DNA of 64,000 nucleotides from Kosakonia radicincitans DSM 16656 (GTDB taxonomy: Bacteria > Pseudomonadota > Gammaproteobacteria > Enterobacterales > Enterobacteriaceae). The notes beneath the pieces were generated by a model. It did no database searches, was not told the DNA's origin, and worked only from the letters and a program-made list of their open reading frames with translations. Shown one piece after another: positions 1 to 64,000 of the stretch. The first letter of the stretch is position 1, and every line of letters starts with the position of its first letter. The position numbers were made by a program, and so were the translations under genes. The stretch is from contig NZ_CP018016.1 of NCBI RefSeq assembly GCF_000280495.2, forward strand, positions 3,844,001-3,908,000, given 5' to 3'.

Positions 1-472
1 GTAGACGCATCCGCCTGTCGCGGCAGTTGATCAACACGCAGGGTTTGCCGCTCTCTGCTGCCAGATCGTGAATGTGCGGATCGTCAATGCCGAGCAGGAT
101 TGCGGCCTGCGTTTCCGCAGCCTGCATCCTGCCAAGAAACGTGCCAGCGTCGCTGTCCAACTCCTCCAGCGCACAGTAGCGCAGCCGTACTTCGTGAGAA
201 TCGAGCGCTTTGTTGATGCTCTGGATCACGCGGTAATAAAAGATGTCGGACCGCTCATCAAAAGCGCGCTGCGGCGCAAAGACCACCAGGTTATTCAGCA
301 ACAGACGCCCGGCAGCAATGCCCTCCATCACGCCCAGCTCACGGGCGCAGGCGAGCACCGCGCTTCGTGCCTGCTCGCTGGTGTTTGCTTTACCGGCCAG
401 CACGCGTGAAACGGTACTGGTAGACAGGTTTGTACGGCGGGCAATTTCACTGATTTTTAGCTTTTTATCCAT
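1..472 (-). CDS. LacI-family transcriptional regulator (5' part of gene; cut by window edge)
   Basis: The visible product (157 residues) opens with a LacI-type helix-turn-helix: KISEIARRTNLSTSTVSRVL at residues 5-24, with the hinge helix region to about 55, followed by the start of a periplasmic-binding-protein-like effector domain. The remainder lies left of the window. I chose the ATG at 472 because a GGAG lies 12 bases upstream; an in-frame ATG at 490 has no ribosome binding site. It is divergent from an MFS permease and a GH31 glycosidase, which are its likely targets. A perfect 19-bp palindrome in the shared intergenic region is a likely operator. The inducer is unknown; a sugar released by or imported for the GH31 enzyme is an inference. 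Confidence 0.9.
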   Translation of the reverse strand, partial: MDKKLKISEIARRTNLSTSTVSRVLAGKANTSEQARSAVLACARELGVMEGIAAGRLLLNNLVVFAPQRAFDERSDIFYYRVIQSINKALDSHEVRLRYCALEELDSDAGTFLGRMQAAETQAAILLGIDDPHIHDLAAESGKPCVLINCRDRRMRL

Positions 473-528
473 TCTGTGATCTCGCTCCATTTGCTGAATG
501 GGAAAATTTTCATGAGCCATAAACCCTG

Positions 529-547
529 TTATTCATGGCATGAATAA
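529..547. promoter_or_regulatory. Putative LacI-family operator (perfect odd-centred palindrome)
   Basis: TTATTCATGGCATGAATAA is a perfect inverted repeat of nine bases around one central base. It lies 56 bp upstream of the LacI-type gene start and 222 bp upstream of the permease gene. Its size and symmetry suit a LacI-family dimer, although most LacI operators have a central CG. A partly similar sequence, TTTTCATGAGCCATAAA, lies just upstream at about 507-523 and could be a weaker second site. Assignment to this regulator is by position only. Confidence 0.55.
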
Positions 548-638
548 GAGTTTGCCGCATATCTGCCGTCACTGATGAGAATCCTTGCACAAAATCCGCT
601 TTAGCGGCGCATTTTTCTCACCTAACGTAAACCTGTCG

Positions 639-660
639 TACAACTTCCATACTAGTTGTA
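639..660. promoter_or_regulatory. Inverted repeat in permease promoter region
   Basis: TACAACT and AGTTGTA form a perfect 7-bp inverted repeat separated by eight bases, 110 bp upstream of the permease ATG. The arrangement looks like a binding site for a dimeric regulator. It does not resemble the palindrome at 529-547, so a second regulator may act here. No strong sigma-70 pair could be fixed by eye; TATAAC at about 709 is a possible -10. Confidence 0.35.
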
Positions 661-769
661 TGCATTTTGATGGCAAAAAACGAAAAAAATCTTCTGGCGA
701 ACCACTTCGGTATAACAAATCTGAAAGACTCGCCCCGACTTCCCTACAAAACGATGTGCGGAGAAAAGA

Positions 770-2071
770 ATGAGCCAGGGAATCAACAACGAAATGGCGG
801 CCAGCAAGAGCCGCCGGATAGTGAAAAAATTACGCTGGTGGATGCTGGTGCTGTTTTTATTCGGTGTGACGGTGAACTACATCACCCGTAACTCGCTGGG
901 CATTCTGGCGCCGGAACTGAAAAGCAGCCTCGGTATCACCACCGAACAGTACTCGTGGATTGTCGGCGCCTTTCAGCTCGCTTACACCATTTTTCAGCCG
1001 CTGTGCGGCTGGCTGATCGATGTCATCGGCCTGAAAGTCGGCTTTATGGTGTGCGCCATTATCTGGGCGCTGGCCTGTATCTTCCACGCGGGTGCTGCCA
1101 ACTGGGTGCATCTGGCGATCCTGCGCTTCACCATGGGCGCATCGGAAGCTGCTGCCACGCCAGCCAACGCCAAAACCATCGGCGAATGGTTCCCGAAAGC
1201 GGAACGCCCGGTTGCTGCGGGCTGGGCGGGCGTCGGCTTCTCGATTGGTGCGATGCTGGCGCCGCCGATCATCTACTTCGCCCATGCCTCGTTTGGCTGG
1301 CAGGGCGCGTTTATGTTTACCGGCGTGCTGGCGCTGGTGTGGGTCATTTTGTGGTGGGCGTTTTACCATAATCCGGATAAACACCCGAACCTGAGCAAGG
1401 ACGAACTGACCTTTATTCAGCAGGATCACGAACCGCCAGCGGTGAAACTCCCCTTCTTTACTGCGCTGAAAACCGTATCGAAAAACAAGCGCTTTTACGG
1501 TATCGCCATTCCCGCTTTTATGGCGGAACCGGCATGGGCGGTGCTGAGTTTCTGGGTGCCGCTCTATCTGGCGAAAGAGCACGGCATGGATCTGAAGCAG
1601 ATTGCGATGTTCGCCTGGCTGCCGTTCCTCGCCGCTGACCTCGGCAGCGTGGCGAGCGGTTATCTGACCAAACTCTATACCCGCTGGTTTGGCTGCACCC
1701 GTGTGAACTCGGTGGTGGCCAGTTCCGTGACCGGCGCATTCCTGATGATTTCGCTGGCCGTGGTCGCCATCACGCGCGATCCCTACATCACCATTGTGTT
1801 GATCTCGATTGGCGGTTTTGGCCACCAGATCATCTCCTGCATGTTGAGCGCACTGGTGGTCGAGTCCTTCGATAAAGGGCAAATGGCGACGGTGAACGGC
1901 ATGCGCGGCTCGGCGGCGTGGATCGCCAGCTTCCTCTTTTCACTGCTGATCGGCGTGACCGCCGACAAGATTGGTTTCAATCCGCTGTTTATTGCCATGG
2001 GTTTCTTTGACCTGATTGGCGCTCTGTTCCTGGTGGCATTTATTGCTGAACGTCGCGCTAAACGCGCCTGA
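770..2071 (+). CDS. MFS transporter, anion:cation symporter (hexuronate/ExuT-like) family
   Basis: This 433-residue protein has about twelve hydrophobic segments and the MFS motif-A region GWLIDVIGLKVGF (around residue 82) after the second helix. The NYITRNSLGILAPEL start of helix 1 and overall pattern resemble the ACS group (hexuronate, galactonate and glucarate permeases) of the inner membrane. GGAG lies six bases upstream of the ATG. The next gene, a GH31 glycosidase, begins 15 bp after its stop, so the two are co-transcribed and probably import and hydrolyse the same glycoside. Substrate is not deducible: ACS members usually carry organic anions, so an acidic sugar or acidic disaccharide is a reasonable inference. 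The LacI-type gene opposite is the likely regulator. Confidence 0.85.
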   Translation: MSQGINNEMAASKSRRIVKKLRWWMLVLFLFGVTVNYITRNSLGILAPELKSSLGITTEQYSWIVGAFQLAYTIFQPLCGWLIDVIGLKVGFMVCAIIWALACIFHAGAANWVHLAILRFTMGASEAAATPANAKTIGEWFPKAERPVAAGWAGVGFSIGAMLAPPIIYFAHASFGWQGAFMFTGVLALVWVILWWAFYHNPDKHPNLSKDELTFIQQDHEPPAVKLPFFTALKTVSKNKRFYGIAIPAFMAEPAWAVLSFWVPLYLAKEHGMDLKQIAMFAWLPFLAADLGSVASGYLTKLYTRWFGCTRVNSVVASSVTGAFLMISLAVVAITRDPYITIVLISIGGFGHQIISCMLSALVVESFDKGQMATVNGMRGSAAWIASFLFSLLIGVTADKIGFNPLFIAMGFFDLIGALFLVAFIAERRAKRA

Positions 2072-2086
2072 TTGTGGATCGTTGAA

Positions 2087-4453
2087 ATGAAAACGCTGAA
2101 GAACTGGACGTTACAAAAACAGGCGGCTCACCACGTTGAGCTGCTGGTGGACGGGCAACACACCTTGTGCCTGTATGTGCTGGAAGAGCATCTGTTCCGC
2201 GTGCTGCTAAAACGCAAAGGCGAGCTGGCGCTGGACAGAACCTGGAGTATTGCGCCGCGTGAAGATGTGCCGTGGGAAGGCCGTTCGCGCGAAGATGTGT
2301 CGGGCTTCACCCTGCCCGCCTGGACGCTGACTCAGCAGGCCGACACGCTGGTGCTGGAAAGCGCGCAGCTACGCGTGACGGTCCACCAGCCGCTGTGGCT
2401 GGAGTGGCACTACCGCAATGCGGCGGGCGAGTGGCAGTGGCTGGCAGGCGATCGTCCTACCAGCGCCTATCTGGTGAACGCGCACGGCGACGGCGTGGCG
2501 CACTATCTCAGCCGTAAAAAAGAGGAGCGCTTTTACGGTCTTGGTGAAAAAGCGGGCAACCTGCAACGTAACGGCCAGCGCTATGAAATGCGCAACCTTG
2601 ATGCAATGGGATATAACGCCGCCAGCACCGATCCGCTGTACAAACACATTCCCTTTACCCTGACGCGCCGGGACGATATCAGCTACGGCTTGTTTTATGA
2701 CAACCTCAGCAGTTGCTGGCTGGATCTGGGCAATGAAATCGATAACTACCACACCGCTTATCGCCGCTGGCAGGCCGAAGCCGGTGATATCGATTACTAC
2801 ATTTTTACCGGCGCACGCGCACTGGATGTGACCAAAGCGTTTGTCCGCCTGACGGGGAAAACGCTGTTCGGGCCGAAATGGAGCCTCGGTTACAGCGGCT
2901 CGACCATGCATTACACCGATGCGCCGGATGCGCAAAATCAGCTGATGAACTTTATTCGCCTGTGCGAAGAACATGCGATTCCGTGCGATTCGTTCCAGCT
3001 CTCCTCCGGCTATACCTCAATTAACGGTAAGCGCTACGTCTTTAACTGGAACTACGACAAAGTGCCGCAGCCGAAAGTGATGAGCCAGGCGTTTCACGAT
3101 GCCGGGCTGAAGCTGGCTGCGAATATCAAACCCTGCCTGTTGCAGGATCACCCGCGCTATAACGAAGTGGCGGAGAAAGGCCTGTTTATTCGCGATTCGG
3201 AAAACGACGCGCCGGAGCGTTCCAGCTTCTGGGACGATGAAGGGTCTCATCTCGATTTTACCAATCCGCAGACCGTTGCCTGGTGGCAGGACGGTGTGAC
3301 CACGCAACTGCTGGAGATGGGGATTGATTCCACCTGGAACGATAATAATGAATTCGAAGTGTGGGACGGCGAAGCGCGCTGCCAGGGTTTTGGCCGCGAA
3401 ATCGCCATCAAACATATTCGCCCGGTGATGCCGCTGCTGATGATGCGCGCCTCGATGGAAGCGCAGCAGCGTTTTGCGCCGCAGAAACGCCCGTATCTGA
3501 TCTCCCGTTCCGGCTGCGCCGGGATGCAGCGCTATGTGCAGACCTGGAGCGGAGATAACCGCACCAACTGGGATACGCTGCGTTACAACACGCGGATGGG
3601 CGTCGGCATGAGCCTTTCCGGGTTGTATAACGTCGGTCACGATGTTGGCGGTTTCTCCGGCGATAAACCGGATGCGGAACTGTTCGTTCGTTGGGTACAG
3701 AACGGCGTGATGCATCCGCGCTTTACCATCCACTCCTGGAACGACGATCGCACGGTCAACGAACCGTGGATGTACCCGGCAATTACACCAGCGATCCGCA
3801 GCGCCATTGAATTGCGCTACCGCCTGTTGCCCTATCTCTACACGCTGCTGTGGCAGGCGCACGTCGACGATGAACCGATGTTGCGCCCAACGTTCCTCGA
3901 TCACGAACATGACCAACAGACGTTCGAGGAGTGCGACGACTTCCTGCTCGGCCGCGATATTCTTGTCGCCAGCGTGGTTGAACCCGGCCAGCGCGAACGC
4001 CGCGTGTGGTTACCGGCCAATGACAACGGCTGGTATGACTTTTACAGCGGCGTCTGGTATGCGCCGGGCCAGTGGGTAACGCTGGATGCACCGCTGGAAA
4101 CCCTGCCGTTACTGGTTCGTGCCGGTGCCGGATTGCCGATGAGCGAGCGCATTAGCCATGTGGATGCCAAAGCGGATGATACCCGCGAGCTGAGACTCTT
4201 CCCGGTAAAAGGTACGGGGCGTTCCGGCGGTCTGTTGTTTGAAGATGATGGCGAATCCTGGGGATATAAAGACGGCAATGCGCTGTGGCTGGAATGGGAA
4301 ATGGTTTGCAGCGGCAGCAGCGTGGATTTACAGGTGCGCACCCGCGGTGATTACCGCCCGGCCTGGCAGGCACTGAAAGTGACGCTGCCTGCGGGAGATA
4401 AACGCCAGTTATTGATCAATGGCGTGGCGGCAACGGAGTGGATGTTTGCATAA
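2087..4453 (+). CDS. Glycoside hydrolase family 31 (alpha-glucosidase/alpha-xylosidase-type) enzyme
   Basis: A 788-residue retaining glycosidase. It has an N-terminal beta-sandwich domain to about 240, a (beta/alpha)8 barrel with the nucleophile motif TWNDNNE (Asp419) and the general acid/base in TWSGDNRTNW (Asp490), then C-terminal beta domains. No signal peptide is seen, so it should act in the cytoplasm on an imported alpha-glycoside. The frame is open to a TTG at 2072 touching the permease stop, but the ATG at 2087 preceded by GGA is the better start. It differs from YicI and YihQ around the nucleophile, so I avoid those names. The family is clear; the substrate is not. Confidence 0.88.
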   Translation: MKTLKNWTLQKQAAHHVELLVDGQHTLCLYVLEEHLFRVLLKRKGELALDRTWSIAPREDVPWEGRSREDVSGFTLPAWTLTQQADTLVLESAQLRVTVHQPLWLEWHYRNAAGEWQWLAGDRPTSAYLVNAHGDGVAHYLSRKKEERFYGLGEKAGNLQRNGQRYEMRNLDAMGYNAASTDPLYKHIPFTLTRRDDISYGLFYDNLSSCWLDLGNEIDNYHTAYRRWQAEAGDIDYYIFTGARALDVTKAFVRLTGKTLFGPKWSLGYSGSTMHYTDAPDAQNQLMNFIRLCEEHAIPCDSFQLSSGYTSINGKRYVFNWNYDKVPQPKVMSQAFHDAGLKLAANIKPCLLQDHPRYNEVAEKGLFIRDSENDAPERSSFWDDEGSHLDFTNPQTVAWWQDGVTTQLLEMGIDSTWNDNNEFEVWDGEARCQGFGREIAIKHIRPVMPLLMMRASMEAQQRFAPQKRPYLISRSGCAGMQRYVQTWSGDNRTNWDTLRYNTRMGVGMSLSGLYNVGHDVGGFSGDKPDAELFVRWVQNGVMHPRFTIHSWNDDRTVNEPWMYPAITPAIRSAIELRYRLLPYLYTLLWQAHVDDEPMLRPTFLDHEHDQQTFEECDDFLLGRDILVASVVEPGQRERRVWLPANDNGWYDFYSGVWYAPGQWVTLDAPLETLPLLVRAGAGLPMSERISHVDAKADDTRELRLFPVKGTGRSGGLLFEDDGESWGYKDGNALWLEWEMVCSGSSVDLQVRTRGDYRPAWQALKVTLPAGDKRQLLINGVAATEWMFA

Positions 4454-4457
4454 CGCC

Positions 4458-4490
4458 GATGCCGGATGGCGCTGGCGCTTACCCGGCATC
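4458..4490. repeat. REP-like palindrome after the GH31 gene
   Basis: GATGCCGG and CCGGCATC arms enclose a GGATGGCGCTGGCGCTTACC-type centre typical of enterobacterial REP (palindromic unit) sequences. It begins five bases after the GH31 stop codon and probably stabilises or ends that transcript. Confidence 0.7.
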
Positions 4491-4499
4491 AGCGCCCTT

Positions 4500-4880
4500 T
4501 CAGCAATGAGACAGTTTTTGCTAACACCAGTCTTGCAGCGATGGGGTTAAGTTCCCCGCTCGAAATCGGCGAACCGAAGCGCAGATGACAAGGTCTGGAC
4601 GCCATGGATGGCGGCCAGAGGCGAGTCGAGCAGGACAAAATTGCCGGGGGCAATTTTGAACAGCGCTTACGCTGGCCCCGAAGGGGCGAGTCCCATGGAT
4701 GGGACGAGTAATCACGAGTCGAGCCGACCGCAGGCAAATGTGCGGGAGGTGAGCACAGTGCGAAGCACCGATTTCCCGCGGGGCCGCGGGGGATTGAAAA
4801 GGGGAAGCGCGGTGGCTTTCCCTTTTCCCGTTCACGTGATACCGAGTTGATGTGACCACCGTTCATCTGGTGAACGGAAC
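4500..4880. other. Hairpin-rich non-coding stretch of unknown identity
   Basis: About 380 bp hold at least seven short, near-perfect inverted repeats in succession: 4595-4618 (arms around a central GCCATGGATGGC), 4637-4657 (AAAATTGCC/GGCAATTTT), 4675-4687 (GCCCC/GGGGC), 4690-4705 (GTCCCATGGATGGGAC), 4775-4790 (CCCGCGG/CCGCGGG), 4796-4827 (GAAAAGGGG / CCCTTTTC arms) and 4859-4877 (CCGTTCA/TGAACGG). CGAGTCGAGC occurs twice (4622, 4717) and CATGGATGG twice. Open frames on both strands are short, overlap each other and have arginine/proline/serine-rich compositions with no recognisable family, so I do not call a gene. It could be a mosaic of degenerate repeats or a structured RNA. No T-run marks a terminator. 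Confidence 0.5.
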
Positions 4881-4888
4881 AATTCCAC

Positions 4889-5013
4889 CTACGTCAAACC
4901 AACGGTTTTGCCGGAAGGCGGCAAACCTGAGTATCCCTGGGAGCTTACATAAGTAAGTAACCGGGGTACGAAGGTGCAGCCAACGCACCTGCGGCGTGAA
5001 AGACGACGGAATA
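4889..5013. repeat. ERIC (intergenic repeat unit), copy 1
   Basis: The core GAGCTTACATAAGTAAGTAA followed by CCGGGGT and the downstream GTGCAGCCAACGCACCTGC block match the conserved centre of the 127-bp enterobacterial ERIC element. The right end (about 4913-5013) aligns with copy 2 at an offset of exactly 133 bp, whereas the left 25 bp have diverged. Confidence 0.85.
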
Positions 5014-5021
5014 CGCCGCAA

Positions 5022-5146
5022 TTTACCTAAGTATTTCGCGTTGCAGGAAGGCGGCAAACCTGAGTATCCCCGGAAGCTTACATGAGTAAGTGACCGGGGT
5101 ACGAAGGTGCAGCCAACGCACCTGCGGCATGAAAGACGACGGTAAA
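5022..5146. repeat. ERIC (intergenic repeat unit), copy 2
   Basis: A complete 125-bp element bounded by terminal inverted repeats TTTACC (5022-5027) and GGTAAA (5141-5146), with GGAAGGCGGCAAACCTGAG, AAGCTTACATGAGTAAGTGA and AGCCAACGCACCTGC in ERIC order. It ends two bases before the stop codon of ybiT on the opposite strand, so it forms part of the 3' untranslated end of that transcript. Confidence 0.88.
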
Positions 5147-5147
5147 T

Positions 5148-6740
5148 TTATTCGATACCCTGGCTACGCAGATAATCTTCATAGTTCCCGGTGAAATCCA
5201 CCACGCGCTGCGGCGTAATCTCAATCACGCGGGTTGCCAGCGAACTTACGAATTCACGGTCGTGAGAAACAAAGATCAGCGTGCCCTGGTACATCTCCAG
5301 CGCCATGTTCAGCGACTCGATGGATTCCATATCAAGGTGGTTGGTTGGTTCATCCATCACCAGGATATTCGGTTTTTCCATCATCAGCTTACCGAACAGC
5401 ATACGGCCCTTCTCACCACCGGAAAGCACCTTCGCCGGTTTCTTGATATCGTCCTGGCTGAACAGCAAACGACCGAGAATACTGCGCACCGCCTGCTCGT
5501 CATCGCCTTCCTGTTTCCACTGGCTCATCCAATCGAACACGGTCAGATCGTTATCAAAGTCTGCGGCATGATCCTGCGCGTAATAACCGATGCTGGCATT
5601 TTCCGACCATTTCACCGTTCCGTTATCCGGCTGCAGATCGCCGACCAGCGTTTTCAGCAGAGTGGATTTACCCACGCCGTTAGTACCGAGCACCGCCACT
5701 TTCTCGCCCACTTCCAGCAGCAGGTTGAAGTTTTTAAACAGCGGGCCGTTATCAAAACCTTTGGTCAGTTGCTCCACTTCCAGCGCATTACGGAACAGTT
5801 TCTTGTCCTGCTCGAAGCGAATAAACGGGTTCTGACGGCTGGAGGCTTTCACCTCATCCAGCTTGATCTTATCAATCTGACGGGCGCGGGAAGTTGCCTG
5901 GCGAGATTTCGAGGCGTTGGCGCTAAAGCGGCTGACAAAGGATTGCAGCTCGGCGATTTGCGCTTTCTTCTTGGCGTTATCCGCCAGCAGGCGTTCGCGC
6001 GCCTGCGTTGCCGCCGTCATGTACTCATCATAATTACCCGGGTAAACGCGCAGCTCGCCGTAGTCGAGATCCGCCATGTGGGTACACACCATGTTGAGGA
6101 AGTGACGGTCGTGCGAAATGATGATCATGGTGCTGTCACGCTCGTTCAGCACCTGCTCCAGCCAGCGAATGGTATCGATGTCCAGGTTGTTGGTCGGTTC
6201 ATCGAGCAGCAGAATGTCCGGGTTAGCGAACAGCGCCTGCGCCAGCAGCACACGCAGCTTCCAGCCGGGTGCCACTTCGCTCATCGGGCCGTAGTGTTGT
6301 TCTACAGGAATGCCAACGCCGAGCAGCAGTTCGCCCGCACGCGCTTCGGCGGAGTAGCCGTCCATTTCGCCGTACTGTACTTCAAGATCGGCCACTTTAT
6401 AGCCATCTTCTTCGCTCATCTCAGCCAGGCCGTAGATGCGATCGCGTTCCTGTTTCACTTCCCACAGTTCGGCGTGGCCCATGATCACCGTGTCGAGCAC
6501 GCTGAACTCTTCAAAAGCAAACTGATCCTGACGCAGCTTACCGATACGCTCGTTTGGATCGAGAGAGACGTTCCCCAGCGTCGGTTCTAAATCACCGCCG
6601 AGGATCTTCATAAAGGTGGATTTTCCGCTCCCGTTAGCGCCGATCAGGCCATAACGGTTGCCGCCGCCGAATTTGACGGAAATATTTTCGAACAGCGGCT
6701 TGCTGCCGAACTGCATGGTGACGTTGCTGGTGACTAACAC
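5148..6740 (-). CDS. ybiT: ABC-F family ATPase YbiT
   Basis: A 530-residue soluble protein with two ABC ATPase domains joined by an arginine/lysine-rich linker and no membrane segments: an ABC-F protein that works on ribosomes rather than as a transporter. Domain 1 has Walker A GANGSGKS (about 33-40), a degenerate signature APGWKLRV and Walker [13 protein letters not shown]. Domain 2 has [16 protein letters not shown] and [12 protein letters not shown]. The degenerate first signature is normal for this subfamily. Length equals that of E. coli YbiT. It is divergent from ldtB across about 200 bp, as in E. coli. Known ABC-F proteins affect translation and antibiotic tolerance; the specific role of YbiT here is not shown by the sequence. 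Confidence 0.95.
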
Positions 6741-6947
6741 AGAGGTATCCTGAAATATGTGACAAACACCCTATTATGCCACAATTCCGAATTAGATTCC
6801 TGCCCGCTGTCAGATGGCTAAACTGCAAGCAAAAGGAAAAAAGTGTGATTTCGTACACATCTGAATTCCCTGAGCGCAGGAATGCACATATAATGCGCTT
6901 CCTGCATTCCTAACCTAACGGCCTGTGTGGCAAAAATCTCGCACAAA

Positions 6948-7868
6948 ATGAACATGAAAATAAAAACCCTTTTCGCGGCGGCTTTGGCTGTCGTGGGATT
7001 TTGCAATAATGCGTCTGCTGTTACTTATCCGCTGCCGACAGACGGTAGCCGATTGATTGGTCAGAACCAGGTTGTCACTATCCCGGAAGGCAACACTCAG
7101 CCTCTGGAATATTACGCCGCTGAATATCAGATGGGCCTGTCCAACATGCTGGAAGCCAACCCGGGCATTGATGCCTACCTGCCGAAAGGCGGTACGGTAA
7201 TGAATGTTCCGCAGCAACTGATCCTGCCGGATACCGTTCACGAAGGCATTGTCATCAACAGCGCAGAAATGCGTCTCTACTACTACCCGAAAGGCACCAA
7301 TACGGTAATCGTGCTGCCTATCGGTATCGGCCAGCTCGGGAAAGATACCCCGATCGCCTGGACCACCAAAGTTGAGCGTAAGAAAGCCGGCCCGACATGG
7401 ACGCCGACCGCGAAAATGCACGCGGAATACATTGCAGCAGGTCAACCGCTGCCGGCAGTGGTTCCGGCTGGCCCGGACAACCCGATGGGCCTGTATGCGC
7501 TCTATATCGGCCGTCTGTATGCGATCCACGGCACCAACGCCAACTTCGGTATCGGCCTGCGCGTAAGCCACGGCTGTGTGCGTCTGCGTAACGATGACAT
7601 CAAATTCCTGTTCGAAAACGTGCCGGTCGGCACCCGCGTACAGTTCATTGATGAGCCAGTAAAAGCGACCACCGAGCCGGATGGCAGCCGCTATATCGAA
7701 GTTCACAACCCGCTGTCCACCACGGAAGCGCAGTTCAACGGCGGCGAAATTGTGCCGATCGCGCTGAGCAAAGCGGTACAGGCCGTCACCAGTCAGTCTG
7801 ATGTGGATTCAAACGTTGTCGATCAGGCAGTGCAGAACCGTTCCGGTATGCCGGTACGTCTGAACTAA
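6948..7868 (+). CDS. ldtB: L,D-transpeptidase LdtB (Braun lipoprotein-peptidoglycan anchoring)
   Basis: A 306-residue exported enzyme with a signal peptide (cleavage near [13 protein letters not shown]), an N-terminal region and a YkuD catalytic domain containing [20 protein letters not shown], with catalytic Cys210 and the upstream histidine. It links Braun lipoprotein to diaminopimelate in peptidoglycan in the periplasm. I start at the ATG giving MNMKIKTLF, which matches E. coli YbiS; the frame is open upstream to a GTG at 6927. No strong ribosome binding site is visible before either start. It is monocistronic, followed by a REP pair. Confidence 0.95.
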
Positions 7869-7880
7869 TCTGCGGTTTAA

Positions 7881-7952
7881 TGCCCGGTGGCGCTACGCTT
7901 ACCGGGCCGACAAAACCCACAGGCCGGATAAGGCGTCAGCCGCCATCCGGCC
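7881..7952. repeat. REP pair (BIME) between ldtB and the GntR gene
   Basis: Two inverted REP units: 7881-7907 (TGCCCGGTGGCGCTACGC ... ACCGGGC) and 7922-7952 (GGCCGGATAAGGCG ... CGCCATCCGGCC). They lie between convergent genes and probably protect or terminate both transcripts. Confidence 0.85.
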
Positions 7953-7958
7953 AAAAAA

Positions 7959-8675
7959 TCACCCGTTATTGACCACAATTATCCCGCCGTGATCGTAGCG
8001 ATAATGGCAATGGGCGTACTCCAGCGGCGTGCCGTCTTCCAGATAGATAACCTGTTCCACTTCCAGCACCGGATCGGTCTCTTCACAGTTCAAATACTGT
8101 TTGTCCTCCGCCCAGGGTTTCAGCGCGCGCACAATACGATACGAACCCATGATCTTCAGCGCCAGCTCTTCCTGCACATAGCGAAAGACGGAGCTTTCCA
8201 GATGCCCGCGATTCAGCCCCGGCACCAGATTGACCGGCATCAGCGTGAACTCCAGCGACATCGGTTCGCCTTCCAGCATGCGCAAACGGATAAAGTCGTA
8301 TACCGGATCGTCCGGCCCCACCAGCAGCGATGCCTGCTCTTTCTCACTGGGAAAACGCAGTTCGAAGCGGATGATTTTACTCGTCACTTCGCCAACGCTC
8401 TCCCAGGTTTTGGTGGCGCCAAAATAGTCGCTGCCGGGCAGATCCCAGCGCGACAACTGAAGAAAGTTTTTGCGGATGAACGTGCCCTGCCCCTGGCGGG
8501 TATAGACCAGCCCCTCCACAATCAGCTGGCGCATCGCCTGCTGAATCGTCATCCGGCTGGTATTAAACTCTGCCGCCAGCGCAAATTGATCCGGTAACGG
8601 TGCGCTGGCAGCGTAGTGCTGGCTGAGAATGCGCCGCTTAATCTCGCGCGCAATCATGATGTATTTTGCCGCCAT
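7959..8675 (-). CDS. GntR/HutC-family transcriptional regulator with UTRA domain
   Basis: A 238-residue protein: N-terminal winged helix (about 5-70, with FNTSRMTIQQAMRQLIVEGL as the recognition helix region and RQGQGTFI as the wing) and a C-terminal UTRA sensor fold (about 90-235). UTRA regulators of sugar operons usually sense a phosphosugar. It is the last gene of a leftward operon after a phospho-beta-glucosidase and a PTS EIIC, starting 15 bp after the EIIC stop with AGAAGG before its ATG. The tandem palindrome at 11424-11458 in front of that operon is its probable operator, giving autoregulation. Target and inducer are inferred. Confidence 0.88.
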   Translation of the reverse strand: MAAKYIMIAREIKRRILSQHYAASAPLPDQFALAAEFNTSRMTIQQAMRQLIVEGLVYTRQGQGTFIRKNFLQLSRWDLPGSDYFGATKTWESVGEVTSKIIRFELRFPSEKEQASLLVGPDDPVYDFIRLRMLEGEPMSLEFTLMPVNLVPGLNRGHLESSVFRYVQEELALKIMGSYRIVRALKPWAEDKQYLNCEETDPVLEVEQVIYLEDGTPLEYAHCHYRYDHGGIIVVNNG

Positions 8676-8690
8676 AGCCCTTCTCTGTAA

Positions 8691-10010
8691 TTATTGTATC
8701 CCATTGTTTTTCAAGGCCACTCGCTCGGCAATTTTGAGGAAAGGCAGGTAAAAGAATACACCAAAGACAATGATGATCAACTGCACCACCACCGCCCGCC
8801 AGTCACCCGCCGTTGCCAGCCAGGCGCTGAGAATCGGCGGTGTCGTCCAAGGGATCATCACCACGCAGCGCGACATCCAGCCCAGCGTTGTACAGAGCCA
8901 GGCAAACCAGATGCCAAGCGCGGGCAGCAGCACAAACGGGATCATCAGCGGCAGGTTGAATACGATCGGCAAGCCGAAAATCACCGGCTCGTTAATATTA
9001 AACAGCCCCGGCGAAATGGCGAGGCGCGCCACCTGCTTCGCCGATTGCTGTTTCGCAAAGAGAAAGATGGCGATCAGCAGGGAAATAGTACTGCCGGTGC
9101 CGCCAATCATGCCAAAGGTCGGAACGAAGATATTGTTGATGATATGCGGGATCGGCTGCCCGTTGGCAAAAGCCAGCATATTTTCGTTGGTGTTGATCAG
9201 CAAAAGCGGCTCCAGGATCACGCCGTTGACCACCGTCTGGTGGATGCCCAGCGTAAACAGGAAGTTGCCGAAGCTATAAATAAACAGTGTGCCCGGCAGG
9301 CTGGTGTTGATCTGCCGCAGCGGTTGCTGGATAAGCGTGGTGATCAGGTGGATCAAATCGGTGTGGAGAAGATTTGCCAGCAGCGCGGCAACGATGGCAA
9401 ACAGCGACAGGGTAATAATGGCCGGGATCAGCGAGGAAAAAGATTGCCCTACCGCTGCAGGCACATTCTCGCCCAGCGAAATTGAAAACCGTTTCACGCC
9501 AGCGACACGGATAAATAGCTCGGTGGAGAGCAGCCCGATAATCACCCCGGCAAAAATCCCGGTCGAGCCGATGTTAGTGAAAGCCAGCATCTGCGTCACG
9601 CTGACCGTGGCTTTCGCGCCCACCGGCACCACCTCAAGTTGCATCGGCATCATGATAATAAAGCTGGACAGCGCAATGACCACCGCCGACACCGGGTTGC
9701 CAAAGTTCTTATTGCGCGCCAGTGACCAGGCCGTCATCGGCGCGATCAGTAGCGCGGCAATATTCAGCGTTCCGTTGATCACCGCTTCGCCCCATACTTT
9801 AAAACGCGCCAGCATCTCCCCTTCCAGCACCCAGGGGAAAATGACGTTGTTGATCAGCACCGCCAATCCGGCAAGGATAAAAATCGGCATCACTGCCGCA
9901 AAGGCGTCGCGCAGGGAACGCAGGTGCACCTGGTTTGCCAGGCGGGCAGAAAAATCGACGAACTTATCGACGAATGACTGCATATTCGGCGTGATTTTAG
10001 TTTCAGACAT
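8691..10010 (-). CDS. PTS sugar transporter subunit IIC, cellobiose/lactose (CelB) family
   Basis: A 439-residue polytopic inner-membrane protein with about ten hydrophobic segments and the EIIC-Lac pattern, including NINEPVIFGLPIVFNLPLMIP near residues 335-355, in which NEP is the conserved sugar-binding region. It should import a beta-glucoside as its phosphate. No EIIA or EIIB gene accompanies it, so phosphoryl transfer must use EIIA/EIIB proteins encoded elsewhere. GAGAGGA lies upstream of the ATG. It follows the phospho-beta-glucosidase gene by 24 bp in the same operon. Confidence 0.9.
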   Translation of the reverse strand: MSETKITPNMQSFVDKFVDFSARLANQVHLRSLRDAFAAVMPIFILAGLAVLINNVIFPWVLEGEMLARFKVWGEAVINGTLNIAALLIAPMTAWSLARNKNFGNPVSAVVIALSSFIIMMPMQLEVVPVGAKATVSVTQMLAFTNIGSTGIFAGVIIGLLSTELFIRVAGVKRFSISLGENVPAAVGQSFSSLIPAIITLSLFAIVAALLANLLHTDLIHLITTLIQQPLRQINTSLPGTLFIYSFGNFLFTLGIHQTVVNGVILEPLLLINTNENMLAFANGQPIPHIINNIFVPTFGMIGGTGSTISLLIAIFLFAKQQSAKQVARLAISPGLFNINEPVIFGLPIVFNLPLMIPFVLLPALGIWFAWLCTTLGWMSRCVVMIPWTTPPILSAWLATAGDWRAVVVQLIIIVFGVFFYLPFLKIAERVALKNNGIQ

Positions 10011-10034
10011 AGCGCTGTCCTCTCAATCAATGTG

Positions 10035-11411
10035 TTACATGTCGCGCCCGTTACTGCGGATCACCTGTTGCAGCCAGCGATAACTCTTCTTCGGTACGCG
10101 TTTCATATCTTTCAGATCGTGATTTTCCCGGTTCACATACACCACGCCGTAGCGCTTACGCATATCGCCCTGTGAACTAAGAATGTCGATTAAGCCCCAG
10201 CCGAGATAGCCAATCACCTGTGCACCATCAATGAAAATGGCATCCTGCATCGCCTGGATATGGTCGCGGTGGTAGGCAATACGGTAGTCGTCATCGATGG
10301 GATTTACGCCGTCCCACTCTTCAATCACACCAATGCCGTTTTCAATCGGGAACACCGGCAAGCGCCAGTCGTTGTAGTAACGGGTGATAATGGCGCGAAA
10401 ACCAAGGGGATCGATTTGCCAGCCCCATTCGGTGGCTTCAAGGTACGGGTTGGCTTTATCGCCCTGTTGCAGGTAGTAGTTGACCGGGGTTTCTGGCGAG
10501 ATGGCGTCGCTATCAAGGGTTTTACTGGCGTAATAGCTGAACGCCATAAAGTCGTTTTTCACGCGGGCGATTTGCGCCAGATCCTCATCGCGATAGATAT
10601 CGCGGAAACCTTCGCGATCGACGACCGCCAGCACTTCCGGGCTGTAGCCCTGCCCGGCAAACACCCTCAGCAAATTCTGGTTGAGAAACTCGTCATACTG
10701 GGTCGCGCAAAAAACATCGCGCGGCTTGCAGGTTGCCGGATAAATCAGTTGATGCGCCAGCATGCCGCCCATCAGGCGTCCGGGTTGTGTCTCATGCAGA
10801 TAGTGGGTGAGCAGCACATGCGACATCATCACGTGATGCTGGATCTGATACAGCTCGCGCAGGGTTTTCTCGCCGTTGATATAGCCGCCCACCTGGAACG
10901 CGCCCGGCATGTGGTAGATGTTCTGCTCATTGAAGGTCAGCCAGAACTTCACCCGGCTGCCGAAGCAATCGATCATTTTTTTGCCGTAGCGCACAAAGGC
11001 GTCCTGCACATGTCGATCGGCAAAACCGTTGTACTGCTGCGCCAGTGCCAGCGGCATATCAAAGTGGTAGAGACACACCATCGGTTCGATGCCGCGCGCC
11101 AGCAGATCGTCAATAAAGCGGTCGTAAAACGCGATCCCCTCTTCGTTGAACTCACCGTCGCCCTGCGGGCAAACGCGGCTCCAGGCAATCTGGAAACGGT
11201 AACAGTTCATGCCCAGATCCTGCATCAGATCGAAATCTTCGCGGTAGCGGTGGTAAGAATCGGTGGCGACTTTCCAGTCTGAGGCAAATTCGCTGGCTTC
11301 ACGGATGTCATATACCGACATCCCTTTCCCGCCCTCATTCCATGCCCCTTCAGTCTGCATGCTGGAAACGGAATTCCCCCACAGGAAGCCAGTCGGTAAC
11401 GTTTTGCTCAT
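10035..11411 (-). CDS. 6-phospho-beta-glucosidase (glycoside hydrolase family 1)
   Basis: A 458-residue cytosolic GH1 enzyme. The acid/base glutamate is in LTFNEQN (about residue 168) and the nucleophile in FPIENGIG (about residue 359); LPTGFLWGNSVSSMQTEGAW is the usual family start. It hydrolyses a beta-glucoside 6-phosphate delivered by the PTS. I chose the ATG at 11411 (GGAG nine bases upstream), since the earlier ATG at 11435 sits inside a palindromic operator. First gene of a three-gene operon with EIIC and GntR. Distinct in sequence from the two GH1 enzymes at 37-40 kb. Confidence 0.92.
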   Translation of the reverse strand: MSKTLPTGFLWGNSVSSMQTEGAWNEGGKGMSVYDIREASEFASDWKVATDSYHRYREDFDLMQDLGMNCYRFQIAWSRVCPQGDGEFNEEGIAFYDRFIDDLLARGIEPMVCLYHFDMPLALAQQYNGFADRHVQDAFVRYGKKMIDCFGSRVKFWLTFNEQNIYHMPGAFQVGGYINGEKTLRELYQIQHHVMMSHVLLTHYLHETQPGRLMGGMLAHQLIYPATCKPRDVFCATQYDEFLNQNLLRVFAGQGYSPEVLAVVDREGFRDIYRDEDLAQIARVKNDFMAFSYYASKTLDSDAISPETPVNYYLQQGDKANPYLEATEWGWQIDPLGFRAIITRYYNDWRLPVFPIENGIGVIEEWDGVNPIDDDYRIAYHRDHIQAMQDAIFIDGAQVIGYLGWGLIDILSSQGDMRKRYGVVYVNRENHDLKDMKRVPKKSYRWLQQVIRSNGRDM

Positions 11412-11423
11412 CGCGCTTTCTCC

Positions 11424-11458
11424 ATGACTAGTCATTTAATGAATATGACTAGTCATAT
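11424..11458. promoter_or_regulatory. Tandem GntR-type operator
   Basis: Two copies of the perfect 12-bp palindrome ATGACTAGTCAT occupy 11424-11435 and 11445-11456, centres 21 bp apart, which is two helical turns. The upstream copy extends to a 16-bp palindrome (11443-11458). They lie 12-45 bp before the phospho-beta-glucosidase start. This matches the even-spaced operators of HutC-type GntR repressors and suits repression by the regulator encoded at the operon's end. Confidence 0.78.
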
Positions 11459-11539
11459 AGATAACGGCGAAAAAATGGGCAAAGAAAGATGTGCAGATTT
11501 GTGATGGTTTTCGAAAGATTTACCGAATAACAGCATAAG

Positions 11540-11627
11540 TAGGCCGAATAAGACGTAGCCGCCATCCGGCGTTTTTTGGCCAGTGGTGCCACGATTGCCG
11601 GATGACGCTAATGCTTATCCGGCCTAC
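11540..11627. repeat. REP pair (BIME)
   Basis: Units at 11540-11570 (TAGGCCGAATAAGACGTAGC ... CCATCCGGC) and 11597-11627 (GCCGGATGACGCTAATGCTT ... CCGGCCTAC) in inverted order. They lie downstream of the aldo/keto reductase gene and upstream of the GntR-controlled operon. Confidence 0.85.
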
Positions 11628-11650
11628 GGGGTGTGGTGAACGGATTTAAA

Positions 11651-12691
11651 TTACTGCTGTTTTAACTGATTACGACGATACTCGCCCTGGCGCTCCAACA
11701 TCCAGCCAGGATACTCGCGGGGCAGCGCGCTTACGGCGTCAAGCTGTTGCAGCTCATCTTCACTTAAACGAATCGCGGTGGCCGCAAGGTTGTCATCCAG
11801 TTGTTCCTGCCGTTTAGCGCCAATGATCACGCTACTGACTACCGGCTGATGCAGCAGCCAGGCCAGCGCGATTTGCGCTACCGAAACGCCTTTACTGTCG
11901 GCAATGGTGCGCATCACATCCACGCAGTCAAAGGCGCGATCTTTGTTCACCGGCGGGAAATCAAACTCCAGCCGACGACCGCCCGCTTCCCCATTGCCAT
12001 CGCGATCGTATTTACCGCTCAGCAAACCGCCGGCCAGCGGGCTCCAGACCATCAACCCGACGCCTTCGCTCTGCATCATCGGCACCAGCTCGCGTTCCAG
12101 ATCGCGACCGGCAATGGTGTAGTAGGCCTGCAACGAGGCAAAACGCGCCAGCCCAAGCCGTTCGGAAATCCCCAGCGCCTTGGTAATCTGCCACGCCGCC
12201 CAGTTAGAGACGCCGATATAGCGTACATGCCCGTGCTGCACCAGATTATCCAGCGCGTAGAGTGTCTCTTCGATCGGCGTAGCCGGATCAAAACCGTGCA
12301 GTTGGTAGAGATCGATATGATCGAGCTGCAAGCGACGCAGGCTCTCTTTCACGCTGTTGATAATGTGATAGCGCGAACTACCGCGCGAGTTCACCCCGGC
12401 GGTGCCGGTTTCACCAAACACTTTGGTGGCGACAACCACGTTTTCACGCGGGACTTTCAGATTCTTCAGCGCCTGGCCGGTGATCTCTTCCGAGCGCCCT
12501 TCAGAATAAACATTGGCGGTGTCGATAAAGTTAATGCCCGCATCAAGTGCGCGGCCAATCAACTGCTCCGCCTGCGCCTGCTGTAGCTGGCCGATTTTGC
12601 CCCACATTCCGCCTTCGCCGCCGAAGGTCATGGTGCCGAGGCATAACTCAGAAACAAACAGTCCGGTATTACCCAATTTTTGATAGCGCAT
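11651..12691 (-). CDS. Aldo/keto reductase (NADPH-dependent oxidoreductase)
   Basis: A 346-residue TIM-barrel oxidoreductase. The catalytic tetrad is visible: Asp and Tyr in FIDTANVYSEGRSEE (about 57-62), Lys in VVATKVFG and His in YQLHGFD. The C-terminal VIIGAKRQEQLDDNL is the nucleotide-binding loop region. It reduces aldehydes or ketones with NAD(P)H in the cytoplasm. GAGGAGA precedes the ATG. It stands apart from the efflux operon upstream by 100 bp and its own physiological substrate cannot be read from sequence. Confidence 0.9.
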   Translation of the reverse strand: MRYQKLGNTGLFVSELCLGTMTFGGEGGMWGKIGQLQQAQAEQLIGRALDAGINFIDTANVYSEGRSEEITGQALKNLKVPRENVVVATKVFGETGTAGVNSRGSSRYHIINSVKESLRRLQLDHIDLYQLHGFDPATPIEETLYALDNLVQHGHVRYIGVSNWAAWQITKALGISERLGLARFASLQAYYTIAGRDLERELVPMMQSEGVGLMVWSPLAGGLLSGKYDRDGNGEAGGRRLEFDFPPVNKDRAFDCVDVMRTIADSKGVSVAQIALAWLLHQPVVSSVIIGAKRQEQLDDNLAATAIRLSEDELQQLDAVSALPREYPGWMLERQGEYRRNQLKQQ

Positions 12692-12791
12692 GATGGCGTC
12701 TCCTCATCGGTTTAGTTGACGCAACAGTTATACGGAATCTTTTGGCAGGAGGAATGTGAGGATCCTGCCTGTTTCTTGCCCAATTCTCTGA

Positions 12792-14315
12792 TTATCCGCG
12801 AGGCGCATCACCAAAGACTTTGTAATCAGGCAGTTGCACATTTTGATACGGTTCCCAGCCGCCGCCGAGCGCCTTGTACAACGCCACGAGATCAAGGCTA
12901 CTCTGCACGCGCGCCTGCTCACGCTGCTGGCTGGCCTGCGCCAGCTGACGCTGCGCATCCAGCACGTCGATAAAGCTGGCGATCCCTTTACGGTAGCTGT
13001 CGCTGGCAAGGTCAAAAGCACTTTGCAGGGCGCTGATTGTTTTATCCAGCGCCGCTTCCCGCTGCTGATCGGCGCGATAGCTGACCAGCGCATTTTCCAC
13101 ATCGCCTAATGCGCTCAGTACCGTCTGGCGATAATTGATCACCCCCGCGCCCTGCTGCGCACGTGCCAGCTTAACGCTCGACACCAGCCGACCGCCCTGG
13201 AAGATCGGAATCGAAATCTGCGGGCCAAAGCTGTAGAAGTGGCTGCTCCAGTCGGTCAGCCAGTTGGTTTCACTGTTGCGCAGGCCAAACTGACCGCTCA
13301 GAGACAAGCTCGGGAATAGCTCAGCAACCGAAACACCAATCTGTGCCGTAGCGGCATGCAGGCTGGCCTCGGCTTCGCGCACATCCGGGCGACGACGCGC
13401 CAGCGTCGAAGGAATACCGGTCGGCACAACTTCCGGCAATGCTGGAAGCGGCTGCGCGTTACGCAGTTCGTCATCCAGCGCGCCCGGCGGTTTCCCCAGC
13501 AGGATCGCCAGCGCGTTCATCGCCTGGCGCTCCTGCGCCTGGTACTGTGGCAGTTGCGCCTCAAGATTACCGACCTGCGCACGGGCATTTTCCACATCCA
13601 TCTGCGGCGATAACCCGCCTTTCTGACGATTCTCTGTCAGGATAAAGGTCTGCTGCGCGCTGTCGATTTGCGTATTCAGCGTGGCGATGATGCCCTGCGC
13701 GCCGCGCAGCTGCAGCCAGGCGCGCGCCACTTCCGCTTCCAGCGACACCAGCGCGTCATTACGTTGTTCTATTGTCTGCTGTTGCTGCGCGGAGGCGGCT
13801 TCTACCTGACGGCGCACTTTACCCCACAGGTCCAGCTCCCACTGCGCATCAAAGCTACCCTGGTAGAGATTCACCGGCTGGGTTAACGCGCCCAGCGCAC
13901 CGCTGATGGCCGGATCGGCATTATCCAGTTGCCCGTAAACATCATGAGATTTCAGCTCACCTTCAAGGCCAAGCTGCTGACGCGTGGCTTTCAGCGAACC
14001 GTTGACCGACGGCAGAAGCGCGCCGCCAGCCTGATTGATTTGCTCGCGCGCCCCGGCAATTCGCAGCACGGTTTGTTGCAGCGACAGGTTACCGGCAATC
14101 GCCCGTTCAATCAGGCTGTTGAGTTGCGGTGACTGAAACGTGGTCCACCAGCGCGGGTTAAGCGCCTGCATGGAAACCTGTGACTTCACCGCACGGTCTC
14201 CCGGATCGTTCCAGCGCGCAGGCGTTTGCGGTTGTGGCGGCCGGTAATCAGGCCCCACGGCACAGCCTGCCAGCCACAGCGATAACAGGGTTACGGGAAA
14301 ACGACGCCACCTCAT
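12792..14315 (-). CDS. Outer-membrane efflux lipoprotein (NodT/OprM family)
   Basis: A 507-residue TolC-like outer-membrane factor with a lipoprotein signal (lipobox LAGC, cysteine at about 18), two OEP repeats (about 60-265 and 275-475) rich in alternating small and polar residues, and the family start CAVGPDYRPP. It completes a tripartite pump with the EmrB-type permease and EmrA-type adaptor encoded upstream. It starts one base after the permease stop, so translation is coupled. E. coli EmrAB uses TolC instead; a dedicated channel here is typical of emr operons in environmental enterobacteria and pseudomonads. Confidence 0.92.
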   Translation of the reverse strand: MRWRRFPVTLLSLWLAGCAVGPDYRPPQPQTPARWNDPGDRAVKSQVSMQALNPRWWTTFQSPQLNSLIERAIAGNLSLQQTVLRIAGAREQINQAGGALLPSVNGSLKATRQQLGLEGELKSHDVYGQLDNADPAISGALGALTQPVNLYQGSFDAQWELDLWGKVRRQVEAASAQQQQTIEQRNDALVSLEAEVARAWLQLRGAQGIIATLNTQIDSAQQTFILTENRQKGGLSPQMDVENARAQVGNLEAQLPQYQAQERQAMNALAILLGKPPGALDDELRNAQPLPALPEVVPTGIPSTLARRRPDVREAEASLHAATAQIGVSVAELFPSLSLSGQFGLRNSETNWLTDWSSHFYSFGPQISIPIFQGGRLVSSVKLARAQQGAGVINYRQTVLSALGDVENALVSYRADQQREAALDKTISALQSAFDLASDSYRKGIASFIDVLDAQRQLAQASQQREQARVQSSLDLVALYKALGGGWEPYQNVQLPDYKVFGDAPRG

Positions 14316-14316
14316 A

Positions 14317-15888
14317 TTAATGTGCTCCTGCGCTGCCTTCGCTTTTGATCGGCGAAAGCAATAGACAAAATGGAATCAATAACAGCGCGACCACGCTCAA
14401 AATTGTAAAAACATCGATGTACGCCAGAAAACGCGACTGGGCGACCATCGCTTTGTACATCTGTCCGTTGGCGCTGGAAAGCGGATCGCCCAACAGACTG
14501 GTGAAATTGCGAATCGCCTCGGCAGTCTGGCGCAACGCCAGCTGAAATTGCTCATTAAACGGGGAGGTATGTTCCGACAAATGCGACATATGCGCCTGCG
14601 AGCGCTCTGTGATGGCAGCCGTGGAGAGCGAAATGCCGATCGAGCCTGCCACGTTACGGAACATGGTAAACAACGCGGCGGCATCCGCATTGAGTTCGCG
14701 CGGCGTGGAGATAAAAGCAATGGTGGTGAGCGGCACAAACAGGAAGCCAAGCCCGATGGATTGCGCGCTGCGAAAAAGCACTAACGTTTCGAAATCGATA
14801 TCCGGCGTCAGCGTACGCGACCACCAGAATGAGGCTGCGAGGCAGCAAAAGCCGAAGGCGATAATCCAGCGCGTCTGCACTATCGGCATCAGCTTCAGTA
14901 CCAGCGGAATGGTCATCACAATCAGCACCGCGCCGGGCGACAGCACCAGCCCGGACCAGGTAGCGGTATAGCCGAGATCCTGCTGCGCCAGTTGCGGGAT
15001 CACCACCGAGCTGCCATACAGAATCATCGCCATGCCCGCCATCAGCAGGCTGGAGACGGTAAAGTTTTTGTCCGCCATGCAGCGCAAATCCACTACCGGC
15101 TTTTTGGCGTAGAGCAGCCAGTAGATTGCGCCGACAATCCCCACCGCCGTCAGCACCGCGAAAATGCGGGTGAAATCTGACGCGAACCAGTCTTCATCTT
15201 CACCGCGATCGAGCATCACTTGCAGGCAGCCCAAACCCAGCGCAATCAGCCCAATCCCTGGCCAGTCGATAGTCAGTTTTTGCTTCGATTTCCGCTCCCA
15301 TGGTGGATCTTCCAGCAACTGGTAGATCGCCAGCACGGTGATAATACCCACCGGAATATTGATGAAGAACACCCAGCGCCAGGAGTAGTTATCGGTGATC
15401 CAGCCGCCCAGCGTCGGCCCCATTACCGGCGCGACAATGATGGCAATCGACGACAGGCCAAACGCTTTACCGCGATCCTCCGGCTTAAAGTAATCCAGCA
15501 ACACCGACTGCTGCGTCGGCTGCAGGCCGCCGCCAAAAAAGCCCTGCAAAATACGAAACAGGATGATCTGCCACAGCTCAGTCGCAATGCCGCAGAGAAA
15601 TGAGCAGACGGTGAACATCACAATGCAGATAAGGAAAAACTGTTTGCGGCCAAACGTCCGGCTGAGAAAGGCCGAAATCGGCAGCACAATACCGTTCGCC
15701 ACCAGGTAGCTGGTCAGAACCCATGTCGATTCGTCGTAGCTGGCCGACAGCGAACCGGCAACGTGCGGCAGCGCCACGTTAACAATCGTGGTGTCGAGGA
15801 TCTCCATAAACACCGCGAGCGTAACCACCCATGCCACGGCCCACGGGTTGCTGGCGGGTCGCCAGTTTTCGTGGCTGTGATCGGTCAT
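14317..15888 (-). CDS. MFS drug exporter, DHA2 family (EmrB-type, 14 TM)
   Basis: A 523-residue inner-membrane H+-antiporter with about fourteen hydrophobic segments. It shows the family-specific MEILDTTIVNVALPHVAGSL in helix 1, motif A near LSRTFGRKQFFLICI and motif C near GPTLGGWITDNYSWRW. It exports hydrophobic drugs through the adaptor and outer-membrane channel encoded beside it. Its ATG overlaps the adaptor's stop codon by four bases (ATGA). Middle gene of the operon. Substrates are unknown. Confidence 0.93.
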   Translation of the reverse strand: MTDHSHENWRPASNPWAVAWVVTLAVFMEILDTTIVNVALPHVAGSLSASYDESTWVLTSYLVANGIVLPISAFLSRTFGRKQFFLICIVMFTVCSFLCGIATELWQIILFRILQGFFGGGLQPTQQSVLLDYFKPEDRGKAFGLSSIAIIVAPVMGPTLGGWITDNYSWRWVFFINIPVGIITVLAIYQLLEDPPWERKSKQKLTIDWPGIGLIALGLGCLQVMLDRGEDEDWFASDFTRIFAVLTAVGIVGAIYWLLYAKKPVVDLRCMADKNFTVSSLLMAGMAMILYGSSVVIPQLAQQDLGYTATWSGLVLSPGAVLIVMTIPLVLKLMPIVQTRWIIAFGFCCLAASFWWSRTLTPDIDFETLVLFRSAQSIGLGFLFVPLTTIAFISTPRELNADAAALFTMFRNVAGSIGISLSTAAITERSQAHMSHLSEHTSPFNEQFQLALRQTAEAIRNFTSLLGDPLSSANGQMYKAMVAQSRFLAYIDVFTILSVVALLLIPFCLLLSPIKSEGSAGAH

Positions 15889-16982
15889 TCCAGCGTTACC
15901 TTCGGTTCGACGGAGAGACCCAGCGGCAATGGCTTATTCGCATCCAGCCCTTTATCAATGACGATTTTCACCGGCACGCGCTGCACGATTTTGACAAAGT
16001 TACCGGTGGCATTTTCTGACGGGAAAGCAGCAAATTTCGAACCGCTGCCCTGCTGGATACTGTCGATGTGCCCTTCCAGCTGCAGATCCGGCCAGGCATC
16101 GACTTTGATGCTCACTTTATTGCCCGGACGCATCCGCTCAAGCTGCGACTCTTTGAAATTGGCCACCACCCAGATTTCCGGCGACACCAGCGAGAACAGT
16201 GCCGTGCCGGCCTGCACCAGCGTACCGTTCTGGACGTTACGTTTGGTGACAAAGCCATCGAACGGCGCGCGGACTTCCGTCCATGAGAGATTCAGTTCCG
16301 CCGTTTCCAGTTGCGCTTTCGCCTGCGCGACCTGCTGCTGGCGCGCCTCAACGTTGGTCTCCTGCTGACGGATTTGCAGTTGCACCTGCTCCGCTACTTC
16401 CAACTGGGCGCGGGCACTGGCAAGCTGCGCCTGCGCGCTACGCAACTGGGCGTTGGCGCTGTCGATATTTTGCTGCGTGGTTGCACGGGGATCGACGCCG
16501 CGCTGACGACGGTAAGCGGCTTCGGCATTCGCCAGATCCGCCTGTGCTTTCAGTACCTGCGCCTTCGCTTCATCGCGCTGTGCGGGGTACTGCACTTTTG
16601 AGAGTTCGAGTTGCGCCTGCGCCTGGTGCAGTTGCGCCGTTGCCAGCCCTAACTGCGCCTGTGCCTGATCGCGCTGCGCGGTGGCATCGCGGGGATCGAT
16701 AACCACCAGTAAATCGCCCTTCTTCACCCGCTGGTTATCTTTGACCCGCAACTCGGTAACGTAACCGGCAACTTTCGGCGCAACAGTGACCGCATCGCCA
16801 TCGGTGAAGGCATCATCGGTACTCTCTTCGTTACGGGTTAAAAACCACCATACCAGCGCGACGATCACCATCACGCCAACCATAATGGCGAGGATAATCA
16901 GCGGTTTCTTTCCGGGGCGTTTACGGGTGTCGTCATTATTATTTTCCTGAACATCGTCAGGAGAGGTTGTGTTTTCTGCCAT
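15885..16982 (-). CDS. HlyD/EmrA-family membrane fusion protein
   Basis: A 365-residue periplasmic adaptor: cytoplasmic N-terminus rich in Asn/Asp, one membrane helix (PLIILAIMVGVMVIVALVWW, about 28-47), a barrel-sandwich half, a long alanine/glutamine-rich coiled-coil hairpin (about 105-225) and the second lipoyl/beta-barrel part. It bridges the DHA2 permease to the outer-membrane factor. First gene of the operon; no MarR-type repressor is adjacent, so its control is not evident from the 100 bp upstream. Confidence 0.92.
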   Translation of the reverse strand: MAENTTSPDDVQENNNDDTRKRPGKKPLIILAIMVGVMVIVALVWWFLTRNEESTDDAFTDGDAVTVAPKVAGYVTELRVKDNQRVKKGDLLVVIDPRDATAQRDQAQAQLGLATAQLHQAQAQLELSKVQYPAQRDEAKAQVLKAQADLANAEAAYRRQRGVDPRATTQQNIDSANAQLRSAQAQLASARAQLEVAEQVQLQIRQQETNVEARQQQVAQAKAQLETAELNLSWTEVRAPFDGFVTKRNVQNGTLVQAGTALFSLVSPEIWVVANFKESQLERMRPGNKVSIKVDAWPDLQLEGHIDSIQQGSGSKFAAFPSENATGNFVKIVQRVPVKIVIDKGLDANKPLPLGLSVEPKVTLE

Positions 16983-17083
16983 AGTATCGCAACGGTCCTG
17001 TCAGGTAACGGCGCCAGGGATGCACCGTTACCTAAAGTTAGGCGGTTGCTATACATTTTCCAGGATAAACTGACAAATCAGCA

Positions 17084-18193
17084 CTATCTGAATAAGAGTA
17101 ATCCGTATCCGACGGCCGCAGCCCACAGCAACATCGGCAAGGAATAGAGGTGAAAGCGCCACCAGATACGGCGATCGTTCGCCATCCGCAGCGCAATAAG
17201 GTTCGCCAGCGAACCGGGCAATAAACCAAAACCGCCAACGTTCACCGCCCAGGCCAGCAAGGTATCCGGTGGAACATAGTTGAGCAGCAAAATGGTGGCG
17301 GGCACGTTACTGATAAATTGCGACAAACCAATGGCCGCAAGCCACAGGCCCGAAGGTGAAAGCTGACTGGTGCTGGTCAGCACGCTGTGAAGCGCCGGAA
17401 GCTGTATTAGCAGATGCACATCGATAAACATGGCAATAAAGACCAGCAGCAATGTCCAGTCAACGCTCAGCACCACGCGACGCGCCAGCAGCAGAAAACC
17501 GACCGCGATCAGCCCCAGCCCCCACAGCTCCTGCTTTAGCTCCAGCGCGGTAATAAAGACGAGGTAAAACGCGAGACAACTCCATACCAGGCGCGGTTGC
17601 CAGTCGGCAGTCTGCGCGCCGCTGTGGTAGTTAAGCTTTTTATTGGGAAAACAAAACCAGCACAGCGCCAACAATGTTGCCATCATCACCAACGCCAGCG
17701 GCGTCATCTGCCAGATAAACGCAGGGAATGAGAGGCCGGAGCGCCCCCATAATAAGATGTTTTGCGGGTTGCCAATCGGCGTCAACAACGAACCGGCATT
17801 GACCGCCAGTGCTTCGAAGATGATTAGCCGGTTGACCGGGATTTCACACAGCTTCTTTAGCGTAATGGTCAGCGGCACCACAATAAACAGCGCCACATCG
17901 TTGGTTAAGAAGGTGGAGAGCAGCGCCGCCGCCAGCACCATAAACATCGCCAGGCGGCGTTCATTGTGAAAACGACGCACCATGCGCCGCCCGAGCACAT
18001 CGAAATAGCCGCTCAGCTCAACGCCCTTGGTCAGCAGCATCAGGCCGCTCAGGGTGATAATGGTGTGCCAATCAATTGCCCCTGGCCAACGCGCAGGCGC
18101 AAACGGAACGAAGAAGCAGAGCACAATGCCAATGATCAACAGCAGATGGAGAAAATGGTCGCGCGCCAGTGCGCGAAACAGCGGTATGTTCAT
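17084..18193 (-). CDS. ybiR: YbiR, ArsB/NhaD-type ion transporter superfamily membrane protein
   Basis: A 369-residue inner-membrane protein with about ten to eleven hydrophobic helices, including the conserved [20 protein letters not shown] motif of the ion-transporter superfamily (Na+/H+ antiporter, arsenite pump and citrate carriers). I start at the ATG of [10 protein letters not shown], which overlaps the mntR stop by four bases and matches E. coli YbiR; the frame stays open 69 codons further into mntR, but that part is a shadow. Coupling to mntR suggests a metal-related role, which is inference; the transported ion is unknown. Confidence 0.93.
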
Positions 18194-18660
18194 TCGGAAG
18201 GCAACCCGTGTTGCAGGGTAAAACGGCGGAAACAGTCGAGGGTTTCCTGGCTGACGTGGTGCTCCATCCCTTCCGCATCGCGGCGGGCAATCTCCGGGCT
18301 GACGCCAAGTACCAGCAGAAAACTTTCTACGATTTGATGGCGCTCGCGGCTCTCCTGCGCCAGCTTCTCCCCTTCCGGCGTCAGAAAAACACCGCGCCAC
18401 GGGATCTGCTCAATCAACCCGACGGTCGCCAGCTTTTTCAGCATTTTTGCCACGGTAGGCTGCGAAACGCCAAGGCGCGCCGCCATATCAACCTGGCGGG
18501 CTTCGCCCACTTCGCGAATTAAATCGGAAATCAGTTCAACGTAGTCGTCAATCAGCTCACGACGATGCGCTTCGCGCACCTGGCGAAAGCCTTCGACGTG
18601 CTCTTCAACATTTACCAGCGTCACTTTTTTTATTGTTGGATTCGCTGCGCGACGGTTCAT
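18190..18660 (-). CDS. mntR: Manganese-responsive regulator MntR
   Basis: A 156-residue DtxR/MntR-family metalloregulator. The winged helix lies at about 40-95 ([20 protein letters not shown] is the helix-turn-helix) and the metal-binding/dimer region follows with the [13 protein letters not shown] segment. With Mn2+ bound it represses mntH and mntS and so limits manganese uptake. The start giving MNRRAANP matches the E. coli protein. ybiR follows in the same operon, overlapping by four bases. mntS, a known target, is divergent and carries an MntR-type box 110 bp away. Confidence 0.96.
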
Positions 18661-18769
18661 TGTGCTTCCTCTGACGGTGTGACGCGGTACTGCATCATAT
18701 AAGAGAAGCGCCATTGTAAACCATCCGTGAACCAGCACAAAAAATTAACGCATTAGCCATAGCTATAAA

Positions 18770-18787
18770 ATATAGCCTGTGCTATAT
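18770..18787. promoter_or_regulatory. MntR box in front of mntS
   Basis: ATATAGC-CTGT-GCTATAT is a perfect 7-bp inverted repeat with a 4-bp spacer, close to known MntR operators. It lies 61 bp before the mntS ATG and 109 bp before the mntR start, so Mn-MntR could repress mntS and perhaps itself. A related half-site pair, TTAGCCATAGCTATAA, lies just upstream. Confidence 0.8.
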
Positions 18788-18848
18788 CTGTATGTAATGC
18801 GTTCACCCTTCACGGAACGAAAGGTCACGAAAGCGTAAGGAGGTTCCG

Positions 18849-18980
18849 ATGAATGAGTTCAAGAGGTGCATGCTTGTGTTTAGTCACTCTCCCTTTAAAG
18901 TCCGTTTAATGCTGCTGAATATGCTGTGCGATATCATCAACGGCAAACCGCAGCAAACCCCGGACAAGCCTTCCAACTAA
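18849..18980 (+). CDS. mntS: Manganase small protein MntS
   Basis: A 43-residue open frame starting MNEFKRCMLVFSHSPFKVRL, nearly identical in its first half to the 42-residue E. coli MntS, which is encoded within the former sRNA RybA. MntS raises free intracellular manganese by inhibiting the exporter MntP. AAGGAGG sits eight bases before the ATG, an MntR box lies upstream and a strong terminator follows directly. The small C-terminal tail differs from E. coli, as is usual for this protein. Confidence 0.93.
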   Translation: MNEFKRCMLVFSHSPFKVRLMLLNMLCDIINGKPQQTPDKPSN

Positions 18981-18981
18981 T

Positions 18982-19010
18982 GCGGCGTCGCGGTACGCCG
19001 CTTCATTTTT
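18982..19010 (+). terminator. Rho-independent terminator of mntS
   Basis: GCGGCGT and ACGCCGC form a 7-bp GC-rich stem (loop CGCGGT) immediately after the mntS stop, followed by TTCATTTTT. Confidence 0.85.
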
Positions 19011-19258
19011 CTGTCACAATCTCACGTCATACTGAACGTTTCGTCTAAAAATTCGCGTATTTTTGCTGGATTTGCAATCACCCTCTCAAAACAACCGTTT
19101 AGCCGGTGTTGACCTTCGTTGCGCCTCGCTCTATCTTTGCGCTGCCCTGCACAAATTGCGGCTCGCAGAAGCGGACCACATCCCCTCTCCACGCACTGTC
19201 CGGCAGGTTTTGACCCTTACGCCAGGGTGAGCACATGGCGGTTTCGCGATAGTCATCA

Positions 19259-20848
19259 ATGAGCCTAATTCTGAAAGAATCCGCTGCGTTTCGCAGCCAG
19301 ACCGTCAATCCGTGGACGGGTTTCTATTTTCTCCAGTCGATGTTGATTAATTTCGCTCTTGGTTACGAATTTAGCGTGTTGTATGCCGTTGTCCTGACCT
19401 GCGCCCTGATTGTGCTCTGGCGTCAAGCGCCACGCGCGCAGAAGGTGTTTGTCGGCATAATCTCTCTGGTGGCAGCGTGTTATTTCCCGTTTGGCCAGGC
19501 CTACGGCGCGCCGAACTTCAATACGCTGCTCGCTCTGCTGTCGACCAATATGGAAGAGTCCACGGAAATTCTGACTATTTTCCCGTGGTATCACTATGCA
19601 ATTGGCCTGTTTATCTTCGCTCTGGGCGTCATTTCGATGCTTCGCCGCATCCCGGCCGTGCCGACGCCGTGGCTAAAGTGGGATACCGTAGGCGCCGTGT
19701 TTTGCGTGGCATCTTATTTTATCGGCCCGGTACAGAACCACTTCCTGGGATATGACTTCAGGATTATCGATACTGGCGTGCCGGTGCTGCGTTTCGTGCG
19801 CGATGTAGCGTTTAACTACTATTTAGTGCGCGTCGAGCAGGAGAATATGGCGCAGTTCGCCAGCATGAAAGACACCTGGACCGTAACGGCGGTAAAACCG
19901 AAATATCACATCTATGTGGTGGTGATTGGCGAAAGCGCACGCCGCGATGCGCTAGGCGCGTTTGGCGGCCACTGGAATAACACGCCTTTCGCCAGCCAGG
20001 CAAACGGCACTTTCTTTATGGATTACGTATCTGCCAGCGGCTCAACGCAGAAGTCGCTCGGTCTGACGCTGAACCGGGTGGTCGATGATAAACCGCAATA
20101 CCAGGATAACTTTGTTACGCTGGCGAATCGTGCGGGTTTCCAGACCTGGTGGTTCTCTAATCAGGGGCAGATTGGCGAATACGATACGGCGATTGCCAGC
20201 ATTGCAAAGCGCGCCGATGAAGTGCAGTTCCTGAAAAATGGCGATTTTGAAGCGAATAAAAACACCCGTGACGAAGAGCTGCTGAAGTTGACCGCTCAGG
20301 TCTTTTCAACTCAGCGTACACAGCCTCAGTTGATCGTTCTGCATCTGATGGGTTCGCACCCGCAAGCCTGCGATCGCACCGGCGGTAAATACAATGAGTT
20401 TGTACAATCGAAAGAAACGTCCTGCTACCTCTACTCCATCACGCAGACGGACGATCTGCTTGGCAAGCTCTATTCCCAACTGGTGAATACCGGCGACAGC
20501 TTTTCGATGGTCTATTTTTCCGATCACGGGCTGGCAATTAAAGAGCGCGGTAAAGAGGCGCAGTATCTGGCGCATGCCGACAAATTCCAGCAGGATTTCC
20601 AGGTGCCGTTTATGGTGATCTCCAGCGACGATACAAAGCACCGGATCGTCAAGGCTCGCCGTTCAGCCAATGATTTCCTTGGTTTCTTCTCGCAGTGGAC
20701 CGGGATCGCCGCCGAGCAGATAAAAAATTCTTACCGCTTTATCTCCGAGCAGAAGGCCGGGCCAGTCTACATTACTAACTTTAAGTTACAGAAAGTTGAC
20801 TACAACCAGCTGGGCACAGATCTTTTTGATACCCACAGTAAACACTGA
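19259..20848 (+). CDS. opgE: Phosphoethanolamine transferase OpgE (YbiP)
   Basis: A 529-residue membrane enzyme of the alkaline-phosphatase/sulfatase superfamily. Five hydrophobic helices occupy about 20-170. The periplasmic catalytic domain follows, with VVVIGESARRDALGAFGG, SGSTQKSLGL, HLMGSH and the metal-binding YFSDHG. The E. coli homologue adds phosphoethanolamine to osmoregulated periplasmic glucans. Length and motifs match it closely. The start giving MSLILKES is the best by homology; no clear ribosome binding site precedes it. It converges on ompX, sharing a bidirectional terminator. It resembles EptA (57 kb) in fold but acts on a different acceptor. Confidence 0.92.
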   Translation: MSLILKESAAFRSQTVNPWTGFYFLQSMLINFALGYEFSVLYAVVLTCALIVLWRQAPRAQKVFVGIISLVAACYFPFGQAYGAPNFNTLLALLSTNMEESTEILTIFPWYHYAIGLFIFALGVISMLRRIPAVPTPWLKWDTVGAVFCVASYFIGPVQNHFLGYDFRIIDTGVPVLRFVRDVAFNYYLVRVEQENMAQFASMKDTWTVTAVKPKYHIYVVVIGESARRDALGAFGGHWNNTPFASQANGTFFMDYVSASGSTQKSLGLTLNRVVDDKPQYQDNFVTLANRAGFQTWWFSNQGQIGEYDTAIASIAKRADEVQFLKNGDFEANKNTRDEELLKLTAQVFSTQRTQPQLIVLHLMGSHPQACDRTGGKYNEFVQSKETSCYLYSITQTDDLLGKLYSQLVNTGDSFSMVYFSDHGLAIKERGKEAQYLAHADKFQQDFQVPFMVISSDDTKHRIVKARRSANDFLGFFSQWTGIAAEQIKNSYRFISEQKAGPVYITNFKLQKVDYNQLGTDLFDTHSKH

Positions 20849-20869
20849 TTGGTGAGCGTTTCCGGCAAA

Positions 20870-20897
20870 AAAAATCCGCCCATTGGGCGGATTTTTT
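20870..20897. terminator. Bidirectional terminator between opgE and ompX
   Basis: AAAAAATCCGCC-CATT-GGGCGGATTTTTT gives an A-run, a perfect GC stem and a T-run, so it can end both the rightward opgE and leftward ompX transcripts. Confidence 0.9.
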
Positions 20898-20912
20898 ATA
20901 TCGCCGAAGCGA

Positions 20913-21425
20913 TTAGAAACGGTAACCAACACCGGCAATCCAGGTGCCAACGTCAACGCTACGAATACGGCTCTGCTCGTAAGAGAAGTCCAGAGCAACG
21001 TTTTCCATCGGGTTGAACTGCAGACCGGCACCGTAAGAGAAGCCGTAGTCGCTGGTGTCAGAAACTTTAGCGGTATCAACAGTCTGCTGGAATTTACCGT
21101 AACCAACACCTACTACACCGTAGATGCTCGCCCAGTCGTTCAGACGGTAAGCCGGACCCGCGGTGATACCGTAGTACTGCGCTTTGTTATAGACGCCGCT
21201 TTCGGTACGATCTTTTTCAGTGTAAGTAAAGGAACCGATAACACCCAGCGGGTTGTCATTCTGCTCGTAGCGGTATTTCAGGTTGAAACCGTTAGTTTTG
21301 TTAGCAATACCCTGCGCATCGCTCTGAGCGTAGCCGCCGGTAACGGTTGAAGTTGCTGCTACTGCGGAACCTGCAGATACCGCCAGAAGAGCGGCCAGTG
21401 CTGAAAGACATGCAATTTTTTTCAT
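20913..21425 (-). CDS. ompX: Outer-membrane protein OmpX
   Basis: A 170-residue eight-stranded beta-barrel of the Ail/OmpX/Lom family. Signal peptide residues 1-23 are followed by ATSTVTGGYAQSD; alternating hydrophobic strands lead to the terminal AGVGYRF, ending in the C-terminal phenylalanine needed for Bam-mediated assembly. The exposed loop around SGVYNK and the TAKVSDTSD loop differ from E. coli, as expected for surface loops. The ATG giving MKKIACLS is the family start. Divergent from rhtA across a long AT-rich region. Confidence 0.96.
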   Translation of the reverse strand: MKKIACLSALAALLAVSAGSAVAATSTVTGGYAQSDAQGIANKTNGFNLKYRYEQNDNPLGVIGSFTYTEKDRTESGVYNKAQYYGITAGPAYRLNDWASIYGVVGVGYGKFQQTVDTAKVSDTSDYGFSYGAGLQFNPMENVALDFSYEQSRIRSVDVGTWIAGVGYRF

Positions 21426-21788
21426 AATCCACCTCAAATGTGCTTCAAGTAAATCCTACGTCCTACGTTTTTAAATATATCAAAAATGGTCAGGAAACTC
21501 TTTGCAGGAATTGGGGTCTAAAGTGCCATTTGATGTAACAGAAAGTTTCCGCTGTTGAACAACCCTTTCAAAAAACACGTATTTTCCCGCATAACGCGCC
21601 ATTATGATGCTCAATAAGTGGCACATTCATCCAGACAATTCTTAAATCAACAGGTTAATTAACCATCAGATGATCCTTATTCTACGGATATTCGGGCAGT
21701 TTTTTTCAACGAACGCTCAACCAGCCGGAGGTATTTTCAAGTAGACTGACGGCTTTACTTCACTTGACATAAATTGACGGGAGAAAGG
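21426..21788. promoter_or_regulatory. Divergent ompX / rhtA promoter region
   Basis: This 363-bp non-coding stretch is AT-rich and should hold both promoters. On the minus strand TATATT (about 21470) is a likely ompX -10. GGTTAATTAACC, a perfect 12-bp palindrome, lies at 21653-21664 and could be a regulator site. I saw no coding frame or repeat in it. Confidence 0.4.
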
Positions 21789-22676
21789 ATGCCAGGGTTG
21801 TCTCGTAAGCTACCGGTGTGGCTGCCGGTTTTGGTGTTACTTATCGCCATGATCTCTATTCAGGGCGGTGCATCGCTGGCGAAATCTTTGTTTCCACTGG
21901 TCGGCGCACCTGGCGTTACTGCACTGCGTCTGGCGCTCGGCACGATTATCCTGGCCATCGTTTTCAAACCCTGGCGGTTACGTTTCACCCGTGAGCAACG
22001 TTTGCCGCTACTGTTCTACGGGCTGTCGCTCGGCGGGATGAACTATATGTTCTACCTCTCCATTCAGACCGTACCACTTGGTATCGCCGTGGCGCTGGAA
22101 TTCACCGGGCCACTGGCCGTTGCGTTGTTCTCCTCCCGCCGCCCGGTCGATTTTATCTGGGTGATCCTGGCCGTACTTGGGCTATGGTATTTGCTGCCGC
22201 TGGGAGAAAACGTCTCGCATGTGAATCTGAGCGGCGCAGCCTTTGCCCTCGGCGCCGGTGCCTGCTGGGCGATTTACATCCTCTGCGGCCAGCGCGCGGG
22301 TGAGGAACACGGCCCGGCAACGGTCGCGCTTGGATCGTTAATTGCGGCGATCGTGTTTGTCCCTCTCGGTACGCTCCAGTCTGGTGAACTGCTGTGGCAC
22401 TGGTCGATTTTGCCGCTTGGTATCGCCGTTGCCGTGTTGTCCACCGCACTGCCCTACTCACTGGAGATGATTGCATTAACCAGGCTTCCCACCCGCACTT
22501 TCGGTACGCTGATGAGTATGGAGCCCGCGATGGCAGCGATCTCAGGCATGGTTTTCCTTGGCGAAACGCTCGCTTTGCAGCAGGTGCTGGCGCTGATGGC
22601 CATCGTCATCGCCTCGATGGGCTCCACGCTGACGCTGCGGCGGGAAAGTAAAATCCGCAAAGTGGATATTGGTTAA
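21789..22676 (+). CDS. rhtA: Threonine/homoserine exporter RhtA (DMT family)
   Basis: A 295-residue inner-membrane protein with ten hydrophobic helices in two EamA repeats (about 10-140 and 150-285). It exports threonine, homoserine and related amino acids. Highly similar to E. coli RhtA through FPLVGAPGVTALRLALGT and FGTLMSMEPAMAA. The ATG giving MPGLSRKLP has GGGAG just upstream and matches the E. coli start. Single gene. Confidence 0.95.
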   Translation: MPGLSRKLPVWLPVLVLLIAMISIQGGASLAKSLFPLVGAPGVTALRLALGTIILAIVFKPWRLRFTREQRLPLLFYGLSLGGMNYMFYLSIQTVPLGIAVALEFTGPLAVALFSSRRPVDFIWVILAVLGLWYLLPLGENVSHVNLSGAAFALGAGACWAIYILCGQRAGEEHGPATVALGSLIAAIVFVPLGTLQSGELLWHWSILPLGIAVAVLSTALPYSLEMIALTRLPTRTFGTLMSMEPAMAAISGMVFLGETLALQQVLALMAIVIASMGSTLTLRRESKIRKVDIG

Positions 22677-23478
<802 letters not shown>

Positions 23479-23498
23479 TCCATAAGCTTTATCAATGA

Positions 23499-23533
23499 CC
23501 CCTTCGCTTCCCGCGAAGGGGCTTGCACTTTTA
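23499..23533 (+). terminator. dps terminator
   Basis: CCCCTTCGC and GCGAAGGGG form a perfect 9-bp stem about 20 bases after the dps stop, followed by CTTGCACTTTT. Confidence 0.8.
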
Positions 23534-23669
23534 AGGTGCAATGTTTTTCCTTTTTCCCTGCCTAAAGTTTCCTCTACGTTATTATCTCATCACAAAATTG
23601 TTAATAACCGATTGTTTTACACCCACGTTCTGCGCTAAAAAAGAGCAAAATCCGCCGGGTTATTTTTAT

Positions 23670-23697
23670 GCACCAAAAGTGCGCACCAAAATAGTGC
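23670..23697. promoter_or_regulatory. NtrC enhancer sites for glnHPQ
   Basis: GCACCAAAATAGTGC at 23683-23697 fits the NtrC consensus GCAC-N7-GTGC. GCACCAAAAGTGC at 23670-23682 overlaps it as a shorter second copy. They lie about 100 bp upstream of the sigma-54 promoter, the usual enhancer distance and similar to the known arrangement at E. coli glnHp2. Confidence 0.8.
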
Positions 23698-23771
23698 TAA
23701 ACAGTCTCGCTGCTATGCTTATTGTGCAACCGGTTAAAGCTTCGCCTTTACAAAACAATAGGTTGTAAACC

Positions 23772-24586
<815 letters not shown>

Positions 24587-24611
24587 TTATTAAAAAATAA
24601 AGCGTTACTCC

Positions 24612-24634
24612 TCAGGGGCGATCTTCGCCCCTGA
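24612..24634 (+). terminator. Intercistronic hairpin between glnH and glnP
   Basis: TCAGGGGCGA and TCGCCCCTGA form a perfect 10-bp stem with a 3-base loop, followed by the weak T-rich TACATTTGTT. It is likely a partial terminator or mRNA 3'-end protector that sets a high ratio of binding protein to permease. Confidence 0.75.
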
Positions 24635-24670
24635 TACATTTGTTACAACCACGGTATACAGGAACACATC

Positions 24671-25330
24671 ATGCAGTTTGACTGGAGCGCCATTTGGCCT
24701 GCCATTCCGCTTCTGATCGAAGGCGCGAAGATGACGCTGTTGATCTCGGTCCTCGGCCTCATTGGCGGGTTGATCATTGGTCTGGCAGCGGGTTTCGCAC
24801 GTACTTTCGGCGGCTGGATTTCCAACCATATCGCACTGGTATTTATCGAAGTTATTCGCGGTACGCCTATCGTCGTACAGGTCATGTTTATCTACTTTGC
24901 CCTGCCGATGGCGTTTAACGATCTGCGCATCGATCCTTTCTCGGCCGCCGTTGTCACCATTATGATTAACTCTGGCGCCTATATTGCGGAAATCACCCGT
25001 GGTGCAGTGCTTTCTATTCATAAAGGCTTCCGGGAAGCGGGCCTCGCGTTAGGTCTGTCGCGTGGTGAAACCATTCGCCATGTGATCCTACCGTTAGCGC
25101 TGCGCCGTATGCTGCCGCCGCTGGGCAACCAGTGGATCATCAGCATCAAAGATACTTCGCTGTTTATTGTTATCGGCGTCGCCGAACTGACCCGCCAGGG
25201 CCAGGAAATCATTGCCGGCAACTTCCGCGCGCTGGAGATCTGGAGCGCCGTTGCGGTCGTCTATCTGATCATTACCCTGGTGCTGAGCTTCATTCTGCGT
25301 CGTCTTGAAAGAAGGATGAAAATCCTGTGA
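24671..25330 (+). CDS. glnP: Glutamine ABC transporter permease GlnP
   Basis: A 219-residue inner-membrane permease with about five hydrophobic helices and the EAA loop [21 protein letters not shown] (around residues 121-141), which docks the ATPase. It forms the translocation path for glutamine. glnQ begins four bases before its stop, so the two are translationally coupled. Sequence and length equal E. coli GlnP. Confidence 0.96.
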
Positions 25331-26049
25331 TTGAATTTAAAAACGTCTCCAAGCACTTTGGTCAAACCCAGGTGCTGCACAACATTGATCTGAATATCAC
25401 TGAAGGTGAAGTGGTGGTCATTATCGGGCCGTCCGGCTCTGGTAAATCAACACTGCTGCGTTGCATTAACAAGCTAGAAGAGATCACCAGCGGTGATCTG
25501 ATTGTTGATGGCCTGAAAGTCAACGATCCGAAAGTGGATGAGCGCCTGATCCGCCAGGAAGCTGGCATGGTTTTTCAGCAGTTCTATCTATTTCCGCATC
25601 TGACGGCGCTGGAAAACGTGATGTTTGGCCCGCTGCGCGTGCGCGGAACCAATAAAGCCGATGCTGAAAAATTGGCAAGAGATCTGCTGGCGAAGGTCGG
25701 GCTGGCTGAACGTGCGCACCACTATCCGTCCGAGCTTTCCGGCGGCCAGCAGCAGCGCGTCGCGATTGCCCGAGCGCTGGCGGTAAAACCGAAGATGATG
25801 CTGTTCGATGAGCCCACTTCCGCGCTCGATCCGGAACTGCGCCACGAAGTACTAAAAGTGATGCAGGATCTGGCTGAAGAAGGCATGACCATGGTGATCG
25901 TTACCCATGAAATCGGCTTCGCCGAGAAAGTGGCGTCGCGCCTGATTTTCATCGACAAAGGGCGCATTGCCGAAGACGGCAATCCGCAACAGTTGATCGA
26001 AAATCCACCCAGCCCGCGCTTACAGGAATTTTTACAACACGTTTCCTGA
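25327..26049 (+). CDS. glnQ: Glutamine ABC transporter ATP-binding protein GlnQ
   Basis: A 240-residue ATPase of the polar-amino-acid class: Walker A GPSGSGKS (about 34-41), Q-loop, signature [15 protein letters not shown] (about 137) and Walker [13 protein letters not shown]. It starts with GTG overlapping the glnP stop (GTGA). It energises glutamine uptake with GlnP and GlnH. A terminator follows. Confidence 0.96.
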
Positions 26050-26058
26050 TGCGCTTGT

Positions 26059-26083
26059 GCCCCTCCGCCTGGAGGGGCGTTTC
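26059..26083 (+). terminator. glnHPQ terminator
   Basis: GCCCCTCC and GGAGGGGC form an 8-bp stem with loop GCCT ten bases after the glnQ stop; the T-run is short (GTTTC). Confidence 0.7.
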
Positions 26084-26166
26084 CCCCGGATTGTTCTCAT
26101 TTCCTGCCCTGCTCCGCCCGGCATCTATACTTATCATTTTGCTGGACTTTCTCACCGGAGGAGCAT

Positions 26167-28401
26167 ATGCCGTGGATATTGCTATTCATCACTCTGCTGT
26201 GCGCGCCGCTTCAGGCCGCGACGATACCCGGCATCACAGCACCCGCAGCCAGTAGCGCGTCATCTACCCAAAACAGTGAACCCAGCGTCGAACAAAAAAA
26301 AGCAGCCTATGCGGCGCTGGCAGACGTGCTGGAAAACGATGATTCACGCAAAGAATTGATTGATCAACTGCGGAAAGTCGCCACCACACCGCCGCAGGAG
26401 CCGGTTCCGGAGATCACGCCGCCGGAAGTCAAAGAACAGAAAACGGTGCTGGAAAATGTCACCGAAGTCAGCGGCTACTACGGCGAAGCGCTGGCCTCTC
26501 GCTTCGCCCAACTCTACCGCAATATCACCGGCTCGCCGCATAAGGCCTTTAACCCGCAAACCTTCACTAATGCCGCCAGCCACTTTTTATTACTCGCGGT
26601 ACTGGTTTTTGCTTTCTGGATACTGGTGCGTCAGTGTGTTATGCCGCTCTACCGCCGGATGGGCAACTGGGGAAGGCGCAAAAACCGCGAACGGCGGAAC
26701 TGGTTGCAGTTGCCCGCCATGATAATTGGCGCCTTTATTATCGACCTGCTGTTACTGGTGCTGACGCTGTTTATCGGCCAGTTGCTCAGCGCCAGGCTGA
26801 ATGCGGGCAACAGCACCATCGCTTTCCAGCAAAGCCTGTTCCTTAATGCGTTTGCGCTGATTGAGTTTTTCAAAGCCATTCTGCGGCTGATTTTCTGCCC
26901 GCGCATTCCGGAACTGCGTCCGTTTCGTATTGCTGACGGCACCGCTCGCTACTGGCATCTGCGCCTGAGCGCATTGAGCAGCCTGATTGGTTATGGCCTG
27001 CTGGTGGCGGTGCCGATTATTTCCAATCAGGTGAATGTGCAGGTCGGCGCACTCGCCAACGTGGTGATTATGCTGTGTATTACCGTCTGGGCGCTCTATC
27101 TTATCTTCCACAATAAGCGCGAGATCCAGCACAACCTGATTGAGCTTGCCGACCACTCACTGGCATTCTTTAGCTTATTTATCCGCGCTTTTGCGCTGAT
27201 CTGGCACTGGCTCGCCAGCGCCTACTTTGTCGTGCTGTTCTTTTTCTCGCTGTTTGACCCGGGCAATAGCCTGAAATTTATGATGAGCGCGTCGGTTAAC
27301 AGCCTTGCCATTCTGAGTATTGCGGCCTTCCTCTCCGGCGTGCTGTCACGCTGGCTGAATAAAACCATCACCCTCTCGCCGCAGGTGCAACGCAACTACC
27401 CGGAGCTGCAAAAGCGGCTGAACGGTTGGCTGTCGGCGGCACTGAAAACGGCGCGCATTCTGGTCGTGTGCGCCACCATCATGCTGCTGCTGAATGCCTG
27501 GCGACTGTTTGATTTCTGGCACTGGCTCAATTATGGCGCGGGGGAGAAAACCGTCGATATTCTGATCCGCATTGCGCTGATCCTCTTCTTCTCGGCGGTG
27601 GGCTGGACGTTGCTGGCGAGCCTGATTGAGAACCGCCTGGCATCGGATATTCACGGCCGTCCACTGCCAAGCGCACGCACGCGCACGTTACTGACACTGT
27701 TCCGCAATGCGCTGGCGGTGGTGATCAGCACCATCACGGTGATGATTGTGCTCTCAGAAATTGGTGTCAATATCGCACCGCTGCTCGCCGGTGCCGGTGC
27801 GTTAGGGCTGGCGATCTCATTCGGTTCGCAAACGCTGGTCAAAGACATTATTACCGGGATTTTTATTCAGTTCGAAAATGGGATGAACACCGGCGATCTG
27901 GTGACTATCGGGCAGCTAACCGGCACCGTCGAGCGAATGTCGATTCGTTCCGTCGGCGTGCGCCAGGATACGGGGGCGTACCATATTATTCCCTGGTCAT
28001 CGATAACCACCTTCGCCAACTTTGTCCGCGGTATTGGTTCGGTAGTGGCAAATTATGATGTCGATCGCCATGAAGAGACCGATAAAGCCAATCAGGCGCT
28101 GAAGGATGCGGTGGCCGAACTGATGGAACAGGAAGATATTCGCGGGCTGGTGATCGGCGAGCCGTCATTCGCCGGGCTGGTCGGGCTAACCAATACCGCC
28201 TTTACGCTACGTGTTACCTTTACCACGCTGCCGCTGAAGCAGTGGACAGTCAGGTTCGCCCTCGACACCATGGTGAAAAAACATTTCGATCGCGCGGGCA
28301 TTCGCCCACCGGTGCAGACGTATCAAGTGCTGCCTGCACCGCAAAACTCACCGCAACCGGCCTCACCGGCGAGCCCGCCGCCAGCAGAGCCTACCCTTTA
28401 A
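26167..28401 (+). CDS. ybiO: Moderate-conductance mechanosensitive channel YbiO
   Basis: A 744-residue MscS-superfamily channel with a signal-like N-terminus, a periplasmic/soluble part to about 135, multiple hydrophobic helices and the C-terminal MscS core. The pore helix contains [20 protein letters not shown] and is followed by the beta domain with [13 protein letters not shown]. It opens under membrane tension to release solutes. CGGAGGAG gives a strong ribosome binding site. The last residues, proline-rich ([17 protein letters not shown]), are a natural tail. Its end overlaps the convergent rlmF end by 11 bp. Confidence 0.95.
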
Positions 28402-29326
28402 AGCGGCTCTGCGCCCAGCGTTTACGCTGGGTCTCATCGAGGAAAGTCCAGGCGATAAAGCGGCTCTGCTTTTGACCCTGGGCCATCTCTTTTTTCATTA
28501 CCTTCACCGCACCTACCTGCGTCAGTGCGCGATACAGCTCGGGCAGGTTATCGCCACGCGAGACCAGCGAGGTGAACCACAGCACCTGGCGGGCGAACTG
28601 CTGGCTCTCCGCAATCATCTTGCAAATAAAAGCGACTTCGCCACCTTCGCACCATAACTCCTGCTGCTGACCGCCAAAGTTGGCGGCATCGCTGGCAGCT
28701 TGCCCCAGATTACGGCGTTTACGCTCACTGCCCGCCTGCGCGCTCTGCGCCGAGTCATGAAACGGCGGATTACAGAGCGTGGCATCGTACTGCTCATTTT
28801 TATGGATAACGCCAGCAAGAATTGCTGACGGATCTTTTTGCCGACGCAGACGAACCGCGCGGCTCAGCCCCGGATTAGCGCTAATAATCGCCTGCGCGCT
28901 GGTCAGCGCCGCATCGTTAATTTCGCTGCCGGTAAAACGCCAGCCATATTCATGGTGACCAATCAGCGGATAGATGCAATTCGCCCCAGTGCCAACATCC
29001 AGCACGCTGGCCTGCGCAGGGATCTGCCCTTCGTTGCTCTCTGCCAGCACATCAGCCAGATGGTGGAGATAATCGGCGCGTCCTGGCACCGGCGGGGTGA
29101 GAAAACCCTTGGGGATATCCCACTCACGCACACCATAGAAGTGCGCCAGTAGCGCTTTGTTTAAAGCCTTCACCGCCTGCGGTTCAGCGAAATCAATGGT
29201 CGACTCGCCTTTTGGGTTAGCGGTGATAAAGTCGCGCAATGACGGATTCGCGACGCACAATGCGTCAAGGTCGTAGCGGCTGTGGTGGCGGTTACGCGGG
29301 TGCAAACCCGGCTTCTGGGCATTCAT
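28391..29326 (-). CDS. rlmF: 23S rRNA m6A1618 methyltransferase RlmF
   Basis: A 311-residue S-adenosylmethionine-dependent methyltransferase. The SAM-binding motif [16 protein letters not shown] (about 103-118) and the catalytic NPPF motif (CNPPFHDS, about 185) are typical of N6-adenine methylases. It modifies A1618 of 23S rRNA. The basic N-terminus [17 protein letters not shown] matches E. coli YbiN. Single gene, convergent with ybiO. In E. coli the neighbouring fiu/ybiX genes follow; here a flavin reductase-like gene is found instead. Confidence 0.95.
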
Positions 29327-29422
29327 GGCATTCTCCTGTTAGCAGCGGCGTAAGATACCCGTTGACGTTGACCGGGTAAATAAGTGAGGCTGAAGAAACT
29401 TGTCTGACAACCAGGAAACGCT

Positions 29423-30037
29423 ATGTATTTTTATGAACCGGCGAAAGGCCACGGCCTGCCGCACGATCCGCTGAATGCGATTATTGGTCCGCGTCCTATC
29501 GGCTGGATTGCCTCGCTGGATGGCAAAGGCCAGCGAAATCTTGCGCCGTACAGTTTCTTTAACTGTTTCAATTATCGCCCGCCGATTATTGGCTTCGCCA
29601 GCAGCGGCTGGAAAGATAGCGTACGCAATATTACTGAAACCAAAGAGTTTGTCTGGAACCTGACGACCCGCGATTTAGCAGTGCGGATGAATGAAACCTC
29701 CGCGTCGCTGCCCCATGGCGAAGATGAGTTTACCCGTGCAGGCCTGACGCCCGTTGCCGGTCGTATCGTCAGCGCGCCGCGTGTGGCGGAAAGCCCGGTC
29801 AACTTCGAATGTCGCCTCTCCCAGTGTATTCAACTGACCACCGCCGATGGCAGTGCCATCGATAGCTGGCTGGTGCTGGGCGAAGTGGTCGCGGTACACA
29901 TTGATGAATCGCTGCTGGAAAACGGCATTTATCAGACCGCAAAAGCACAGCCCGTGCTGCGCGCGGGCGGCCCGTCGGCCTATTACGGGATCAGTGAAGC
30001 GCAGCGCTTTGATTTGATCCGCCCGGATAACCGCTAA
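29423..30037 (+). CDS. Flavin reductase-like (DIM6/NTAB) FMN-binding protein
   Basis: A 204-residue protein of the flavin reductase-like split-barrel family. The visible signature is NAIIGPRPIGWIASLDGKGQ (about 18-37), then NLAPYSFFNCFNYRPPIIGFA and the RDLAVRMN region. Members bind FMN and reduce it or serve as partners for monooxygenases. No oxygenase lies beside it, so its electron acceptor is unknown. It is divergent from rlmF and followed 81 bp later by ybiI. Confidence 0.88.
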   Translation: MYFYEPAKGHGLPHDPLNAIIGPRPIGWIASLDGKGQRNLAPYSFFNCFNYRPPIIGFASSGWKDSVRNITETKEFVWNLTTRDLAVRMNETSASLPHGEDEFTRAGLTPVAGRIVSAPRVAESPVNFECRLSQCIQLTTADGSAIDSWLVLGEVVAVHIDESLLENGIYQTAKAQPVLRAGGPSAYYGISEAQRFDLIRPDNR

Positions 30038-30118
30038 CCCCGTTTACCTGTCCCAGCCAGGAGCCCTGTGCTATCGGGCGTTTGCTATAATTACGCTATT
30101 GCAACTAAGGAGGCGATC

Positions 30119-30385
30119 ATGGCTTCAGGCTGGGCAAATGACGGTGCGGTACAGCAGCAGATCGACAGTACGATTGAAGATGCCGTGGCGCGCGCCCGTC
30201 GTGATTTACCCCACGGTGAAAGCTTGCTGACCTGCGAAGAGTGTGGCGAACCGATCCCGGAAGCGCGTCGTAAAGCGATTCCAGGGGTGCGCTTATGCGT
30301 TACCTGCCAGCAGGAGAAAGATTTACATAACTCTACATTCTCAGGATATAATCGCAGAGGATCGAAGGATAGCCAGTTACGTTGA
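30119..30385 (+). CDS. ybiI: DksA/TraR-family zinc-finger protein YbiI
   Basis: An 88-residue protein with a four-cysteine zinc finger (CEEC near residue 37, CVTC near 58) and the family tail EKDLHNSTFSGYNRRGSKDS. The family contacts the RNA polymerase secondary channel or has unknown roles; YbiI itself is uncharacterised as far as I know. A perfect AGGAGG lies six bases before the ATG giving MASGWANDG; the frame is open 17 codons further upstream without a site. Confidence 0.93.
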   Translation: MASGWANDGAVQQQIDSTIEDAVARARRDLPHGESLLTCEECGEPIPEARRKAIPGVRLCVTCQQEKDLHNSTFSGYNRRGSKDSQLR

Positions 30386-30545
30386 CCTTTCCTGACGTTT
30401 TCAACCAGCGCAAGCGGTTGCCTTTACATCCACAAAATCCCGCAGTGAAAGTAGCAAAATGTGCCGCAAAATTGTCCGCTGCGCTGATCTGCTGGCGAAT
30501 GTCCTTTTTTCTTACACAAAAGCCTTTCAAATCAAACAGCTAGAT

Positions 30546-30568
30546 CTTATTCAATTTTTTAGAATAAG
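30546..30568. promoter_or_regulatory. Inverted repeat upstream of ybiJ
   Basis: CTTATTC and GAATAAG enclose nine AT-rich bases within the 285-bp gap between ybiI and ybiJ. It could be a weak terminator for ybiI (T-run lies in the loop, so unlikely) or a regulator site for ybiJ, 100 bp downstream. The rest of the gap shows nothing else. Confidence 0.3.
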
Positions 30569-30670
30569 GTCGTCAATTCTCTTCGATTTTATCTCTTGTG
30601 AAAAACCGTGATACTTATCACATCGACGGAACATCGTCCCCAACACAGAATAACCTGCGAGAAATTGACT

Positions 30671-30931
30671 ATGAAAACCATCAAATATGCTGTTGCTGCT
30701 ATCGCGCTTTCTACCCTATCTTTCGGTGCCTTTGCTGCCCAGTCTGTGACCGCCGCACAAGCCGAAAGCCTGGACAAAATCGGTGTTGTTTCTGCTCACG
30801 GCGCAACCACGCTGGACGGTCTGGAAGCCAAACTGGCTGCCAAAGCGCAGGCTGCTGGTGCCAGCGGCTACAGCATCATCTCTGCTGCCGGCAATAACAA
30901 ACTGAGCGGCACTGCGGTTATCTACAAATAA
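30671..30931 (+). CDS. ybiJ: Periplasmic DUF1471 (YhcN/BhsA/McbA family) protein YbiJ
   Basis: An 86-residue secreted protein: signal peptide ending at FGAFAA (about residue 21), then one DUF1471 domain with the family motif KIGVVSAHGATTLDGLEAKL and terminal LSGTAVIYK. Members are stress-induced and influence biofilm and envelope properties; YbiJ itself has no firm function. The start giving MKTIKYAV matches E. coli. Single gene with a hairpin and a terminator downstream. Confidence 0.93.
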   Translation: MKTIKYAVAAIALSTLSFGAFAAQSVTAAQAESLDKIGVVSAHGATTLDGLEAKLAAKAQAAGASGYSIISAAGNNKLSGTAVIYK

Positions 30932-30950
30932 CCCAACCGAAGTTGTACCC

Positions 30951-31046
30951 CCCGGCAAATTAACCCTCTGCCGGGATGCTCCACCCTCATTGACCCTGTT
31001 GTTACCCTGTTTTTGCCCGTCCTGGATTGTGACGGGCTTTTTTTTG
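30951..31046 (+). terminator. ybiJ hairpin and rho-independent terminator
   Basis: A first hairpin (CCCGGCA 30951-30957 / TGCCGGG 30969-30975) lies just after ybiJ. A true terminator follows at 31016-31046: CCCGTC / GACGGG stem then CTTTTTTTTT. The T-run on this strand lies directly upstream of the convergent ybiB stop. Confidence 0.82.
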
Positions 31047-31047
31047 C

Positions 31048-32013
31048 TTAAAAACTCTGTGCTACCCGCGCCAGCCCCTCTTCCAGCGTCGCGCTTTCTC
31101 CGGTTGCCACCAGGCAACAGGCCAGCTGAATTTTTAGTGACTCCGGTATTGCTTCGCGCCCGGCAAGACAGTGTTCGATCCAGCGAGCCGTGCTCTCTGC
31201 ATCTTTTGCCACGCCTTCCAATGCAACCTGCTCGGCGGCATCGTTGCGCGCAAAGAGGATCCGCTCGCCCGCCGCGTCAATCAGGTTGATCTGCGGACAG
31301 CGCTGCGGGTTCGCATACACTTCCCCTTCCGTCCCCGCCATCAGCAGCGCACGGCCACCGATGTCGGCGAAAAATTTCCCCACCCGCGTAAGGTATTCGG
31401 GATGAGAAACGCTGGATAAACGCAGTGCCGCGTCGGTTTTAAACGGCGTTACCAGCTTCGCCAGCGTGTGCGCACTGTTGCGCACGCCCATGCGCCAGCG
31501 CATCGCTAGCTGTTTTTCCAGTGGCGGACAGAGCGCGTGTACCGGCATAAAGACCGGATGATGGCCTTCCAGCTTCGCCTGCGCCTGCCCGGCGTGCAGC
31601 GTCGGCTCAATGCCCAGCAGGGTGAAAATACTTTCGCTAATCACGCGCGTGGGATCGGCGCTGACGCCGTGCACCAGCACCGGGAAACCCAGCTTATTCA
31701 ACAGAATAGCCAACAATGGCGTGAGATTAGGCTGTTTGCGCGCGCCGTTATAGCTGGGAATAACAATCGGCATCGGTTTGGCCACCGGCGGCGTCAGCGC
31801 CAGCGTGTGCTGCTGCATCGCCTCGTAGAAGCCGCGCATTTCCGCCTCGCCTTCGCCTTTAATGCGCAGCGCAATCAGAATGCCGCCCATCTCCAGATCC
31901 GGCACCTCGCCGTTCAGCATCTGCGCATAGAGACCACGCGCGGTGTCAATATCCAGATCCCGGGCATGGTTCTTTCCGCGACCAATCTCTTTGATAACTT
32001 TACGGTAATCCAT
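31048..32013 (-). CDS. ybiB: TrpD2-family nucleic-acid-binding protein YbiB
   Basis: A 321-residue protein with the nucleoside phosphorylase/phosphoribosyltransferase fold of anthranilate phosphoribosyltransferase. The family catalytic anchor is changed; E. coli YbiB (TrpD2) binds nucleic acids instead and is LexA-linked through dinG. IPSYNGARKQPNLTPLLA and KLEGHHPVFMPVHALCPPLEKQLA are conserved. I start at the ATG giving MDYRKVIKE, seven codons into the longest frame. It lies 25 bp after dinG and is probably co-transcribed with it. Confidence 0.92.
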   Translation of the reverse strand: MDYRKVIKEIGRGKNHARDLDIDTARGLYAQMLNGEVPDLEMGGILIALRIKGEGEAEMRGFYEAMQQHTLALTPPVAKPMPIVIPSYNGARKQPNLTPLLAILLNKLGFPVLVHGVSADPTRVISESIFTLLGIEPTLHAGQAQAKLEGHHPVFMPVHALCPPLEKQLAMRWRMGVRNSAHTLAKLVTPFKTDAALRLSSVSHPEYLTRVGKFFADIGGRALLMAGTEGEVYANPQRCPQINLIDAAGERILFARNDAAEQVALEGVAKDAESTARWIEHCLAGREAIPESLKIQLACCLVATGESATLEEGLARVAQSF

Positions 32014-32038
32014 GACAGTTCCTCGCATGCTCACATCG

Positions 32039-34192
32039 TTAACGGCGCTTGCGGCGCTTTTGTTCTGGTTTTTTCACCGGTTTCTTCACTATAACGTCCG
32101 GCATTGCCGGTTGGGAAATAGGAAACACCGGCAGCGCATCAAGCAGACGTTTTCCATAGCTTTTGGTCAACAGGCGCTTATCGTAAATCACCACTTCGCC
32201 GCGACAACCGTGGCTACGGATAAGCCTGCCGACCTGCTGGATAAGATTAAACGAGGCGCTGGGCAAACTCTGTACTTCAAACGGATAACGGTTGAGGCTC
32301 TTCAGCCATTCACCTTCGGTGATCACCACCGGGCTATCAATCGGCGGAAAGGCGATTTTATGAATATGCACCTGTGTCAGGTAATCGCCTTTCAGATCAA
32401 GCCCTTCGGCGAAGGATTGCAGGCCAACCAGCACGCTGCGCTCGCCCGCGTCGATCCGTTTACGGTGCAGTTCCACCAGCCGGTAGCGCGGCTGATCGCC
32501 CTGCACCAATAGCAGCAGGCGTAAATCCGCCACGTAACTTAAAAACAGTTGCATCGCGCGCTGGCTGGCGAACAGCACCAGCATCCCCGGATGGGCTTTA
32601 CTTTCCACCTGCTCACGAAACCAGGTCGCCATTTCGGCGATATGCTGCTCTTCATTTTCAATCAGCGGTTCGTAGCGCATTTGCGGGATAACAATCTTCC
32701 CCTGCTCAACGTGATTGAAAGGCGAATCCAGCGAGACAAATCGGTCGCCCGCTTTCTCTTTCAGGCCGCTCATCTCTTGCAGGCGATTAAAACTGTTCAA
32801 CGACCTCAGCGTGGCGGAGGTGATAACAATATGCGGTACGCTGCGCCACAGCAGCTTCTCCAGCTGATCGCTGACGCGAATGCCTACGCAGTGAAACAGC
32901 AGATGTAGCTGCCCCTCCCGCACTTCGCGCGTCGCCCATTTCGATACCGGCGCACCGGAAGCCTGCACCATTGAGGCCAGCCGCCAGAGTTTGCTCTGGC
33001 TTTCAAACATGCCAAGCGCACGGTTCATTTGCAGGATCACCCGGTGCAAACGCACAATGTCGTGGCTACCGGTCTTTTCGCTTAAATCGTTGAGGAACAG
33101 CTCCGCCAGCCCGCGCAGCATCTCTGTTAGCTTCGCCAGCCGCTGACAAATCGCCATCACCTCATCCGGCAGCTCGCCCATAGCAAAGCGGTGTTCGGCT
33201 TCCTGACCAGCAGGAAGATAGAGGTTGAGCATGTTATTCAATGATGAAATCAGCCCGAACAGCTCTTCGCAGTGGGCGTTGAGCCGCTCCGGCGTCGCCA
33301 GCGGCGGCAGAGTTTTCGGCCGGAACTGCTCCAGGCATGTCGCCACCAGCCGGATAAATAAGTCGAGCTGTAGCTGATACCAGGACGCTGTTATTTCGGC
33401 GCTCATCTCCAGCGCATCGCGCGCCACATCCGGCAGATGATGGCCTTCATCCAGCACCAGCAGTAGGTTTTTCGGCTCCGGCAAGACGGCTTCGCTCTCC
33501 AGCGCCGCCATCACCAGCGCGTGGTTCGCTACCACCACTTCCGCTTCCTGAATTTCACGCCGCGCGACAAAGAACGGACATTCCCGGTAATAGTGGCAGT
33601 TGCGGTTCAGGCAACTGGCTTTATCGGTACTGAGGCGACGCCATAAATCATCACTGATGGCTTTATCGGTGTGATCGCGCAGGCCGTCCCATTTGTAGCT
33701 GTCGAGATCGGCTTTCAGCGTCGCGCACTGCTTCTGTTCCTCTTTGCTGCCCGGCGTCAGCTCATCATCAAGGAACGCCAGCAGATCCTGCTGGTCCGGC
33801 TCGCTGCTGGCCAGCGCAGCCAGATTGCGCGGGCAGACATAGCGCCCACGGCCAAACGCTGCGGTAAAACGTAAATCGGGGATAATTTTGCGCAGCAGCG
33901 GCAGATCTTTACTGTAGATCTGATCCTGCAACGCCACGTTGGCGGTACTGACCACCAGCGTTTTTTGCTCTTCGCGGGCAATAGCAATACCCGGAATTAA
34001 ATAAGAGAGCGTTTTCCCGACGCCGGTCGGCGCTTCGATCGCCAGATGCCTGCCCTCTTCACCCGCCAGCGTTTTCGCGACATCAGCAATCATCTGCCGC
34101 TGCGGCGCACGGGGAATAAAGTCCGGGATCTGTTGTTGCAACGCCTTATACCAGGCGGCGATCTGCGCTTTTAGCGCGGCAGTAAGAGCCAT
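32039..34192 (-). CDS. dinG: ATP-dependent DNA helicase DinG
   Basis: A 717-residue XPD-like superfamily-2 helicase with a 4Fe-4S domain. Walker A is APTGVGKT (about 54-61), the DEAH-type box is LDEGHHLPD, and iron-sulfur cysteines lie at QCATLK and in SCLNRNCHYYRECPFF. It unwinds R-loops, D-loops and G-quadruplex DNA during replication conflicts. The basic C-terminus (KKPVKKPEQKRRKRR) fits. A LexA box lies 15 bp before the ATG, placing it in the SOS regulon, with ybiB behind it. Confidence 0.97.
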   Translation of the reverse strand: MALTAALKAQIAAWYKALQQQIPDFIPRAPQRQMIADVAKTLAGEEGRHLAIEAPTGVGKTLSYLIPGIAIAREEQKTLVVSTANVALQDQIYSKDLPLLRKIIPDLRFTAAFGRGRYVCPRNLAALASSEPDQQDLLAFLDDELTPGSKEEQKQCATLKADLDSYKWDGLRDHTDKAISDDLWRRLSTDKASCLNRNCHYYRECPFFVARREIQEAEVVVANHALVMAALESEAVLPEPKNLLLVLDEGHHLPDVARDALEMSAEITASWYQLQLDLFIRLVATCLEQFRPKTLPPLATPERLNAHCEELFGLISSLNNMLNLYLPAGQEAEHRFAMGELPDEVMAICQRLAKLTEMLRGLAELFLNDLSEKTGSHDIVRLHRVILQMNRALGMFESQSKLWRLASMVQASGAPVSKWATREVREGQLHLLFHCVGIRVSDQLEKLLWRSVPHIVITSATLRSLNSFNRLQEMSGLKEKAGDRFVSLDSPFNHVEQGKIVIPQMRYEPLIENEEQHIAEMATWFREQVESKAHPGMLVLFASQRAMQLFLSYVADLRLLLLVQGDQPRYRLVELHRKRIDAGERSVLVGLQSFAEGLDLKGDYLTQVHIHKIAFPPIDSPVVITEGEWLKSLNRYPFEVQSLPSASFNLIQQVGRLIRSHGCRGEVVIYDKRLLTKSYGKRLLDALPVFPISQPAMPDVIVKKPVKKPEQKRRKRR

Positions 34193-34206
34193 GAAGAGAC
34201 CTGAAA

Positions 34207-34226
34207 TACTGTATAAACAGCCACTA
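34207..34226 (-). promoter_or_regulatory. LexA box of dinG
   Basis: Read on the minus strand: TAGTGGCTGTTTATACAGTA. The right half is the consensus TATACAGTA and the left half is degenerate. As I recall it, the verified E. coli dinG box differs at only one base, so the weak left half is conserved. Confidence 0.85.
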
Positions 34227-34418
34227 TTGTGGCATTTTTAGCGCCCGCTGGGTAACCCTTTTTGCCATTCTGGAAGCGGCCACGAAAACCCATTTTCCAC
34301 CTCTGCAATACAGGATATTTTTCGCCGGGCGGATCACAAATTAGCAGATCTATTCATAAGTACTCTATATAGCGCGTTGATCATTGAACAGGGCAATGCT
34401 AGTTTTTACCTGCATTAC

Positions 34419-34508
34419 GCTTGTTACCGAATATCGGGCAAAACCTAAATGCAGAGAACAAGGACAGATGATGTCCATTGCTGTATTTACGTTTTGCCCG
34501 TTTTTGTT
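34419..34508 (+). promoter_or_regulatory. BglG/LicT-type antiterminator (RAT) and overlapping terminator
   Basis: GCTTGTTACCGAATATCGGG followed by CAAAACC (34419-34445) matches the ribonucleic antiterminator recognised by BglG/LicT proteins. Its 3' part, CGGGCAAAAC (34435-34444), pairs perfectly with GTTTTGCCCG (34491-34500), which is followed by TTTTTGTTTG: a classic terminator. The loop contains a small hairpin (GGACA/TGTCC). The two structures are mutually exclusive, so the downstream antiterminator gene is expressed only when its product binds the RAT. Confidence 0.9.
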
Positions 34509-34522
34509 TGCAGGAGTTAGCG

Positions 34523-35365
34523 ATGCTGGTCAAACAAATCTTAAATAATAACGTGGTCAGCGCCATCGACGATCGTGGCTTTGAGGTTATTCTGACCGGG
34601 CGAGGGCTGGGTTTTAATACGCAGAACGGCGCCATCGTTAACGAACAAGCCATCGAGAAAATATTCCATTTGCAGGATTCGCAGGTCTCTGCCCGTTTTA
34701 AAGATCTGATTAGCGAAGTTCCTGTCGAAATAGTGCAACTGACCGCCGACATTGTCACGCTGGCCCGCAGCCAATTGTCGCATAAATTAAGCGAAGGTTT
34801 GTACGTCACGCTAGCTGACCATCTGCATTTCGCGCTACAACGCAATGAAAAACATGAGCAATTGCCGAATCCGCTGGAGTGGGAGGTACGCCATTTTTAT
34901 ACCGCTGAATATGCCCTTGGTCGCCAGGCGATTGGTATGGTGGTGGCGCGCACCGGGCAATTATTGCCTGACAGCGAAGCCTGCAGTATTGCGTTACATA
35001 TTGTGAATGCCGGGCTGAACGACAGCATGGGAAAAACCACGCAAATCACACGGCTTATTTATCAACTACAGAATATCGTTAAATACTTTTTCAGCCTGCC
35101 ACTCGACGAGCACAGCCTGAATTACCAACGTTTCATTACCCATTTAAAATTTTTCGCCCAGCGGGTGATTGATGGGGTGGTGTTAAATAATGACGACGAA
35201 GAGTTATTTGCCATGGTACAGCGCCGCTATCAGACCACCCTGAAATGCGTCGATGCCATCAATGAGTTTGTCGGCAAAAACTATCACCACACCATGAGCA
35301 ACTCGGAAAAGCTCTATCTGACCGTGCATATCGAAAACGTGGTACAGCGGGCAGAACCCAATTAG
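34523..35365 (+). CDS. BglG/LicT-family transcription antiterminator
   Basis: A 280-residue protein: N-terminal RNA-binding CAT domain (about 1-55, MLVKQILNNNVVSAIDDRGF) and two PTS regulation domains PRD1 and PRD2, with regulatory histidines in LADHLHFAL, ALHIVNAG, THLKFF and TVHIENV. When beta-glucoside is present it is dephosphorylated by the EII permease, dimerises and binds the RAT hairpins. AGGAG precedes the ATG giving MLVKQ; the longer frame from 34478 runs inside the terminator. First gene of the operon with the EII, two phospho-beta-glucosidases and possibly an esterase. Confidence 0.93.
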   Translation: MLVKQILNNNVVSAIDDRGFEVILTGRGLGFNTQNGAIVNEQAIEKIFHLQDSQVSARFKDLISEVPVEIVQLTADIVTLARSQLSHKLSEGLYVTLADHLHFALQRNEKHEQLPNPLEWEVRHFYTAEYALGRQAIGMVVARTGQLLPDSEACSIALHIVNAGLNDSMGKTTQITRLIYQLQNIVKYFFSLPLDEHSLNYQRFITHLKFFAQRVIDGVVLNNDDEELFAMVQRRYQTTLKCVDAINEFVGKNYHHTMSNSEKLYLTVHIENVVQRAEPN

Positions 35366-35441
35366 TTTACCCAACATCATTCGCGTAGCCGCAACCACAA
35401 AGCGGCAGCTTGAAGGATGAAATGTATAGATTCCGTCCAGG

Positions 35442-35470
35442 CTTGTTACTGTTCAATCAGGCAAACCCCA
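35442..35470 (+). promoter_or_regulatory. Second RAT antiterminator sequence, between the antiterminator and PTS genes
   Basis: GGCTTGTTACTGTTCAATCA followed by GGCAAACCC matches the BglG/LicT RAT consensus. E. coli bgl also has a second antiterminator at this position. The expected terminator partner is hard to see: the nearest hairpin (ATCGGC/GCCGAT, 35486-35502) lacks a T-run and does not overlap the RAT. Confidence 0.75.
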
Positions 35471-35548
35471 GAGGAAACAAGGTATCGGCGTAAAGCCGAT
35501 GATTGTGGATGATGCCAGCAATGCGGGCGTCAGTCTGGAGGAATTATC

Positions 35549-40272
<4,724 letters not shown>

Positions 40273-40311
40273 GGTTGAAGCTCGCATTGTGTTCCCGTGT
40301 GGTTGCCAGGC

Positions 40312-40378
40312 GCCGGATGGCGGCTTCGTCTTACCCGGCCTGAGCTCGCAGGCCAGATAAGCATCAGCGTCATCCGGC
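40312..40378. repeat. REP pair (BIME) after the phospho-beta-glucosidase genes
   Basis: Units at 40312-40340 (GCCGGATGGCGGCTTCGTCT ... CCCGGCC) and 40350-40378 (AGGCCAGATAAGCATCAGCG ... CATCCGGC), inverted to each other, between the second glucosidase and the esterase gene. Confidence 0.82.
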
Positions 40379-40422
40379 AAACCGGCCGCACCGGACATTT
40401 TTCTGGCTTAGACAAGGTACCT

Positions 40423-41388
40423 ATGAGCACATGGCATTTGGTTGACCCCGAACTTCGTCCCGCACTGGAATCCTGGACACCCACCACGCTCAACGCCGAT
40501 GCACTATCCGACTTACGTGCACAGCGTCAGCAGGCCGCACTGGCGGCTATGCAACTTGATGATGGCTTAGCGCTGGAAATGAGCGAGCGCAATCTTGAAG
40601 GCATCGACGGCGAACCGCCGGTTCGGGTGCGCATTATCGCCCCGGTAACACCACGCGCTAACCGCATGGGGATTTTGCATATCCACGGCGGCGGCCATCT
40701 GTTTGGCAGCCCGGAGCAATCCCTGTCGCTGTCGCGACCAACAGCAGCACGCCATAACTGCGTGGTGGTGTCAGTGGATTATCGCCTGGCGCCGGAAAAC
40801 CGCTTTCCGGGTTCGCTGATGGATTGCTACGCCGCGCTGGTATGGATGGCGGAGCACGCGGCGGAACTGGGTATCGATGCAAGCAATATCGGCTTGATGG
40901 GCGACAGCGCGGGGGCTGGCATTGCCGCCGGGCTGGCGCTGCTGGCGCGGGATCGCCACGGGCCCGCGCTGGCATTTCAGAATCTGATGTTCCCGATGCT
41001 CGATGACCGCACGGTCACCAACACCGAACTGAACCCGGCGACCGGGGAATTTATCTGGACGCGGGAGAATAACGACTTTGGCTGGCGCGCACTGTTGGGC
41101 TGCGAGCCGGGTAGCGAAGAGGTTTCGCCTTATGCCGCTCCGGCACGGGCAAGCGATCTGGCGGGGTTGCCACCGACATGGATTGGCGTCGGCACGCTGG
41201 ATCTGTTTCTTGATGAGAACATGGCGTGGGCGCAACGGCTGATTCAGGCGGGTGTGGCAGTGGAGATGAATATCTGGCCGGGCGCTTACCACGGCTTTAA
41301 TTCCGATCCGCAGGCAGAGGTTGCACAGCGGGCGCGGGAAACGCGTCAGGCCTGGCTGGCGCGCGTTAATCGCCGATCGCAAGCCTGA
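40423..41388 (+). CDS. Alpha/beta-hydrolase, hormone-sensitive-lipase (HSL) family esterase
   Basis: A 321-residue hydrolase of the HSL group. The oxyanion-hole motif HIHGGGHLFG (about 87-96), the nucleophile elbow GDSAGAG (Ser about 167), a candidate acid in GTLDLFLDEN and the catalytic histidine in PGAYHGFNS are all present. It should cleave acyl or aryl esters in the cytoplasm; no signal peptide. The ATG giving MSTWHLVDPE was chosen by family length; the frame is open further into the REP. Whether it belongs to the bgl operon or has its own promoter is unclear. Confidence 0.9.
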   Translation: MSTWHLVDPELRPALESWTPTTLNADALSDLRAQRQQAALAAMQLDDGLALEMSERNLEGIDGEPPVRVRIIAPVTPRANRMGILHIHGGGHLFGSPEQSLSLSRPTAARHNCVVVSVDYRLAPENRFPGSLMDCYAALVWMAEHAAELGIDASNIGLMGDSAGAGIAAGLALLARDRHGPALAFQNLMFPMLDDRTVTNTELNPATGEFIWTRENNDFGWRALLGCEPGSEEVSPYAAPARASDLAGLPPTWIGVGTLDLFLDENMAWAQRLIQAGVAVEMNIWPGAYHGFNSDPQAEVAQRARETRQAWLARVNRRSQA

Positions 41389-41395
41389 TAAAACA

Positions 41396-41460
41396 ACGCC
41401 GCCAGTCGGTACATTGCCCGCTGGCGGCGTCGATTGCCGGATAAAGTGTATCCGGCCTGC
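41396..41460. repeat. Long hairpin plus single REP unit between esterase and rhlE
   Basis: ACGCCGCCAG (41396-41405) and CTGGCGGCGT (41421-41430) form a 10-bp stem eight bases after the esterase stop. GCCGGATAAAGTGTATCCGGC (41436-41456, a 21-bp REP-type palindrome) follows. Together they separate the two convergent genes. Confidence 0.75.
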
Positions 41461-41468
41461 AAAATGCG

Positions 41469-42914
41469 TTACTGCGCGGCGCTCGGTTTACGCGGACGGC
41501 GACGGCGTGCGCCGTTTCCTGCCGGTTTACCCTGGCCGTCACGCGCTGGCTGGGCGTTACCATCCAGACGGCGTGAACCCCCTTCACTGCGGCGTGGAGC
41601 ACGCGGTTTTTGCGCTTCACCGTCAGTGCGACGCGGGGAGCGCGGTTTCTGCTCCTCACCCTCATTGCGGCGCGGCGCGGACTGACCACGACCACCGCCG
41701 CCCTGCCCGCGACCACCACCCTGACGACCGCCGCCCTGGCCGCGACCATTCTGGATCGGTTCGGCTTTGATGGACGGATCCGGTTCATAGCCTTCGATGG
41801 CAATGCGCGGGATCTCTTTTTTCAGCAGACGTTCGATGTCGCGCAGCAGTTTGTGTTCATCAACGCAGACCAGCGACAACGCTTCACCGGTAGCCGCCGC
41901 ACGCCCGGTACGGCCGATACGGTGGACGTAATCTTCCGGTACGTTCGGCAGCTCGTAGTTCACCACATGCGGCAGCTCTTCGATGTCGAGACCGCGCGCA
42001 GCGATATCTGTGGCCACCAGCACGCGAATATCCCCGGATTTGAAATCCGCCAGCGCACGGGTACGCGCGCCCTGGCTTTTGTTACCGTGGATCGCCGCAC
42101 TGGTGATGCCATCTTTATTCAGTTGTTCCGCCAGATGGTTGGCGCCGTGCTTGGTGCGGGTAAAGACCAGCACCTGCTGCCAGTTACCCTGGCCAATCAT
42201 CTGCGACAACAGCTCACGCTTACGTTTTTTATCTACAAAATGCACATGCTGAGTCACCTGCTCGGAAGCGGTGTTGCGGCGCGCCACTTCAATTTCCAGC
42301 GGGTTGTGCAACAGCTTTTCCGCCAGCGCTTTGATGTCGTCGGAGAAGGTCGCGGAGAACAGCAGGTTCTGACGGCGCTGCGGCAGTTTTGCCAGCACGC
42401 GGCGAATATCGTGGATAAAGCCCATATCCAGCATACGGTCGGCTTCATCCAGCACCAGAATTTCCACGCTATCGAGTTTCAGCGCGTTTTGGTGTTCCAG
42501 ATCCAGCAAACGGCCAGGCGTGGCGATCAGCACATCGACGCCACCGCGCAGTTTCATCATCTGCGGGTTGATGCTGACGCCGCCAAACACCACCAGCGAA
42601 CGGATGTTCAGATACTGGCTGTAGTCGCGTACGTTTTCACCGATTTGCGCCGCCAGTTCACGGGTTGGCGTCAGGATCAGCGCACGCACCGGGCGGCGGC
42701 CTTTCGCGTGCGGCTCTTTTTGCACCAGCAGTTGCAGCAGCGGCAGGGTAAAGCCAGCCGTTTTACCGGTACCGGTCTGGGCGCTGGCCATCAGGTCGCG
42801 GCCTTGCAGTACGGCGGGGATCGCCTGCTGCTGAATAGGGGTCGGCTGAACATAACCCTGCTCGGCGACTGCGCGCAGGATTTCCGGATTCAGGCCAAGG
42901 GCATCAAATGACAT
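41469..42914 (-). CDS. rhlE: DEAD-box RNA helicase RhlE
   Basis: A 481-residue helicase. The Q-motif is near [13 protein letters not shown], followed by motif I AQTGTGKT (about 47), the DEAD box [15 protein letters not shown] (FSATFS), and the [11 protein letters not shown]-terminal motif. The tail after about 385 is low-complexity, rich in Gly-Gln-Arg and Arg-Arg, for unspecific RNA binding. E. coli RhlE is 454 residues, so the tail is somewhat longer. It acts in ribosome assembly and mRNA decay. The start giving [10 protein letters not shown] fits E. coli; the frame stays open 93 codons upstream but is a shadow. Divergent from cecR. Confidence 0.95.
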
Positions 42915-43185
42915 AACAACTCCACACCGCCCCGACCTGTCACAGGTGTAGTTTTCAGGGAGATATAATTTGACTGATGACAAAAACCACAATGTCATGA
43001 AGATGCGGAGTGTATCAGCTTTTGTGATCGAGCGCATAAATATCCGGCCAGGGATCATCCGCAATCTTTTCGCCTGTTGCAGATCACCCTGCCAGCCCCT
43101 TCCAGCATCAGTTGAACCGGTTTCCGCTTCATTCGTCACCTTTTCCTTGCCTGGCGCTGGACAAGTTTCGTCCTGAAGCATAAAT

Positions 43186-43205
43186 TTAATCAATCGATTG
43201 ATTAA
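43186..43205. promoter_or_regulatory. Probable CecR operator (perfect 20-bp palindrome)
   Basis: TTAATCAATCGATTGATTAA is perfectly symmetrical. It lies 13 bp before the cecR ATG and 271 bp upstream of divergent rhlE. As I recall, CecR represses both cecR-ybhGFSR and rhlE in E. coli. The position suits occlusion of a cecR promoter or transcript start. Confidence 0.8.
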
Positions 43206-43218
43206 TTATTTTGCCGCC

Positions 43219-43893
43219 ATGAATACAACCCCAACGACCAGTAAAGGCGAACAGGCCAAACAGCAGTTGATTGCTGCCGCGCTGGCGCAATTCGGTGAAT
43301 ACGGGCTGCATGCTACCACCCGCGATATCGCCGCGCTGGCCGGGCAAAATATTGCGGCGATCACCTATTACTTTGGTTCGAAAGAGGATTTATACCTCGC
43401 CTGTGCGCAGTGGATCGCCGACTTTATCAGTAAGAATTTCCACCCGCATGTTCAGGCAGCAGAGGCGTTGTTCGCGCAGCCGGAGCCGAATAAGGCAGAA
43501 ATACGCGCTCTGATTCATAGCGCCTGCCGCAACATGATCACGCTGCTCACCCACGATGAGACGCTGAACCTGAGCAAATTTATCTCCCGCGAGCAGCTCT
43601 CGCCAACGCGGGCGTATCAGCGGGTGCACGATCAGGTCATTGCGCCGATGCACAGCCATCTCACCGCCCTGCTGGCGGCCTATACCGGGCGGGATGCCAC
43701 GGATACCGAAACCATTATTCATACCCACGCACTGCTCGGTGAAATTCTCGCGTTTCGCCTCGGGCGGGAAACCTTCTTGCTGCGTGCGGGCTGGTCGCAG
43801 TTTGACGAAGAGAAAACCGCGCAGATTTACCAGGTTATCACCTGCCATATCGATCTCATTTTGCAAGGATTAACGCACAGGAGTCCGGAGTGA
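43219..43893 (+). CDS. cecR: TetR-family repressor CecR (YbiH)
   Basis: A 224-residue TetR/AcrR regulator: helix-turn-helix at about 20-60 ([23 protein letters not shown]), then a ligand-binding helical domain. In E. coli it controls ybhGFSR and rhlE and affects sensitivity to cefoperazone and chloramphenicol. I chose the ATG giving [10 protein letters not shown]; an earlier ATG at 43198 is inside the palindrome. No ribosome binding site is visible before the chosen start. It overlaps ybhG by four bases, so the exporter is co-transcribed with its repressor. Confidence 0.94.
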
Positions 43894-44888
43894 TGAAAAA
43901 ACCTCTCGTTACGGTGTTGATTGTGGTGGTCGTTATCGCCGCGCTGGCTGGCGGCTGGATGTGGTATCAGAGCAGACAGGAGCGCGCGCTCACCCTGTAC
44001 GGTAACGTTGATATTCGCACGGTGAATTTGAGTTTCCGCGTTGGCGGACGGCTCGCTTCGCTAAACGTTGATGAAGGCGATGCGATCCAGGCCGGACAGA
44101 CGCTCGGTGAGATCGATAAAGCGCCCTACCAGAATGCCTTATTGCAGGCGCAGGCCAATGTCTCCACCGCGCAAGCGAAATACGATCTGGCTACCGCTGG
44201 CTACCGTGATGAAGAGATTGCCCAGGCTGTTGCGGCGGTGAATCAGGCGCGGGCCGCCTATGACTACGCGCAAAACTACTATCAGCGTCAGCAAGGGTTA
44301 TGGAAAAGCCGGGTGATCTCCGCCAACGATCTGGAAAATGCCCGTTCCACACGGGATCAGGCGCAGGCAACGCTGAAATCCGCGCAGGACAAGTTAAGCC
44401 AGTACCGCACCGGTAACCGCCCGCAGGAAATTGAACAGGCGAAAGCGGGTCTTGAACAGGCGCAGGCCGCGCTGGCGCAGGCGCAACTGGATCTGCATGA
44501 CACCACGCTGGTCGCCCCTTCCGCCGGGACAATCCTGACCCGCGCCGTCGAGCCGGGCAGCATGCTCAGCGCAGGCGGCACCGTTTTCACGCTGTCGTTA
44601 ACCCGTCCGGTATGGGTGCGCGCATATGTTGATGAGATCAACTTGCAGCAGGCGCAGCCAGGGCAGGAAGTACTGCTTTACACCGATGGGCGACCGAATA
44701 AGCCGTATCATGGCAAAATCGGCTTTGTCTCGCCTACCGCCGAATTTACGCCCAAAACTGTGCAAACCCCGGATCTGCGAACCGATCTGGTGTATCGCCT
44801 GCGCATTATCGTTACCGATGCCGACAACTCGCTGCGCCAGGGGATGCCGGTAACCGTGCGTTTTGCGGGCGAGGCGCGTCATGAATGA
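43890..44888 (+). CDS. ybhG: HlyD-family membrane fusion protein YbhG
   Basis: A 332-residue periplasmic adaptor: N-terminal membrane helix (about 6-25), barrel-sandwich halves, a coiled-coil hairpin of Gln/Ala repeats (about 80-210) and beta domains. It partners the YbhFSR ABC exporter, linking it to an outer-membrane channel such as TolC. Length equals E. coli YbhG. It begins at the stop of cecR with GGAG and overlaps ybhF by eight bases. MK repeats at the start leave two possible ATGs three bases apart. Confidence 0.94.
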
Positions 44889-46620
44889 GGCATCCATCCA
44901 TTTACGCGGGCTGGTAAAACGCTTTCCGGGCATGGAAAAACCCGCTGTCGCAAAGCTCGATTGCGAGATTCGCGCCGGGTATGTCACCGGGCTGGTCGGC
45001 CCGGATGGCGCAGGGAAAACCACACTGATGCGCATTCTTGCCGGGTTGATGAAGCAGGACGAAGGCAGCGTGCAGGTGATGGGTCTGGATCCGCTGCGTC
45101 AGGATAGCGAACTACACGCCATGCTCGGTTATATGCCGCAAAAATTCGGGCTGTATGAAGATTTAACGGTAATGGAAAACCTCAATCTGTACGCCGATCT
45201 GCGCAGCGTCACCGGCGAGCAGCGCCGTCAGACCTTCGATCGCCTGCTGGAGTTTACCGCTCTCGCCCCATTTACCGGACGGCTGGCCGGAAAGCTCTCA
45301 GGCGGGATGAAGCAGAAACTGGGGCTGGCCTGCACGCTGGTCGGCGAACCGAAAGTGCTGTTGCTGGATGAGCCGGGCGTCGGCGTTGACCCGATTTCCC
45401 GCCGCGAACTGTGGCAGATGGTGCATGAACTGGCGGGCGAAGGGATGCTGATCCTCTGGAGCACCTCGTATCTTGATGAAGCGGAGCAGTGCCGCGATGT
45501 GCTGCTGATGAACGAAGGCGAATTGCTGTATCAGGGCGAGCCGACCGCGCTGACGCAGCGCATGGCCGGGCGCAGTTTTCTTGTCACCAGCGCGCAGGAG
45601 AACAACCGCCGCTTGCTGCGTCTTATTCTGCGTCAGCCTCAGGTCAGCGATGGCATGATCCAGGGGCGCTCGGTGCGCATGATCCTGAAAAAAGAGGCGC
45701 ACGTCGACGAAATTCTCCACGCCGACAACATGCCGCCAGTAGAGATCACGGAAACCGCGCCGCGCTTTGAAGATGCGTTTATCGATCTGCTCGGCGGCGC
45801 GGGTGCGTCCGAATCCCCGCTGGGGGCAATTCTGCATACGGTGGAAGGCAGCACGGACGAAACGGTGATTGAAGCCCGCTCGCTGACCAAAAAGTTTGGT
45901 GATTTCGCCGCTACCGACCATGTCAATTTTGCCGTCAAGCGCGGTGAAATCTTCGGCCTGCTGGGGCCGAACGGCGCAGGTAAATCGACCACTTTCAAAA
46001 TGATGTGCGGTTTGTTGGTGCCTACCGACGGCCAGGCGCTGGTGCTGAATCTCGATCTCAAAGTCAGCTCCGGCAAAGCGCGCCAGCATCTGGGTTATAT
46101 GGCGCAAAAATTCTCGCTGTACGGCAACCTGACGGTAGAGCAGAACCTGCGCTTTTTCTCCGGCGTCTACGGCCTGCGCGGACGGGCGCAAAACGAAAAG
46201 ATAACCCGCATGAGCGAGGCGTTCGGGCTGAAAGCCATTGCTCACCATGCGACCGATGAATTGCCGCTGGGCTTTAAGCAGCGCCTGGCGCTGGCCTGCT
46301 CGCTGATGCATGAACCGGATATTCTGTTCCTTGATGAACCCACTTCCGGTGTCGATCCACTGACGCGACGGGAGTTCTGGCTGCACATCAACAGCATGGT
46401 GGAGAAAGGCGTGACCGTGATGGTCACCACGCACTTTATGGACGAAGCAGAGTATTGCGATCGTATCGGGCTGGTGTATCGCGGAAAGCTTATCGCCAGC
46501 GGCACGCCGGATGATTTAAAGGCGCAAAGCGCCGATGCGGATAACCCGGATCCGACAATGGAGCAGGCTTTTATTACGCTTATCCATAACTGGGATAAGG
46601 AGCACGGCCATGCATCTTAA
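44881..46620 (+). CDS. ybhF: Multidrug ABC exporter ATP-binding protein YbhF (tandem ATPase)
   Basis: A 579-residue protein with two ABC ATPase domains. Domain 1 has Walker A GPDGAGKT (about 39-46), signature LSGGMKQK and [16 protein letters not shown] Walker B. Domain 2 has GPNGAGKS (about 363), a changed signature ELPLGFKQR and [11 protein letters not shown]. The altered second signature is the family norm. It energises the YbhSR exporter. The ATG giving MNEASIHL overlaps ybhG, and its end overlaps ybhS by 11 bp. Confidence 0.95.
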
Positions 46621-47743
46621 CACTCTCAGTTGGCGGCGCGTGCGGGCGCTGTGCGTCAAAGAGACGCGGCAGATTGTCCGTGATCCCAGTAGCTGGCTGA
46701 TTGCCGTCGTCATCCCGCTGTTGTTGCTGTTTATCTTCGGTTACGGCATTAACCTTGATTCCAGCAAGCTACGCATTGGTGTGCTGCTGGAGCAGCAAAG
46801 TAAAGAGGCGATGGATTTCACCCATACGCTGACCGGCTCGCCCTATATTGATGCCACGATCAGCGATAACCGCCCGCAGCTTATCCAGATGATGCAGGCC
46901 GGGCGTATTCGCGGGCTGGTGGTGGTGCCGACGAATTTCGCCGCGCAGATGGCGCGCGCCAATGAAGTTGCGCCGATTCAGGTGATCACCGATGGCAGCG
47001 AACCGAATACCGCCAACTTTGTGCAGGGCTACGTACAGGGGATCTGGCAACTCTGGCAGCAACAGCGGGCAGAAGATCGCGGACAAACATTTGAACCGTT
47101 GATCGATGTGCAAACCCGCTACTGGTTTAACCCGGCCGCCATCAGCCAGCATTTTATTATTCCTGGCGCGGTGACCATCATCATGACGGTGATTGGCGCT
47201 ATCCTCACCTCGCTGGTGGTGGCGCGCGAATGGGAGCGCGGCACGATGGAGGCCCTGCTTTCAACCGAAGTGACGCGCGCGGAATTGCTGCTGTGCAAGC
47301 TGATTCCCTACTATTTTCTCGGCATGCTGGCGATGCTGCTGTGCATGCTGGTGTCGGTGTTTATTCTTGGCGTGCCTTACCGCGGCTCGCTGCTGATTTT
47401 ATTTCTCATCACCAGCCTGTTTTTGCTCAGCACGTTGGGGATGGGGCTGCTGATTTCCACTATCACACGTAACCAGTTTAATGCCGCGCAGGTCGCGCTG
47501 AATGCCGCCTTTCTGCCGTCGATTATGCTATCCGGTTTTATCTTCCAGATTGACAGCATGCCTGCCGTGATCCGCGTGGTGACTTATATCATTCCGGCGC
47601 GTTATTTCGTCAGTACGCTGCAAAGCCTGTTTCTGGCGGGCAACATCCCGGTGGTGTTGATGGTTAACGTTCTGTTTTTGATCGCCTCAGCGCTGATGTT
47701 TATTGGCCTGACATGGCTGAAAACCAAACGCAGACTGGATTAA
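46610..47743 (+). CDS. ybhS: ABC exporter permease YbhS
   Basis: A 377-residue ABC-2-type permease: N-terminal membrane anchor (about 28-45), a large extracytoplasmic loop and five or six C-terminal helices with [17 protein letters not shown] and the [17 protein letters not shown] elbow that contacts the ATPase. Forms the membrane channel with YbhR. The start giving [10 protein letters not shown] lies within the end of ybhF; AAGGAG precedes it. Confidence 0.94.
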
Positions 47744-47752
47744 GGAAAACCC

Positions 47753-48859
47753 ATGTTTCACCGTTTACTGACGCTTATCCGCAAAGAGTTACAGTCGTTA
47801 CTGCGCGAACCGCAAACCCGCGCCATTCTGATCCTGCCGGTGCTGTTGCAGGTGGTGCTGTTCCCCTTTGCTGCCACGCTGGAAGTGACCAACGCCACTA
47901 TCGCCATCTATAACGAAGATAACGGCAAACATGCGGTTGAGCTGACGCAGCGTTTTGCCCGCGCTAAAGCCTTTACCCATATTCTGCTGCTGAAAAGCCC
48001 GCAGGAGATACGCCCGACCATCGATACGCAGAAAGCATTGTTGTTAGTGCGTTTTCCGGCCGATTTTTCCCGCAATCTTGATAGCGGCATCACCGCGCCA
48101 ATGCAGTTGATCCTCGACGGGCGCAACTCTAACAGTGCGCAAATCGCCGCCAATTATCTGCAACAAATCGTGCAGGATTATCAGCAGGAGCTGCTGAGCG
48201 GCCAGCAGAAACCGAATAACAGTGAGCTGGTGATACGCAACTGGTACAACCCGAATCTCGATTACAAATGGTTTGTGGTGCCGTCGCTGATCGCCATGAT
48301 CACCACCATCGGCGTGATGATTGTGACCTCGCTGTCGGTGGCGCGTGAACGCGAACAGGGCACGCTGGATCAGCTACTGGTTTCGCCGCTGTCAACGTGG
48401 CAAATTTTTGTCGGCAAAGCCGTGCCAGCGCTGATTGTCGCAACGTTTCAGGCGACGATTGTGCTCTCCGTCGGTATTCTGGCCTATAAAATTCCCTTTG
48501 CCGGATCGCTGCTGCTGTTCTATTTCTCAATGCTGATTTATGGCTTGTCGCTGGTGGGTTTCGGCCTGCTGATTTCGTCGCTTTGCGCCACACAGCAGCA
48601 GGCATTTATTGGCGTGTTTGTCTTTATGATGCCCGCGATCCTGCTGTCGGGCTATGTATCACCGGTGGAGAACATGCCGGTCTGGTTGCAGGATTTGACC
48701 TGGGCCAACCCTATCCGGCACTTTACCGATATTACCAAGGAGATTTATCTGAAGGATGCCAGCTTAACGATTGTCTGGCAGAGTTTATGGCCGCTGGTGG
48801 TGATTGCGGCCATCACCGGTTCAGCGGCGTATGCGCTGTTTCGCAGAAATATTGCCTAA
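47753..48859 (+). CDS. ybhR: ABC exporter permease YbhR
   Basis: A 368-residue ABC-2 permease paralogous to YbhS, with the same layout: [20 protein letters not shown] anchor start, extracytoplasmic domain, then [20 protein letters not shown] and [17 protein letters not shown]. It completes the cecR-ybhGFSR operon. AAGGAAA precedes the ATG nine bases after ybhS. Its last 39 bases overlap the convergent ybhQ. Confidence 0.94.
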
Positions 48860-49231
48860 CTTGCGCTCTTTGGTCAGCAGCGATACCACCGCCGGACCGG
48901 CAAGAATAGCCAGCCCGGCAGCGGCCAGAATAAAGTGGTTAGGCAACACGCGGGAAAGCAGCCAGATAACGATCAGCGACGCGCCGAAATACCAGGTGGT
49001 AGTCAACTCTTCCAGCACATCGCCGACGCCGCGCCAGCGTGCATCGTGGTGGCGCTGGAGAAACAGCATCAGCAGCACGGACACACCGTAAAGTACGCAC
49101 AGGCTCAGACCGACGCGCACCAGAGAACCGCTCATCCAGCCCATCACCAGCAGCGCGACTATCAGCATATGCAACATAATCTGCCAGCAACTCAGGCCTG
49201 TTACATCACGAATGTGCTGTTGCCACTTCAT
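48821..49231 (-). CDS. ybhQ: Inner-membrane protein YbhQ
   Basis: A 136-residue protein with four hydrophobic helices (about 16-38, 43-62, 82-98 and 101-118) and a basic C-terminus ([16 protein letters not shown]). E. coli YbhQ has the same length and [14 protein letters not shown] block. No biochemical function is known to me. AGGAGAGAGG precedes the ATG. It overlaps the end of ybhR by 39 bp in convergent orientation. Confidence 0.92.
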
Positions 49232-49363
49232 GGCCTCTCTCCTGAAGAATTTTTGTCTTTCTGAAGAGTACGCGGATTTACGGAAAATTCCGTAACCCCG
49301 CCACAATTTGTGACAGGGACTACAATTTATTTTCACGAGGAGAGTGACGCTGGCAGGAGAATT

Positions 49364-50125
49364 ATGACCCAACACGCGCGACATTTTTCATTGAAAGTGC
49401 TCACCATCAATACCCACAAAGGCTTTACCGCGTTTAACCGGCGCTTTATTTTGCCTGAGCTGCGTGACGCGGTACGGACCGTCAGCGCGGATATCGTCTG
49501 CCTGCAAGAAGTGATGGGCGCCCACGAAGTGCATCCACTGCATGTGGAGAACTGGCCGGACACCACCCACTATGAATTTCTTGCCGATACCATGTGGAGC
49601 GATTACGCCTACGGACGTAACGCGGTTTATCCCGAAGGGCATCACGGAAATGCGGTGCTTTCCCGCTATCCGATCGAACACTTTGAAAATCGTGATGTTT
49701 CAGTTGATGGCAGCGAAAAACGCGGCCTGCTCTACTGCCGCATTACGCCACCGGATCTCGGCCATTCATTACATGTCATTTGCGTTCATCTTGGTCTGCG
49801 GGAAACCCATCGTCAGGCGCAGCTCACCATGCTGGCAGAGTGGGTGAATGCGCTGCCCGAAGGCGAACCCGTCGTGGTGGCAGGCGACTTTAATGACTGG
49901 CGGCAAAAAGCCAATCACCCGCTGAAGACGCAGGCCGGGCTGGAGGAGATTTTCACCCGCGCTCACGGCCGCCCTGCCCGTACTTTCCCGGTCGCACTGC
50001 CATTGTTGAGGCTCGATCGGATCTATGTGAAAAACGCCAATGCCAGCGCGCCGACCGCGCTGCCGCTGCGTAACTGGCGACACCTTTCCGATCACGCCCC
50101 ACTGAGCGCGGAGATCCACCTATGA
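49364..50125 (+). CDS. ybhP: Endonuclease/exonuclease/phosphatase-family protein YbhP
   Basis: A 253-residue EEP-fold hydrolase. Motifs visible: LTINTHKGF, the metal ligand Glu in [34 protein letters not shown] and the catalytic SDHAP. Substrates may be phospholipids or nucleic acids; its place beside clsB favours a lipid role, but that is inference. AGGAGA precedes the ATG, and clsB overlaps the end by four bases. Confidence 0.92.
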
Positions 50126-51366
50126 AATGCACCTGGCGGGAAGGCAACCGTATTCAGTTGCTGGAAAACGGCGACAACTACTATCCGGCGCTGTATGACG
50201 CCATCGATCATGCGCAGCAACGCGTCATTCTGGAAACCTTTATCTGGTTTGAGGATAACGTTGGCCGCCAGTTGCAGCAGGTGCTGCTACGGGCTGCCCG
50301 GCGCGGCATCAACATCGAAGTGCTGCTGGATGGTTACGGCTCGCCGGATTTAAGCGAACCGTTTGTTAACGAGCTAACCACCGCTGGCGTGGTATTCCGC
50401 TATTACGATCCGCGCCCGCGCCTGCTCGGTATGCGCACCAATCTCTTTCGCCGCATGCACCGTAAAATTGTGGTGATCGATAACACTGTGGCTTTCGTTG
50501 GCGGCATTAACTACTCAGCAGAACATCTCACCAGCTATGGCCCGGAAGCCAAGCAGGATTACGCCGTGCGCGTCGAAGGGCCGATTGTGGAAGATATTCT
50601 GCAATTTGAGCTGGAGAATCTGCCGGATAACGCGCCGGCAAAACGCTGGTGGCAGCGCCGACGCCATCGCCCGGAAGAGAACCGTACGCCCGGTGAAGCG
50701 CAGGCGCTGTTTATCTGGCGCGATAATAACGATCATCGCGACGATATTGAACGCCATTATCTGAAGATGCTGGCCAACGCCCGCCGCGAAGTGATTATTG
50801 CCAACGCCTACTTCTTCCCCGGTTATCGCCTGCTGCACGCCATGCGCAACGCTGCCCGGCGCGGTGTCTCGGTGAAGCTGATTGTGCAGGGCGAGCCGGA
50901 TATGCCGATTGTCAAAGTCGGCGCGGAGCTGTTGTACAACTATCTGCTGAAAGGCGGCGTTCAGGTGTATGAATATCGCCGCCGCCCGCTGCACGGCAAA
51001 GTGGCATTGATGGACGATCACTGGGCAACGGTCGGTTCCAGCAATCTCGATCCACTCAGTTTGTCGCTGAATCTGGAGGCTAACCTGATTATCCATGATC
51101 GTGAATTTAACCAGACGCTACGCGACAATTTGCAGGCCATTATTCGCGAGGACTGCGTGCGGGTGGACGAATCAATGGCGCCGAAGCGCACCTGGTGGAA
51201 CCTCGGTAAGAGCATTGTCGTGTTCCACTTCTTACGCCATTTTCCGGCCATGGCCGGCTGGCTTCCTGCGCATACGCCGCAACTGGCCCAGGTGAAACCG
51301 CCCGTCCAGCCGGAAATCGAGACCCAGGATCGCGCGGAAACAGAACATTCGGGGGTGAAACCCTGA
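50122..51366 (+). CDS. clsB: Cardiolipin synthase B (ClsB)
   Basis: A 414-residue phospholipase-D-superfamily enzyme with two HKD motifs: HRKIVVID (His113) and HGKVALMD (His291). It makes cardiolipin from phosphatidylglycerol at the inner membrane. The C-terminus has a hydrophobic patch ([20 protein letters not shown]). It starts in the ybhP stop (ATGA) and its own stop overlaps the ybhN start by one base, so the three genes are tightly coupled. Confidence 0.95.
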
Positions 51367-52334
51367 TGAAGAAATCCCATCCTCGCTGGCGGCTGGCGAA
51401 AAAGATCCTGACGGTGCTGTTTTTTATCGCCGTGGCCGTGCTGCTGGTGCTCTACGCGCAGAAGGTCAACTGGGACGATGTCTGGCAAGTGATTCGCGAC
51501 TACAACCGCACCGCGTTGCTTAGCGCTGTCGCGCTGGTGATTGTCAGCTATGTACTGTACGGGTTTTATGATCTGCTCGGCCGCGCTTACTGTGGGCATA
51601 AACTGGCGAAACGCCAGGTGATGCTGGTGTCGTTTATCTGTTATGCCTTTAACCTGACGCTCAGTACCTGGGTTGGCGGTATCGGCATGCGCTACCGGCT
51701 CTATTCACGCCTTGGGCTGCCAGGCAGCACGATCACGCGGATTTTTTCACTCAGTATAACTACCAACTGGCTGGGCTACATCTTACTGGGCGGTGTGATC
51801 TTTACCTTTGGCGTAGTGCAGATCCCGGCGCACTGGTATATCGATGAACGCACGCTGCGCATTGTGGGTGTGGTGCTGCTGCTGGTGATTATCGGCTATT
51901 TGTGGTGCTGCGCTTTCGCTAAGCGCCGTCATCTGACGGTGAAAGGCCATAAACTGGTGCTGCCTTCATGGAAATTCGCCGTCGCCCAGTTAGTGATCTC
52001 CAGCGCCAACTGGATAGCGATGGGTGCGATTATCTGGCTGCTGCTGGGCATGAAAGCGGATTTCTTTTTTGTGCTCGGCGTGCTGCTGGTAAGCAGTATT
52101 GCCGGAGTAATTGTGCATATTCCGGCGGGTATCGGCGTGCTGGAAGCGGTATTTATCGCTCTGCTGGCGGGTGAACATGTGGCGCAGGGAACCATTATCG
52201 CGGCCCTGCTCGCTTATCGCGTGCTTTACTATTTTCTGCCGCTGCTGCTGGCACTGATCGGTTATCTGGCGCTGGAGAGCCGGGCGAAGAAACTGCGGGA
52301 GAAAAATGAACGCGCGATGGAGAAAGTGAGCTGA
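51366..52334 (+). CDS. ybhN: YbhN, UPF0104/AglD2-type integral membrane protein
   Basis: A 322-residue inner-membrane protein with about eight helices and conserved WVGGIGMRYRLYSRLG, typical of the LPG-synthase transmembrane-region family. Role unknown; the clsB context suggests a lipid-transport or envelope function. A basic C-terminal tail (ESRAKKLREKNERAMEKVS) follows. Similar in length to E. coli YbhN (318). Confidence 0.92.
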   Translation: MKKSHPRWRLAKKILTVLFFIAVAVLLVLYAQKVNWDDVWQVIRDYNRTALLSAVALVIVSYVLYGFYDLLGRAYCGHKLAKRQVMLVSFICYAFNLTLSTWVGGIGMRYRLYSRLGLPGSTITRIFSLSITTNWLGYILLGGVIFTFGVVQIPAHWYIDERTLRIVGVVLLLVIIGYLWCCAFAKRRHLTVKGHKLVLPSWKFAVAQLVISSANWIAMGAIIWLLLGMKADFFFVLGVLLVSSIAGVIVHIPAGIGVLEAVFIALLAGEHVAQGTIIAALLAYRVLYYFLPLLLALIGYLALESRAKKLREKNERAMEKVS

Positions 52335-52372
52335 TTGATGAGATGGTGGCTCGCGGGATGAGCAAAACGTAG

Positions 52373-52399
52373 CGCCATCAGGCGATTTGCCTGATGGCG
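52373..52399. terminator. Hairpin between convergent ybhN and ybhL
   Basis: CGCCATCAGGC and GCCTGATGGCG form a perfect 11-bp stem with loop GATTT. It sits 38 bp after the ybhN stop and just beyond the ybhL stop. On the minus strand it is followed by CTACGTTTTGC, so it can act as a terminator for ybhL. Confidence 0.65.
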
Positions 52400-52408
52400 A
52401 CTGCCAAA

Positions 52409-53116
52409 TTAACGGCGGTTGCCGAAAATGCGCAACAGCATCAGGAACAGGTTGATAAAGTCGAGATACAGCGTCAGCGCGCCGAGGATGGAATACTTAC
52501 GCAGCAGCGAAGCATCACGCGTATCGATCTGCTCGCCAATGTTTTTTAGCTTCTGCGTGTCATACGCCGTCAGGCCAACAAAAATCACCACACCGATATA
52601 GGTCACCGCCCACATCAGCGCTTCACTTTTCAGCCAGAAATTCACCAGCGAAGCAAGCACAATGCCAATCAGCCCCATAAACAGCATGTTGCCGAAACCG
52701 CTGAGATCCCGTTTGGTGGTGTAACCGTACAGGCTCATCGCGCCAAACATACCGGCGGTTACCACAAAGGTCGCGGCAATAGATTGCGCGGTGTATACCA
52801 GCAAAATACTGGAGAGCGTCAGCCCGGTCAGCGCGGAATAGAGCATAAATAGCGTGGTCGCCATGCCCGCACTCAAACGCTGAATCAAGCCGGAAAGTAC
52901 AAATACCAGCGCCAGCTGCGCGATAATCAGCCCAAAAAAGGTTATCCGGCTGGAGAAGACAAATGACATTACCGCTTCACTGTTGGCCGCATACCAGGCG
53001 ACAAAAGCGGTGAGCAGCAGGCCGCAGGTCATCCAGCCATAGACCTGCGCCATATAGGTCTGAAGCCCGGTGCGGCTCTGCTGGACGATAGAATCAGAAC
53101 GAGGATAACGGTCCAT
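52409..53116 (-). CDS. ybhL: BAX inhibitor-1 family membrane protein YbhL
   Basis: A 235-residue protein with seven hydrophobic helices and the family pattern, including FNLYGYT-like MSLYGYTTKRDLSGF and GLTAYDTQKLKNIGE. Bacterial members act as pH-sensitive calcium leak channels. AGGAGTGACT precedes the ATG giving MDRYPRSD. Gene lies 55 bp after moaE on the same strand; a separate promoter is likely. Confidence 0.94.
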   Translation of the reverse strand: MDRYPRSDSIVQQSRTGLQTYMAQVYGWMTCGLLLTAFVAWYAANSEAVMSFVFSSRITFFGLIIAQLALVFVLSGLIQRLSAGMATTLFMLYSALTGLTLSSILLVYTAQSIAATFVVTAGMFGAMSLYGYTTKRDLSGFGNMLFMGLIGIVLASLVNFWLKSEALMWAVTYIGVVIFVGLTAYDTQKLKNIGEQIDTRDASLLRKYSILGALTLYLDFINLFLMLLRIFGNRR

Positions 53117-53174
53117 AGTCACTCCTGATAGATGGGATTACATTACTAAGGTTAACACATCCCGGTTCAATGAA

Positions 53175-53627
53175 TTACCAACGCTGTGCAGCCTGCTTAT
53201 CGCTGTCGCGGGCTTCAACCCAGCGATCGCCTTCCGCGGTGGCTTCACGCTTCCAGAACGGCGCGCGGGTTTTCAGGTAATCCATAATAAATTGCCCGGC
53301 ATCAAAGGCGCTGCTGCGATGGGCGCTGGCGACGCCGACAAACACGATTTCATCGCCCGGCCAGAGTTCTCCGACGCGGTGATAAACCGTTACGCGGCCA
53401 AGCGGCCAGCGGCTGCGCGCTTCTTTAACGATTGAAGCCAGCGATTTTTCAGTCATGCCCGGATAGTGCTCCAGCGTTAATGCGCTGACGCTGTCGCCGA
53501 GATTGTGGTTGCGCACTTTGCCGGTAAAAGTTACCACGGCGCCATCTTCATCATTCGCCGCCAGCCAGCTGTACTCTTCTCCGACGTTAAATGCCGCGCG
53601 CTCGACACAAATTCGCGTTTCGCTCAT
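53175..53627 (-). CDS. moaE: Molybdopterin synthase catalytic subunit MoaE
   Basis: A 150-residue large subunit with GAVVTFTGKVRN and the active-site RSSAFDAGQFIMDYLKTRAPFWKRE segment, including the catalytic lysines. It converts precursor Z to molybdopterin using sulfur carried by MoaD. The ATG giving MSETRICVER lies at the end of moaD, so the two are coupled. Confidence 0.96.
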   Translation of the reverse strand: MSETRICVERAAFNVGEEYSWLAANDEDGAVVTFTGKVRNHNLGDSVSALTLEHYPGMTEKSLASIVKEARSRWPLGRVTVYHRVGELWPGDEIVFVGVASAHRSSAFDAGQFIMDYLKTRAPFWKREATAEGDRWVEARDSDKQAAQRW

Positions 53628-53628
53628 T

Positions 53629-53874
53629 TCAGCCTCCAGTGACCGGCGGGAAAAACGCCACTTCATCACCGCTGCTTAATGGGTGATCGAAGCTGACCAG
53701 CGTCTGGTTCACCGCCGCCAGCAGCTTGCCCTCTTCGAGCGCCAGCGCCCAGCGATCGCTCTTTGTCGCCAGATGCTGGCGCAGCGCTTCAACGGACGGG
53801 AAAACTGTCTCAGAGACCAGGCTGTCGCAGCCGATCAGTTCGCGTACCTGCGCAAAGAAAAGAACATTAATCAT
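53629..53874 (-). CDS. moaD: Molybdopterin synthase sulfur carrier subunit MoaD
   Basis: An 81-residue ubiquitin-like protein ending in FPPVTGG; the C-terminal Gly-Gly is adenylated by MoeB and carries sulfur as thiocarboxylate. The ATG giving MINVLFFAQ overlaps moaC by eight bases. The frame is open further upstream but that belongs to moaC. Confidence 0.96.
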
Positions 53875-54352
53875 CGTGTTGCACCTTAAAATCTCCCGAT
53901 TTACCGCCACTTTTTTCCAGCAGGCGCACCGGGCCAATCACCATATCTTTCTGCACGGCTTTACACATATCGTAGATAGTCAGCGCGGCAACCGAAGCCG
54001 CCGTCAGCGCTTCCATTTCGACGCCGGTTTTACCGCTCAGACGGCAGACCGCTTCGATGCGCACACGGTTGTGCTCCGGCTGCGCCTGCAACTGGACTTC
54101 CACTTTGCTCAGCAGTAACGGGTGGCACAGCGGGATTAGCTCCCAGGTGCGTTTCGCCGCCTGAATGCCCGCAATACGCGCGGTGGCAAACACGTCGCCT
54201 TTGTGGTGGCTGCCTTCGACAATCATCGCCAGCGTGCGGGCCTGCATAGTGACAAACGCTTCTGCGCGCGCTTCACGAACGGTTTCGGCCTTGGCGGAAA
54301 CATCCACCATATGCGCTTCACCCTCGGCATTAATATGGGTCAGTTGTGACAT
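53867..54352 (-). CDS. moaC: Cyclic pyranopterin monophosphate synthase MoaC
   Basis: A 161-residue enzyme that works after MoaA in molybdenum cofactor synthesis, forming cPMP. Conserved blocks: [14 protein letters not shown] (about 15-28), [19 protein letters not shown] and LIPLCHPL, with [20 protein letters not shown] containing catalytic Asp and Lys ligands. Overlaps moaD by eight bases. Confidence 0.97.
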
Positions 54353-54355
54353 AGC

Positions 54356-54868
54356 TTACTTCTTAAGATGAGGATGGAAATTACACGGACGCGTGCGCGC
54401 ATCAAGCTGCGGCGCAATGATATTTTCCCAGGCGGTGCGACAGGCTTTTGTCGAACCAGGCATGGCGAAAATCAGCGTCCTGTTGGCGATACCAGCTACC
54501 GCGCGGGACTGCAATGTCGCGGTGCCGATCTCTTCGAAAGAGAGCATGCGGAACACTTCGCCAAACCCCTCAACTTCGCGATCGAACAGCGGCAGCAGCG
54601 CTTCCGGTGCCTGATCGCCTTCGGTCAGACCCGTGCCGCCGGTGATCAGCACCACCTGCACGTCGTCGCTGGCGATCCACGCGGAGACCTGCGCACGGAT
54701 CGCGTAGCGGTTCTCTTTGACAATCGCTTTCGCCACCAACTGATGACCGGCATCGTGCGCGGCGTCGCGCAGCCAGTGACCGGAGGTATCATCCTCTTCG
54801 CCACGACGGTTTGACACCGTCAAAACAGCAAGCCTGAGCGGAATAAATTCAGCGCTGACCTGGCTCAT
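54356..54868 (-). CDS. moaB: Molybdenum cofactor biosynthesis protein MoaB
   Basis: A 170-residue MogA/MoaB-fold protein with ITGGTGLTEGD and FAMPGSTKAC, the pterin/nucleotide-binding loops. The E. coli protein's exact role is unsettled since MogA does the adenylation. Located three bases upstream of moaC in the operon; AGGAG-type site (AAGGAGAATG) before the ATG. Confidence 0.95.
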   Translation of the reverse strand: MSQVSAEFIPLRLAVLTVSNRRGEEDDTSGHWLRDAAHDAGHQLVAKAIVKENRYAIRAQVSAWIASDDVQVVLITGGTGLTEGDQAPEALLPLFDREVEGFGEVFRMLSFEEIGTATLQSRAVAGIANRTLIFAMPGSTKACRTAWENIIAPQLDARTRPCNFHPHLKK

Positions 54869-54885
54869 CTCATTCTCCTTGCGGC

Positions 54886-55875
54886 TTAGCCGCCAATGTA
54901 TGAAAGGTTTTGCGTAATGCCCGTGTTGCCATCATGCAGGAAGTGCGTCTGCTTTTTATGCGTCAGCGCGACGGCAATGCGTTGCTCCAGCATCGTTTGC
55001 TGCGCATCGTCCTGCATCAGGTCACGCAGATTCACACCGCCATCACCGAACAGGCATAAATGCAGTTTGCCCGTGGAGGAGACGCGCAGGCGGTTGCAAC
55101 TGGCGCAGAAATCTTTTTCATACGGCATGATAAGACCGATTTCACCGACGTAGTCCGGGTGGCAGAACACCTGCGCCGGACCGTCGCTGCGCTGGCGCAA
55201 CTGGTGGATCCAGCCGCGTTTGAGCAGCGCGTCGCGCAGCACCATGCCGGAGATGTGATGATTGCGGAACAGCTCGCTGCCCTCGCCGGTCTCCATCAGT
55301 TCGATAAAGCGCAGCTGGATAGGACGCGATTTGATCCACGCCAGAAAGGTATCGAGCTGGTGATGATTCACATCGCGCATCAGCACGGTGTTCACTTTGA
55401 CTTTGGCGAAACCGGCAGCAAACGCGGCGTCGATGCCGTCCATCACCTGGCGGAATTTATCCTGCCCGGTAATCGCATGAAACTGGCGGGCATCGAGGCT
55501 GTCGACGCTGACATTGATGGCGGTAAGCCCGGCATCGCGCCACAGCGCAACGTCGCGGGCCAGCCGATAGCCGTTGGTTGTCACCGCGATCTGGCGAATA
55601 GCGGCGTTTTCATGGACGGCGGCGATGATGTCGGGGAAATCCCGGCGCAGTGATGGTTCTCCGCCCGTCAGGCGCACTTTTTCGGTGCCCATGGCACTGA
55701 AAGCGCGCGTGACACGGCGAATTTCATCGACGCTGAGAAAGCCATTGTTGTTGACGCCGCCCGGCTTGTAACCGTCAGGCAGGCAGTAGGTGCAACGAAA
55801 GTTGCACACATCCGTGATCGACAAACGCAAGTAATAAAACTTACGCGCGAACGCATCAGTAAGTTGTGAGGGCAT
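54886..55875 (-). CDS. moaA: GTP 3',8-cyclase MoaA
   Basis: A 329-residue radical-SAM enzyme. The N-terminal cluster motif CNFRCTYC (about 24-31) and C-terminal cluster cysteines in [19 protein letters not shown] are present, along with [12 protein letters not shown] for SAM binding and the terminal Gly-Gly (YIGG). It starts the cofactor pathway by cyclising GTP. I start at the ATG giving MPSQLTDAF, as in E. coli; the frame stays open 33 codons upstream across the leader. First gene of moaABCDE. Confidence 0.97.
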
Positions 55876-56010
55876 GTACACCTTTCCAAATACGGGAGAT
55901 GCAGTCATTTCTTCCTGCACCCTGGCAGCGAAAACCGTTGCCGGTTTTGCTACGGCCAAATCGTCATATTTCACGGTTAACCGGAAACGTAGACGAAGAG
56001 GCTAGAGTGT
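55876..56010 (-). ncRNA. Moco RNA (molybdenum cofactor riboswitch) in the moaA leader
   Basis: The minus-strand leader from ACTCTAGCCTC to GTATTTGGAAAGGTGTACATG follows the E. coli moaA leader that contains the Moco riboswitch. The stem GTGCAG / CTGCAT replaces GGCGAAG / CTTCGCC (as I recall the E. coli leader) around an unchanged loop GAAGAAATGA. That base-pair covariation supports a real RNA structure. It should repress moaA translation when cofactor is plentiful. Confidence 0.85.
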
Positions 56011-56082
56011 ATGTTTTGTCAGTAACGCTAAAATTGCTTATGGCGATAGTAGCGCGGGAGAATCCTTTTCGCCATCATGAAT

Positions 56083-56110
56083 ATCGCTATATATATTTAT
56101 ATATAGCGCC
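56083..56110. promoter_or_regulatory. ModE box upstream of moaA
   Basis: ATCGCTATATA (56083-56093), six bases TATTTA, then TATATAGCGCC (56100-56110): this fits the ModE consensus ATCGNTATATA-N6-TATATANCGAT at nearly all positions. ModE-molybdate activates moaA in E. coli. The palindrome is symmetrical over 24 bases with one mismatched central pair. Confidence 0.82.
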
Positions 56111-56248
56111 ATGATCGCGCACTTTCGCTACAGAGTACGAGAAAATCGCGTTTTTGCATTGATATGTGTCATTTTCCACTCAGCGAGGCATCGTCTTTTG
56201 GTGGTATTTAGGCTAACGTAGCGCGGTAAATCTTACTAAGGAATCACT

Positions 56249-57157
56249 ATGCGTAATCGCACACTGGCAGATCTGGATCGTGTTGTCGCACTCGGCGGCG
56301 GGCATGGTCTGGGGCGTGTGATGTCTTCGCTTGCGTCGCTGGGATCGCGTCTCACCGGCATTGTAACCACTACCGATAATGGTGGTTCTACCGGGCGAAT
56401 TCGCCGCTCAGAAGGCGGCATTGCCTGGGGCGATATGCGCAACTGTTTGAACCAATTAATCACCGAGCCGAGCGTCGCCTCGGCGATGTTTGAGTACCGT
56501 TTTAGCGGTAATGGTGAACTTTCCGGGCATAACCTCGGAAATCTGATGTTAAAAGCACTGGATCACCTGAGCGTGCGGCCTTTAGAGGCCATCAATTTAA
56601 TTCGTAATTTATTAAAAGTGGATGCCTTTTTAATTCCCATGTCGGAACAGCCTGTCGATTTAATGGCCACCGACAGTGAAGGGCATCAGGTGTATGGTGA
56701 AGTGAATATCGACCAGCTTCATGCGCCGATTCAGGAATTAATGCTGTTTCCCAGGGTATCCGCCACCCGGGAAGCCATACAGGCGATTGCCGAAGCGGAT
56801 TTGATTCTCATCGGTCCCGGCAGCTTTTACACCAGTCTGCTGCCGCTGTTGCTGCTGGAAGAGTTAGCTCAGGCGCTGCGCCGCACGCCCGCGCCAGTTG
56901 TGTTTATCAGCAATCTGGGGAAAGAGCTCAGCCCCGCCGCCGCCAGCCTGTCGCTCGCCGATAAACTGGCCATCATGGAACAATATGTCGGCAGAAAGAT
57001 TATCGATGCCGTGGTGGTCGGGCCGAAAGTGAATGTCAGCGCCGTCACTGAAAGATTAATTATTCAGGAAGTACTGGAAGCTGGCGATATTCCCTATCGC
57101 CACGATCGTCATCTGCTGCGCGCCGCGCTGGAAAAGGCGGTACAGCAACTGGGTTAA
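56249..57157 (+). CDS. yvcK: Gluconeogenesis factor-type YvcK/YbhK protein
   Basis: A 302-residue CofD-like/YvcK family protein. Nucleotide-binding loop [12 protein letters not shown] (about 16-27), [10 protein letters not shown] (about 42-51) and [14 protein letters not shown] are visible. Homologues bind UDP-sugars and support growth on gluconeogenic carbon sources and cell-wall synthesis. The protein equals E. coli YbhK in length. It is divergent from moaA, with ACTAAGGAATC before the ATG. Confidence 0.94.
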
Positions 57158-57199
57158 CTTTTCGGCGGCTTTTTTACTCGCCGCTGCATTAATTAATTT

Positions 57200-57216
57200 C
57201 TTAAGGTTGTCTTAAA
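57200..57216 (+). promoter_or_regulatory. PmrA box upstream of eptA
   Basis: CTTAAGGTTGTCTTAAA contains two CTTAA half-sites with the five-base spacing used by PmrA dimers. It lies 52-68 bp before the eptA ATG, in the gap after yvcK. It implies autoinduction of the eptA-pmrAB operon by PmrA. Confidence 0.85.
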
Positions 57217-57267
57217 AAACGCCTGTCAGCATAGCGCTACTTTCCTTTGCAGGACCCGAGAATACGT

Positions 57268-58905
57268 ATGCTTCACCTTCGTCGGCCGGCGTTAAGCCGT
57301 CTTCAGTTTATTATTCTGTTCGCACTCTATATTGCGCTGGCGCTGAATATCGTTTTCTATCACCAGGCTTTTACGCTATTACCGGTAAACTCGCTGCGTA
57401 ACTGGCTGGTGTTTCTGTCTATGCCAGTGGTGGCGTTCAGCGTGATCAATATCGTGCTGTCACTGGCGTCATTCTTCTTTCTTGAACGCCCCGTTATCAC
57501 AGTATTTGTGCTGGTCAGCGCGGCAGCGCAATATTTTATTTCGACCTTTGGCATCGTCATTGACCGCTCGATGATCACCAATATTCTCGACACCACGCCA
57601 GCGGAAAGTTTCGCCCTGATGTCGACAAAAATGGTGCTGACGATTTTACTGACTGCCATCATGCCGGTACTCATTGCCTGGTTTATTAAAATTAAACCGG
57701 CACAATCCGCGCTGCGCAGCATCGCGTATCGTGCGGTCAGTATCGTTATTTCTGCGCTGCTTATCGTGCTGGTGGCGCTGCTGTTTTATAAAGATTACGC
57801 CTCGCTATTCCGCAATAATAAAGAGTTGGTGAAATCTCTCAGCCCGTCCAACTCCATTGTGGCGTCTCTGTCCTGGTATTCCCATAATCGCATGGATAAT
57901 TTGCCGCTGGTGCGTATTGGCGAAGATGCTCAGCAACGCCCGGAAATGAAAAATGGTCCGCGTAAGAACCTGACCATACTGGTCGTGGGTGAAACGTCCC
58001 GCGCGGCGAATTTCTCGCTTGGTGGTTATGAACGCGAAACTAACCCGCTGTTAAAACAGGATAATGTTATTTACTTTCCGAACGCGACATCCTGCGGCAC
58101 CGCCACCGCTGTCTCGGTCCCGTGCATGTTTTCGGGGATGACGCGGGAGCATTACGACGATCAGCTTGCCCACCATCAGGAAGGGCTGCTGGATATTATC
58201 CAACGCGCCGGTATTCAGGTTTTATGGAATGAAAATGACGGCGGTTGTAAAGGCGCCTGCGATCGCGTGCCTCACCAGGATGTGACGCAGTTAAACCTGC
58301 CGGAATATTGCATTAAGGGCGAATGCCAGGATGAGATCTTATTCCACGATCTCGCCAGCTATATCGACAAATTACAGGGCGACGGCATTATCGTTTTGCA
58401 TACCATTGGTAGCCACGGGCCGACTTATTACAACCGCTATCCGGCGCAGTTCCGCAAATTTACGCCAACCTGTGATACCAACGAAATTCAGGGCTGCTCA
58501 CAGCAGCAACTGGTAAATACCTACGACAATACCATTTTGTATATCGACTATATTGTTGATAAAGCGATTAAATTATTGCAATCCAAACAGGACAGATTTA
58601 CCACCAGCCTGGTTTATCTCTCCGATCATGGTGAATCATTGGGTGAAAATGGCGTCTATTTGCACGGTCTGCCTTATTCCATCGCACCAGAAACACAAAA
58701 ACATATTCCGATGCTGATCTGGTTGTCCGATGACTACCAGAAACGCTACAGCGTGAATAACCAGTGCCTGCAAAAAAATGCGCGGGAGAAGGCGATTTCG
58801 CAGGACAACCTCTTCCCGACAATGTTGGGTATACTGGGGGTCAGCACGAAAGAGTACCGTGCTGAAGACGATATTTTAACGTCGTGCCGGGAGCAGGCGA
58901 AATGA
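57268..58905 (+). CDS. eptA: Lipid A phosphoethanolamine transferase EptA (PmrC)
   Basis: A 545-residue enzyme that adds phosphoethanolamine to lipid A phosphates and gives polymyxin resistance. Five hydrophobic helices to about residue 165 are followed by the periplasmic sulfatase-like domain. The nucleophile is Thr243 in [11 protein letters not shown], with the [26 protein letters not shown] and [13 protein letters not shown] metal-binding motifs. I use the ATG giving [10 protein letters not shown]; a TTG at 57247 is in frame but less likely. Its stop overlaps pmrA by four bases. A PmrA box lies upstream. Confidence 0.95.
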
Positions 58906-59573
58906 AGATTCTGGTGGTTGAAGACGATGCCCTGCTGTTGCAGGGGTTGATTCTGGCGATGCAAAGCGAAGGATATGCCTGCGATGGCGTATCCACCGCG
59001 CACGAAGCGGTGTTGTGCCTGGCGAATGGCCACTACAGCCTGATCGTGCTCGATCTTGGTCTGCCCGATGAAGACGGATTACATCTGCTCACCCGTTTGC
59101 GGCGCGAAAAATATACCCAGCCAGTGCTGATTCTCACCGCCCGCGATACGCTGGAAGATCGCGTCGCCGGGCTGGATACCGGCGCAGACGATTACCTGGT
59201 CAAACCCTTCGCGCTGGATGAACTGAATGCCCGTATCCGCGCGCTGCTGCGCCGTCATCATAATCAGGGCGAAAACGAAATCACCCACGGTAATCTGACG
59301 CTGAATGTCACCCGCCGCCAGGCGTGGCTGGACAACCAGTTGCTGGATCTGACGCCGAAAGAGTACGCCCTGCTTTCGCGCCTGATGCTGAAAGCCGACA
59401 GCCCGGTGCACCGGGAAATTCTCTATAACGATATCTACAACTGGGACAACGAGCCCTCGACCAATACGCTGGAAGTCCATATTCATAATCTGCGCGACAA
59501 AATCGGCAAGTCGCGCATTCGTACCGTCCGCGGGTTTGGCTACATGCTGGTTCAGCCGCAACACCGGGAGTAA
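58902..59573 (+). CDS. pmrA: Response regulator PmrA (BasR)
   Basis: A 223-residue OmpR-family regulator with phospho-acceptor Asp51 in [12 protein letters not shown], Lys in DDYLVKPF and a winged-helix C-terminus ending VRGFGYML. Activated by PmrB in response to Fe3+ or low pH, and indirectly by PhoPQ. It binds PmrA boxes; two such boxes lie in this window. The ATG giving MKILVVEDD overlaps the eptA stop. Confidence 0.96.
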
Positions 59574-59576
59574 TCA

Positions 59577-60704
59577 ATGGCGTTTTTCAATTTCAGCCAC
59601 TGGAGCATGCGCCGCCGTCTGCTGCTGACCATCGGCGGGATTCTGGTGTTTTGCCAGTTGGTCAGTGTGTTCTGGCTGTGGCATGAAAGTGAAGAGCAAA
59701 TCCAGTTACTGGTGCAGGCCGCGCTCCACAACCATAGCAACCGTAAACATATTGAACATGAAGTCCGCGAGGCGGTCGCCAGCCTGCTGGTGCCAAGCCT
59801 GCTGATTATCGGGCTGGCGTTGCTGCTTTGTATGCAGGCGGTCAAAGCCATTACCCGCCCGCTGCTGGAGTTGCAGGAAGAGCTTAATAAACGTACGCCG
59901 AACAACCTGCAACCGATTACGTTAAACAACAGCGTCAGCGAAGTGGAAGCTGTTACGACATCGATTAACGACCTCGTCTCACGGCTGACGCTCACGCTGG
60001 ATCGTGAGCGATTATTTACAGCGGATGTGGCGCATGAGCTACGCACGCCGCTGGCCGGGCTACGGCTGCACCTGGAGCTGATGGCAAAAACCAACGGCAT
60101 CAACGTCGAGCCATTGGTACAGCGGCTCGAACAGATGACGGAAAACATCGCGCAGTTGCTGCTGCTTGCCCGCGTCGGACAGTCTTTTTCGGCAGGCAGT
60201 TATCAGCAGGTACAGCTGATGGCCGACGTAGTAGCGCCCATTCGCAGCGAGCTGGAAGCCATGCTCGCCGGGCGTAAGCAAACGCTGGCGGTGCCGGAAA
60301 TTGACGCCGATATTGCCGTATCCGGCGATGCCACGCTGTTAAGGTTGCTGGTGAGAAATCTGGTGGAGAACGCGTACCGCTACAGCCCGGAAGGTTCGGT
60401 CATTACGATACGCATCGAACCGGCTGCTACGCCAGTGCTGGCCGTGGAGGATGAAGGTCCGGGCATTGATGAGAGCCGCAGCGGAGAACTGAGCAAAGCG
60501 TTTGTCCGCATGGACAGCCGTTACGGCGGAACCGGGCTGGGGTTAAGCATCGTGTCGCGCATCGCACAGCTTCATGACGCACAGTTCTTTTTGCACAACC
60601 GCCTTACGCAATCCGGTGTACGGGCGTGGATTAAATTTCTTCCGGCCGCCCGCCATTTACCATCAGTAGCTCAGCACCCACAGATGAGCGAAACCGATCA
60701 CTAA
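59577..60704 (+). CDS. pmrB: Sensor histidine kinase PmrB (BasS)
   Basis: A 375-residue kinase with two membrane helices (about 15-35 and 71-92) bracketing a short periplasmic loop. This loop carries an ExxE iron-binding motif, EVRE (62-65), plus acidic residues near 37-40. The HAMP linker follows, then phospho-acceptor His153 in DVAHELRTP and the kinase domain with N-box VRNLVENAYRYS, DEGPGI and GGTGLGLSI. Three bases separate it from pmrA; GGAGTAATC serves as ribosome binding site. Confidence 0.95.
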   Translation: MAFFNFSHWSMRRRLLLTIGGILVFCQLVSVFWLWHESEEQIQLLVQAALHNHSNRKHIEHEVREAVASLLVPSLLIIGLALLLCMQAVKAITRPLLELQEELNKRTPNNLQPITLNNSVSEVEAVTTSINDLVSRLTLTLDRERLFTADVAHELRTPLAGLRLHLELMAKTNGINVEPLVQRLEQMTENIAQLLLLARVGQSFSAGSYQQVQLMADVVAPIRSELEAMLAGRKQTLAVPEIDADIAVSGDATLLRLLVRNLVENAYRYSPEGSVITIRIEPAATPVLAVEDEGPGIDESRSGELSKAFVRMDSRYGGTGLGLSIVSRIAQLHDAQFFLHNRLTQSGVRAWIKFLPAARHLPSVAQHPQMSETDH

Positions 60705-60755
60705 TGCCAGTGCGAAGGCGACGGCTAAAAATTCACGAACGTTAAACTGCTGCAT
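60663..60755 (-). CDS. Putative 30-residue PmrA-regulated membrane peptide (PmrR-like)
   Basis: MQQFNVREFLAVAFALALVI followed by GFAHLWVLSY: a short hydrophilic N-terminus, one hydrophobic helix of about 19 residues and an aromatic end. GGAGGG lies seven bases before the ATG, a far stronger site than chance. A PmrA box lies 44 bp upstream of the ATG. Salmonella PmrR, a 30-residue PmrA-induced membrane peptide that inhibits LpxT, has the same size and layout, with its W and final Y at similar places. Equivalence is inferred; primary identity is low. It converges on pmrB and overlaps nothing else. Confidence 0.6.
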   Translation of the reverse strand: MQQFNVREFLAVAFALALVIGFAHLWVLSY

Positions 60756-60798
60756 GACACTGCCCTCCAGAATAGTGGGGGCAGTGTGTCAGGAGTAG

Positions 60799-60815
60799 GT
60801 TAAGCAAACATTAAG
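60799..60815 (-). promoter_or_regulatory. PmrA box upstream of the 30-residue peptide gene
   Basis: On the minus strand CTTAATGTTTGCTTAAC: two CTTAA half-sites with five-base spacing, as at eptA (57200-57216). It overlaps the uvrB stop codon (60811-60813) and points leftward, so it lies between uvrB and the peptide gene. Confidence 0.7.
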
Positions 60816-62832
60816 ATGCGACAATAAACAGTTCACGTAGCTGGTGCAATTGATCGCGTACCTGCGCCGCCTCTTCGAATTCCAGATTCTGCGCATGCTG
60901 CATCATCAGCCCTTCCAGCTCGTGGATTTTCTGTTGCAGCGCTTTCGGCGTCAGCGCCAGTTCTGCCGCTTCCACCTGCGCCGGGGTGCGGGTTTTGCCA
61001 CGCCCTTTCGCACGCGTTTTCGCCAGCCCTTCGCCCATCGCCAGAATATCCACCACCTTCTTGTTCAGGCCTTGCGGCGTTATGCCGTGCTCAACGTTAT
61101 AAGCGTGCTGTTTTTCGCGGCGGCGTTCGGTTTCACCGATTGCTTTCGCCATCGATGGCGTGATCTTATCGCCGTACAGAATCGCTTTCCCGTTGATGTT
61201 ACGCGCTGCGCGGCCAATGGTCTGAATCAGTGAACGCTCCGAACGCAGGAAGCCCTCTTTGTCCGCATCCAGAATCGCCACCAGCGACACTTCCGGCATA
61301 TCCAGCCCTTCGCGCAGCAGGTTGATGCCCACCAGCACATCAAACTCGCCGAGACGCAGGTCGCGGATAATTTCCATACGTTCAACCGTATCAATATCAG
61401 AGTGCAGATAACGCACCCGTTCACCGTGCTCTTCCAGATATTCGGTGAGATCTTCCGCCATACGCTTGGTCAACGTCGTCACCAGCACGCGCTCATTAAT
61501 GGCCGCGCGGATGCGGATTTCCGACAGCAGATCGTCAACCTGCGTAGCGACCGGGCGCACTTCGATGATGGGATCCAGCAAACCTGTCGGACGTACCACC
61601 TGGTCAATCACTTCATCGCCGGATTTCTCCAGCTCGTAATTGCCCGGCGTCGCCGAAACATAGATAGACTGCGGCGCCAGCGCTTCAAACTCTTCAAATT
61701 TCAGCGGACGGTTGTCCAGCGCCGACGGCAGACGGAAACCGTACTCCACCAGTGTCTCTTTACGCGCCCGGTCGCCACGGAACATCCCGCCGATTTGCGG
61801 GATGGTGACGTGGGATTCGTCGATCACTAACAGGCCATCGGCTGGCAGGTAATCAAACAGCGTTGGCGGCGGCTCGCCAGGGCCGCGCCCGGAGAGATAG
61901 CGCGAGTAGTTTTCGATGCCGGAGCAGTAGCCCAGCTCGTTCATCATCTCCAGATCGAACTGCGTGCGCTGGCTGAGACGCTGCTCTTCCAGCAGCTTAT
62001 TGTTCGCCAGCAGCGTTTTACGCCGTTCTGCCAGCTCATCTTTGATCTCTTCCATCGCCTGCACGATACGCTCGCGCGGCGTCACGTAGTGCGTTTTCGG
62101 GTAAATGGTAAAGCGCTGAACCGTCGATTCCACATGCCCGGTGAGCGGGTCAAACAGCGACAGACGCTCTACTTCTTCGTCGAACAACTCGACGCGCAGC
62201 GCCAGGTCATCCGATTCCGCCGGGAAGATATCAATCACTTCCCCACGCACGCGAAACGTCCCGCGCTGGAAGGCCTGATCGTTGCGGGTGTACTGAAGTT
62301 CTGCCAGACGACGCAGAATCGAACGCTGGTCGATAATCATGCCGTTGGTCAGATGGAGCATCATCTTCAGGTAGAGATCCGGATCGCCCAGGCCATAGAT
62401 GGCCGAAACGGACGCCACGACCACCACATCACGGCGTTCCAGCAGCGCCTTCGTTGCTGACAGGCGCATCTGCTCGATATGCTCGTTCACCGAGGCATCT
62501 TTTTCGATAAAGGTGTCCGAGCTGGGCACATAGGCTTCCGGCTGGTAGTAGTCATAGTAGGAGACGAAATACTCCACCGCGTTTTCCGGGAAGAACTCCT
62601 TCATTTCGCCATACAACTGCGCCGCCAGCGTTTTGTTCGGCGCCAGCACCATCGTAGGGCGTTGCAGATCGGCAATGACATTGGCGATGGTAAAGGTCTT
62701 ACCCGAGCCGGTAACCCCCAGCAGCGTCTGGTGCGCGAGGCCGTCTTCCAGACCTTCCTTAAGCCGACGAATCGCCTCAGGCTGGTCGCCGGAGGGACGA
62801 AAAGCAGAATTCAGTTTGAACGGTTTACTCAT
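60811..62832 (-). CDS. uvrB: Excinuclease ABC subunit UvrB
   Basis: A 673-residue damage-recognition subunit with Walker A GVTGSGKT (about 38-45), the beta-hairpin region [23 protein letters not shown], the UvrA-interaction domain and a C-terminal UVR coiled coil ([14 protein letters not shown]) for UvrC. Length equals E. coli UvrB. It is SOS-induced: a LexA box lies 76 bp upstream. In E. coli it sits beside bioD and yvcK; here pmrCAB intervenes on one side and a nitrogen-type ABC gene on the other. Confidence 0.97.
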
Positions 62833-62908
62833 GAACGGCTACCTGGTGAAGGAATGAGCGGGCAGGTAACATATTTTACTCACCCTGTTCACTTTTGCCA
62901 ATAAATAA

Positions 62909-62928
62909 TACTGGATGAAAAAACAGTA
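62909..62928 (-). promoter_or_regulatory. LexA box of uvrB
   Basis: TACTGGATGAAAAAACAGTA (plus strand) contains CTG-N10-CAG and matches the SOS box consensus ends TACTG/CAGTA, as at E. coli uvrB. Confidence 0.9.
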
Positions 62929-63020
62929 GCAGGTTAGCTGATTTGGTCTACCCGCGATAAAGAAATGCGTTTTCGCGTTAAATTTCCCCCCCGACAAGAT
63001 AAAACACCACACCCGCAGGG

Positions 63021-63252
63021 TTATCCCCAGGAATCTTCACTTTTTAACAATTGTCAAGCCGCACCTTGAAAGTTTTGTGGCAGCCAGTGACACTTTTCTT
63101 ACAACCATTGATTTTATATAACCAATTGATAAATAAAAATTAATTCAAAAAGCCGGGTTTCGCACCAATTCAGACGGAAGCCGCGTCCGCTCTCGCTTGC
63201 CGCACGTTTTCTAACTCTAATACACAAGGTTATCCACAGGAATAGTGGATAA
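63021..63252. promoter_or_regulatory. DnaA-box-like 9-mers upstream of uvrB
   Basis: TTATCCACA at 63230-63238 is a perfect DnaA box. TTATCCCCA at 63021-63029 and AGTGGATAA at 63244-63252 (TTATCCACT on the other strand) each differ by one base. Two lie inverted, five bases apart. DnaA boxes upstream of uvrB are known in E. coli, where DnaA was reported to influence the promoter region. Confidence 0.6.
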
Positions 63253-63427
63253 CTGCCGCCAGCCCGTATACCTCGCCAGCCGACAAATTCCCAACAAGAC
63301 CCAACAACTCTTCGTTAAAAAATTTTTATCATTTCTTTTTGCTCATTATCAGCTAAACAAAGACGTCATCCTCATGAGAGACCAATCACAAATTGTCGCT
63401 TTGCTGCACCACAACCCAACACTGGTA

Positions 63428-63442
63428 GCACTGGCAAAGTGC
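63428..63442. promoter_or_regulatory. NtrC enhancer site
   Basis: GCACTGGCAAAGTGC fits the NtrC consensus GCACY-N5-RGTGC exactly. It lies about 95 bp upstream of the sigma-54 promoter at 63529. Confidence 0.72.
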
Positions 63443-63528
63443 AGGATATTTACCTGCGTTCTCTCTTTCCCGCGTGTTAAACGGCAGTTTTATCATCCGC
63501 ATCCGAAAAAAAAGCCTTTTTTCGCTTC

Positions 63529-63544
63529 TGGCAAGCCTTTTGCA
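63529..63544 (+). promoter_or_regulatory. Sigma-54 promoter of the UrtE-like gene
   Basis: TGGCAAGCCTTTTGCA contains TGGCA-type -24 and TTGCA -12 elements with GG to GC spaced 12 bp, as required. The ATG lies 40 bp downstream, with AAGGAG before it. Confidence 0.82.
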
Positions 63545-63583
63545 ATACGGAATGGTCACCAGAGCCGTAAGAAGGAGCGGACA

Positions 63584-64000
63584 ATGTTGAGCTTACGCGC
63601 AGTAAACCAGTACTACGGTAATCAGCATACGTTATGGAATGTTGATCTTGATTTAACCCCGGGCGTATGTAATTCGATCATCGGCATGCCAGGAATGGGG
63701 AAAACAACACTCATAAATTGCATTTCCGGTTATTTACCCATTGAGAGCGGCAGCATGATTTGGCAGGAAGCAGGCGCACCACCGTGCGATCTGCTGAATA
63801 TTCAGGCAGAGCACCGCAGCGCAATGGGAATTGGCTATGTGCCGCAGGACCGGCGCATCTTTTCGCAATTGACCGTGGAGGAGAACCTGCATATTGCCAT
63901 GCGTGCAGTCGGCGAGCCGGGAAGCGTCATGGGGCGCGATATTTACGACCTGTTCCCTGAGCTGTATACGCTGCGTCCGGTACGTGGCGCAGAGCTGTCA
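63584..64000 (+). CDS. Urea/amide-type ABC transporter ATP-binding protein (UrtE-like), 3' part beyond window
   Basis: The first 139 codons are visible, starting MLSLRAVNQYYGNQHTLW. Walker A is GMPGMGKTT (about 34-42), and the Q-loop segment GYVPQDRRIFSQLTVEENL strongly resembles UrtE of urea ABC transporters and LivF. The signature and Walker B lie past the window end. AAGGAG precedes the ATG, and a sigma-54/NtrC promoter sits upstream, so it should be expressed under nitrogen limitation. Urea, short amides or branched-chain amino acids are possible substrates. Being the first gene is unusual: urtE is normally last in urtABCDE. Confidence 0.8.
   Translation, partial: MLSLRAVNQYYGNQHTLWNVDLDLTPGVCNSIIGMPGMGKTTLINCISGYLPIESGSMIWQEAGAPPCDLLNIQAEHRSAMGIGYVPQDRRIFSQLTVEENLHIAMRAVGEPGSVMGRDIYDLFPELYTLRPVRGAELS

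What the first reader, a model, noticed from the sequence alone, without database searches (positions are those of the whole stretch)
60663..60815. Unannotated PmrA-box-driven 30-residue membrane peptide convergent with pmrCAB
The minus-strand frame 60663-60755 encodes a one-helix peptide with an excellent GGAGGG ribosome binding site. CTTAATGTTTGCTTAAC 44 bp upstream is a good PmrA box on the same strand. Its size, layout and regulation match Salmonella PmrR, the LpxT inhibitor, although PmrR is encoded near lpxT, not beside pmrAB. Primary similarity is low, so this may be a relocated PmrR or an independent PmrA-induced micro-protein.
Basis: partly seen in the sequence, partly recalled or inferred. 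Interest (0 to 1): 0.78.

Follow-up and report, generated by a model that had tools for sequence, protein, structure and literature searches.

The report
Ordinary pmrR gene with conserved leader hairpin
The 30-residue membrane peptide is the Kosakonia version of the known lipid A regulator PmrR, in its normal place beside pmrB; the less expected part is a conserved hairpin over its ribosome site that may keep it silent unless its own promoter fires.

Summary
In detail: a 30-codon minus-strand ORF (60663-60755), a GGAGGG ribosome site and an 11-of-12 PmrA box 43 nt upstream, convergent with pmrB. In E. coli K-12 pmrR itself is convergent with basS (pmrB) and overlaps its 3' end by 25 bp; lpxT is elsewhere. 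So this is the positional ortholog, in a Kosakonia. Of 80 pmrB loci, 73 have such an ORF, and all 73 have a PmrA box of at least 11/12 at 40-46 nt. Intermediates link this peptide to E. coli PmrR; pN/pS is 0.23 in Kosakonia-type loci. LpxT is in the genome and no second PmrR was found. NCBI's PmrR model misses it.

New here: an inverted repeat whose left arm overlaps the predicted -10 and whose right arm covers the ribosome site (56 of 69 distinct leaders; 1 of 67 eptA leaders), with covariation by three of five measures. I propose that it silences read-through mRNA from uvrB or proP, while PmrA-started mRNA lacks the left arm. That role is inferred, and which strand folds is unsettled.

The parts
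60663..60755 (-). pmrR CDS, 30 aa, one hydrophobic stretch; last 42 bp overlap pmrB
   Evidence: conservation
60763..60768 (-). Shine-Dalgarno GGAGGG, 7 nt before ATG
   Evidence: sequence
60757..60765 (-). right arm of inverted repeat, GGGCAGTGT, covers half of the Shine-Dalgarno
60779..60787 (-). left arm of inverted repeat, ACACTGCCC
60783..60788 (-). predicted -10 hexamer CACACT (NANACT in most rows), 10 nt after the box; overlaps the left arm. Transcription would start near 60776
   Evidence: alignment A2; start site predicted, not mapped
60799..60815 (-). PmrA box, 11 of 12; overlaps the uvrB stop codon
59577..60704 (+). pmrB (basS) sensor kinase, convergent
   Evidence: NF008025 551.5 bits, cut-off 314
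58884..59573 (+). pmrA (basR) response regulator (real start probably 58902)
   Evidence: Pfam Response_reg and Trans_reg_C; gene name from position
57247..58905 (+). eptA (pmrC) phosphoethanolamine transferase (start codon uncertain)
   Evidence: Pfam EptA_B_N and Sulfatase
57200..57216 (.). PmrA box upstream of eptA, 12 of 12 read on the minus strand, 11 of 12 on the plus strand
60811..62832 (-). uvrB, co-directional upstream neighbour of pmrR
   Evidence: ORF; the same protein (100%) lies at the same place in K. sacchari L030; name recalled

Best explanation
This is pmrR of a Kosakonia strain, the positional ortholog of E. coli and Salmonella pmrR. Phosphorylated PmrA binds the box at 60799-60815 and starts a short mRNA near 60776. 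The one-helix peptide inserts in the inner membrane and inhibits LpxT, so that lipid A position 1 stays free for EptA. Shown here: orthology by position, box spacing, intermediates and purifying selection. Taken from the literature on E. coli and Salmonella: PmrA control and LpxT inhibition. Inferred: that both hold in Kosakonia. Added hypothesis (about 0.45): the inverted repeat hides the ribosome site in RNAs read through from the co-directional upstream gene (uvrB here, proP in E. coli), whereas PmrA-started RNA begins beyond the left arm and is translated.
For: Position: E. coli pmrR overlaps basS convergently; 73 of 80 pmrB loci show the arrangement, all 73 with the box at 40-46 nt. F22 and W26 are invariant in 59 aligned PmrR sequences. 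pN/pS 0.23. Against a profile of 14 Escherichia/Salmonella/Citrobacter-type PmrR peptides the window peptide scores 7.5 bits; 4 of 2000 segment-shuffled decoys reach that. One LpxT ortholog, 75% identical. 31 of 31 genomes with strong PmrR matches also have LpxT. Hairpin: 56 of 69 distinct leaders have a stem score of 7 or more, against 4.8% of shuffles; 1 of 67 distinct eptA leaders with PmrA boxes and 5.9% of 392 generic leaders do. In 51 aligned leaders, standard pairs 83.2% against 74.3% shuffled and covariation 0.281 against 0.133, each 0 of 500 shuffles. 15 both-sides changes that keep a Watson-Crick pair in one reconstruction on the PmrB tree. Predicted unpaired fraction of the ribosome site over 73 loci: median 0.21 in read-through RNA, 0.45 in own-start RNA, 0.35 with the left arm shuffled. 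A passage of PMC10687069 says that in E. coli transcription of the upstream gene terminates inside the pmrR CDS, so read-through occurs.
Against: BLASTP of the peptide against E. coli PmrR finds nothing at E up to 100, and NCBIfam NF033224 does not match it. No expression or lipid A data exist for this strain here. LpxT co-occurrence is weak evidence, since LpxT is in 116 of 198 genomes sampled, many without a PmrR match. For the hairpin: the start site is predicted, not mapped; the 51-row alignment leaves out 11 of 73 loci with weak or no stem; two of five covariation measures do not exceed shuffles (pairs with a both-sides change 5 against 4.2, 149 of 500; further pair types 14 against 13.5, 244 of 500); the tree reconstruction also has 31 changes to non-pairs; own-start RNA is freer by more than 0.3 in only 17 of 73 loci (window-like L030: 0.22 against 0.43); the strand test (G-U against A-C departures) is 11 to 1 in the five core pairs but 15 to 12 over all ten; six of 71 loci with a co-directional gene lack a stem of 6.5 (L056, L058, L107, L163, L165, L166), and 16% of left-part shuffles reach 6.5.
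Confidence: 0.88

Rival explanations
1. The inverted repeat acts at the 3' end of the convergent eptA-pmrAB mRNA (hairpin blocking exonucleases or helping termination), not on pmrR.
For: The plus-strand RNA folds about as well (-29.6 kcal/mol, z -4.2, against -24.6, z -4.8). PMC8004244 (sections 3.4 and 4 read) reports that 103 bp but not 86 bp of sequence downstream of E. coli BL21 pmrB gave colistin resistance, and that this length changes the pmrB mRNA level; in K-12 coordinates, counting from the pmrB stop, the left arm is +87 to +96. A-C departures at outer pairs would be G-U on this strand.
Against: No T run follows on that strand (sequence). Core pairs favour the pmrR strand, 11 to 1. 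Pantoea and Erwinia loci L103-L108 keep convergent pmrB but have no stem of 6.5 or more. In the same study resistance rises again at 126 bp, which is where the PmrA box ends in K-12 (+110 to +126), so pmrR transcription may explain part of the series. The BL21 sequence was not compared here.
Confidence: 0.25
2. An independent PmrA-induced micro-protein, not PmrR, that arose beside pmrB in Kosakonia.
For: BLASTP finds no similarity to E. coli PmrR; NF033224 does not match.
Against: Same position, same box spacing, a leader stem as well, invariant F and W, and graded intermediates in Klebsiella, Trabulsiella, Kluyvera and Citrobacter.
Confidence: 0.04
3. RNase III cuts the read-through hairpin and so frees, rather than silences, pmrR, by analogy with hairpins over the aceEF and pflBA promoters.
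For: [quoted passage not shown]
Against: The stems here are 8-14 bp where well formed, short for RNase III (recalled). pmrR does not appear in the passages read.
Confidence: 0.12

Closest known systems
PmrR of E. coli and Salmonella (NCBIfam NF033224; E. coli b4703)
   Same: Convergent with the pmrB 3' end (overlapping it in E. coli), PmrA box 40-46 nt upstream, 29-30 aa, one hydrophobic stretch, same F, W and C-terminal aromatic pattern, LpxT in the genome
   Different: 28% identical to E. coli PmrR in alignment A1; the eptA-pmrAB-pmrR block lies between a CofD-family gene (yvcK/ybhK, name recalled) and uvrB instead of next to proP; NF033224 does not detect it
Hairpins formed only in read-through RNA: aceEF and pflBA promoters (PMC5371410, passages); ribosome-site stem of IS200 (PMC3196728, passage); T4 lysozyme gene e, IS10, IS50 (recalled)
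   Same: Promoter elements lie inside the stem, so only RNA from an upstream promoter holds both arms (aceEF, pflBA); in IS200 and the recalled cases the ribosome site is occluded
   Different: Here it is attached to a small regulatory peptide of a two-component regulon, and its letters vary while pairing is largely kept across genera; no experiment yet

Membership tests
PmrR | Gene convergent with, and at or overlapping, the 3' end of pmrB | tested here: met
PmrR | PmrA box upstream on the same strand | tested here: met
   11 of 12 at 43 nt
PmrR | About 30 aa, one membrane helix, conserved F22, W26 and C-terminal aromatic | tested here: met
   F22 and W26 invariant in 59 aligned sequences; helix judged from sequence only
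PmrR | Purifying selection on the frame | tested here: met
   (group level; too few changes in the window's closest trio)
PmrR | Target LpxT present in the genome | tested here: met
   75% identical over query residues 4-232
PmrR | PmrA-dependent expression | not testable with these tools
   needs RNA
PmrR | Binds and inhibits LpxT | not testable with these tools
   needs protein and lipid A analysis
NCBIfam NF033224 (annotation model, not a biological definition) | Score above the curated cut-off of 30 bits | tested here: not met
   0 families for the peptide at E up to 10; 20 of 59 positional PmrR sequences match at E up to 0.01, so the model under-covers the positional family
Read-through-silenced leader | Stem pairs upstream sequence with the ribosome site, more than chance and with covariation | tested here: met
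   covariation by three of five measures on 51 selected rows
Read-through-silenced leader | Own transcript starts inside or after the left arm | tested here: inconclusive
   -10 predicted from conserved letters; no mapped start
Read-through-silenced leader | Stem kept where the upstream gene is co-directional, lost where it is not | tested here: inconclusive
   65 of 71 against 2 of 10, but nearly one clade contrast; automatic neighbour calls for L070 and L107 look wrong; 16% of left-part shuffles pass the threshold

The most novel reading that the evidence does not exclude
pmrR carries a widely conserved dual-use element: the -10 region is also part of the anti-ribosome-site arm of a hairpin, so the peptide is made only from PmrA-started RNA and not from uvrB (SOS) or proP (osmotic) read-through. 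Promoter identity thus decides translation of a regulatory micro-protein.
Probability: 0.45. Interest if true: 0.6.

Novelty: new member of a known kind. Interest (0 to 1): 0.42.

Why it matters
It corrects the idea that PmrR sits near lpxT and shows that the annotated family is too narrow: a pmrR-like gene stands beside pmrB in 73 of 80 loci examined, including Pantoea, Erwinia and Tatumella, while NCBI's model matched 20 of 59 of them. If the leader hairpin works as proposed, it explains how a tiny gene pressed against uvrB or proP stays silent without its regulator, and it offers another reading of the published pmrB 3'-region deletions.

Tried and rejected
Relocated PmrR: rejected, since E. 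coli pmrR is itself beside pmrB. Second PmrR in this genome: none found with the profile. Chance ORF: rejected by conservation and pN/pS. Intrinsic terminator for uvrB or pmrB: no T run after the stem on either strand (sequence). Nucleotide search of E. coli genomes with the window region: no match. BLASTP to E. coli PmrR: nothing, so orthology rests on position, promoter and intermediates. LpxT co-occurrence as a strong test: rejected as uninformative. No structure prediction was run; a 30-residue helix would add little.

Full report
What is there. On the minus strand, 60663-60755 encodes a 30-residue peptide with one hydrophobic stretch. GGAGGG ends 7 nt before the ATG, and CTTAATGTTTGCTTAAC (60799-60815) lies 43 nt before it. 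The gene is convergent with eptA-pmrA-pmrB (Pfam and NCBIfam), and its last 42 bp overlap the end of pmrB. Upstream on the same strand is uvrB, whose stop codon (60811-60813) lies inside the PmrA box. The host is a Kosakonia: the nearest named pmrB is that of K. sacchari SP1, 98% identical, with an identical PmrR peptide.

What it is. In E. coli MG1655 the annotated pmrR (b4703) instead overlaps the 3' end of basS by 25 bp on the opposite strand, and lpxT is about 2 Mb away. Passages of PMC8129183 and PMC8004244 describe the same overlap, and the former a PmrA box for pmrR. The window gene is therefore in the standard pmrR position. Of 80 pmrB loci from named genomes (254 confirmed, best 80 kept), 73 contain a 29-39 aa hydrophobic ORF convergent with the pmrB end; 7 do not by my filter, and those 7 were not scanned for the box. 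All 73 have a PmrA box of at least 11/12 at 40-46 nt. The peptides form a graded series (64 distinct). F22 and W26 are invariant among 59 aligned. In E. coli the region is present in 5358 of 5426 genomes.

Limits of similarity. BLASTP against E. coli PmrR gives nothing. A profile of 14 Escherichia/Salmonella/Citrobacter-type peptides scores the window peptide 7.5 bits, reached by 4 of 2000 segment-shuffled decoys. NCBIfam NF033224 does not match it and matches 20 of 59 positional PmrR sequences at E up to 0.01. Orthology thus rests on position, promoter and intermediates. pN/pS is 0.23 among 8 Kosakonia-type sequences and 0.21-0.23 in four other groups. Four Kosakonia-type loci without pmrB overlap give pS 0.50 and pN 0.10, so the constraint is not borrowed from pmrB. 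In the window's closest trio the codons outside the overlap hold too few changes to tell.

Distribution. A PmrR profile finds matches at E up to 0.01 in 50 of 198 family genomes, of which 31 are strong (E up to 1.8e-7); the weak tail includes matches inside long frames and is not trusted. All 31 also have LpxT (G028 in two pieces), but LpxT occurs in 116 of 198, so this is only consistent. In the order-wide search 51 of 394 genomes had a PmrB match at E up to 1e-70; of 29 further loci read, 7 have ORF and box, and 22 have no box of 11/12 or better within 500 nt after pmrB (mis-assigned the pmrB end of L142, which one search had read). The window's genome has one LpxT ortholog (75% identical) and one PmrR.

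How it works, from established knowledge. PmrA activates pmrR, and PmrR inhibits LpxT, leaving lipid A position 1 to EptA (PMC8129183 passages; PMC4651636 passage that PmrR binds LpxT). In E. coli B, pmrR is up with eptA and arn genes in iron(III)-selected populations (PMC13405929 passages). That Kosakonia PmrR does the same is inferred.

The leader. Between box and ATG there is an inverted repeat, in the window ACACTGCCC (60779-60787) and GGGCAGTGT (60757-60765). Other lineages have other letters: ACTCTCCTCC/GGAGGAGAGT in E. coli, CTATCCTCA/TGAGGATAG in Klebsiella. Of 69 distinct leaders 56 have a stem score of 7 or more, against 4.8% of shuffles. In the 44 nt after the PmrA box upstream of eptA in the same loci, 1 of 67 does; of 392 generic leaders 5.9%. 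In alignment A2 (51 rows; 11 loci with weak or no stem and 11 near-duplicates of the 73 left out) the ten-pair helix has 83.2% standard pairs against 74.3% shuffled, 52 both-sides-changed cells against 22.7 and covariation 0.281 against 0.133, each 0 of 500; slid versions give 0.018-0.108. Two measures do not exceed shuffles: pairs with a both-sides change (5 against 4.2, 149 of 500) and further pair types (14 against 13.5, 244 of 500). RNAalifold by itself predicts only 6 pairs, -4.26 kcal/mol, 3 of them with both-sides changes. One core pair is C-G 21, A-U 13, G-C 8, G-U 6 and not a pair in 3 of 51. One parsimony reconstruction on a PmrB tree shows 15 both-sides changes between Watson-Crick pairs, 15 changes to G-U, 12 to A-C, 31 to other non-pairs and 15 restorations. 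RNA of the window region folds at -24.6 kcal/mol, z -4.8.

Where the promoter lies. Letters of the form NANACT are conserved about 10 nt after the box (A, A, C and T in 48, 50, 49 and 51 of 51 rows). I take them as the -10, which puts the start about 7 nt later, near 60776. The left arm then belongs to the promoter and is absent from PmrA-started RNA, while any RNA from uvrB carries both arms. Predicted unpaired fraction of the ribosome site over 73 loci: median 0.21 in read-through RNA, 0.45 in own-start RNA, 0.35 with the left arm shuffled; the own-start gain exceeds 0.3 in 17 of 73. Read-through is real in E. coli: a passage of PMC10687069 says that transcription of the upstream gene terminates inside the pmrR CDS. 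In the window only 55 nt separate the uvrB stop from the pmrR start.

Tests between readings. If the stem serves pmrR, it should be lost where the upstream gene does not point into pmrR. Automatic calls give a stem of 6.5 or more in 65 of 71 loci with a co-directional gene within 300 bp and 2 of 10 others; 16% of left-part shuffles also pass. The six misses are L056, L058, L107, L163, L165 and L166. The ten include L070, where a broken uvrB call hides a co-directional gene, and L083, a Pluralibacter rearrangement; L107 is probably mis-called the other way. Departures into G-U on the pmrR strand outnumber A-C departures 11 to 1 in the five core pairs, but 15 to 12 overall; I think the outer A letters are held by the -10. 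Which strand is selected is open.

A published series that fits. PMC8004244 (two sections read) found that E. coli BL21 pmrB with 86 bp of downstream sequence gave no colistin resistance, with 103 bp MIC 4 and with 126 bp MIC 16. In K-12 coordinates the left arm is +87 to +96 and the PmrA box +110 to +126. The series would therefore restore first the stem and then the pmrR promoter. The authors discuss PmrR but, in what I read, not this element; they also report changed pmrB mRNA levels, which suits the 3'-end reading. BL21 was not compared. Searches for pmrR with stem-loop and start site (15 of 1,141 listed), inverted repeat (one paper, passages unrelated) and proP or hairpin (10 of 268 listed) showed me no paper on such an element, and the words hairpin and stem do not occur in the main text of PMC8129183. 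The library lacks most subscription journals; I did not see the original PmrR papers.

Verdict. The finding is real and ordinary at its core: pmrR where pmrR belongs. The leader hairpin is the part worth a bench test.

Noticed in passing
L166 about 2429-2587 and L164 about 2428-2589: One-helix ORFs found by the PmrR profile, with PmrA boxes of 12/12 and 11/12, lie 3 and 18 nt after crcB and away from pmrB (in L166 between crcB and pagP): candidates for a truly relocated PmrR.
   Followed up: partly
L163 about 1850-2006: Another PmrR-like ORF with a 12/12 box, away from pmrB, between a co-directional 230-aa gene (looks RraA-like, recalled) and a LysR gene.
   Followed up: partly
L165 624-2405: In this locus pmrB is present only as a C-terminal 159-aa piece near a phage integrase gene, while pmrR and its 12/12 box look intact.
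   Followed up: no
L083 / L015 / L027: Pluralibacter gergoviae has an intact pmrR with an ORF that looks like a fimbrial subunit (by eye) upstream, and a second, degenerate copy of the pmrB end and pmrR 6.5 kb away.
   Followed up: partly
window 60663-60704: PmrB of the window's clade (window, L030, L031, L065) has a C-terminal tail read from the antisense of pmrR; in L032-L035 pmrB stops before pmrR.
   Followed up: partly
L105 about 4686-4736: In this Pantoea locus a 14-bp inverted repeat flanks the PmrA box itself instead of the ribosome site (fold).
   Followed up: no
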